35,963 nucleotides of DNA, from positions 1 through 35,963 of the forward strand of contig CAIKPM010000003.1 of the NCBI GenBank assembly GCA_903829325.1, written 5' to 3'. Source of the DNA: an uncultured bacterium (GTDB taxonomy: Bacteria; Vulcanimicrobiota; Vulcanimicrobiia; Vulcanimicrobiales; Vulcanimicrobiaceae). The notes beneath the pieces were generated by a model, which was not told the origin of the DNA, searched no databases, and worked only from the letters and a program-made list of their open reading frames with translations. Positions within the stretch are counted from its first letter, which is position 1. The number at the start of each line of letters is the position of its first letter. Shown piece by piece: positions 1-35,963 of this stretch. The translations under genes and the position numbers were made by a program.

Positions 1-61
1 AGTACCAATCGCTTGGGACTTTTGTCCAACAACGCAACCCAACGTCGCAGTCACGAGGAGC

Positions 62-91
62 AGTATAGCTCGGCCACACGCACACCGTCAA
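62..91 (-). promoter_or_regulatory. Candidate sigma70-type promoter firing leftwards out of the window
   Basis: On the minus strand TTGACG (86-91) and TATACT (62-67) are separated by 18 bp, close to the consensus for a housekeeping sigma factor. The transcript would run off the left edge, so its gene is not visible. Its first bases include a small hairpin (GGAC-AAAA-GTCC, about 17-30). The rest of 1-160 lies downstream of the priA stop; I see no gene in it and no convincing priA terminator. Confidence 0.5.
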
Positions 92-160
92 GCCTTTTTT
101 ACACCAATCGCTCAACTTTTTTCACAACTTGACGATAACGCGGCAACACATCAGCTGCTG

Positions 161-2569
161 CTAGGGATCGAGATTGATGCTCACCCTTACGCCACGCAAC
201 TTCTTCTGCAGCGGAACGATCGATCGCAGCACGGATGCTCGCAAGCCATCGTAACGCGCAGCCTTTACCGCAATACGCAAACGCCATTCGTGATTGACTC
301 GGGCAACAGGATAGAACGCGGGTCCAAAGACCTCTCCAACTTGGGCCTCCCGTAAAATCGCTCCGACCTGACGTGCGGCATTCCAAACGTGTTCGTAGTC
401 TCGTCCAATGACACCGACATAAGCTAATTTTGTAAAGGGTGGATACACCAACGCGCGACGCTCAGCGAGCTCACCACGAGCAAAACCGACGAAGTCGTGT
501 TGAGCCGCAAAAGCTACGGCAGGGTGTTCTGGGAGATAGGTCTGTATAATCGCCTCGCCAGCTTGTGAGCGCCCGCTCCGCCCAGCAACCTGAGTCAAGA
601 GATCAAACGTGCGCTCCGATGCCCGATAATCAGCATGATGCAATCCTATATCCGCTGCCAATACAGCCGCGAGCGTCACCGCTTCGAAATCGAGTCCCTT
701 GGCAATCATCTGGGTGCCAACCAGAATATCGCCCTCACGTTCGAATTCTGCCAGCAATCTAGCGTGATCACCCACACGAGTTGTGGTATCGCTATCCATC
801 CGCGTAATATGCGCGTGGGGGAAAAGCGTCGCCAACTCGCGTGCAACACGTTCGGTGCCAATGCCCAAAGCCTTAAATGGGGTTTGTCCGCAGCGAGGGC
901 AGCGGTCGCGCACGGGCTCCTGCGCATCGCAGAGGTGACAGCGCAACAATCCTTCGCTCGCATGGTAGGTTAGCGACAAGCTGCAACGCCGACAGCGAGG
1001 CACAAACGCACAGGCACGGCATAGCAGAAAGTTTGCGCTACCACGCCGATTGACGAAGAGCACGGCTTTGTCACCGCGATGCAAACACGCTTCCAACGCA
1101 CCCAGCAAGCGCAGGCTAAAGACGACATCCTCGCTGTTCCTAGGCTCCTTGCTCATATCGACCACATGCGTGCGCGGCAAGGGCAGTTGAGTCGCACGTT
1201 GCTCCAGCGTGATCAGTTCAGCACGGCCAAGCTTTGCGCGGGCGTACTCCTCGAGCGGAGGCGTCGCACTGCCCAAGATCAAGATGCCCCGCATCCGGCG
1301 CATCCGTTCCCGCGCCACGGTAATCGCATGATAGCGCGGTGTCACATCTTGCTTGTAACTCGTTTCATGAGCTTCATCAATAATGATTGCTCGCAAACGA
1401 GGTAATGGCGTAAACACGGCACTGCGCGCACCCACCACCACTCGCACCTCACCGGCGGCCGCGGCTTGCCGCCGCTCGAAACGCTCGCGTTCACTTAAGG
1501 CTGAATGCAAGACAACGACTTGCGTACCGAAGATAGCCTCAAAGCGTTTCGCCGTTTGTGGGGTGAGGGCAATCTCGGGGACGAGCACAATCGCGCTTTC
1601 ACCCCGTTCCACAAGCACACGCAAGAACTCTAGATAGACGAGAGTCTTTCCACTGCCGGTAATCCCATGCATGAGCACATCAACGAAGGTATCCCGTTGG
1701 GCATACTCCAGCAATCGCCCAATTGCGGCGGATTGCTCGGGTGTCGGGGTAAAGGGCGACGGCGCTAGCAAGGCAGGACGCGGCGCACTCGGTGCGGGCA
1801 CGAGCACTTCACGCAGCGCCCCAGTCCGAACGCCTTGGAGAATCAGCGCTCGTGAAAATCCTTGAGCTAGCGCGTCTTGCGTTGGCAGTTCACCCCCTTG
1901 AGCAAGAATCAACTGCTGCAACGCAGTCGCCTTCTTCCCTCGGGCGGCTTGATCTCCACGTTGCAATATGCGCATCGTGCGCTCCCGGATAGCCGGGGCA
2001 AGTTGCCGCCGCTCGAGCTCCACGGCCCCCAGCTCTACACACGCTCGCAAGATGCGTCGTAGCGTCGGGCGATCAGCCGTGCGGCGAGCCTCAGGATGAC
2101 GCAGAAACTCTTCCAAGGCAACGCCTTGGGGGAAATCCCCCCACAAGAGGCTGACGAAACGCTCAGGGATACTCGTTACTCCGGCGACTAAGTCTTGATC
2201 GCCCGGGACGATCCGCTCGCGTGTTCGGGGCAGAGCGTTTGCCGTCACCATCGTGGCTAGGGCTTCACTGAGTGTGCAGCAGTAATAATCCGCCAGCCAC
2301 TGAGCGAGCGCTAACGTATCAGCAGAAAAAGCGATTGGGATATCAGTGCAAGGCTCGAGATATTTGATACGCTCATCGAAAGGCTGTTCGCGCATTTCGC
2401 TCAGCACGTAGCCGTAATGAGACCGCTTGCCAAGCGACACTTGCACAACCGCGCCTACTCCAACGGCATATTCTGCAGGCACGGCATAGGTGAAGCACGG
2501 CTCAAAATGCGAGCTACGAAGCTGCAGCAGCACATCGACGACGCGCTGCGACTGGAACGACTGCATCAA
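161..2569 (-). CDS. priA: Primosomal protein N' (PriA), replication restart helicase
   Basis: An 802-residue superfamily 2 DNA helicase that reloads the replisome at stalled forks. The Walker A motif GITGSGKT is at about residues 302-309 and the DEAH box (IIDEAHE) at about 398-401. A cysteine-rich zinc-binding insert with CRAC, CRRC, CHLC and CPRC pairs follows, as PriA uses to bind two zinc ions. Helicase motifs GTQMIAKGLDF and QVAGRSGR are present further on. The N-terminal 3'-DNA-binding part is recognisable around SLGKRSHYGYV. Length is usual for the family. The start overlaps the aroB stop by 4 bp (ATGA), so translation is probably coupled to aroB. It is the last gene of the leftward unit. 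Identification is secure; only the choice between the two adjacent N-terminal Met codons is open. Confidence 0.97.
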   Translation of the reverse strand: MMQSFQSQRVVDVLLQLRSSHFEPCFTYAVPAEYAVGVGAVVQVSLGKRSHYGYVLSEMREQPFDERIKYLEPCTDIPIAFSADTLALAQWLADYYCCTLSEALATMVTANALPRTRERIVPGDQDLVAGVTSIPERFVSLLWGDFPQGVALEEFLRHPEARRTADRPTLRRILRACVELGAVELERRQLAPAIRERTMRILQRGDQAARGKKATALQQLILAQGGELPTQDALAQGFSRALILQGVRTGALREVLVPAPSAPRPALLAPSPFTPTPEQSAAIGRLLEYAQRDTFVDVLMHGITGSGKTLVYLEFLRVLVERGESAIVLVPEIALTPQTAKRFEAIFGTQVVVLHSALSERERFERRQAAAAGEVRVVVGARSAVFTPLPRLRAIIIDEAHETSYKQDVTPRYHAITVARERMRRMRGILILGSATPPLEEYARAKLGRAELITLEQRATQLPLPRTHVVDMSKEPRNSEDVVFSLRLLGALEACLHRGDKAVLFVNRRGSANFLLCRACAFVPRCRRCSLSLTYHASEGLLRCHLCDAQEPVRDRCPRCGQTPFKALGIGTERVARELATLFPHAHITRMDSDTTTRVGDHARLLAEFEREGDILVGTQMIAKGLDFEAVTLAAVLAADIGLHHADYRASERTFDLLTQVAGRSGRSQAGEAIIQTYLPEHPAVAFAAQHDFVGFARGELAERRALVYPPFTKLAYVGVIGRDYEHVWNAARQVGAILREAQVGEVFGPAFYPVARVNHEWRLRIAVKAARYDGLRASVLRSIVPLQKKLRGVRVSINLDP

Positions 2570-3654
2570 CGCAATTCGCGACTACTCGGTGGTCGCGTTA
2601 CCTGCTCGATAACGCCGCGCACCAGCCGAGCGGAGGCAGTGACCCCATATTCGACATCACCAATCGCGCGAGGCAAGACAAAACGCAAGGTCCCAGCGCG
2701 TGCTTTTTTATCGGCAGCCATTCCCTCAAGTACGCGCTCCACGTGCACCTGCTCATCGAACAGCGGTAACTGGAGCAATGCCAAGAGAGCCAATAAGCGT
2801 AGATGTTCTTCCTCGGAAAAACGCCCACAGCGCAATGCCAACAAACCGGCCGCCCGCAAGCCTATTGCGACAGCAGCACCATGCGATAATCGATAATCGC
2901 TAGCGTATTCCAAACCATGGGCAAACGTATGTCCCAGATTGAGTAACTCGCGTTGGCCGGCTTCCAAGCGATCATCGTTGACAATCATCGCTTTGATCCG
3001 CATCGATTCAGCGACAATCTCTTGCCAAGGCCATGCCCGCAAGGGCAGCGATGCGAGCTCTTCTAGCCGTGCGAAGGCCTCATCACCCTCGATAACAGCA
3101 TGCTTGACGACTTCGCCTAAGCCTTCACGAAGCTGCGCGAGAGGCAGCGTTTCGAGGGTATCGATCGCGGCAAAGACTGCTACTGGATCGCGGAAAGCCC
3201 CCGCCAGATTTTTGCCCGCGGTAAGATCAACACCGGTCTTTCCGCCGATGGCGGCGTCGACCATCGCAACGACCGAGGTCGCAATATTGATAAATGGCAC
3301 ACCGCGCATGTATGTCGCAGCAGCAAAACCGAAGAGATCGCCAGCGACACCTCCCCCGACACCGATGAGCAAGGTATCACGATCAGCACCTTGTTCGGCT
3401 AGCGCATCTAGAACGGTTTCCACCGTCCGCAGATGCTTACGTTTTTCCCCTAAGGCGAACGACAGCACCACCGTCTTGTTGGGGAGAGCCACCGCGAAGC
3501 GACAAGCATGCTGCTGAACGCGACGATCGCAGAGCATCACGACACGTCGGGCATCCCGCTGCTGCACCAAAATGGCCAGTTCATTTTCAAGCTCAGTACC
3601 CACGACAACCGGATATGGCAAGCTTGAAATAAGAGTCTCATTCTTCGACGACAT
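2566..3654 (-). CDS. aroB: 3-dehydroquinate synthase
   Basis: This enzyme converts DAHP to 3-dehydroquinate, the second step of the shikimate pathway, using NAD+ and a divalent metal. Visible family motifs are GGGVAGDLFGF (nucleotide binding), MVDAAIGGKTGVDLTAGKN (substrate loop) and the metal-ligand stretch GHTFAHGLEY followed by HGAAVAIG. I chose the ATG at 3654 (362 aa) because the conserved start of the fold (LPYPVVVG) then lies about 11 residues in, as is normal. An in-frame TTG at 3681 would add nine residues and has no better ribosome site. aroK lies 48 bp upstream and priA overlaps the 3' end by 4 bp, so the three genes look co-transcribed. Confidence 0.95.
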   Translation of the reverse strand: MSSKNETLISSLPYPVVVGTELENELAILVQQRDARRVVMLCDRRVQQHACRFAVALPNKTVVLSFALGEKRKHLRTVETVLDALAEQGADRDTLLIGVGGGVAGDLFGFAAATYMRGVPFINIATSVVAMVDAAIGGKTGVDLTAGKNLAGAFRDPVAVFAAIDTLETLPLAQLREGLGEVVKHAVIEGDEAFARLEELASLPLRAWPWQEIVAESMRIKAMIVNDDRLEAGQRELLNLGHTFAHGLEYASDYRLSHGAAVAIGLRAAGLLALRCGRFSEEEHLRLLALLALLQLPLFDEQVHVERVLEGMAADKKARAGTLRFVLPRAIGDVEYGVTASARLVRGVIEQVTRPPSSRELR

Positions 3655-3702
3655 GCCTGCCGCTTCGACGAGTATCCCCAAGAAGGCTTTCGAGGTGCCT
3701 TT

Positions 3703-4215
3703 TTAGACTGCGCCCAGACTTCTCACGAGTTGTACGACCTCATCAACCACTTTCACAAGGGGCTGCTCACCGTTAATCCGATAGGTAGCCGTCCCATAGA
3801 GAGCTTTACGAGCTTCATACAACTCACTCACGCGCTGCTCCGTCGGCAAGGCACCCACTAAAGGACGCACGATAGCAGAATCGCGTAAACGCTGGGTGAG
3901 CGCGGCCACCGATACGTCGAGATAAATCGTTATCACCTGGGTGAGCAAACGACGGCTAGGCGGATGCGTTAAGAGCCCACCGCCAGTTGAAAGCAAGACT
4001 TGCGGACCAGCCACGATTTCTTCCAGCATCGCGTATTCATGGGCACGAAAACCAGCTTCGCCTTGCTCCGCAAAAATATCGGCGATGGGACCATAGCGTG
4101 CGACCAAGCATGCGTCCAAATCAACAAAACGCATCCGTAAGCGTCGGGCAGCTAACGAACCGACCGTTGATTTTCCACAGCCCATCAATCCCACGAAGGC
4201 AAAGTGCAACTTCAT
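3703..4215 (-). CDS. aroK: Shikimate kinase
   Basis: A 170-residue P-loop kinase that phosphorylates shikimate with ATP. The Walker A motif GLMGCGKST is at residues 9-17. FVDLDACL carries the Asp that contacts Mg and shikimate. GEAGFRAHE supplies the conserved Arg, STGGGLL is the Gly-rich shikimate loop, and VRPLVG contributes the lid-region Arg. The length matches the family (about 165-175). The start codon overlaps the stop of the clostripain-family gene by 4 bp (ATGA), implying translational coupling to that unexpected neighbour. aroB follows 48 bp downstream. Confidence 0.95.
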   Translation of the reverse strand: MKLHFAFVGLMGCGKSTVGSLAARRLRMRFVDLDACLVARYGPIADIFAEQGEAGFRAHEYAMLEEIVAGPQVLLSTGGGLLTHPPSRRLLTQVITIYLDVSVAALTQRLRDSAIVRPLVGALPTEQRVSELYEARKALYGTATYRINGEQPLVKVVDEVVQLVRSLGAV

Positions 4216-5567
4216 GCCGCCATCCCTGCATATCCAGGGACTAGTAAGGCACCAATCAGTTGATTATTACCGCTCAGATAGCTCTGCGTCGCCTCTAGCT
4301 CAGAAATCGCCGGAGCGTATGGAGCGACATCACTTAATTTCGTTGGCAGATGAACCGTCGGACCGGGAGCATCAAGATACGAGGGGCCGAAACCAGCAAA
4401 ACCAACACTCTCGCCATGCGCCAGAAGCGTCCCGCTGATTGCCAGAGCTAAGGAAGCGGCATCGCGGCGCACGTCGAGGGGCAGGCGCGGATCACGCGCC
4501 AAGACCGTGTAGACAGCAATCGCGGGACGATCGGCATTCCACGGAACACCAGAATTGGGCTGGTCGCGTTCCATTCCTTGGACCTGGCTGATATCAGACA
4601 AGACGCGGGCTCGAAAGCCCGGGATCTGCCGGCTATCTTGAATAAGCCGACGATTGAGTTGGACTTGCGCTTGTTCGACTGGCAGCATCCTGCTGTTGGC
4701 AAGATCCATCACGAAGAAGGTCGCCGCAGGGTGATAAGGCTGGGTATCACCATGACCATCGCTTTGGAGGTAAGTGCGATCCATCACCGTTTTGACCACG
4801 CCCTGAGCCTGTGCCCGAGGGTCACCCGCATGCGCTGCAATCTCGTGCAAGAGCGAGAACGGAATGCCCGGGGCGATCGTCGTCTCAGCACTTGCGGCGA
4901 AGTAACGCACTCCCACCCGCGAGAGGGTTTCGGCCACCGTGAGCGTGCCCTCGAAGCACTCGTGCATAACGACGCCATCAATGCGCCGATTCGCATCCGC
5001 TGGATAGTGCTGAGCGTGGATCGCGACTCCATCAGCAATCGCGCCCGCCAACGTATCGACAGACATGTGCTGCAAGCTGCCGTCAGGTTCTTGCGTAAAC
5101 GAGCCGCCCGCATCCCCAGCACCATGATCGGCCAACACCAGCCACGTCTCTCGTGCATGATGCAGATAGGCATCATCGAGCGTACGGGTCACGAAATTCG
5201 CCATTGCGGCGCGGCCCGACATATCAACCGGCTCACTTGCCACAACGTGCATCAGCGATCCGTTCGATAGCTCAAACATGACCGTCCGCATCCCTGGACC
5301 AACCCCCAGATTCGGACCGGTATCCTCAACGGTGAAGGCAATGCTTGGGTCGCCTTTACTCACCGAGACGAGCTCGGGAATTGGCCGCTCGATGTAGCCT
5401 AAGTTATTCGCCCCAGCAACATAGACGCCGACTTCGATTTTTGAAGGCGGAAGGCTCGGCTGGCTCGGCCTGCTTGCAGCTGAAATAGCCGCACTTCCCG
5501 GCGTTGCAGGAGCAGTTAGCGCAAACAAGCCAGGCGGTGTCGGTCCGATTCCCGAGGCGTTAGACAT
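4212..5567 (-). CDS. Clostripain-family (peptidase C11-like) protein
   Basis: A 451-residue protein resembling clostripain-type cysteine peptidases. The hallmark beta-strand VGVYVAGANNLGYI (about residues 46-59) matches the family's 'YMAADNNLE' block. The likely catalytic pair is His148 in LADHGAG and Cys204 in VVMHECFEG, where the family normally has a D-x-C motif. About 40 Ala/Pro/Ser-rich residues precede the domain. I see no signal peptide or membrane segment, whereas many C11 enzymes are exported. It sits between aroC (85 bp upstream) and aroK (4-bp overlap), so it is expressed with chorismate enzymes although no metabolic link is known to me. The gap before it holds a T-run just after the aroC stop and an AAGGTGATGG ribosome-site-like stretch. 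The family call is fairly good; substrate and activity are unknown. Confidence 0.75.
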   Translation of the reverse strand: MSNASGIGPTPPGLFALTAPATPGSAAISAASRPSQPSLPPSKIEVGVYVAGANNLGYIERPIPELVSVSKGDPSIAFTVEDTGPNLGVGPGMRTVMFELSNGSLMHVVASEPVDMSGRAAMANFVTRTLDDAYLHHARETWLVLADHGAGDAGGSFTQEPDGSLQHMSVDTLAGAIADGVAIHAQHYPADANRRIDGVVMHECFEGTLTVAETLSRVGVRYFAASAETTIAPGIPFSLLHEIAAHAGDPRAQAQGVVKTVMDRTYLQSDGHGDTQPYHPAATFFVMDLANSRMLPVEQAQVQLNRRLIQDSRQIPGFRARVLSDISQVQGMERDQPNSGVPWNADRPAIAVYTVLARDPRLPLDVRRDAASLALAISGTLLAHGESVGFAGFGPSYLDAPGPTVHLPTKLSDVAPYAPAISELEATQSYLSGNNQLIGALLVPGYAGMAA

Positions 5568-5652
5568 GGCACACCATCACCTTCACCAATGTGCGCCAGA
5601 TACACATTGACAAGCACCCTGGGCAATCAGCTTGCAAAAAAAAGTGCTGCAG

Positions 5653-6813
5653 CTACCCGGCTTTGATCGCTGCAAACAGCGCTTGAGCGGAGGCGACCGA
5701 ACGAGTGAAATTGTCGTGCGTCTCCTCGATCGAATCTCCGCCAAATTTCTCTAAAATGGGGCCGGTCAACGCAAGCACCGCCATCGCGCACCCGACAATG
5801 CCAGCCGCGGGCACGACGCAGACATCGCTGCGGACAATCGAAGCTGGCGCATCGGTCCCCTGATGCAGGTTTACCGAAGGTAGCGCTTTCATGAGGGTCG
5901 GGATGGGCTTGACCGAAACTCGCAGCGTGATAGGCTGGCCGTTGGAGATGCCCCCCTCGATACCGCCAGCACGGTTGGAAGGGCGCACGAGCGCGCCATC
6001 TTGCAAGGCAAAAATATCATGCGCCGCAGAGCCGGGAGTCGCCGCAACTGCAGCACCCGCCCCAACCTCCACAGCTTTCACCGTCTGCATGGCCATCAAG
6101 GCTCCCGCAAGTACACCATCTAGGCGGGTATCAGGCTGTCGATTGGCACCAATTCCCGCCGGGACACCGGTAATCTCAATGGTAAAAACACCACCAAGCG
6201 TGTCACCCGAAGCTTTGGCAGCCTCGATCGCAGCAATCATCCTTGTGCTCGTCTCGGGATCGGGACAACGCACAGCACTCTCTTCTATCTGTGCCGGGTC
6301 GATCTCGCTCATTGGCGGAGCTTCGACATCGCCGATGCGCGTCACATACGAAGTGCAGCGAATCCCGAGGACGGCCAAAAACTGAGCACAAATCGCACCT
6401 AAGGCCACCCGCATCGCGGTTTCGCGTGCACTGGCTCGCTCAAGCACGTTGCGCAAATCGCGATGGCCGTATTTCATCGCGCCGGCGTAGTCAGCATGCC
6501 CCGGACGCGGATTGGTCAGCGGCTTGCCAGCGCCGGTCAGTGGATCCATCAACGCTCGCACATTTTCGAAATCCGCATTCCGGACCAGGACCGCCAAGGG
6601 CGAACCCAAGGTTTTGCCCCCCCGCAGACCTGCCAAAAACTCGACCGTGTCGGTCTCAATCTTCATCCGATTGCCGCGCCCATAACCACCCTGACGAGCT
6701 CGTAAGGCCGCATTGATAAGGTCAACATCGAGTGCTAAATTCGCGGGGAGGCCATCTAAAATGCCCACAAGCGCCGGGCCGTGCGATTCGCCAGCAGTTA
6801 GGTAACGGAACAT
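5653..6813 (-). CDS. aroC: Chorismate synthase
   Basis: This FMN-dependent enzyme converts 5-enolpyruvylshikimate-3-phosphate to chorismate, the last shikimate step. It is 386 residues, normal length. The N-terminal signature TAGESHGPALVGILDGLPA is followed by RQGGYGRGNRM and by YGHRDLRNVLERASARETA. This last form is commoner in Gram-positive-like, cyanobacterial and deep lineages than in Proteobacteria. The C-terminal half contains NRAGGIEGGISNG and the Ser/Asp-rich stretch near RSDVCVVPA. The 5' end overlaps the GNAT gene by 16 bp, so it is expressed from upstream. No aroA or aroE is present in the window. Confidence 0.97.
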   Translation of the reverse strand: MFRYLTAGESHGPALVGILDGLPANLALDVDLINAALRARQGGYGRGNRMKIETDTVEFLAGLRGGKTLGSPLAVLVRNADFENVRALMDPLTGAGKPLTNPRPGHADYAGAMKYGHRDLRNVLERASARETAMRVALGAICAQFLAVLGIRCTSYVTRIGDVEAPPMSEIDPAQIEESAVRCPDPETSTRMIAAIEAAKASGDTLGGVFTIEITGVPAGIGANRQPDTRLDGVLAGALMAMQTVKAVEVGAGAAVAATPGSAAHDIFALQDGALVRPSNRAGGIEGGISNGQPITLRVSVKPIPTLMKALPSVNLHQGTDAPASIVRSDVCVVPAAGIVGCAMAVLALTGPILEKFGGDSIEETHDNFTRSVASAQALFAAIKAG

Positions 6814-7298
6814 GAATCTGCGCTTTCCACATCCTCGGCGAGGACCATCTCATTCGAATCAACGAAACCCATCCTGCGATAAAAGTCGTGCGTGCCTTCA
6901 CGGGCATGCAACATAATCCGGCGCGCGCCGCGAGCTTTGGCCGCATCGATCGCGTCGCGAATGAGCTGCCGCGCAAAACCTTGCCCACGATACGATGGCT
7001 CGACGTACACTCCGGCAATCTCCGCGTGCATCATTCCGTTCGGGTACGGCAGGCGCATCCAGAAGAGCGCCACCGCACAGCCAACCGGACGATCGCCCGC
7101 TACGAGCATCCACGCGGCAATCCGCTCCTCTCGCAGCATCCGGTAGAATTCGCCCCGAGCCTCAAGCAAAAAGGCCGCCTTTTCCGGTGGAGCAAGCAAG
7201 CCCATTTCAAGCAAACTCGCCGCGCGCAAGGCAGCGAGGGCCGAAGCATCATAAGCGGCCGCGGGACAAATATAGAGCGACTCAGGGTCGCTCATCAA
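6798..7298 (-). CDS. GNAT-family N-acetyltransferase
   Basis: A 166-residue single-domain GNAT protein. The acetyl-CoA pyrophosphate loop is visible as VEPSYRGQGFARQLI (about residues 96-110), preceded by the strand AEIAGVYV. The C-terminal motif B appears as THDFYRRMGFV. The N-terminus contains ALAALRAASLLEMG, typical of small GNAT enzymes that act on amines or amino acids. The substrate cannot be read from sequence. It overlaps the crp-like gene by 4 bp upstream and aroC by 16 bp downstream, so it is embedded in the unit rather than a separate gene. Confidence 0.88.
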   Translation of the reverse strand: MMSDPESLYICPAAAYDASALAALRAASLLEMGLLAPPEKAAFLLEARGEFYRMLREERIAAWMLVAGDRPVGCAVALFWMRLPYPNGMMHAEIAGVYVEPSYRGQGFARQLIRDAIDAAKARGARRIMLHAREGTHDFYRRMGFVDSNEMVLAEDVESADSCSVT

Positions 7299-7969
7299 GA
7301 AACCAGAGCAGCCAAAGCCTCACGATCGAGGACGGTTATATGAGCAGTACGCATATCGATGAGGTGTTCATCCCAGAATTTGTTAAGCGTGCGATTGACG
7401 GTCTCACGTGTTGTACCGATCATATCCGCCAGCTGCTGATTCGTCAAACGGAGCCGGATGCGCATACCTGGCTCGGCCGGTTCGCCAAAGTGATCAGCCA
7501 ATTGCAGTAAGAGCAACGCCAAGCGCGCCCGGATATCGGCTGCGGTGGTGACGGCAAAGAGGGTATTGGCTTCACGCAGGCGTTGAACCAGGCCGAGCAC
7601 AAGCGCCCGACCGAAGGCCGCATGCTGCTCCAATAGCGCAACAAGGGCCGGCTGCTCCAACACCCCAAGCTCAACCGCGGTCACCGCTCGAATAGATGCG
7701 GGACAAGGTGAGCCATCAAAAATGCTCGTTTCGCCAAAAAAATCGCCTTCTTTGAGCAGGGCTACAATCGTTTCTCGACCATCGCTCCCAGCGCGCACCG
7801 CAGCAACCGACCCCGCGAAGAGCAAATAAAGCCCATCGGCGACTTCACCCTCGCACAGTAAGAGTGCGTCTTTAGGCCGCTGACGCATAACGCAAGCTTC
7901 ATTGACAACGGCAAGCAACGCCGGCGGCAAGTCCGCAAAAAGGGTGATGCGCTGCAGCCCGGTTTTCAA
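7295..7969 (-). CDS. Crp/Fnr-family transcriptional regulator
   Basis: A 224-residue two-domain regulator. The cyclic-nucleotide-binding-like beta-barrel covers about residues 10-125 (DGLYLLFAGSV, then EGDFFGETSIFDGSPCPASIRA). The winged helix covers about 140-215 with recognition helix TNQQLADMIGTTRETVNRTL. In the phosphate-binding cassette the Arg that grips the cAMP phosphate in CRP is not at its place (SPCPAS), so the ligand may not be cAMP. No N-terminal cysteine cluster of the FNR [4Fe-4S] type is present. It overlaps its neighbours on both sides by 4 bp. Whether it regulates this operon is unknown; no clear palindromic operator was seen upstream. Confidence 0.9.
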   Translation of the reverse strand: MKTGLQRITLFADLPPALLAVVNEACVMRQRPKDALLLCEGEVADGLYLLFAGSVAAVRAGSDGRETIVALLKEGDFFGETSIFDGSPCPASIRAVTAVELGVLEQPALVALLEQHAAFGRALVLGLVQRLREANTLFAVTTAADIRARLALLLLQLADHFGEPAEPGMRIRLRLTNQQLADMIGTTRETVNRTLNKFWDEHLIDMRTAHITVLDREALAALVS

Positions 7970-8211
7970 TCGGGAAAACGAGGCTGACGGCCACGCGAAC
8001 TATCGTGGGGCTGCACTGCCCGCCAGACTTCTTGCAGCACAATAGCGTTTTCGGTGCGCGCTTCGTCGATCATATCCCAATCAAGGCGTGTGAGCGCGCT
8101 CCGTTCGGCGCGACGTTCGGCATAGTGCAACAGCAGCGACTCCTGATGGACGTATGCGAGCAGAGCATCAAAGAATGTATCAGATATCATACCTGATCTA
8201 TCGTCCCTCAT
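7966..8211 (-). CDS. Small helical hypothetical protein
   Basis: An 81-residue protein if the ATG at 8211 is used; an internal ATG at 8190 gives 74 residues. A longer frame to 8325 would overlap the upstream secreted-protein gene by 83 bp and reads as low-complexity basic sequence, so I reject it. The protein is predominantly alpha-helical and charged: FFDALLAYVHQESLLLHY, then LTRLDWDMIDEARTENAIVL. The spacing of Leu/Glu around a central 'D...ID' recalls the helical hairpin of FlgN-like chaperones, but that resemblance is weak and no flagellar genes are nearby. Its stop overlaps the Crp-like start by 4 bp, which supports it being a real coupled gene. Function unknown. Confidence 0.6.
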   Translation of the reverse strand: MRDDRSGMISDTFFDALLAYVHQESLLLHYAERRAERSALTRLDWDMIDEARTENAIVLQEVWRAVQPHDSSRGRQPRFPD

Positions 8212-8242
8212 GCTCGTTCGCTTTAGGCTCATACGTATTTTT

Positions 8243-8863
8243 TTAAAACTTGGGCTCAGTCTCGGCCGAGTCAGGCGCTGGCAAGCTCGGGGCCAAGAGC
8301 AATTGCTCATGGACAGTCTGCCCAAGGTCAGCGTTTGTCACGGACGTTGGGGTCTGGCCATCGCTATGATAGAGCAAAACGATTGTATCGTTTGGTGCTA
8401 ATGGAAAACCAACTCGCGTTGTGAGATCCAGTGTTCCCTCTTCTGAGGCAAGCAGACTGACCGCACGATCCGAGAACGGCACAAAATTCATCCCATCGGG
8501 GCTCGCATGTTCAACAAAGATGCTATACAACCCAAAAGGCACGAGATTGGTAAACGAAAAGCGAAAACGAGGCGCGACTCCATCACCAGCAGGGAAGCGT
8601 TCGGTGCTTCCAGTGGCGTGTGCCCATTTAGCAAACGTGAGCGCAATAGGGTTGCCTTTTGCGTCAAACAGCGCAGAAATCGGATCATCATTTGGACGCG
8701 CGGGACGATATCCCTGACCGTTCACTGGGTCAACAACAAAGACGTCAAGTGTGGTCGGCGCAACAAACGATAACGATTCATCGGCGAGCACCGGCGTAGC
8801 AAAGCCTAGCGGAAGCACGAGCAACGTGAGCAGCATGGAAGCGCGACGAACAACTCTAAGCAT
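8243..8863 (-). CDS. Secreted hypothetical protein with signal peptide
   Basis: A 206-residue protein with a clear Sec signal peptide: basic start MLRVVRRAS, hydrophobic core LLTLLVLPLGF and an AxA-type site ending VLA before DES (about residue 27). The mature part is rich in beta-prone segments and prolines (APTTLDVFVVDPVNGQGY, FSFTNLVPFGLYSIFVEH), suggesting an Ig-like or jelly-roll fold in the periplasm or outside. No lipobox cysteine follows the signal. A good ribosome site (GGAG, 5 nt before the ATG) precedes it. It is probably the first gene of the leftward unit and diverges from the plus-strand gene at 8912 across 48 bp. I do not recognise the family. Confidence 0.75.
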   Translation of the reverse strand: MLRVVRRASMLLTLLVLPLGFATPVLADESLSFVAPTTLDVFVVDPVNGQGYRPARPNDDPISALFDAKGNPIALTFAKWAHATGSTERFPAGDGVAPRFRFSFTNLVPFGLYSIFVEHASPDGMNFVPFSDRAVSLLASEEGTLDLTTRVGFPLAPNDTIVLLYHSDGQTPTSVTNADLGQTVHEQLLLAPSLPAPDSAETEPKF

Positions 8864-8911
8864 ATTTCTCCAAACATCTGCAAAGCCGAGAAAAGACGGG
8901 GTTCTGCGCTC

Positions 8912-9649
8912 ATGAATGCTGACCTAGCATTTCAACAAACAGCCAACCTGGCGGCAGCGTACGCGGCAACCCCGCCGGCGTATGTGAGCTATATCTCGCG
9001 CACAACCATTCGCATTCCTCGCCTCCGACGTGAGCGCGACTTTGCCTATCACGAAATCAGCCGCACCCTTGACGGTGAAACGACGCTCATTGCGCTCCCG
9101 CAAGGCAAGCACCAGACCGTGGCGCAGGGCTTTCCGCTTCTTCCAACATTTAACGCCATTTCAGGCTTTAATCTGCGTTACGGAATGTCGTGGCACGGGA
9201 TGCCGTCCTTTCAACTCAGCAACGTCGCACCGCTAACATTCGCTCCAATCGTTCCACACGATGTCGATGTTGTCGTCGTGAGCACCAAGGGCTACCATAT
9301 CCGCTTCGCGCCCGATTCATCGGACGCGAAGCAGGGCACGACGCACGTTTTCTGCACACCGACTCAACACGAACTCAGCATCGCGCCTCGAAATGCCTAT
9401 TTCTTTTCTGAGGTGCTCATCGATAACGCGAGCGGACTTCCGCTGCGAGTTTCCTACGTTGGCAACAGTGACTTCAAGCTAGATTTTGTGTACGGCTTCC
9501 CAGAGGGACGCTGGGCACTCCAGAGCGCCCACCTGGAAAGCACGCTCTACGGTCCGTTGCACATCGGCAGATTGCACTTCGTTGCAGACACAACGTTTAG
9601 TGAAACGCATTTCAGCGCAACCGCTCCGTTAGAGTTTGATAGTCGTTGA
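8912..9649 (+). CDS. Hypothetical protein, beta-rich, possibly LolA/DUF-like
   Basis: A 245-residue protein with no recognised family. After a short Ala-rich start (FQQTANLAAAYAATPPAYVSYISRTTI) the sequence alternates strands and turns, e.g. RDFAYHEISRTLDGETTLIALP and LPLRVSYVGNSDFKLDFVYGF. This is the rhythm of LolA-like or 'outer-membrane lipoprotein sorting' half-barrels, where a late strand reads substrate change along a curved sheet; the resemblance is only by eye. No signal peptide is visible from this start and no upstream in-frame start extends it. It is a lone plus-strand gene whose last 21 bp overlap the end of a minus-strand membrane peptide gene. No strong Shine-Dalgarno precedes the ATG. 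Confidence 0.65.
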   Translation: MNADLAFQQTANLAAAYAATPPAYVSYISRTTIRIPRLRRERDFAYHEISRTLDGETTLIALPQGKHQTVAQGFPLLPTFNAISGFNLRYGMSWHGMPSFQLSNVAPLTFAPIVPHDVDVVVVSTKGYHIRFAPDSSDAKQGTTHVFCTPTQHELSIAPRNAYFFSEVLIDNASGLPLRVSYVGNSDFKLDFVYGFPEGRWALQSAHLESTLYGPLHIGRLHFVADTTFSETHFSATAPLEFDSR

Positions 9650-9796
9650 ATTGGTGGCTGGCCATACATGTCCAGCACTAGCGGTTACCACAACCAAGCC
9701 GAGGATAAAAAAGATACCTATCAAGCAGATGATGCCCGCGAAGTGAACCACGTTCGGGATCCCCTGGCTGACTGGAATTTCTGGCTCGTTACTCAT
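9629..9796 (-). CDS. 55-residue single-pass membrane protein at the end of the cox operon
   Basis: This short gene encodes 55 residues: a polar N-terminus (MSNEPEIPVSQGIPNVVHF), one hydrophobic span (AGIICLIGIFFILGLVVVTA) and a short C-terminal tail. Its ATG overlaps the stop of the 68-residue gene by 4 bp (ATGA), the same coupling style as elsewhere in the window. Its 3' end overlaps the convergent gene ending at 9649 by 21 bp. Position and topology suggest a small accessory subunit of the caa3 oxidase, but no family motif is visible and this role is inference. A cytosolic N-terminus would make it a typical tail-type single-span subunit. Confidence 0.6.
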   Translation of the reverse strand: MSNEPEIPVSQGIPNVVHFAGIICLIGIFFILGLVVVTASAGHVWPATNSTTIKL

Positions 9797-9999
9797 ACCG
9801 ACGGCGCTCCGAGCGCGTGAAACGCAGTCAGTACGACCAAGACGCAGCCAACGACCATGAGCCCGAGCATAAGCTTCGTCACATTATTATCAAGGCCGGT
9901 TGCCTGCCAATCATTGATCAGCGCGGTCAGGGCGGTCGTTCCGACGACTAGGCCGCCGAACATCGCGACCCCGCGCTCTAAGCCAACAAATTCTTCCAT
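9793..9999 (-). CDS. Small two-span membrane protein, putative oxidase subunit IV-like
   Basis: A 68-residue protein with two hydrophobic segments, about residues 11-28 (VAMFGGLVVGTTALTALI) and 42-62 (KLMLGLMVVGCVLVVLTAF), joined by a polar loop NDWQATGLDNNVT. A strong GAGGAG ribosome site lies 9 nt before the ATG, just after the ctaE stop. Placement immediately after subunit III is where small subunit IV (CtaF/CoxD) genes are usually found, so an oxidase subunit or assembly role is likely. The sequence itself does not show the Pfam COX4-type motifs I know. Confidence 0.7.
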   Translation of the reverse strand: MEEFVGLERGVAMFGGLVVGTTALTALINDWQATGLDNNVTKLMLGLMVVGCVLVVLTAFHALGAPSV

Positions 10000-10016
10000 A
10001 CAGCGTTACTCCTCAG

Positions 10017-10646
10017 CTAGATCAGATAGAACAGGGTGAACAACGCAACCCAGATCACATCGACAAAATGCCAATATAAGGTGCCAGCGGTCAAGCCAAA
10101 ATGCTTCAACTTTGTATAGACCCCGCTGTTCGCTTGGCCCATGAGCACGATCAGGTAGATCACGCCAACAAGTACGTGGAACCCGTGCATTCCTGTCAGT
10201 GTGAAAAACGATGCACCGATCGTGCTGCCGGCCCACGTCACTTTTGCATGAATATATTCGTACGCCTGACCCGCCAAAAAGAGCGAACCAAGGATAATCG
10301 TCGACGCCATCCAGGCATTAAAGGCTTTTTTCGCGCCGTGCTTCCAGCTCTCCAGCGCAAAATGCATCGTTGCCCCGGAACCAAACAGAACGACCGAGTT
10401 GACCGCTGCAAACAAAGTATCGAAGCGGGGAAGTTGCTTGCCATCGGCACCCAACGGTGGCCATTGCGGCACACTATTCCGCAGGTAGAGATACGCGAAG
10501 ATGAAGGCTGAGAATAGGACGACGTCGCTGATCAAAAACAACACGAAACCGAGGAGTCGCATATCCCGCGTCTCCGCATAGAGGCTATCAACAGGCTCGT
10601 CATGAGCATCAGATGGAGTTCCGTGAACAATTGCGCCAACTGCCAT
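10017..10646 (-). CDS. ctaE: Cytochrome c oxidase subunit III
   Basis: A 209-residue integral membrane protein with five membrane spans, the short form of subunit III found in many bacterial oxidases. Recognisable blocks are RLLGFVLFLISDVVLFSAFIFAYLYLR (first span), NSVVLFGSGATMHFALE, AGQAYEYI (the conserved Glu-containing helix), FFTLTGMHGFHVLVGVIYL and LYWHFVDVIWVALFTLFYL. The last two hold the family's His residues. The ribosome site GGGAG lies inside the last codons of ctaD, 2 bp upstream, so the genes are tightly coupled. Confidence 0.95.
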   Translation of the reverse strand: MAVGAIVHGTPSDAHDEPVDSLYAETRDMRLLGFVLFLISDVVLFSAFIFAYLYLRNSVPQWPPLGADGKQLPRFDTLFAAVNSVVLFGSGATMHFALESWKHGAKKAFNAWMASTIILGSLFLAGQAYEYIHAKVTWAGSTIGASFFTLTGMHGFHVLVGVIYLIVLMGQANSGVYTKLKHFGLTAGTLYWHFVDVIWVALFTLFYLI

Positions 10647-10648
10647 CG

Positions 10649-12319
10649 CTATTCTCCCGCAAACTTCGACTGGGGATTGGGACGAATCAAGTCTCCCCCG
10701 ACATACGGTAACGGTTCACCAAAATCGTAAGGCAAGGCCAAGACCGATGGGATCTTCTTGAAGTTGTAATACGGCGGCGGTGAACTGATCATCCATTCCA
10801 ACGTGCGAGCGCCCCAAGGATCTGACGAGGCTTTCTTGCCTTTCGTGAGGCTATAGGCCACGTTCGCAAAAAACAGCAAGGTCGATAAAGCCAAGATAAA
10901 CGAGCCAATCGAGGCGAGCACATTCAACGATTGAAACTGTTGATCATAAATTGGCACACGACGCGGCATGCCCATTAATCCCAACCAATGCATGGGGAAA
11001 AACGTCAGGTTAAACCCAATGAACGTGGCCCAAAAATGCGCAACAGCAAGGCGCTCGCTCATCAGTTTGCCGGTCATTTTGGGCCACCAGAAATACATAC
11101 CGGCAAAAATCCCAAAGACGCTTCCACCGAATAAAACGTAATGGAAATGCGCCACCACGAAATACGTGCCGTGCTCATGCAGATCAGCTGGCACAGCCGC
11201 TAAGAAGACACCGGTAATTCCACCCAGAGTAAACGTCGCGATCAGGCCCAGCGAGAACAGCATTGCGGCGGTAAAACGAATTCGTCCGCCCCAGAGTGTC
11301 GCAATCCAAGCGAGGACTTTCACGCCAGTCGGAACTGCCACGAAGAAGGTAAGAATCATAAATGGGAGCGTCAACCAAGGCACCATACCGCTGGTAAACA
11401 TGTGGTGAGCCCACACCATGAAACCAACTAAGGCAATCCCAACGCTCGAGAACGCAACGGCCTTGTAACCGAATAACGGCTTGCGTGTAAAAGTCGGTAA
11501 GATTTCAGAGACGATACCGAACGCCGGTAAAATCATAATATACACGGCTGGGTGCGAATAAAACCAAAACATGTGCTGCCAAAGCAAGGGGCTACCGCCC
11601 TTACTCGGATCATAAAACGGTACGCCAAAAGTCCGCTCGAGAAAGAGTGCCAACAGCGCACCAGCCAGAGCCGTGGTTGCAACCATCGACAACATTGCCG
11701 TCGCTAACTGCGCCCAGACAAACAAGGGCATACGAGTCAAAGTCATACCAGGAGCGCGCATCTTCATAATGGTGACCAGGAAATTGATGCCGGTCAGCGT
11801 CGATGAGACGCCGACTAAGAAAATCGCCATACACCAAAGCGAGGTTCCCGGCGGGCCCTGCAGCGAGATCGGCGGGTATTCGGTCCAGCCAGCTTCGGGT
11901 GCACCAACCAAAAACGAGGAGAATAAGAGTGCCCCAGCGACCGGAAACATCCAAAAGCTCGCCATGTTGAGCCAGGGAAAGGCGACATCGCGGGCACCAA
12001 TCATGAGCGGCATCACAAAATTACCGAAACCGCCTGTAAGCATCGGGATGATCACCAGCCATACCATCGCCGATCCGTGCACACTGTACACCTGATTATA
12101 GACTTCGTTCGAGACAAAGCCGCCCGTCGGGTGCAGTAATTGCACGCGGATGACTTCAGCGAGAAGCCCAGCGATGCAATAGAAAATAAACGTCGTGATA
12201 AAATACTGGATCCCGATAATTTTATGATCGAGCGAGAAAATATACTTCTGCACGAAATTTGTCGGCTCGGGATGAATGTGGTCGTGATAATTTGCGTGTG
12301 CGGGTGCTGCTACAGCCAT
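10649..12319 (-). CDS. ctaD: Cytochrome c oxidase subunit I, A2-type
   Basis: A 556-residue, 12-span catalytic subunit that reduces O2 and pumps protons. The low-spin haem ligand is His81 in SVHGSAMVW, paired with His393 in VAHFHYVLFG; His391 binds the high-spin haem. CuB ligands are His256 in YSHPAVY and His305/306 in WAHHMF, and Tyr260 is the expected cross-linked Tyr. The motif is YSHPAV rather than GHPEV: the D-channel Glu is absent and replaced by the Tyr-Ser pair that defines A2-type haem-copper oxidases such as those of Thermus and Rhodothermus. GGAG lies 6 nt before the ATG, 11 bp after ctaC. Confidence 0.97.
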   Translation of the reverse strand: MAVAAPAHANYHDHIHPEPTNFVQKYIFSLDHKIIGIQYFITTFIFYCIAGLLAEVIRVQLLHPTGGFVSNEVYNQVYSVHGSAMVWLVIIPMLTGGFGNFVMPLMIGARDVAFPWLNMASFWMFPVAGALLFSSFLVGAPEAGWTEYPPISLQGPPGTSLWCMAIFLVGVSSTLTGINFLVTIMKMRAPGMTLTRMPLFVWAQLATAMLSMVATTALAGALLALFLERTFGVPFYDPSKGGSPLLWQHMFWFYSHPAVYIMILPAFGIVSEILPTFTRKPLFGYKAVAFSSVGIALVGFMVWAHHMFTSGMVPWLTLPFMILTFFVAVPTGVKVLAWIATLWGGRIRFTAAMLFSLGLIATFTLGGITGVFLAAVPADLHEHGTYFVVAHFHYVLFGGSVFGIFAGMYFWWPKMTGKLMSERLAVAHFWATFIGFNLTFFPMHWLGLMGMPRRVPIYDQQFQSLNVLASIGSFILALSTLLFFANVAYSLTKGKKASSDPWGARTLEWMISSPPPYYNFKKIPSVLALPYDFGEPLPYVGGDLIRPNPQSKFAGE

Positions 12320-12330
12320 GTGTTCTCCAG

Positions 12331-13461
12331 CTACTTCGAAAGACTGACGAGATAGGCGGTCAAGTTGGCAATATCGGCCTCAGAGATCGCATTTTGTTGC
12401 TGATTGGGCATCATGCCTATCGGGCCAGTGTAGCCCGTGTGCAAGATGTGGGCGATTGCCGCCGCAGAAGCTTTTTCACCCGTGACCAGGGCCGGATGCG
12501 CAGGATCATTCAGTAAGTGTCCGAGACCCGGTCCAACGAGCTTTTCATCAAAGCCACCGACCGAGTGACACGAAGAGCAATGAGCTGCGAAAACGACTTT
12601 GCCGGCAGTAGCATCGCCTTGAGCGACAGGGGCAACAGCAGCAGATCCACCACCAGGGTGAGTCGCATTGGCGACCATCGGAGCAGCCGCGGCAACCACC
12701 GGAGCAGGACCCTCAGCGTGGGCCTGAGCCGCCAACCACGATTTAAACGTAGCTTTCGGCTCGATCACGATCTTTCCGATCATCGAACCGTGCGCAACGC
12801 CGCAGAATTCGGTACACACGATACGGTACGTGCCAGGTCGTGTGGGCGTAAAGCGCAAGGTGTTCACGAGGCCAGGAACCATATCGGCCTTGAGTCGGAT
12901 CTCGGGAGCCCAAAAACCGTGGATGACATCGCTTGACGTCACTTTGACCGTCACGGGCTCATTCAACGGAAGATGTAGCTCTTGAGAAACAGGCTTCCAC
13001 AACGTAGGGTAGCGGAAGTCATAAAAAAACTGGTGGCCGACCGCCTCAACCGTCAGGGCGTTACCCGGTGACTGTTGCAACCCGTACCAAATTTGCACAC
13101 TTACCCAGCTAATGAAGCACACCATAATGGTCGGCACAATCCAGAAGCCCAACTCCAATGATGGGGCATCGTGCATCTGTACACCAATCGCGTGAACATC
13201 ATCACCGGAACGAACGCGATACGCAAACGAAAGATAAATCAGGAAACCAAAAACGAAAATGAATACAACGCCACCCATTTGGGCAAGCATCTTGAAAAGA
13301 CTGTCAATCTGATCCGCTGGAACAGCAGCTTCGGGCAAGAAAGTCGCAAAATCGGTGCGTCCAAGCCACACGACCCACGCCACGCTCAGCGCCGTTAGTA
13401 AGACCGTCACCGGCCAAAAGCCGGGTCCGATCCCCTTTTTAGGGGCAAATTGTTTCGCCAA
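12331..13461 (-). CDS. ctaC: Cytochrome c oxidase subunit II fused to cytochrome c (caa3 type)
   Basis: A 376-residue subunit II. Hydrophobic spans lie near residues 14-34 (uncleaved or signal anchor), 60-80 and 104-124. The CuA centre is complete: His181 (VIHGFW), then Cys216, Cys220, His224 and Met227 in CTEFCGVAHGSM. An Ala/Pro linker (about 246-285) leads to a fused class I cytochrome c with CSSCH (295-299) and axial Met at 350/351 (IGMMP). So cytochrome c feeds electrons internally, as in caa3 enzymes. The start is TTG at 13461, chosen for a GGAG site 8 nt upstream and the sensible N-terminus MAKQFAPKKG. It is the first gene of the oxidase operon; no ctaA or ctaB haem-synthesis genes are adjacent. 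Confidence 0.96.
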   Translation of the reverse strand: MAKQFAPKKGIGPGFWPVTVLLTALSVAWVVWLGRTDFATFLPEAAVPADQIDSLFKMLAQMGGVVFIFVFGFLIYLSFAYRVRSGDDVHAIGVQMHDAPSLELGFWIVPTIMVCFISWVSVQIWYGLQQSPGNALTVEAVGHQFFYDFRYPTLWKPVSQELHLPLNEPVTVKVTSSDVIHGFWAPEIRLKADMVPGLVNTLRFTPTRPGTYRIVCTEFCGVAHGSMIGKIVIEPKATFKSWLAAQAHAEGPAPVVAAAAPMVANATHPGGGSAAVAPVAQGDATAGKVVFAAHCSSCHSVGGFDEKLVGPGLGHLLNDPAHPALVTGEKASAAAIAHILHTGYTGPIGMMPNQQQNAISEADIANLTAYLVSLSK

Positions 13462-13594
13462 ACTCGCTCTCCATTAATAATCTGGATTAGTTCCGATACG
13501 CGTTTCACTGGGCGGAACGTCCCTTTGCCAGGGCAGTGCGACACCTACGTGGTGAGGCCTTCCAAAGTTCTGGATTTATAAGAATATCTCGCGC

Positions 13595-13628
13595 AAAAAG
13601 AGCGGGCTGCACAGGCGCCGCTCTTTTT
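13595..13628. terminator. Bidirectional rho-independent terminator
   Basis: AAAAAGAGCGG (13595-13605) pairs perfectly with CCGCTCTTTTT (13618-13628) around a 12-nt loop, giving a GC-rich stem with a T-run on either strand. It lies 23 bp past the stop of the histone-like gene and so ends that transcript. The rest of 13462-13650 is the ctaC leader: no clear -10/-35 pair stands out, though CACC-TACGT-GGTG near 13530-13555 is a short dyad. Confidence 0.85.
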
Positions 13629-13650
13629 GACAAGAGAGAAAAGCCTCAGC

Positions 13651-14106
13651 TTAACGCTTCGCGGCAGCCGCCTTACGGCTCGCTGGGCGCGCAGTAACCT
13701 TGCGGGCAACTGGACGAGCAGCTGGTTTGCGAGCAACTGTGGCCTTCGCCGCAACAGGGCGTTTGGCAGTGGTTGCTTTCGCGGCAACAGCTTTCGCCGG
13801 TGCTTTGGCAGCAGTTGCAGGACGGGCCGCAGCCGTTGTCCGCTTCGCCGCAGCTGCAGCCTTGGGGGCCACAGGCTTCACAACTGGCTTGGCGGCTTTT
13901 GCCGCACGAGCCGCAGTCGCTTGAGGGCGAGCAGCAGTCACTGCGCTCGCTGAACGACTGGCACGCGCGGCTGTCGTCGCACGCTTGGTGGTAAGAGTCG
14001 TGGTTTTACGAGCAGCAGGCTTACGCGCTTTCGCGGTTCCGGCTGTCGCTGACTTCGCAACGCGAGCAGCTTGCACGCGCGGCTTGGTCGTTGATCGAAC
14101 TGCCAT
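13651..14106 (-). CDS. Histone H1-like Ala/Lys/Arg-rich DNA-binding protein
   Basis: A 151-residue, extremely basic, low-complexity protein made almost entirely of Ala, Lys, Arg, Thr, Pro and Val. Motifs such as KPAARK, AAKAPAKAVAAK and RKPAARPVARK resemble eukaryotic H1 tails and bacterial proteins of the AlgP/HctB/PHA-granule (KPAA) type. It probably binds DNA or RNA non-specifically through a disordered chain. No folded domain is visible. A strong AAGGAG (14115-14120) lies 8 nt before the ATG, and a strong terminator follows, so it appears to be a highly expressed single-gene unit. The high Ala/Arg content explains the many alternative open frames here, which I do not regard as genes. Confidence 0.85.
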   Translation of the reverse strand: MAVRSTTKPRVQAARVAKSATAGTAKARKPAARKTTTLTTKRATTAARASRSASAVTAARPQATAARAAKAAKPVVKPVAPKAAAAAKRTTAAARPATAAKAPAKAVAAKATTAKRPVAAKATVARKPAARPVARKVTARPASRKAAAAKR

Positions 14107-14236
14107 CGAATATTCTCCTTAAACAGGCGGTTGTCACGGTGTATGCACGCAGAACGCAACATATCAACCCATGCTACTTGCATGTTTCGGCAAAAGAAGA
14201 AAAAAGTTCATAGCAGTTTTTAGCGAGGCGCTTTGC

Positions 14237-14274
14237 AGCTCTAGCAGTGTGGTTACTGTGGCCGCGCTAGAGCT
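14237..14274 (+). terminator. Perfect 9-bp hairpin with T-run in the hom/histone-like gap
   Basis: AGCTCTAGC (14237-14245) pairs with GCTAGAGCT (14266-14274) and is followed on the plus strand by TTTTT. The gap 14107-14289 otherwise holds the 3' leader of hom and the promoter region of the histone-like gene. The T-run is on the strand opposite to both genes, so its role as a hom terminator is doubtful. It may instead stop antisense transcription or stabilise the hom 3' end. Confidence 0.45.
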
Positions 14275-14289
14275 TTTTCGATGTGCCCT

Positions 14290-15546
14290 TCATTCAAAAA
14301 CGGGGAACCAGGAGCAAACCGCCGAGCCCAAACGCTCGATTGCCGACGCGACGATATCGAGTTCGTTGGCTTCACAGAACAGCGCGTTTTCACTCAACGG
14401 GCGCACGACGATCTGTGCAGCTGCAAGTGCCGCACTCACCTGCGCGGCATCGACAGGCAGCACCCGTAGAATCACCGGCAAATCCGGACTCACGGCAGTA
14501 ATGGGCTCCGCCACCAAAAGGTCCGAGCCTTGGTATTCCCAACGCGCGAGTTTGCGCACGATATCAGCCAAATCGCTGAATACCGCAGAAGCAGTGGCGC
14601 GTTGTCCAGCACCAGCACCGGAGAACTGCAGCGGTCCACAATCCGCGCCGGTGATACGAATCACATTCCCTGGCCCTTTCGCGCGGGCAAAATCATGATC
14701 AGCGTGAGTGAACACCGGGGCGACGATTGCCGCAAGTGCATCACCTTGCCGCCGTGCAAGAGCTAGCGGCACGATCGCATACCCTAAGCTTGCTGCGAAC
14801 GGAAAATCGTCCGGCTGCAACCGTCGCAGGCTTAAACGGCGAACGCACGTGACATCGAGGTTGCGGCGAAAACCGAGGGCAGAAAGTACCGTGAGTTTCT
14901 GCGCTGCATCATGGCCGTCAACATCCGCGCTAGGATCGGGCTCAGCGTAGCCAGCTTCTTGGGCACGCTTCACAACAACATCAAATGATGCTCCTCGGGC
15001 CATCTCATCGACAATAAAATTCGAAGTCCCATTCATGACGCCAGCAATTTCGAGGACTTCTTCTGCCGCCATGGCATCTGCTATCGCTCGGACTACCGGC
15101 ACCGCTCCCCCGACTGCTGCCTCGTAGCGCAGCGCCGCATGACGGCGGCGTGCCAACTCAGCCAGTTTGTGTCCATGCGTCGCGATCAAGGCCTTGTTGG
15201 CCGATACAACGTGTTTGCCGTTCGCCAAAGCGCGTTCAACCAGCTCGCGCGCAACGTCCACCCCGCCAATGGTCTCCACCACAATATCAACTTCGGGGTC
15301 GTCGACAATATCAGCCGGGTCGGAAGTCAAGAACGGGGTTACCGCCTCGGGAAACCGCGGCTTGCTCAAATCGCGCACCAAGACGTGGGCGAGCCGCGCC
15401 GGCTGACCCAGAATATGCCCCTCGGCGAGCAAGCGAGCAACGACTCCGCCGCCCACAGTGCCGCAGCCTAAAACGCCGATCACAATCGTTCGGCGTCGTT
15501 CATTAGTGGGACACGAAGGGTCTGAGACATCCTGGGCAAGGCTCAT
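14290..15546 (-). CDS. hom: Homoserine dehydrogenase
   Basis: A 418-residue NAD(P)-dependent enzyme that reduces aspartate semialdehyde to homoserine for threonine and methionine synthesis. The Rossmann motif GVLGCGTVGGG is near residues 24-34. The catalytic core shows VVETIGG, KHVVSANKALIA, YEAAVGGAVPVVRAI, VMNGTSNFI and EPDPSADVDGHDAAQKLTVLS, all family hallmarks. The C-terminal 80 residues (LPVILRVLPVD onwards) look like a shortened ACT regulatory domain. A strong AAGGAG (15555-15560) is placed directly between a long hairpin and the ATG, and the ATG overlaps the stop of a possible leader ORF. thrB and thrC are not adjacent. Confidence 0.96.
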   Translation of the reverse strand: MSLAQDVSDPSCPTNERRRTIVIGVLGCGTVGGGVVARLLAEGHILGQPARLAHVLVRDLSKPRFPEAVTPFLTSDPADIVDDPEVDIVVETIGGVDVARELVERALANGKHVVSANKALIATHGHKLAELARRRHAALRYEAAVGGAVPVVRAIADAMAAEEVLEIAGVMNGTSNFIVDEMARGASFDVVVKRAQEAGYAEPDPSADVDGHDAAQKLTVLSALGFRRNLDVTCVRRLSLRRLQPDDFPFAASLGYAIVPLALARRQGDALAAIVAPVFTHADHDFARAKGPGNVIRITGADCGPLQFSGAGAGQRATASAVFSDLADIVRKLARWEYQGSDLLVAEPITAVSPDLPVILRVLPVDAAQVSAALAAAQIVVRPLSENALFCEANELDIVASAIERLGSAVCSWFPVFE

Positions 15547-15614
15547 GGGAAAAGCTCCTTGTAACTCACAAGCCTCCAGTCCATTCGGACGGGAGGCTTG
15601 TGAGTGGTGGACAT
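15543..15614 (-). CDS. Possible 23-codon leader ORF before hom
   Basis: A short frame begins at the ATG of AAAAATGTCC (15612-15614) and encodes 23 residues. It begins MSTTHKPPV and ends SYKELFP. Its TGA overlaps the hom ATG (ATGA), the same coupling style as other pairs in the window. It contains a Thr-Thr pair at codons 3-4, suggestive for a threonine-pathway gene but far short of the long Thr run of E. coli thrL. The complete hairpin at 15564-15605 lies inside the frame, so ribosome movement would open it. No strong ribosome site precedes it. A chance frame cannot be excluded. Confidence 0.35.
   Translation of the reverse strand: MSTTHKPPVRMDWRLVSYKELFP
15564..15605 (-). promoter_or_regulatory. 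Long perfect leader hairpin upstream of the hom ribosome site
   Basis: ACTCACAAGCCTCC (15564-15577) is perfectly complementary to GGAGGCTTGTGAGT (15592-15605). After one mismatch the stem continues as GTCC-ATTC-GGAC, giving about 18 pairs in a 42-nt element. It ends 3 nt from the hom AAGGAG. No T-run follows, so it is not an ordinary terminator; a role in controlling hom translation or transcript stability fits better. Confidence 0.6.
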
Positions 15615-15846
15615 TTTTGTCTTAATCCGCGCGCACTACCAACCCGACCGAGACTCTTCCGAGCCGGTAATAATCGTAATGCTGCGAATCATCCATCTTG
15701 ACATATCTCCCTTGACGCTAGCATGGACGAATCGTTCCTGTCAACAAGAAAAGCCGCACTTTCATAAGATTGCTTTGCTTTGTCAACTTTTGGTATAGGT
15801 CTGCAGCTAAGCTAGCAAGCGTAGTCGGCGCGCCGATACTGCTCAT
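15615..15846. other. Divergent regulatory gap between hom and the cyclase-like gene
   Basis: No gene is visible. On the minus strand two TTGACA hexamers (15781-15786 and 15739-15744) could be -35 elements for hom, but their -10 partners are poor (around TATGAA and TGCTAG). On the plus strand TATAGG near 15794 and GATACT at 15835-15840 are candidate -10 elements for the cyclase-like gene. Confidence 0.35.
15835..15840 (+). promoter_or_regulatory. Candidate -10 element of a leaderless transcript
   Basis: GATACT lies 6 nt before the ATG at 15847, with no Shine-Dalgarno between them. The MFS gene has the same GATACTGCT string 7 nt before its ATG. This spacing is typical of leaderless mRNAs. No convincing -35 is present, so the call is weak. 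Confidence 0.25.
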
Positions 15847-16767
15847 ATGGCAACTCTGTCGGCACTTTTGCTGGGCATCCTGATCGTGGGGTTGACTGCC
15901 GCGGTCATTGTGAGCGTAGCAGCATGCTTGCGACTGCACCAACAAGCTCAAGAGACCCGCGAACGGCTGGGAGCGTATTTGCCACATCTCATTGTGGATG
16001 GCATTCTCGCGCGTAAAGATACCCGCGCCCTCGCCCGCTATCATACTGCGGCAACCGTGGTCGTGCTACGTATCAATAATTTTGCCCCCTTGATCGAAAA
16101 GCTCAGCCCCCATGCCGCGTTGAAATACATTAATGAGTGTCATCTCCTATGCGGCACCGCGGTTACTCGCAACGCGGGCATGATCGAGCGTTTTCTCGAG
16201 GATGGACTGGTCGCGGTCTTTGGGATTGATCCCGAGAACGCCAGCGAACACGAATATCGCGGCCTTTGCGCCGCGCTCGAAGCCTCCCGCCTAGTCGCTT
16301 CGATGAAGCCGCGTTGGATAAGCGAAGGAAGGCGCTCATTCCGCGTCAGTGCTGGAGTGCATACTGGCAGCCTTATCGCAGGCGATGTAGGCTTTGAGGA
16401 ACAACGCTCGTTCGCACTCGTGGGCAATACCATCGTTATCGCACAGCAATTGCAACGCTTTAGTGAAGAAGTGCACGCCTCGGTGGTTACCTCGGCGGCA
16501 ACATTCATCCAAGTGGAGGAGCGTTTTGTCGCCCTGCCCGTCAAACAACTCCCGTTGCGTCACTTACACGAAGTGCAAGACGCCTACATTGTGCGCAGCC
16601 TTGCTGCCGACGAACTCGCCGATGAGTTAACGATGCCACCGGTCGACACGCTCGCCACCGAGGTAAGTAACGAAGCTGAATTCGTGCAATTACTCTATGC
16701 TCATCCAGTATTGCCACCCGCCACGTATGAAGATCGCAATGGTCCCCCCATGGAACTCTCGCGATGA
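15847..16767 (+). CDS. Membrane-anchored degenerate class III cyclase-like protein
   Basis: A 306-residue protein. An N-terminal membrane anchor (about residues 5-28, SALLLGILIVGLTAAVIVSV) and a short linker (LGAYLPHLIVDGILARKD) lead to an adenylate/guanylate cyclase fold at about 66-215. The fold is plain from VHTGSLIAGDVGFEEQRSFALVG, but catalytic residues are lost. The first metal Asp of 'F-A-D-I-R-G-F' is Arg75 (LRINNF). The transition-state Asn and Arg of 'VNLAARL' are Val197 and Gln201 (TIVIAQQL). Only the second metal Asp (Asp119, FLEDGLVAVFG) remains. It is therefore probably a pseudo-cyclase with a sensing or binding role. It overlaps the next gene by 4 bp (ATGA). Confidence 0.82.
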   Translation: MATLSALLLGILIVGLTAAVIVSVAACLRLHQQAQETRERLGAYLPHLIVDGILARKDTRALARYHTAATVVVLRINNFAPLIEKLSPHAALKYINECHLLCGTAVTRNAGMIERFLEDGLVAVFGIDPENASEHEYRGLCAALEASRLVASMKPRWISEGRRSFRVSAGVHTGSLIAGDVGFEEQRSFALVGNTIVIAQQLQRFSEEVHASVVTSAATFIQVEERFVALPVKQLPLRHLHEVQDAYIVRSLAADELADELTMPPVDTLATEVSNEAEFVQLLYAHPVLPPATYEDRNGPPMELSR

Positions 16768-17588
16768 GCCCAATCCGCACCCTCATACCAATGGGCTTGG
16801 CAGATTTTGAACCTACCATCGAGTTTCTTGCACGCCGACCTATTGAGCACGCCCAGCTGTTGGCTCTGGCCCGCAGAGCGCAAGCGACGCTCGGTCTACG
16901 ACGGAAATTCCGGCTCGGTTACAGCAATGATGGTCAACTAAACACCGTCATTTTCCAGAGCCCACAAACGATCGTGAGCCACAGCGACCCAGGAATCACC
17001 GCGAATTTTCCGCTGTTACCGCATCGCAGTTTGCGTATGCTCACCGGCCCGCCAGCGCAAGTGAGCGCCTATCTTGCGAGGCACCAGCGTACCGAGCAGC
17101 GTAGCCCGCGACTCGACGCCCACCAACAGCTCTATCTGCTCACATCGCTGGCCCTAGAACCCGCCTTCTTCTCGCGTGAAGTCAGCGAAGCCGACGTTGA
17201 TGATCTTGACCTCGTAACGCACGGCACAGCACATATGATTCAAGAGGAATTAGGCTACGATCCGTCCCAACGGCCGACGTTTCGGCAAGAAATTCTGCAA
17301 CAAATTTTGGCCCGTCGGTGGTGGATTGCCAAAGCAGACCAATTGCACTTACTCTGTCGCGTCGGAGCAACAACCCAGCAAACGATGCAGCTCGAATGCA
17401 TCTGGGCTCCCCCAGCGGCCCGTGGGGTTGGGCATGCAACCCGCGCTCTAGCAACCATTTGTGCACAGCTACTGCAACGCCGTCCAACACTCTCGCTTGC
17501 GGTCAACGATCACAATACCCGCGCTCGCAAGCTCTATGAACGCCTAGGCTTCGTCCCTCACAGCACCCAACGCACCATCCTTTGGTGA
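16764..17588 (+). CDS. Two-domain GNAT protein (DUF4081-like N-terminus)
   Basis: A 274-residue protein. The C-terminal half is a GNAT acetyltransferase: ECIWAPPAARGVGHATRAL carries the acetyl-CoA loop (about residues 212-230) and LAVNDHNTRARKLYERLGFVPH is motif B. The N-terminal part (FLARRPIEHAQLLALARR, then LTGPPAQVSAYL) resembles the DUF4081 extension that precedes a GNAT domain in some, mainly actinobacterial, proteins. The substrate is unknown. Coupling by ATGA to the cyclase-like gene suggests a functional pair. The stop is 13 bp from the exonuclease III start. Confidence 0.82.
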   Translation: MSPIRTLIPMGLADFEPTIEFLARRPIEHAQLLALARRAQATLGLRRKFRLGYSNDGQLNTVIFQSPQTIVSHSDPGITANFPLLPHRSLRMLTGPPAQVSAYLARHQRTEQRSPRLDAHQQLYLLTSLALEPAFFSREVSEADVDDLDLVTHGTAHMIQEELGYDPSQRPTFRQEILQQILARRWWIAKADQLHLLCRVGATTQQTMQLECIWAPPAARGVGHATRALATICAQLLQRRPTLSLAVNDHNTRARKLYERLGFVPHSTQRTILW

Positions 17589-17601
17589 AGGCAGAATCTC
17601 A

Positions 17602-18420
17602 TTGTTACGAGTCATGACAGCAAATCTCAACGGCATCCGCTCGGCGGCCAGCAAAGGATTTTTCCCCTGGTTTCTCACCCAAGAGATTGATGTGCTTTGC
17701 GTGCAAGAGACCAAAGCGCAGCAACATCAGCTCTCTGAGCAGATTCTTGCCGTACCCGGATACGTATCACTGTTCGAAGATGCGGAAAAACGCGGGTATA
17801 GCGGCGTGGCACTCTACGCCCGCATCGCCCCCGACCGTGTACACCGTGGCATCGGTTTAGCCGATCTCGATGCCGAGGGACGCTATCTGCAAGCCGATTG
17901 GGGCAACCTGAGCATTGCCTCGTTTTACGCCCCGAGCGGAACCAGTGGCGCAGAACGGCAGGCGCAAAAAGAACGCTATATGGAGCGCCTCACTACGATG
18001 TTCGGCGAGATGCTGGCTGATCAGCGCCAGTACATCCTCTGCGGTGATATGAATATCGCCCACACCACGCGTGATATTAAAAATTGGCGCAGCAACCAAA
18101 ACACGCCGGGATTCCTACCCCACGAGCGGGCTTGGCTCGATCACGTTTTCGATGACATCGGCATTTGCGACGCCTTTCGAGCCGTCGATCAACGCGACGA
18201 GCAATACACTTGGTGGTCGATGCGGGCGAATGCGCGAGCGAATAATGTCGGTTGGCGCATCGATTACCACTTCGTCACGCCGAATCTGCGTGCGAGCGTA
18301 CGAGAAGCGATCATTACTCCCCAACCCTTCTTCTCCGACCATGCACCGCTCATCATCACGTACGATCTGGATCTGCCGACACATCAACCGCACTACCCAC
18401 CGCTTGGCTTAACGTCGTAA
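17602..18420 (+). CDS. xthA: Exodeoxyribonuclease III (AP endonuclease)
   Basis: A 272-residue enzyme of the exonuclease-endonuclease-phosphatase fold that cuts DNA at abasic sites and trims 3' ends. Metal and catalytic residues are all in place: Asn8 (TANLNGIRSA), Glu36 (VQETKAQ), Tyr109 (SFYAPSG), Asp149/Asn151 (CGDMNIAH) and Asp246/His247 (FFSDHAPL). RIDYHFVTPNL is also diagnostic. I keep the TTG start because it restores the usual 'MLRV-x-ANLNG' N-terminus; an ATG four codons later is possible. The last 65 bp overlap the 3' end of the convergent pyrD. Confidence 0.96.
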   Translation: MLRVMTANLNGIRSAASKGFFPWFLTQEIDVLCVQETKAQQHQLSEQILAVPGYVSLFEDAEKRGYSGVALYARIAPDRVHRGIGLADLDAEGRYLQADWGNLSIASFYAPSGTSGAERQAQKERYMERLTTMFGEMLADQRQYILCGDMNIAHTTRDIKNWRSNQNTPGFLPHERAWLDHVFDDIGICDAFRAVDQRDEQYTWWSMRANARANNVGWRIDYHFVTPNLRASVREAIITPQPFFSDHAPLIITYDLDLPTHQPHYPPLGLTS

Positions 18421-19477
18421 AGCCATCCCGGCGCAGCAGCTCGGCCAACTCGCCTAACACCCGTCCGACTAAGCCTGGTCCTTCGTAAATCATCGCTGTG
18501 TACAGTTGCAACACGCTTGCCCCCGCGCAAATTTTCGCATACGCATCGGCGCCGCTCGCAATCCCCCCCGTTCCAATCAAGGGGACGCGCGTGCCCACAA
18601 GCCGCCGTACGACCGCCAGCTGACGCGTTGAGGCGGAAAACAGCGGACGACCACTCAAGCCCCCCTTCTGCTCCGCATGCTTGCCAAGTCCCGTAGGGCG
18701 CGCGGTGGTTGTATTCCCCACACAGATCGCGGCAATTTGGCCTTCCAGCAACACCGCAACAAGCTCAGCCAAGCGGCCGTCATCGAGATCCGGAGAGATT
18801 TTCGCAACCAATGCGGGACGATTGGCCCCCAGTGGGACCGCGTTGAGACTAGCGAGCAACTCCGACAAACGGGCGGGCTCGAGGAAAACCTGACCGTTGG
18901 CGGTATTCGGGCACGAAATATCGAGCGTGAGAAAATCGCCCAAGGGAGAAAACGTTTCGAGCAGAGCCAAGAAGTCGCGAATAGGCTCGATACTCGCAGC
19001 GTTGCTAGCGAGATTGATACCGAGCATCCCCCCCGGTGGCGCGGCTGCCAGGCGCGCCGCAACGACGCTAGCGCCATCGTTAGGGAAGCCCATGCGATTG
19101 ATCACCGCCCGCTGCTCAGGCAAACGAAAGACCCGCGGCCGTGCGTTGCCCGCTTGCGGCAAGGGTGTTACCCCGCCGACTTCGATAAAACTGAATCCCT
19201 GAGCAAACATCCGGCTCGCGACTCGGCCGTTTTTATCGAAGCCCGCCGCCAAACCTAGGGGATGAGCTAAGCGCCAACCTAAAAACGAAGTTGCCAAAAT
19301 CGGATCCGGCAACACCGGTTGCGCTGGAACCCAGCCACGCTCGAGCGCTCGCAAGGCCCACTCGTGCGCTTGCTCGGGGTCAAGCGAATGCAACAGCGGT
19401 CGGAGCAAGGGATAGAAATCGGGCAAACGAGCGATAACGATCTCCTTAGGAAAGCATGCAAGCAAACGTGCAAGCAC
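18356..19477 (-). CDS. pyrD: Dihydroorotate dehydrogenase, class 2-like
   Basis: An FMN enzyme that oxidises dihydroorotate to orotate in pyrimidine synthesis; class 2 members pass electrons to quinone at the membrane. The N-terminal helix pair YPLLRPLLHSLDPEQAHEWAL is typical of class 2. Core motifs are GLAAGFDKNG, VGGVTPLPQAGN, NRMGFPNDG and LIGTGGIASGADAYAKI. The active-site loop reads LDISCPNT: Cys stands where class 2 normally has catalytic Ser, and Asp where the orotate-binding Asn is usual. The start is uncertain. The GTG at 19477 gives 373 aa; an AAGGAG further in would better serve a start near 19435-19426, though only TTG/ATC codons are available there. Confidence 0.92.
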   Translation of the reverse strand: MLARLLACFPKEIVIARLPDFYPLLRPLLHSLDPEQAHEWALRALERGWVPAQPVLPDPILATSFLGWRLAHPLGLAAGFDKNGRVASRMFAQGFSFIEVGGVTPLPQAGNARPRVFRLPEQRAVINRMGFPNDGASVVAARLAAAPPGGMLGINLASNAASIEPIRDFLALLETFSPLGDFLTLDISCPNTANGQVFLEPARLSELLASLNAVPLGANRPALVAKISPDLDDGRLAELVAVLLEGQIAAICVGNTTTARPTGLGKHAEQKGGLSGRPLFSASTRQLAVVRRLVGTRVPLIGTGGIASGADAYAKICAGASVLQLYTAMIYEGPGLVGRVLGELAELLRRDGFTTLSQAVGSAVDVSADPDRT

Positions 19478-19518
19478 AAAAGTCGACTTTCGTGCTAGTC
19501 GAATCAGCTGACCATTGC

Positions 19519-19524
19519 GATACT
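19519..19524 (+). promoter_or_regulatory. Candidate -10 element upstream of the MFS gene
   Basis: GATACT lies 7 nt before the ATG with no ribosome site between, matching the arrangement before the cyclase-like gene. The divergent gap to pyrD is only 54 bp and shows no clear -35. Confidence 0.25.
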
Positions 19525-19531
19525 GCTTGCT

Positions 19532-21109
19532 ATGGATGTTGATGACGCCGACGCAAAAATTCTCCCACGCAACGTCGTGGAATACGGCCTGCGACGGACG
19601 CTAGTCACCTTCGCGGTCATCCTCGCGACGCTTCTTGAGATTGTCGATACGACCATCGTCAACGTCGCATTACCGACGATCCAAGGCAACGTCGGTGCCA
19701 ATATTGAGGAAGGCAGTCTCATTGTCACAGGCTACATCGTCGCCAATGTGGTGGTGATCCCTTTGACACCGTGGCTCTCTGAGCGCTTTGGGCGCCGACG
19801 CTATTTTTTCGCATCAATTCTTATTTTTACCATCGCATCGATGTTGTGTGGCTTATCACATTCACTCTGGGAACTCGTGTTTTGGCGCATCATTCAAGGC
19901 GCCGGTGGTGGTGGGCTGATCTCCACCTCGCAGGCAATTCTGCGCGACACGTATCCGCCTGACAAACAGGGTCAGGGCAGCGGAATATTTGCTCTGGGTG
20001 CGATCGTCGGTCCAACCATCGGTCCAACCCTAGGCGGCATTATTACCGATAATTTTTCTTGGCAGTGGGTTTTTTATTTGAATGTGCCGCTAGGGATCTT
20101 AGCGATGTTTTTGGTCGCGCGTTTTTTGCGAAATCCGGTCGATCCGCATCCCAAACGCGTCGATGGCGTCGGTATCGCGCTCTTAGCGACCGGACTCGGT
20201 GCGCTGCAGTATGTCTTAGATCAAGGTCAGCAGTACGATTGGTTCGACGACCCGCTCATTACCGGCTTGGCACTGCTAGCCGGACTGTGTCTGCTGTTTT
20301 TTCTGAGTTGGGAAATGTTCTTCGCACAGCGCCCGATCGTCGATTTGACCGTGCTACGCTATCGTTCGGTCGCAGCGGGCAGTACCTTAGGCTTAGTGCT
20401 CGGAGTCACACTCACGGCGAGTCTGGTAACGTTGCCGCAGTTTGCGCAAGGGATCCTCGGCTTTACCGCCACCTTGAGCGGCGAAATGATCTTCATGCGC
20501 GCGGCTGCCGTCATGCTGTGTACGCCACTAAGCGTCGCACTCGCCACTCGCCCGAATGTTGACATCCGACTTTTGATCGGCTTTGGTTTTTTGTGCACCG
20601 GACTCTCGAACATCGTCCAAGCGCAAGTAACGACCAGCACGGCAAACTTCATGAGTTTTGCATTACCGATGATCCTCGGCGGGATCGGCCTCGCATTTAC
20701 CTTCGTGCCGCTCTCGCTCGCGGTCTTTGCTGGCGTCACGCAACGTGACATCCCAGGAGCATCCGCCTTCTTCAACCTTGCGCGCCAGCTCGGCGGCAGT
20801 GTCGGTACCGCCGTCCTCGTCACACTCATCTCCCGTGGCATAGCGATCCACCATAGCAACCTCGCGCGAGAGATCCGCCTCGGTCGCACACCCATTGCCG
20901 CGTACGCCCAAACGCGCACCCGCAACGCCACAACCAACCAACTCAATCAAACGGTCAATATCCAGGCCACTACCCTAGCGTATGCCGACGCATCTCGGCT
21001 CACCGGTGCGAGCACGCTGCTGGTGCTTCCGCTGGTATTTTTGCTCAAAAAACGCCAGAGCGCGCCTGAGGCTGGTGGCGAAGCAAAAATAGACGTAGAG
21101 CTAGGCTAG
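19532..21109 (+). CDS. DHA2-family (EmrB/QacA type) MFS exporter
   Basis: A 525-residue inner-membrane drug:proton antiporter with about 14 predicted spans. DHA2 signatures are LEIVDTTIVNVALPTIQ (motif D1, first span), LSERFGRRRYF (motif A loop) and GAIVGPTIGPTLGG (motif C, antiporter helix). DRA-like EmrB features include FNLARQLGGSVGTAVLVT near the C-terminal third. No EmrA-type membrane-fusion partner or TetR regulator is adjacent, so its substrate and outer-membrane route are unknown. The last 40 residues are hydrophilic. In the reconstructed ancestral arrangement its stop lay 3 bp from the convergent surface-protein stop. Confidence 0.93.
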   Translation: MDVDDADAKILPRNVVEYGLRRTLVTFAVILATLLEIVDTTIVNVALPTIQGNVGANIEEGSLIVTGYIVANVVVIPLTPWLSERFGRRRYFFASILIFTIASMLCGLSHSLWELVFWRIIQGAGGGGLISTSQAILRDTYPPDKQGQGSGIFALGAIVGPTIGPTLGGIITDNFSWQWVFYLNVPLGILAMFLVARFLRNPVDPHPKRVDGVGIALLATGLGALQYVLDQGQQYDWFDDPLITGLALLAGLCLLFFLSWEMFFAQRPIVDLTVLRYRSVAAGSTLGLVLGVTLTASLVTLPQFAQGILGFTATLSGEMIFMRAAAVMLCTPLSVALATRPNVDIRLLIGFGFLCTGLSNIVQAQVTTSTANFMSFALPMILGGIGLAFTFVPLSLAVFAGVTQRDIPGASAFFNLARQLGGSVGTAVLVTLISRGIAIHHSNLAREIRLGRTPIAAYAQTRTRNATTNQLNQTVNIQATTLAYADASRLTGASTLLVLPLVFLLKKRQSAPEAGGEAKIDVELG

Positions 21110-21112
21110 CCC

Positions 21113-21152
21113 TTACGATTGCCCATCATGGTTTTGCACAACAGCGGTTGTA
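21113..21152 (-). pseudogene. Detached former 3' end of the giant surface-protein gene
   Basis: If the MITE and one TGTA copy are removed (165 bp, 55 codons), the giant frame reads through from ...AQAPT into TAVVQNHDGQS and a TAA at 21113-21115. Frame continuity and the exact target duplication support this as the ancestral C-terminus. It is now untranslated. Confidence 0.7.
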
Positions 21153-21313
21153 GGGCATCTCGAACAATAGGGAGTGATGGATTTGGTTTGGATTTTTCGT
21201 CGGATCAAGGAGCCAAAAGCCGCAGAAACGCAGAGCGTTTTAAGGGTTTTGGCGACGCAGAGCCGGCGGAAAAGACAAATCAAAGCCGTCGCTCCCTATT
21301 GTTCGAGATGCCC
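21153..21313. mobile_element. 161-bp MITE-like element with 22-bp terminal inverted repeats
   Basis: Terminal inverted repeats 21153-21174 and 21292-21313 are perfect over 22 bp (GGGCATCTCGAACAATAGGG at the outer end). They are flanked by a 4-bp direct repeat TGTA (21149-21152 and 21314-21317), as left by transposition. Imperfect symmetry extends inward (GGGAG-TGATGG against GGGAG-CGACGG and T-rich arms). The centre contains two CGCAGAG-type segments. It encodes nothing, so it was presumably moved in trans by a transposase outside the window. Its right end supplies the last codons and stop of the giant gene. The structure could also help terminate the convergent transcripts. Confidence 0.85.
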
Positions 21314-24300
21314 TGTAGGAGCTTGGGCGTAGCTGCCGAGCGCCTGAATCATCTGCTGCAGAGCAATCCGCATGTCAGGATTACTTTCGAGCGCGTCAAG
21401 CTGGGTGATATGACGCCACTTACCGCTAGCTTGCATCTCATCGACTTGAACGGCCCATTCCATCCCATGAGCGCTATACGCATCGCCGATCGAGAAGCGG
21501 AATAACTTGCCTTGATTGAGCGCCGTGTACATACGTTCTGGCACAATCTCAACAACTCGGCTGAATCCATGGTTCTGCCAGAACGAAGCCGCCACTGGGA
21601 GGCCTTGCGAAAAGACGACAGGCGTTTGGTTACGTGGCTTCACGCGCACCACTCCGCGCCCAACCCGAATTTGATAGCTCGCCTGCAGACTGATATTGGA
21701 AAGCCCTGGTGATATCGCGGACGCAACGCGCAGGACCCGCTGCGCATCGCTCGAGGCACTCGCAAGCCCGAGTCCAAAGGCGCTATTGCCTTCATAATAG
21801 CCAGTTCCCAGCACCACCGCGGTTGCACCCGGCACGGTCACCGCAGCAGCCGTTCCCGCTTGAGCCAGACTCATCGCGACGCCCTTATTGGCGATTGTCC
21901 CGACCTGATTTACCTGCGCCGCAAGCGCTCCCGATACATTGTGGACTTCACCGACAGTAGCCACATCCGTCGCGGCTTGTCCGGGCGCGACATTCACCAA
22001 TCGCCGCTGATTATCGACGGTACCGACCGAGACGGTGTTTGCCTGATCTGCAAGTGAGTCCGCGCCCAAAGCAACCGAATTTGCTGCGGATGCATTCGCG
22101 TTTGCCCCTAAGGCAACGCCTAAGGATTGGGTTGCCGACGCCGAGGTCCCCACAGAAAGGGTATCGGAGAACGCTGTTCCGTTACCTAAGCCCGCATCGG
22201 TACCAATCGCAATATTATTGTTTCCTACGATACCAAGGTCTGGCAACAACGATTCAAGATTGCGTTGGTGCTCTGCGGCACTCGACAAGGTGAGAGAATC
22301 CGCCACCAATGCACCAGCACTACCCGCACCTTGACCGAGCGCAATATTCCCGTTACCCGTGACCTGATTGCCTGCGCCAGCGCCCAGAGCACTGTTCCCG
22401 ACACCAGTGACCTGTTGACCAGCGCTCGCACCAGCCGCGGTATTGCCGCTGCCAGTGACCTGAGTACTCGCTTGTAGACCAAAACCCGTATTGGCCGATC
22501 CGGTCACTTGCACACTCGCAAGTTCGCCACTGCCGGTATTTCCATCACCCACGACAGCAGTGCTCGCTCCATAACCCGTACCCGTATTACTAATCCCGCT
22601 GACATTGAATCCGGATAATTCGCCAACGGCGGTATTTTTATCACCGTTGAGGCCAGAGCCTGTATGATCCCCAACCGCGACATTGCTGGTGCCGCTTAAG
22701 CTCAAGCCAGCGGTGACGCCAATCCCAACATTGCCATTGCCGTTCAAACCGACTCCGGTAGACACGCCATAGAGGGTATTATTCATCGCACTCGCCGATA
22801 GGCTAGGGTTAATTTTTTCGACTGCGCTTGTCAAGCTCGCTAATTGATTCGTAATCCCACTAACTTGGCTCGTGACTTGGCCATCGAGGCCGGTAATCGA
22901 ACCGTTGACATTACTGGAGACACTCACTAAGGCGGTATTCACGCTTGCGGATGCACTGCTCAGCGCAATACTCACCGTTGTTAATGCGGTATTGAGTTGA
23001 GCTGAGACTGTATTGACCGTTGTATTCAGCGCAGCGGACGTAGTCATCAGCGTCGTATTCAGCAGCCCCGACACACTATTCAACGCGGCATTGGCCAGCC
23101 CAGTGCTCGTGCCACCGCCGCTCGTGCCGCCGCCTCCACCGCTTGTGCCGTTCAAAGAGGCTAATTCGCTATTCAACGCTGCAGATACCGAAGCGATATT
23201 TTGGGAAACCGTATTCGCGGCGTCAGAAACAGCCGTGATACTCCCCAGAATCGTTGTTTGTACAACGCTGAGTTGCGTATTGAGTGCACTCGACACGCTC
23301 GCCAAACCCACATCTAAGTTTGCAAAATCCGCGCCAATAGTGGCATTCAATTGCCCTGAAACGCTGAGCAGGTTCGCCGCAACGACCCCAACCGTACCGG
23401 AAGTACTTAAGAACGCACTATTCAAGTTCGCCGAGACGCTTAATAATGCTGTATTGACATTCGCAGAGCTCGCGAGCAAAGTACTAGCAACGTTACCGAG
23501 CGTCGTGTTCAAATTCGCGGAAACCGAAGTCATATTCGTAGACACCGTCGCAAGTGACGTATTGATGTCGCTTGAAACCGCCACGAGATTCGCAGTCAGT
23601 GTCGTTAGCTGCGTATTGAGGTTGGCCGAGACACTCACAAGTGCGGTATTCACATTCGCTGAAACGCTCACCAAGATCGCATTCGCGAGTCCGCTCGTGG
23701 GTAGCAATCTATTGAGCGCACCAGAAACGCTCACAAGCGCTGTATTGAGATTACCCGAGCTCGTCACAAGCTGCGCAGCAACCGTTGTGATTCCGGCATT
23801 TGCGCTGCCCGATACGGCCGCAAGATTGCTCGTAAAGCTCGCCGCAGCAGTCGTGAGCGTATTGGTCAGATTCGTATTATCAGCAATCAAGCCAGTATTG
23901 ATATTACCCGACACACTCACAAGCGAAGTATTGAGGGCGCTGGCCGCGCTGGCCAAGGCTTGATTGAGGTCAGCCGAGGCTATTGTGACACTCGTATTCA
24001 GGCTACCAGAAACACTCATCAAGCTTGAATTCAAGGCGCTGGAGACTGCCGTGAGTGCGGTATTTGCAGCACTCGAAACGCTTGCGAGCGCCATATTCAG
24101 ATTCCCCGAGGCACTGGTGAGCGCGCCGTTGAGATTCGCAGAAATACTCATCAGCGAGGTATCGGGCACGAGGCCCGCGATCGCGCTGATCCCCGCGTTG
24201 ATCGAACCCGACACGCTAACTAATGCAGTGTTGAGATTACTCGAAACCGAGACCAGATTGGTAGCAAGCGTGACGACCGCCGTATTGAGGTTCCCAGAAA

Positions 24301-27300
24301 CACTGACGAAATTGCTATTTACCGCATTCACGGTGGTGTTCAGACTGGTATTGAGCGTCGCAGAAGTATCAGAAAGATTGCTCAGAAAATTATTTGCAGC
24401 ACTCATTTGACTCGCATTCACGGTGGCGCTCACGCTCACTAAAGCCTGGTTGAGATTGCCCGATGCGAGTACAATCGCGGCATTGTTCATCCCAGAGATA
24501 CTGGTTAGCGCCATATTCACCACACCCGAACTGCTGATCATCGCCGTATTCAGATTGCTCGAGACACTCTCCAAGGCCGTATTAACCAAGCCCGAAATAC
24601 TCACGAGCGTCGGATTCACCACCAGCGCCGCTTCAATGGTATTTAACACACCAGACACGCTAGTTAGGGCCATATTCAGATTACCCGACGCTGAGACCAG
24701 ATGATCGGCAAGCTGCAACGCTGCCGTGTTGAGATTACCCGAAGCACTCATCAGGCTTGTATTGACGTCACTCGCGTCCGTAGCAATCTGAGTATTGAGA
24801 TTCGCAGAAATGCTCGTCAGATTCGTATTGAATACGCCAGATGAACTCAGTAACGCAATCCCGATATTACCCGAAGCACTGATCAGATTTTGATTCAGGG
24901 TATTTTCGGCGCCTACAACTGAGCTATTCAGATTGCTCGATACGCTGATCAGGGCTACATTGAGATTCCCCGAAGCACTCACCAGTGCGGTTCCGATATC
25001 GCTTGCAGTTTGTAGAAGCGACGGATTCAAATTCCCCGAGATACTTACCAACGCTTGATTAAGCAAGCCCGAAGTGCTCACGAGGTTTGTCGGCGAGGCA
25101 AATTGCGTCGTGATCATGGTATTCAAATTGGCTGAGACACTCGATAAGGCCGTATTCACATTGCCCGACGCCGAAACCAAGGTTGTCGCGACGGTGGTAA
25201 TCTGCGTATTGAGTGCACCGGAAACGCTGACGATATTCACGTTCCACGAACTCGACGCCGCCTCTAAGCCACTATTGAGGTTACCGGAAACACTTACCAG
25301 GCTTTGATTGAAGAGCCCAGACGTGGTGTTTAGCGTAGCGTTGAGATTACCCGACGAGCTAAGCAGAGACGCATTGAGGTTTCCCGAGAATCCGGTGATG
25401 GACGTATTGAGATTGCTCGAGACGCTCACCAGCGCTGCATTCAGATTACCGGACGCACCAGTAATCGAACTATTCACGTTACTCGAGACACTTAACAGCG
25501 ATGCGTTCAGATCTCCTGACGCACCAGTAATCGAACTATTCACGTTGCTCGACACACTCAACAGAGATGCGTTCAGGTCGCCAGATGCGCCCGTGATCGA
25601 ACTATTGAGGTTGCTTGAAACACTCATCAGCGTCGCGTTGAGATTCCCCGAACTGCTCGCGATGCGCTGATTGAGCGTGCCCGAGAGTCCCGTAATAGAG
25701 GCATTCAGATTACTCAAAACACTCATGAGTGCGCTATTCGCACTCCCCGAAGCACCGGTTATCGAACTATTCACATTGCTTGAAACGCTGACAAGGGCCG
25801 CATTGAGAGTACCAGAAACGCCGGTGATCGAGCTATTCATATTACTCGATACACTCATAAGCACAGCATTCATATTGCCGGAAGCGCCAGTGATTGAGCT
25901 ATTGAGATTGCTCGACAGACTGACTAATGCACCGTTCATCGTACCTGACGAACTTACCAAGCCTGTATTGTCGACGTCGTTAGACAAAATCGAATTCAAC
26001 AGCCCAGACACGCTCACCAAGGCAGTGTTGAGGTTTCCAGAGACAGAAACACTATTGCTGGCCACAGTGGTAATCGTGGCATTGAACCCACCAGACACGC
26101 TGAGCAAAGCACTATTGAGCGTACCTGAAGCCGCAATAATCGCCGCGTGAGCAGTCCCCGACACGCTGACCAAAGCAGTGTTGAACGTCCCAGAAGTGCC
26201 GACAATCGATGCGTTCAGATTGCCCGAAACGCTCACGAGCGCACTATTCGCACTCCCCGAAGCACCGGTTATCGAACTATTCACATTGCTTGAAACACTC
26301 AGGAGTGCGCTATTCAGATTCCCCGATGCACTCACTAGCGCGAGATTGACATGACCAGAGGATCCGGTAATCGAGCTATTGATATTGCTTGAGACACTCA
26401 CCAGCGCACTATTCACATTACCAGACGCACCAGTAATCGAATTATTTACATTGCTCGAGACGCTGACCAAGGCTGCATTCACATTGCCTGAAGCACCAGT
26501 AATCGAACTATTCACATTGCTCGAGACGCTGACTAAAGCTACATCCAAATTACCAGAAGCACCGGTAATCGAATTATTCAGGTTGCCAGAGACGCTTATC
26601 AAGGATGTATTGAGCGTACCAGATGCACTCACGAGGCCGGTATTGGTGAGGTCGATCTGGGCGTAGGCATTCAAAACTCCCGACACACTCACTAAGGCCG
26701 TATTCAAATTCCCAGAGGCGGAAACGAGGTTATTTGCCAGCGTCGAGGCCGCACCATTGAGAGTGCCCGAGACACTCACCACAGCATTATTCAGCGCAGC
26801 AGATGCAGCGACGAGCGACGTATTGAGATTCCCCGAAACGCTCACGAAAGAGCTATTCAGATTACCAGAAGCGCCGGTGATCGATGCATTCAGGTTGCTT
26901 GAAATACTGACCAACGCGTTGTTGAGGTTTCCTGAAGCTCCGGTAATCGAGGCATTGAGATTGCCTGAGATGCTGACCAACGCGTTGTTCAGATTTCCAG
27001 AGAAGCCAGTGACCGAACTATTCACATTCGAGGAGACACTCACCAACGCCGCATTGAGATTTCCAGACGAGCTTACCAATGCGACACTCAGATTGCCGGA
27101 AGCGCTCACGAGCGACGTATTCATCGTGCCCGAGGCACCGGTAATCGACGCATTCACATTCGCCGAGACACTGATCAACGCAGCATTGAGATTGCCCGAC
27201 GCGCTCACCAGGGTCACGTTCTGCTTGCCGGAGACACTCACGAGTGACGTATTCACATTGCCCGAAGCACCAGTAATCGAAGGATTGATATTCGCTGACA

Positions 27301-30300
27301 CGCTAATCAACGCGGCATTGAGATTGCCTGACGCGCTCACGAGAAGCGTATTAAGGTTGCCAGAAGCGCCGGTGATCGAGGCGTTCAGATTGGCCGAGAC
27401 ACTGATCAGCCCCGTATTGAGACTCCCAGATGCCCCAGTAATGGAAGCGTTCAGATTACTCGAAACGCTGACCAGAGTCGCATTCACATTGCCAGAGCTG
27501 CTGACCAAGGCGCCGTTGAGATTACCCGAGACACTCACCAAGCCAGCATTGACATTACCAGATGCACCGGTAATCGAACTGTTCATATTGGCAGAAACGC
27601 TGACCAGCGCGGTATTGAGATTACCTGACGCGCTCACGAGCTGAGTATTGTTGATGTAATTCACCGTTAACAACGTATTCAAGGTGCCGGAGACACTGAC
27701 TAACGCCGTGTTCAAAACACCCGAAGACGAAACAAGATCCGTCGCCTGGGTCTGAATCGCTGTATTTACGCTCCCCGACACACTGACCAAACTGCTATTA
27801 AGATTCGCTGAGGCTCCGTTGAGCGAAGCATTGAGCAAGCCGGATGACGCCACCAATGCGGTATCCAAGTTCCCCGAAGCACCCGTAATTGATGCGTTCA
27901 GATTGCTTGAAACACTCACCAAGGCAGTATTCACATTGGCGGAAACACTGACTAAGGCTGTATTCAGATGACCAGAAGCACCCGTGATCGAGGCATTGAC
28001 ATTGCTCGAAACACTCATCAACGCTGCATTCAAATTGCCCGAAGCACTCACGAGCGAGGTATTCACATTACCCGAAGCACCAGTAATCGACGCATTCATA
28101 TTCGAGGAAACACTGATCAACGCGTTGTTGAGATTTCCTGAAGCACTCACGAGTGACGTATTCACATTGCCGGAAGCGGCAGTAATCGAGGCATTCATAT
28201 TCGAGGAGACACTCGTCAACGCGGTATCGAGATTGCCTGAAGCGCCAGTAATTGACGCATTCAGATTGCTCGAGACACTGACGAACGCCGCATTGACATT
28301 ACCCGATGAACTCACTAGCGCCGTATTCAGATTACCTGACGCGGCGATCAGCGAGGTATTCACGTCACCCGACGCGGCGATCAGCGGAGCCATGAGTACA
28401 CCCGAGACGCTAACCAGCGCCATATTCAGATTCCCCGAAGAGCTCACCAGCGCCGTATTGAGCGTCCCTGCGGCAACCGCAAACGGATTATTCAGAGTCG
28501 CTGAAACGCTGACCAAGGCTGTATTGAGATTGCCTGACGCGCTGATGAGTACGGTATTGAGATTACCCGATGCACCGGTAATCGAAGGATTGATATTTGC
28601 AGAAACACTGATCAACGCAGCGTTGAGATTTCCCGATGCGCTCACCAACGGCGTGTTCGCGCCTGCTGAGATCGCGAGCAGCGATGTATTGAGGTCACCT
28701 GAAAAACCGGTGATTGAGGCATTGATCGTGCTCGAGACACTCCGTAAGGCCGTATTCAGGTTGGCAGATGAGCTAATCAGCGTCGTATTAAAGCCACCAG
28801 ATGCAGCGGTCAACTGCCCATTGACCATGCCAGACACACTAACCCACGCGGTGTTCAAATTACCGGACACACTGACCAGCGCCACATTGAGATTGCCAGA
28901 GAATCCGGTAATCGAAGGATTGATATTCGCGGAGACACTGATCAACGCAGCATTCAGGCTTGCCGATACGCTCACGAGTTGAGTATTGAGGTTCGTGGAA
29001 TATCCTAGCCACGCTGTGTTGAGATTGCCCGAAGCCCCAGTAATCGAGGCATTGAGATTTGCGGAAACACTGACGAGTCCAGTATTGAACGCTCCAGATG
29101 CACTCACAAGCGCGGCATTCAGATTACCGGATGCCCCAGTGATCGAGGAATTCACATTACTCGAGACGCTGATCAATGCGTTATTCGCATGACCCGAAGC
29201 ACTCACGAATGTCGCATTCAGATTACCCGAGGCACCGGTCACCGAAGCGTTCAGATTACTCGACACACTCACCAACGCGGTATTGAGCACGCCCGAACTA
29301 CTCACGAGCGCAGCATTCAGCGTAGCGGACCCGCCAATCACCGAGGCATTCAGATTACTCGAGACACTGACGAAAGCCGTGTTGAGATTGCCCGAAGCAC
29401 TCACCAAAGCCACGCTGAGATTTCCTGAGGCACTCACAAGCGTGGTATTCAGATTACCCGAAGCACCGGTAATCGAAGGATTGAAATTCGCGGAAACGCT
29501 GATCAACGCTTGATTGAGATTCCCCGAAGCGCTGACCAGCGACGTGTTGAGATTGCCCGAGGCACCCGTAATCGCAGGATTCAGATTCGCGGAAACGCTG
29601 ATCAACGCTTGGTTGAGATTGCCTGATGCGCTGACCAGCGGCGCATCGAATTGTCCCGACACACTCACCAATGCGGTATTGAGATTACCCGAGACACTCA
29701 CCAACGCAACGTTGATATTCCCAGATGAACTCACAAGCACCGTGTTGAGATTACCTGATGCACCCGTAATCGAGGGATTGATATTCCCCGAGATACTGAT
29801 CAGCGCCGCATTCAGATTACCAGATGAGCTGACAAGCGCCGTATTCACATTCCCAGAAGCGCCAGTGATCGAGGCATTCAGATTCGATGACACACTGATC
29901 AATGCAGTATTGAGATTGCCAGAGGCGCTCACCAAGGTCGTATTCACATCACCCGAGGAACCGGTAATCGACGCATTCAGGTTGGCAGAGACGCTGATCA
30001 AGGCCGTATTGAGATTCCCAGATGAACTCACCAATGCGCTATTCACATCACCTGAGGAGCTGACGAGCGCCGTATTGAGATTGCCAGAGGCGCCAGTTAT
30101 TGATGCGTTCAGATTGCTCGAAACGCTGATCAACGCACTATTCAGATTACCCGACGAACTCACAAGCGCCGTATTCACATTTCCCGATGCGCCAGTTATT
30201 GACGCGTTGAGATTGCTCGAAATGCTGATCAACGCACTATTGAGATTCCCTGAAGAACTCACCAAGGTCGTATTCAGATTACCCGAAGCACCCGTGATCG

Positions 30301-33300
30301 AGGCGTTGAGATTCGACGAGACACTGATCAACGCGTTGTTCAGGCTACCCGAAGCGCTCACCAGCGCCGTATTCAGATTACCCGAGGAACTCACCAGCGA
30401 CGTGTTGGCATTGCCTGAAGCGCCGGTAATCGAAGCATTCAGATTCGATGAAACACTCATCAACGCAGCATTGAGATTTCCCGATGCGCTTACGAGCGTC
30501 GTATTCAGATTGCCGGAAGCACCGGTAATCGAAGCATTCATGTTGGCTGAAATACTCATCAGCGCCGTATTGACATTCCCAGAAGCACTGACCAACGCCG
30601 TGTTGACATTCCCAGAAGCACCGGTGATGGAAGCATTCAGATTACTCGAGACACTGAGCAACGCTGTATTTAGATTACCTGAAGAGCTGACAAGCGCGGT
30701 GTTGAGATTGCCAGACATCCCCGTAATCGAAGAATTGACATTAGCTGAAACGCTGATCAGTCCAGCATTCATATTACCCGATGCACTCACCAGCGCAACT
30801 TGGACATTTCCCGAAGCACTCACGAGGTCCGTATTCAGATTGCCCGAGGCCCCAGTTATCGATGGATTCAGATTACCCGAAACACTGATCAAGGCTGCAT
30901 TCAGATTGCCCGAAGAGCTCACCAATGCGGTATTGAGATTCCCCGAAGCACCGGTAATCGATGGATTCAGATTCGCTGAAACGCTGACCAAGGCCGCGTT
31001 CAGATTGCCCGAGGAACTCACCAAGGCCGTATTGATATTTCCCGATGCGCTGACCAAAGCGACACTCAGGTTACCAGACGCACTGACCAACGAAGCATTC
31101 AAGCTCCCTGAGGTACTCACAAGCAACGTATTCAGATCACCCGAAGCGCCCGTTATCGAGGCGTTGAGATTACTCGACACGCTCACCAAAGCGCTATTGA
31201 CAATGCCAGATGCGCTCACGAGCGCTGTATTGACATCGGCCGAGAAACCGCTGATCGACGCATTCATGTTCCCCGAAATGCTGATCAAAGCAGTATTCAC
31301 ATTCCCCGATGAACTCACGAGCAAGCTATTGACGCCGCCGGATCCACCGAGAAGTGAGGCATTAATATTTCCCGAAATGCTCATCAAGGCCGTATTTACA
31401 TTTCCGGAATTGCTCACCAAAGCTGCATTCATATTTGCGGAATTGCTTACGAGCGAGGCGTTCAGATTACCCGAAGCACCGGTAATCGACGGATTAATAT
31501 TCGCGGACACGCTGATCAACGCCGCATTCACATGGCCCGAAGCACTCACGAGCAAAGTGTTGAGGTTCCCAGAAGCGCCCGTAATCGAAGGGTTGATATT
31601 CGCGGAAACACTCATCAACGCCGCATTCACATTGCCCGAAGCACTCACCAGCAAGGTGTTGAGGTTACCAGAAGCACCGGTAATAGAGCTATTGATATTC
31701 GCGGACACACTGATCAATGCCGCATTCACATTACCCGAAGAACTCACCAGTGTCGTGTTCAGGTTGCCGGAAGAGCTTACCAACAGCGTGTTGAGGTTAC
31801 CCGATGCACCAGTGATAGAGTCATTGATATTCGCGGAGACACTCATCAACGCCGCATTCACATTGCCCGAGATACTGACCAACGCTGTGTTGACGTTTCC
31901 AGAAGCACCCGTAATCGAAGGATTGATATTCGCGGAAACACTCATCAACGCAGCATTCACATTGCCCGAAGCACTCACCAGCAAGGTGTTGAGATTACCA
32001 GAAGCACCCGTAATCGAAGGATTGATATTCCCGGAAACGCTGATCAGCGCCGCATTCACATTGCCCGAGATACTGACCAACGCTGTGTTGACGTTTCCAG
32101 AAGCACTCACGAGTGCGCTATTTACATCACCAGATAAGCCGGTAATCGATGGGTTGATATTTCCTGAGATGCTCACTAAGGCGGCATTGAGGTTACCAGA
32201 AGCACTCACGAGCGCAAGATTGACGTCGCCCGAGAAACCGGTAATTGAGCTATTGACGTTACTCGAAACACTGACCAGTGCTTGATTCAGGTTGCCAGAC
32301 GAGCTCACCAAAGCGCTATTGACGTCGCCGGATGCACCGGTGATCGAGGCATTCAGATTACTCGAGACACTGATCAACGCTGCATTCAGAACACCAGATG
32401 AGCTGACGAGCGGAGCATTGAGATTACCCGAAGCACCGGTGATCGAAGCATTTAGGTTACTCGACACACTAATCAATGCAGCATTCAGATTCCCGGAAGA
32501 ACTTACCAGTAGCGGGTTCCCCGCCGCTCCAATCACCGATGCATTGAGATTAGCCGAGATGCTCACGAGTGCTTGATTCAGATTACCAGAAGCACTCACC
32601 AATAATGCATTGACATTACCCGAAGCACCCGTGATCGAGGCGTTGATAGTACTCGATACACTGAGCAAACCGGCATTCAGATTGCCTGAAGCGCTCAGGA
32701 GTGTCGTATTCATATTGCCCGAAGCGCCAGTGATCGAGGAATTGAGGTTACCTGATACACTCACCAAAGCCGCATTGATATGCCCAGAAACACTTATGAG
32801 CAGAGTATTGAGATTACCAGAGGCACCGGTGATCGACGAATTGAGATTCCCCGAAACGCTGATTAAGCCCGCGTTCAGATGACCTGAAGCGCTGACTAAG
32901 GCGGTATTGAGGTTTCCTGACGCGCTAACGAAGGCAGTGTTGACATTCCCAGAAGCACCAGTAATTGAAGAGTTTATGTTGGCAGAAACGCTGATCAACG
33001 CAGTATTCAGATTCCCCGAAGAGCTCACAAGCGACGTGTTCACATTGCCTGAAGCACCCGTAATCGACGAATTGACATTGGCAGAAACGCTGATCAAAGC
33101 AGTATTGATATTTCCCGAAGAGCTTACTAACGCCGTATTGACATTGCCTGAAGCGCCCGTAATCGACGAATTGACATTGGCAGAAACGCTGATCAAGGCA
33201 GCATTCAGATTCCCCGACGAACTCACCAGTGTCGTGTTCAGGTTACCTGAAGAGCTCACGAGCAAGGTGTTGAGATTGCCAGAAGCGCCCGTGATAGAAG

Positions 33301-35963
33301 AGTTCACGTTAGCGGACACACTGATCAACGCTAGGTTCACATTGCCTGATGAACTTACGAGCGCCGTATTTACATCTCCAGAAGCGCCGGTGATCGAAGA
33401 GTTCACATTACTCGATACGCTGATCAAAGCCGCATTGAGATTACCAGAAGCACTCACCAAGTTTGTATTGAGATTACCCGACGCACTAACCAACGCAAGA
33501 TTCAGATTTCCCGAAGAGCTGACTAGTGCAGTATTGAGATTGCTCGAAGCGCTCACTAAGGCCGTATTCACATCGCCAGAGTACCCGGTGATAAAACTAT
33601 TGATATTGCCCGACACACTGATCAACGCTGCATTGAGAGTACCTGAAGAGCTCACGAGCGTCGTATTCAGATCTCCCGAAAATCCGGTAATAGAGCTATT
33701 GAGATTACTCGACACACTGATCAGCGCCGCATTGAGATTGCCAGACGCGCTGACCAACGAGGTATTGAGATTGCCCGAGGCCCCGGTGATCGATGAATTG
33801 AGATTGCTCGATACGCTGACCAGTCCAGCATTCAGATTACCCGAGCTACTGATTAACGCAACATTGAGATTCCCCGACGCGGCGACTAAGCCTGCGTTGT
33901 TATTATCGATGAGCGTCGTATTGATCATACCGGAAATACTGGTGAGTGCTTGATTGAGATTCCCCGAAGCGCTCACCAGCGTCGTGTTGAGGTTGCCCGA
34001 AAACCCCGTAATCGAAGCGTTCAGATTACTCGAAACGCTCATCAGGTTCAGATTAACCGTACCAGAACTGGTGATCAGATCGGTATTAAGGTTCCCAGAA
34101 AAACCCGTGATCGAGGCATTCATATTACCCGATACGCTGATCAAAGCCGCATTCGCATGACCAGACGCACTCACGAGCAACGTATTCATATGACCGGAAG
34201 CGCTGACCAACGCAGTATTGAGATTCCCAGAAAAACCGGTGATTGAGCTATTGAGGTTGCTTGAGATACTGATCAATGCGGCGTTCAGATTGCCCGAAGT
34301 ACTCACCAAATCTGTATTCCGGTTCCCAGAGGCACCGGTAATCGAAGGGTTGATATTTCCCGAGACGCTGATTAACGCAGCATTGAGATTGCCCGAAGCA
34401 CTCACCAAGTTCGTATTGAGATTCCCAGAGGCACCGGTAATCGAAGGATTGATATTTCCCGAAACGCTGATCAAGGCGGCATTCAGATCACCAGAAGCGC
34501 TGACCAAGGCAACATTCACGTTGCCAGATGAGCTCACGAGCGCCGTATTCACGTCGCCCGAAGCGCCAGTGATTGACGAATTCACATTACTTGACACGCT
34601 GATCAACGCGGCATTCAGATTGCCCGAAGAGCTCACCAGCGCCGTATTCACATCGCCAGAAGCGCCAGTGATTGATGAATTCACATTACTGGACACGCTG
34701 ATCAACGCGGCATTCAGATTGCCCGAAGAGCTCACCAGCGCCGTATTCACATCACCCGAAGCTCCAGTGATTGAGGCATTGACATTGCTTGACACGCTGA
34801 TCAACGCGGCGTTCAGATTGCCCGAAGAGCTCACCAACGACGTATTCAGATTCCCAGATGCACCAGTGATTGAGGCGTTGACGTTGCTTGACACGCTGAT
34901 CAGCGCAGCATTCAGGTTGCCGGAAGAACTCACGAGCGACGCATTCACATCACCGGAGGCGCCTGTGATCGAACTATTGATGTTACTCGAGACGCTGATC
35001 AAAGCGGCGTTGAGATTCCCCGAAGAACTCACGAGGATTGCATTCGCAACAATCCCATCAGCCAGCAGCGTTGCATTGAGGTTAGCGGAGATGCTCACCA
35101 ACGCAGCGTTCAAATTCCCCGAAGAACTTACGAGATGAACGTTAATCTGTTCCGAAGTATTCACGAGGGTGGCGTTGAGATTTCCTGAAAATCCCGTTAT
35201 CGATGAATTGATATTACTCGAAATGCTGATAAGCGCTGCGTTGAGATTTCCAGACGCGCTTACAAGATGTAGATTTACGTTTCCGGATGCACCAGTAATA
35301 GATGAGTTTATATTAGCGGACACACTGATCAACGCCGAGTTTACATTTCCAGATATACTGACCAAGTTACTATTGAGATTACCCGACGCACCAGTAATTG
35401 ACGAATTGACGTTTGCAGAAACGCTGATCAGAGCAACATTCAGATTTCCAGATGCACTCACGAGCAAGGTATTGAGATTGCCTGAGCTACTGACCAACGC
35501 AGCACTAACATCACCTGACGCTCCAGTGATTGATGAGTTAATATTCCCCGAAATACTGATCAGTGCCGCATTCAGATTGCCAGACGAACTTACCAATGAG
35601 GTATTAAAATCACCGGAGGCTCCGGTGATCGATGCATTAAGATTCCCAGAAATACTGATGAGAGACGCATTCAGATTGCCAGAAGAGCTGACCAACGAGG
35701 TATTAAGATCACCAGAGGCTCCGGTGATCGATGCATTAAGATTGCTTGAGACGCTCGCCAGACTCGAGTTCAAATAGCCTGAAGAACTGACCAACGCAGT
35801 ATTCAGATTACCAGACGCACCCGTAATCGATGCATTGATATTCGATGAGATACTGAGCAACGCTTGATTCAGATTACCCGAAGAACTCACCAGTGCCGTA
35901 TTCAGATCACCAGAGAATCCAGTTATTGAGGGATTCATATTGGCGGAAACACTGATTAACGAA
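21296..35963 (-). CDS. Giant repeat-rich YadA-type trimeric autotransporter-like surface protein (5' end outside window)
   Basis: At least 4888 codons; the frame is still open at the right edge (SLISVSAN precedes the first visible Met), so start, signal peptide and promoter are not seen. From the N-terminal side it contains the following. About 13 kb are 11-residue repeats (22891-35963), with types SITGASGNLNT, ALVSSSGNLNA and ALISVSSNLNA, interrupted by a GTSGGGGGTSGGG linker near 23094-23150. A Gly/Asn head with about 18-residue periods (e.g. TGSGNTAAGASAGQQV) spans 22223-22770. A YadA head (VALGANANASAANSVALG) and neck (RRLVNVAPGQAATDVATVGEV) span 21941-22222. A YadA-anchor-like segment (GVAMSLAQAG ... 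GTGYYEGNSAFGLGLAS ... QASYQIRVG) spans 21653-21940. The last 118 residues lie beyond the anchor. Secretion as a type Vc trimer is inferred from the anchor. The final GHLEQ and stop come from a MITE. Confidence 0.88.
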   Translation of the reverse strand, partial: SLISVSANMNPSITGFSGDLNTALVSSSGNLNQALLSISSNINASITGASGNLNTALVSSSGYLNSSLASVSSNLNASITGASGDLNTSLVSSSGNLNASLISISGNLNASITGASGDFNTSLVSSSGNLNAALISISGNINSSITGASGDVSAALVSSSGNLNTLLVSASGNLNVALISVSANVNSSITGASGNLNSNLVSISGNVNSALISVSANINSSITGASGNVNLHLVSASGNLNAALISISSNINSSITGFSGNLNATLVNTSEQINVHLVSSSGNLNAALVSISANLNATLLADGIVANAILVSSSGNLNAALISVSSNINSSITGASGDVNASLVSSSGNLNAALISVSSNVNASITGASGNLNTSLVSSSGNLNAALISVSSNVNASITGASGDVNTALVSSSGNLNAALISVSSNVNSSITGASGDVNTALVSSSGNLNAALISVSSNVNSSITGASGDVNTALVSSSGNVNVALVSASGDLNAALISVSGNINPSITGASGNLNTNLVSASGNLNAALISVSGNINPSITGASGNRNTDLVSTSGNLNAALISISSNLNSSITGFSGNLNTALVSASGHMNTLLVSASGHANAALISVSGNMNASITGFSGNLNTDLITSSGTVNLNLMSVSSNLNASITGFSGNLNTTLVSASGNLNQALTSISGMINTTLIDNNNAGLVAASGNLNVALISSSGNLNAGLVSVSSNLNSSITGASGNLNTSLVSASGNLNAALISVSSNLNSSITGFSGDLNTTLVSSSGTLNAALISVSGNINSFITGYSGDVNTALVSASSNLNTALVSSSGNLNLALVSASGNLNTNLVSASGNLNAALISVSSNVNSSITGASGDVNTALVSSSGNVNLALISVSANVNSSITGASGNLNTLLVSSSGNLNTTLVSSSGNLNAALISVSANVNSSITGASGNVNTALVSSSGNINTALISVSANVNSSITGASGNVNTSLVSSSGNLNTALISVSANINSSITGASGNVNTAFVSASGNLNTALVSASGHLNAGLISVSGNLNSSITGASGNLNTLLISVSGHINAALVSVSGNLNSSITGASGNMNTTLLSASGNLNAGLLSVSSTINASITGASGNVNALLVSASGNLNQALVSISANLNASVIGAAGNPLLVSSSGNLNAALISVSSNLNASITGASGNLNAPLVSSSGVLNAALISVSSNLNASITGASGDVNSALVSSSGNLNQALVSVSSNVNSSITGFSGDVNLALVSASGNLNAALVSISGNINPSITGLSGDVNSALVSASGNVNTALVSISGNVNAALISVSGNINPSITGASGNLNTLLVSASGNVNAALMSVSANINPSITGASGNVNTALVSISGNVNAALMSVSANINDSITGASGNLNTLLVSSSGNLNTTLVSSSGNVNAALISVSANINSSITGASGNLNTLLVSASGNVNAALMSVSANINPSITGASGNLNTLLVSASGHVNAALISVSANINPSITGASGNLNASLVSNSANMNAALVSNSGNVNTALMSISGNINASLLGGSGGVNSLLVSSSGNVNTALISISGNMNASISGFSADVNTALVSASGIVNSALVSVSSNLNASITGASGDLNTLLVSTSGSLNASLVSASGNLSVALVSASGNINTALVSSSGNLNAALVSVSANLNPSITGASGNLNTALVSSSGNLNAALISVSGNLNPSITGASGNLNTDLVSASGNVQVALVSASGNMNAGLISVSANVNSSITGMSGNLNTALVSSSGNLNTALLSVSSNLNASITGASGNVNTALVSASGNVNTALMSISANMNASITGASGNLNTTLVSASGNLNAALMSVSSNLNASITGASGNANTSLVSSSGNLNTALVSASGSLNNALISVSSNLNASITGASGNLNTTLVSSSGNLNSALISISSNLNASITGASGNVNTALVSSSGNLNSALISVSSNLNASITGASGNLNTALVSSSGDVNSALVSSSGNLNTALISVSANLNASITGSSGDVNTTLVSASGNLNTALISVSSNLNASITGASGNVNTALVSSSGNLNAALISISGNINPSITGASGNLNTVLVSSSGNINVALVSVSGNLNTALVSVSGQFDAPLVSASGNLNQALISVSANLNPAITGASGNLNTSLVSASGNLNQALISVSANFNPSITGASGNLNTTLVSASGNLSVALVSASGNLNTAFVSVSSNLNASVIGGSATLNAALVSSSGVLNTALVSVSSNLNASVTGASGNLNATFVSASGHANNALISVSSNVNSSITGASGNLNAALVSASGAFNTGLVSVSANLNASITGASGNLNTAWLGYSTNLNTQLVSVSASLNAALISVSANINPSITGFSGNLNVALVSVSGNLNTAWVSVSGMVNGQLTAASGGFNTTLISSSANLNTALRSVSSTINASITGFSGDLNTSLLAISAGANTPLVSASGNLNAALISVSANINPSITGASGNLNTVLISASGNLNTALVSVSATLNNPFAVAAGTLNTALVSSSGNLNMALVSVSGVLMAPLIAASGDVNTSLIAASGNLNTALVSSSGNVNAAFVSVSSNLNASITGASGNLDTALTSVSSNMNASITAASGNVNTSLVSASGNLNNALISVSSNMNASITGASGNVNTSLVSASGNLNAALMSVSSNVNASITGASGHLNTALVSVSANVNTALVSVSSNLNASITGASGNLDTALVASSGLLNASLNGASANLNSSLVSVSGSVNTAIQTQATDLVSSSGVLNTALVSVSGTLNTLLTVNYINNTQLVSASGNLNTALVSVSANMNSSITGASGNVNAGLVSVSGNLNGALVSSSGNVNATLVSVSSNLNASITGASGSLNTGLISVSANLNASITGASGNLNTLLVSASGNLNAALISVSANINPSITGASGNVNTSLVSVSGKQNVTLVSASGNLNAALISVSANVNASITGASGTMNTSLVSASGNLSVALVSSSGNLNAALVSVSSNVNSSVTGFSGNLNNALVSISGNLNASITGASGNLNNALVSISSNLNASITGASGNLNSSFVSVSGNLNTSLVAASAALNNAVVSVSGTLNGAASTLANNLVSASGNLNTALVSVSGVLNAYAQIDLTNTGLVSASGTLNTSLISVSGNLNNSITGASGNLDVALVSVSSNVNSSITGASGNVNAALVSVSSNVNNSITGASGNVNSALVSVSSNINSSITGSSGHVNLALVSASGNLNSALLSVSSNVNSSITGASGSANSALVSVSGNLNASIVGTSGTFNTALVSVSGTAHAAIIAASGTLNSALLSVSGGFNATITTVASNSVSVSGNLNTALVSVSGLLNSILSNDVDNTGLVSSSGTMNGALVSLSSNLNSSITGASGNMNAVLMSVSSNMNSSITGVSGTLNAALVSVSSNVNSSITGASGSANSALMSVLSNLNASITGLSGTLNQRIASSSGNLNATLMSVSSNLNSSITGASGDLNASLLSVSSNVNSSITGASGDLNASLLSVSSNVNSSITGASGNLNAALVSVSSNLNTSITGFSGNLNASLLSSSGNLNATLNTTSGLFNQSLVSVSGNLNSGLEAASSSWNVNIVSVSGALNTQITTVATTLVSASGNVNTALSSVSANLNTMITTQFASPTNLVSTSGLLNQALVSISGNLNPSLLQTASDIGTALVSASGNLNVALISVSSNLNSSVVGAENTLNQNLISASGNIGIALLSSSGVFNTNLTSISANLNTQIATDASDVNTSLMSASGNLNTAALQLADHLVSASGNLNMALTSVSGVLNTIEAALVVNPTLVSISGLVNTALESVSSNLNTAMISSSGVVNMALTSISGMNNAAIVLASGNLNQALVSVSATVNASQMSAANNFLSNLSDTSATLNTSLNTTVNAVNSNFVSVSGNLNTAVVTLATNLVSVSSNLNTALVSVSGSINAGISAIAGLVPDTSLMSISANLNGALTSASGNLNMALASVSSAANTALTAVSSALNSSLMSVSGSLNTSVTIASADLNQALASAASALNTSLVSVSGNINTGLIADNTNLTNTLTTAAASFTSNLAAVSGSANAGITTVAAQLVTSSGNLNTALVSVSGALNRLLPTSGLANAILVSVSANVNTALVSVSANLNTQLTTLTANLVAVSSDINTSLATVSTNMTSVSANLNTTLGNVASTLLASSANVNTALLSVSANLNSAFLSTSGTVGVVAANLLSVSGQLNATIGADFANLDVGLASVSSALNTQLSVVQTTILGSITAVSDAANTVSQNIASVSAALNSELASLNGTSGGGGGTSGGGTSTGLANAALNSVSGLLNTTLMTTSAALNTTVNTVSAQLNTALTTVSIALSSASASVNTALVSVSSNVNGSITGLDGQVTSQVSGITNQLASLTSAVEKINPSLSASAMNNTLYGVSTGVGLNGNGNVGIGVTAGLSLSGTSNVAVGDHTGSGLNGDKNTAVGELSGFNVSGISNTGTGYGASTAVVGDGNTGSGELASVQVTGSANTGFGLQASTQVTGSGNTAAGASAGQQVTGVGNSALGAGAGNQVTGNGNIALGQGAGSAGALVADSLTLSSAAEHQRNLESLLPDLGIVGNNNIAIGTDAGLGNGTAFSDTLSVGTSASATQSLGVALGANANASAANSVALGADSLADQANTVSVGTVDNQRRLVNVAPGQAATDVATVGEVHNVSGALAAQVNQVGTIANKGVAMSLAQAGTAAAVTVPGATAVVLGTGYYEGNSAFGLGLASASSDAQRVLRVASAISPGLSNISLQASYQIRVGRGVVRVKPRNQTPVVFSQGLPVAASFWQNHGFSRVVEIVPERMYTALNQGKLFRFSIGDAYSAHGMEWAVQVDEMQASGKWRHITQLDALESNPDMRIALQQMIQALGSYAQAPTGHLEQ
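25455..25586 (-). repeat. Near-identical 66-bp tandem units
   Basis: Two successive 66-bp units begin at 25455 and 25521, and a third partly diverged unit begins at 25587. They encode SSITGASGDLNASLLSVSSN-type pairs. They show the two-unit phase of the array. Confidence 0.75.
34581..34877 (-). repeat. Three near-identical 99-bp tandem units
   Basis: Units start at 34581, 34680 and 34779. The first two differ at only a handful of positions over 99 bp, and the third is slightly more diverged. Each encodes one SITGASGDVNT / ALVSSSGNLNA / ALISVSSNVNS triplet. The similarity implies recent unequal duplication. Confidence 0.85.

Follow-up and report, generated by a model that had tools for sequence, protein, structure and literature searches.

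A proposed giant trimeric autotransporter fibre with a hendecad stalk in an uncultured Vulcanimicrobiaceae bacterium

The closest described systems are the type Vc proteins (trimeric autotransporters, TAAs) YadA, SadA and BpaC, which combine a signal peptide, head repeats of the LxxGxxAG type, a neck, a coiled-coil stalk and a four-strand C-terminal anchor, modules that also have counterparts at the locus described here, the signal peptide by way of its probable 5' end. In canonical TAAs, the barrel is the C-terminal end of the protein. Tetrabrachion, to which the present fibre can be likened by description, is an archaeal four-stranded S-layer protein and not a TAA. As summarized in a source that cites the work on it, it is a surface protein with a hendecad-type stalk, a right-handed coiled coil in which 11-residue repeats prevail (cited in PMC11676326), and the same source refers to hendecad-dominated coiled-coil families (Martinez-Goikoetxea and Lupas 2023, cited in PMC11676326). 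Within the TAAs, 11-residue repeats have been seen crystallographically in the stalks of NadA3 (PMC6191539) and UspA1 (PMC6839023), two per structure. Long fibres are exemplified by AtaA of Acinetobacter Tol 5, with a length of ~260 nm, whose anchor is bound by the separate periplasmic protein TpgA like a nut on a bolt; in simulations, the periplasmic partner strengthens the anchor (PMC13082670). C-terminal extensions of TAAs are mentioned in the same paper by way of a 2026 preprint (Dorison et al., cited in PMC13082670).

The stretch of DNA analysed here (the window, 35,963 nucleotides) is an entire contig, C3, of a 1.89-Mb assembly in 70 contigs, and it very probably holds the 3' part of the gene for a giant type Vc surface fibre with a hendecad rod, most likely with an adhesive role and a periplasmic stop at the C-terminus. 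Unlike the stalks of YadA, SadA and BpaC, which consist of 15-mers or heptads, the stalk encoded in the window is almost all hendecad and much longer, and an extra domain follows the barrel. It shares with the NadA3 hendecads the layout of hydrophobic residues at a and h and weaker ones at d and e (PMC6191539), but where NadA3 and UspA1 have two isolated undecads among heptads, it has ~360 units, rich in Ser and Asn and almost uncharged. A preliminary description of the locus had proposed a giant TAA with an undecapeptide stalk, which is supported by the present analysis, and had called it a candidate for an undescribed surface structure, which is too strong. The TAA class is already known, as are 11-residue coiled-coil units in TAA stalks (PMC6191539; PMC6839023) and, as far as they are covered by citation in PMC11676326, hendecad-dominated families and tetrabrachion.

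Modules of the open frame, its probable 5' end and its paralogues

The gene occupies a minus-strand frame, 21296-35962 (-), which stays open for 4888 codons, ends in a single terminal stop and is cut by the contig edge. As this edge falls inside the repeat array, the figure, which agrees with that of the preliminary description, is a lower bound. The following features were assigned, in order from the C-terminus:

21299..21652 (-): C-terminal extension, ~110-118 residues past the last barrel strand; kept in all four paralogues, without a Pfam or NCBIfam family
21653..21922 (-): YadA-like anchor, comprising a coiled-coil plug and, for the putative trimeric barrel, four beta strands; PF03895 at 23.7 bits, profile matches to AtaA-TM (9vnj) and Hia (2gr7/3emo)
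21923..22039 (-): neck (NTVSVG...RRLVNVAPGQAATDVATVGEV); profile match to the solved TAA necks of SadA, BpaC, YadA and EibD
22040..22783 (-): membrane-proximal YadA-like head repeats (NxxxGxxAGxxVTG / NSVALGA); PF05658 at E=2.8e-4 in two stretches, just below cut-off, and paralogue alignment
22883..35962 (-): stalk of ~350-360 hendecad units, reaching the contig edge; repeat parse, period and AlphaFold
23099..23155 (-): short Gly/Ser/Thr linker, GTSGGGGGTSGGGTSTG, breaking the membrane-proximal coil; assigned from sequence

The repeat region takes up residues 1-4360 of the frame. Over the first 3,500 residues, identity at lag 11 was 0.42, against 0.136 in shuffles (shuffle maximum 0.146), and at lag 33 it was 0.587, three 11-mers making up a higher-order 33-residue unit. 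The 11-residue repeat of the preliminary description was thus recovered, and its estimate of ~390-400 copies proved slightly high, since ~353-361 units were counted (361 in the profile parse), with 322 successive spacings of exactly 11. The commonest residues at unit positions 1-11 are A/S, L/I, V/T/I, S/G, A/V/S, S, G, N, L/V/I, N and T/A/S, and the Asn at position 10 is nearly invariant. Charge is almost lacking over the 4360 stalk residues, with Lys essentially absent, Arg and Glu at 0.1% each and Asp at 1.1%. Long ORFs (up to 923 aa) lie antisense to the array at 23013-35777 (+) and seem to result from its composition.

The head, neck and anchor named in the preliminary description were borne out. 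In a Pfam search of the 399-residue C-terminus, YadA_head and YadA_anchor both scored just below cut-off; PF03895 passed it narrowly at 21734-21841 in a whole-genome search, and the PF05658 head repeats, just below in the window, were above it in one of the paralogues (A, see below). A profile of the head, neck and anchor matched SadA, BpaC, YadA, AtaA-TM and Hia in the PDB, the last two in the barrel. Neck and YadA-type head repeats, which like the anchor are marks of the type Vc class, are indicated by PF05658 and the solved necks, and by PF05662 on the C14 fragment described below. The barrel usually, though not universally, lies at the very C-terminus of these proteins, and here ~118 residues follow its last strand. 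Since other TAAs, too, are reported to have extensions (PMC13082670, by citation), these residues mark a variant and do not argue against membership.

Genes of chromosomal type surround the fibre gene, namely priA, aroB, aroK, aroC and genes for cytochrome oxidase, homoserine dehydrogenase and dihydroorotate dehydrogenase. The best relatives of aroC (78% identity) come from the same family of genomes, and the contig is therefore regarded as native to the genome. A weak match to the Clostripain family (C11) is found at 4212-5567 (-), between aroK and aroC, and a 245-aa ORF at 8912-9649 (+) had no Pfam match.

In a DNA search of the genome, array-like sequence was found on three further contigs, C14, C69 and C21. 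At the end of C14 lies a 5' fragment of 416 codons (+) that encodes a putative signal peptide, head repeats of the YadA type, a neck (above cut-off for PF05662, at 1.9e-7) and 12 units. The signal, of the Sec type as judged by eye, has a long n-region, a hydrophobic core, FLSILGIGVFAF, and an AQA-G site. Since the C14 units are 81% identical to the window array, compared with 57%, 52% and 50% for those of paralogue A, C21 and paralogue B, C14 probably carries the 5' end of the window gene and is the best candidate for it; it would supply the start and signal that the preliminary description had asked for. The join across the unsequenced gap is inferred; no 25-mer bridging it is shared by C14 and C3. 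Joining C14 to C21 instead was rejected (array identity 0.52 vs 0.81). The whole fibre protein would be more than 5,000 residues long.

C69 carries two complete paralogues in tandem, A (L011:5134-10521, 1795 aa) and B (L011:10505-15847, 1780 aa), which overlap by 17 nt and whose stalks have a 29-residue period (7+11+11). C21 (L009:1-2736) holds the 3' 911 codons of a further paralogue, the 5' end of which was not found anywhere in the assembly. The order of modules, i.e. stalk, second head, neck, anchor and extension, is the same in all four 3' ends.

The C-terminal extension

The extension, which had been overlooked in the preliminary description, has ~12 residues that are invariant over the four paralogues. 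It was matched by no Pfam or NCBIfam model, and no OmpA-like or other peptidoglycan-binding Pfam match was obtained up to E=10. AlphaFold, run on the single sequence (pLDDT 62), gave two helices, three strands and a helix, and the fold search returned no match below E=0.26. TAA-like ORFs of two genomes of another family in the same phylum (G037 and G038; L101, L102, L105) are short, have heads and necks, end in FSIQF and are without the extension.

A survey of 99 genomes from the family brought up two further clear relatives of the extension. One, in G126 (L103:1483-1773 (-)), is a stand-alone 96-aa protein without an evident signal peptide, adjoining a gene identified by eye as epoxide-hydrolase-like. 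The other, in G065 (L114), occupies the middle of a protein that begins with a FitA-like ribbon-helix-helix. When only the four TAA rows were used to build the model, the two scored 24.4 and 15.1 bits, respectively, the best of 2000 shuffles reaching 10.3, and a modest homology to both proteins is probable from these scores.

By analogy with AtaA, the extension is most likely a periplasmic stop against pull-out, as TpgA is for AtaA, and the TAA topology would place it in the periplasm. A fused stop is the simplest reading because AtaA has TpgA and because C-terminal extensions are reported in TAAs (PMC13082670, by citation). Both AtaA and the window fibre are very long TAAs, and the anchor, which is reinforced on the periplasmic side in AtaA, may be so in the window fibre too, where the extension is the candidate module; TpgA, however, is a separate peptidoglycan-binding protein, whereas this module is fused to the anchor and contains no known wall-binding domain. 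The latter point, together with the two relatives, one without an evident signal and one FitA-like, which suggest a regulatory origin, lends weight to a quite plausible alternative, somewhat short of evenly balanced, in which the fibre is as proposed but the extension serves in folding or assembly, acts as a signalling domain or is only a passive remnant left by gene fusion. Its retention in all four paralogues with the invariant residues speaks against a remnant, and its post-barrel position, the same as that where TpgA and the reported extensions act (PMC13082670), against the alternative as a whole. A more specific scenario is offered tentatively and is rather unlikely to hold in full: a lineage-specific domain, with kin in a stand-alone protein and in the tail of an antitoxin resembling FitA, may have been recruited to the periplasmic end of four giant TAAs to act there as a new type of built-in lock or sensor, the fibre being a hendecad rod nearly without charge and longer than half a micrometre.

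Fold of the stalk

For the stalk, the best reading is a hendecad coiled coil of alpha helices and not a beta-solenoid, because four lines of evidence, the hydrophobic period, the 7/11 spacings, the neck register and the AlphaFold helix, agree. Hydrophobicity recurs most strongly every 3.67 residues (11/3) in the window stalk and every 3.625-3.635 (29/8) in the stalks of the paralogues; by the handedness rule, a period of 11/3 makes the coil slightly right-handed and one of 29/8 leaves it almost straight (PMC4786415). The conserved hydrophobic residues at unit positions 2 and 9 are spaced by 7 and 4, the pattern of a coiled coil, and place the core at a and h. Where spacings are short and not a multiple of 11, 53 of 63 fit 7a+11b, against 35% expected by chance. 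The inserts that separate units, e.g. QITTVAT, are heptads with hydrophobic a and d; they occur in the paralogues and, in the window stalk, become more frequent towards the membrane end. On C14, the neck helix enters the array with its hydrophobic register kept (EQL-x6-L-x3-L). For a 132-aa stalk block, AlphaFold, supplied with 17 blocks taken in register from the same stalk, computed a single helix over residues 2-131 at pLDDT 91.3; this is a single-chain prediction and the best of five models, the remainder scoring 83, 77, 74 and 35, and hendecads are reported to be difficult for AlphaFold (PMC11676326). On the side of composition, Ser, Asn and Gly have a low helix propensity, and Pro, odd within a helix, occurs at position 11 in ~17 units, mostly right before SITG units (INPSITG); these features count against a helix.

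The preliminary description had left two folds open, the hendecad coiled coil, which is now favoured, and an Asn-ladder beta-solenoid. On the latter account, which is improbable, the array would be a curlin-like solenoid (22 residues making two strands) on a trimeric autotransporter anchor. Curlin repeats (CsgA/CsgB) resemble the array in their Ser/Asn/Gly composition and 11-residue half-repeat, and the half-repeat, AxVxQxGxxN, lines up with unit positions 1, 3, 7 and 10, the last being that of the nearly invariant Asn. A curlin-repeat protein was also the best PDB match of the stalk profile (E=8e-5), and the NCBIfam CsgB model matched at 1e-4, far below its cut-off. These scores can, however, be accounted for by the low-complexity Ser/Asn/Gly/Ala composition, to which the curlin match was put down. 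Curlin consists of beta strands with inward residues in alternation and no regular heptad inserts, whereas the pattern of the window is helical: a solenoid leaves the hydrophobic residues at positions 2 and 9 unexplained and has to contend with seven-residue inserts tolerated throughout the paralogues, the neck helix in register with the array and the predicted helix. The sole stalk match among 30 named TAA-carrying genomes, moreover, was a coiled-coil-like ORF with a 29-residue repeat. Matches to Baculo_PEP_C, apolipoprotein and ZorA, families of amphipathic helices or coiled coils, were put down to chance.

That the array is an assembly artefact, a refutation foreseen in the preliminary description, or a decayed gene is very improbable: the contig edge inside the array and the orphan stalk fragment on C21 would fit such a case, but the frame is intact across 14.7 kb, two complete paralogues (1795 and 1780 residues) lie on another contig, and collapse or expansion of identical copies is unlikely in an array this old and diverged, because its longest exact DNA repeat over the whole 13 kb is 62 nt and its 99-nt units are on average 78% identical to their best-matching unit.

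Distribution, proposed assembly and significance

A search with the stalk profile for other carriers, as advised in the preliminary description, found no such array in the 148 other genomes of the phylum and none at 80 loci of ordinary TAA carriers. One match in G038 (L121), a 336-aa ORF, was rejected as an unrelated 11-residue repeat (SGGLNTAGQDV), and the match among the 30 named TAA-carrying genomes was a weak one to a 1907-aa ORF of Bradyrhizobium (G153, L127) whose coiled-coil-like repeats are roughly 29 residues long. A stalk search of viral contigs, plasmids and phages, in which the BLAST low-complexity filter may hide matches, gave nothing. Some part of the head, neck or anchor profile was matched in 3 of the 149 phylum genomes, the genome itself and two of another family. 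In the sets searched, which are limited, we could not find another TAA stalk made almost purely of hendecads for thousands of residues.

In the proposed assembly pathway, which follows what is established for TAAs, the chains would be exported by Sec and the trimeric barrel inserted by BamA-type machinery; a BamA-like Omp85 protein is encoded in the genome. Three chains would then thread to the surface and zip into an alpha-helical hendecad rod, a slightly right-handed coiled coil with a core of hydrophobic a (Leu/Ile) and h (Leu/Val/Ile) residues, smaller Ala, Val or Ser at d and an invariant Ser at e. The rise of a coiled coil is ~0.15 nm per residue, from which the 4360 stalk residues would span ~650 nm if the coil is unbroken, with the C14 part and the gap to be added. 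The N-terminal YadA-like head encoded on C14 would be held at least this far from the cell, where it would serve adhesion or aggregation, and the second head would adjoin the membrane. The post-barrel extension most likely folds in the periplasm into a stop that resists the pull-out of so long a lever arm.

What is new is the scale (~650 nm or more if fully helical), the near-total use of hendecads over ~4,300 residues that carry hardly any charge, and the lineage-specific post-barrel domain of ~110 residues, which has no Pfam relative and is shared with three paralogues. If the reading of the stalk is true, the fibre is a natural hendecad coiled coil, nearly pure across thousands of residues and almost uncharged, with about two and a half times the length stated for AtaA (PMC13082670). 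It would then be a test case for how coiled coils that lack heptads or salt bridges fold and cross the outer membrane, and the fused C-terminal domain would offer a self-contained system in which to ask how very long fibres resist being pulled out of the outer membrane.
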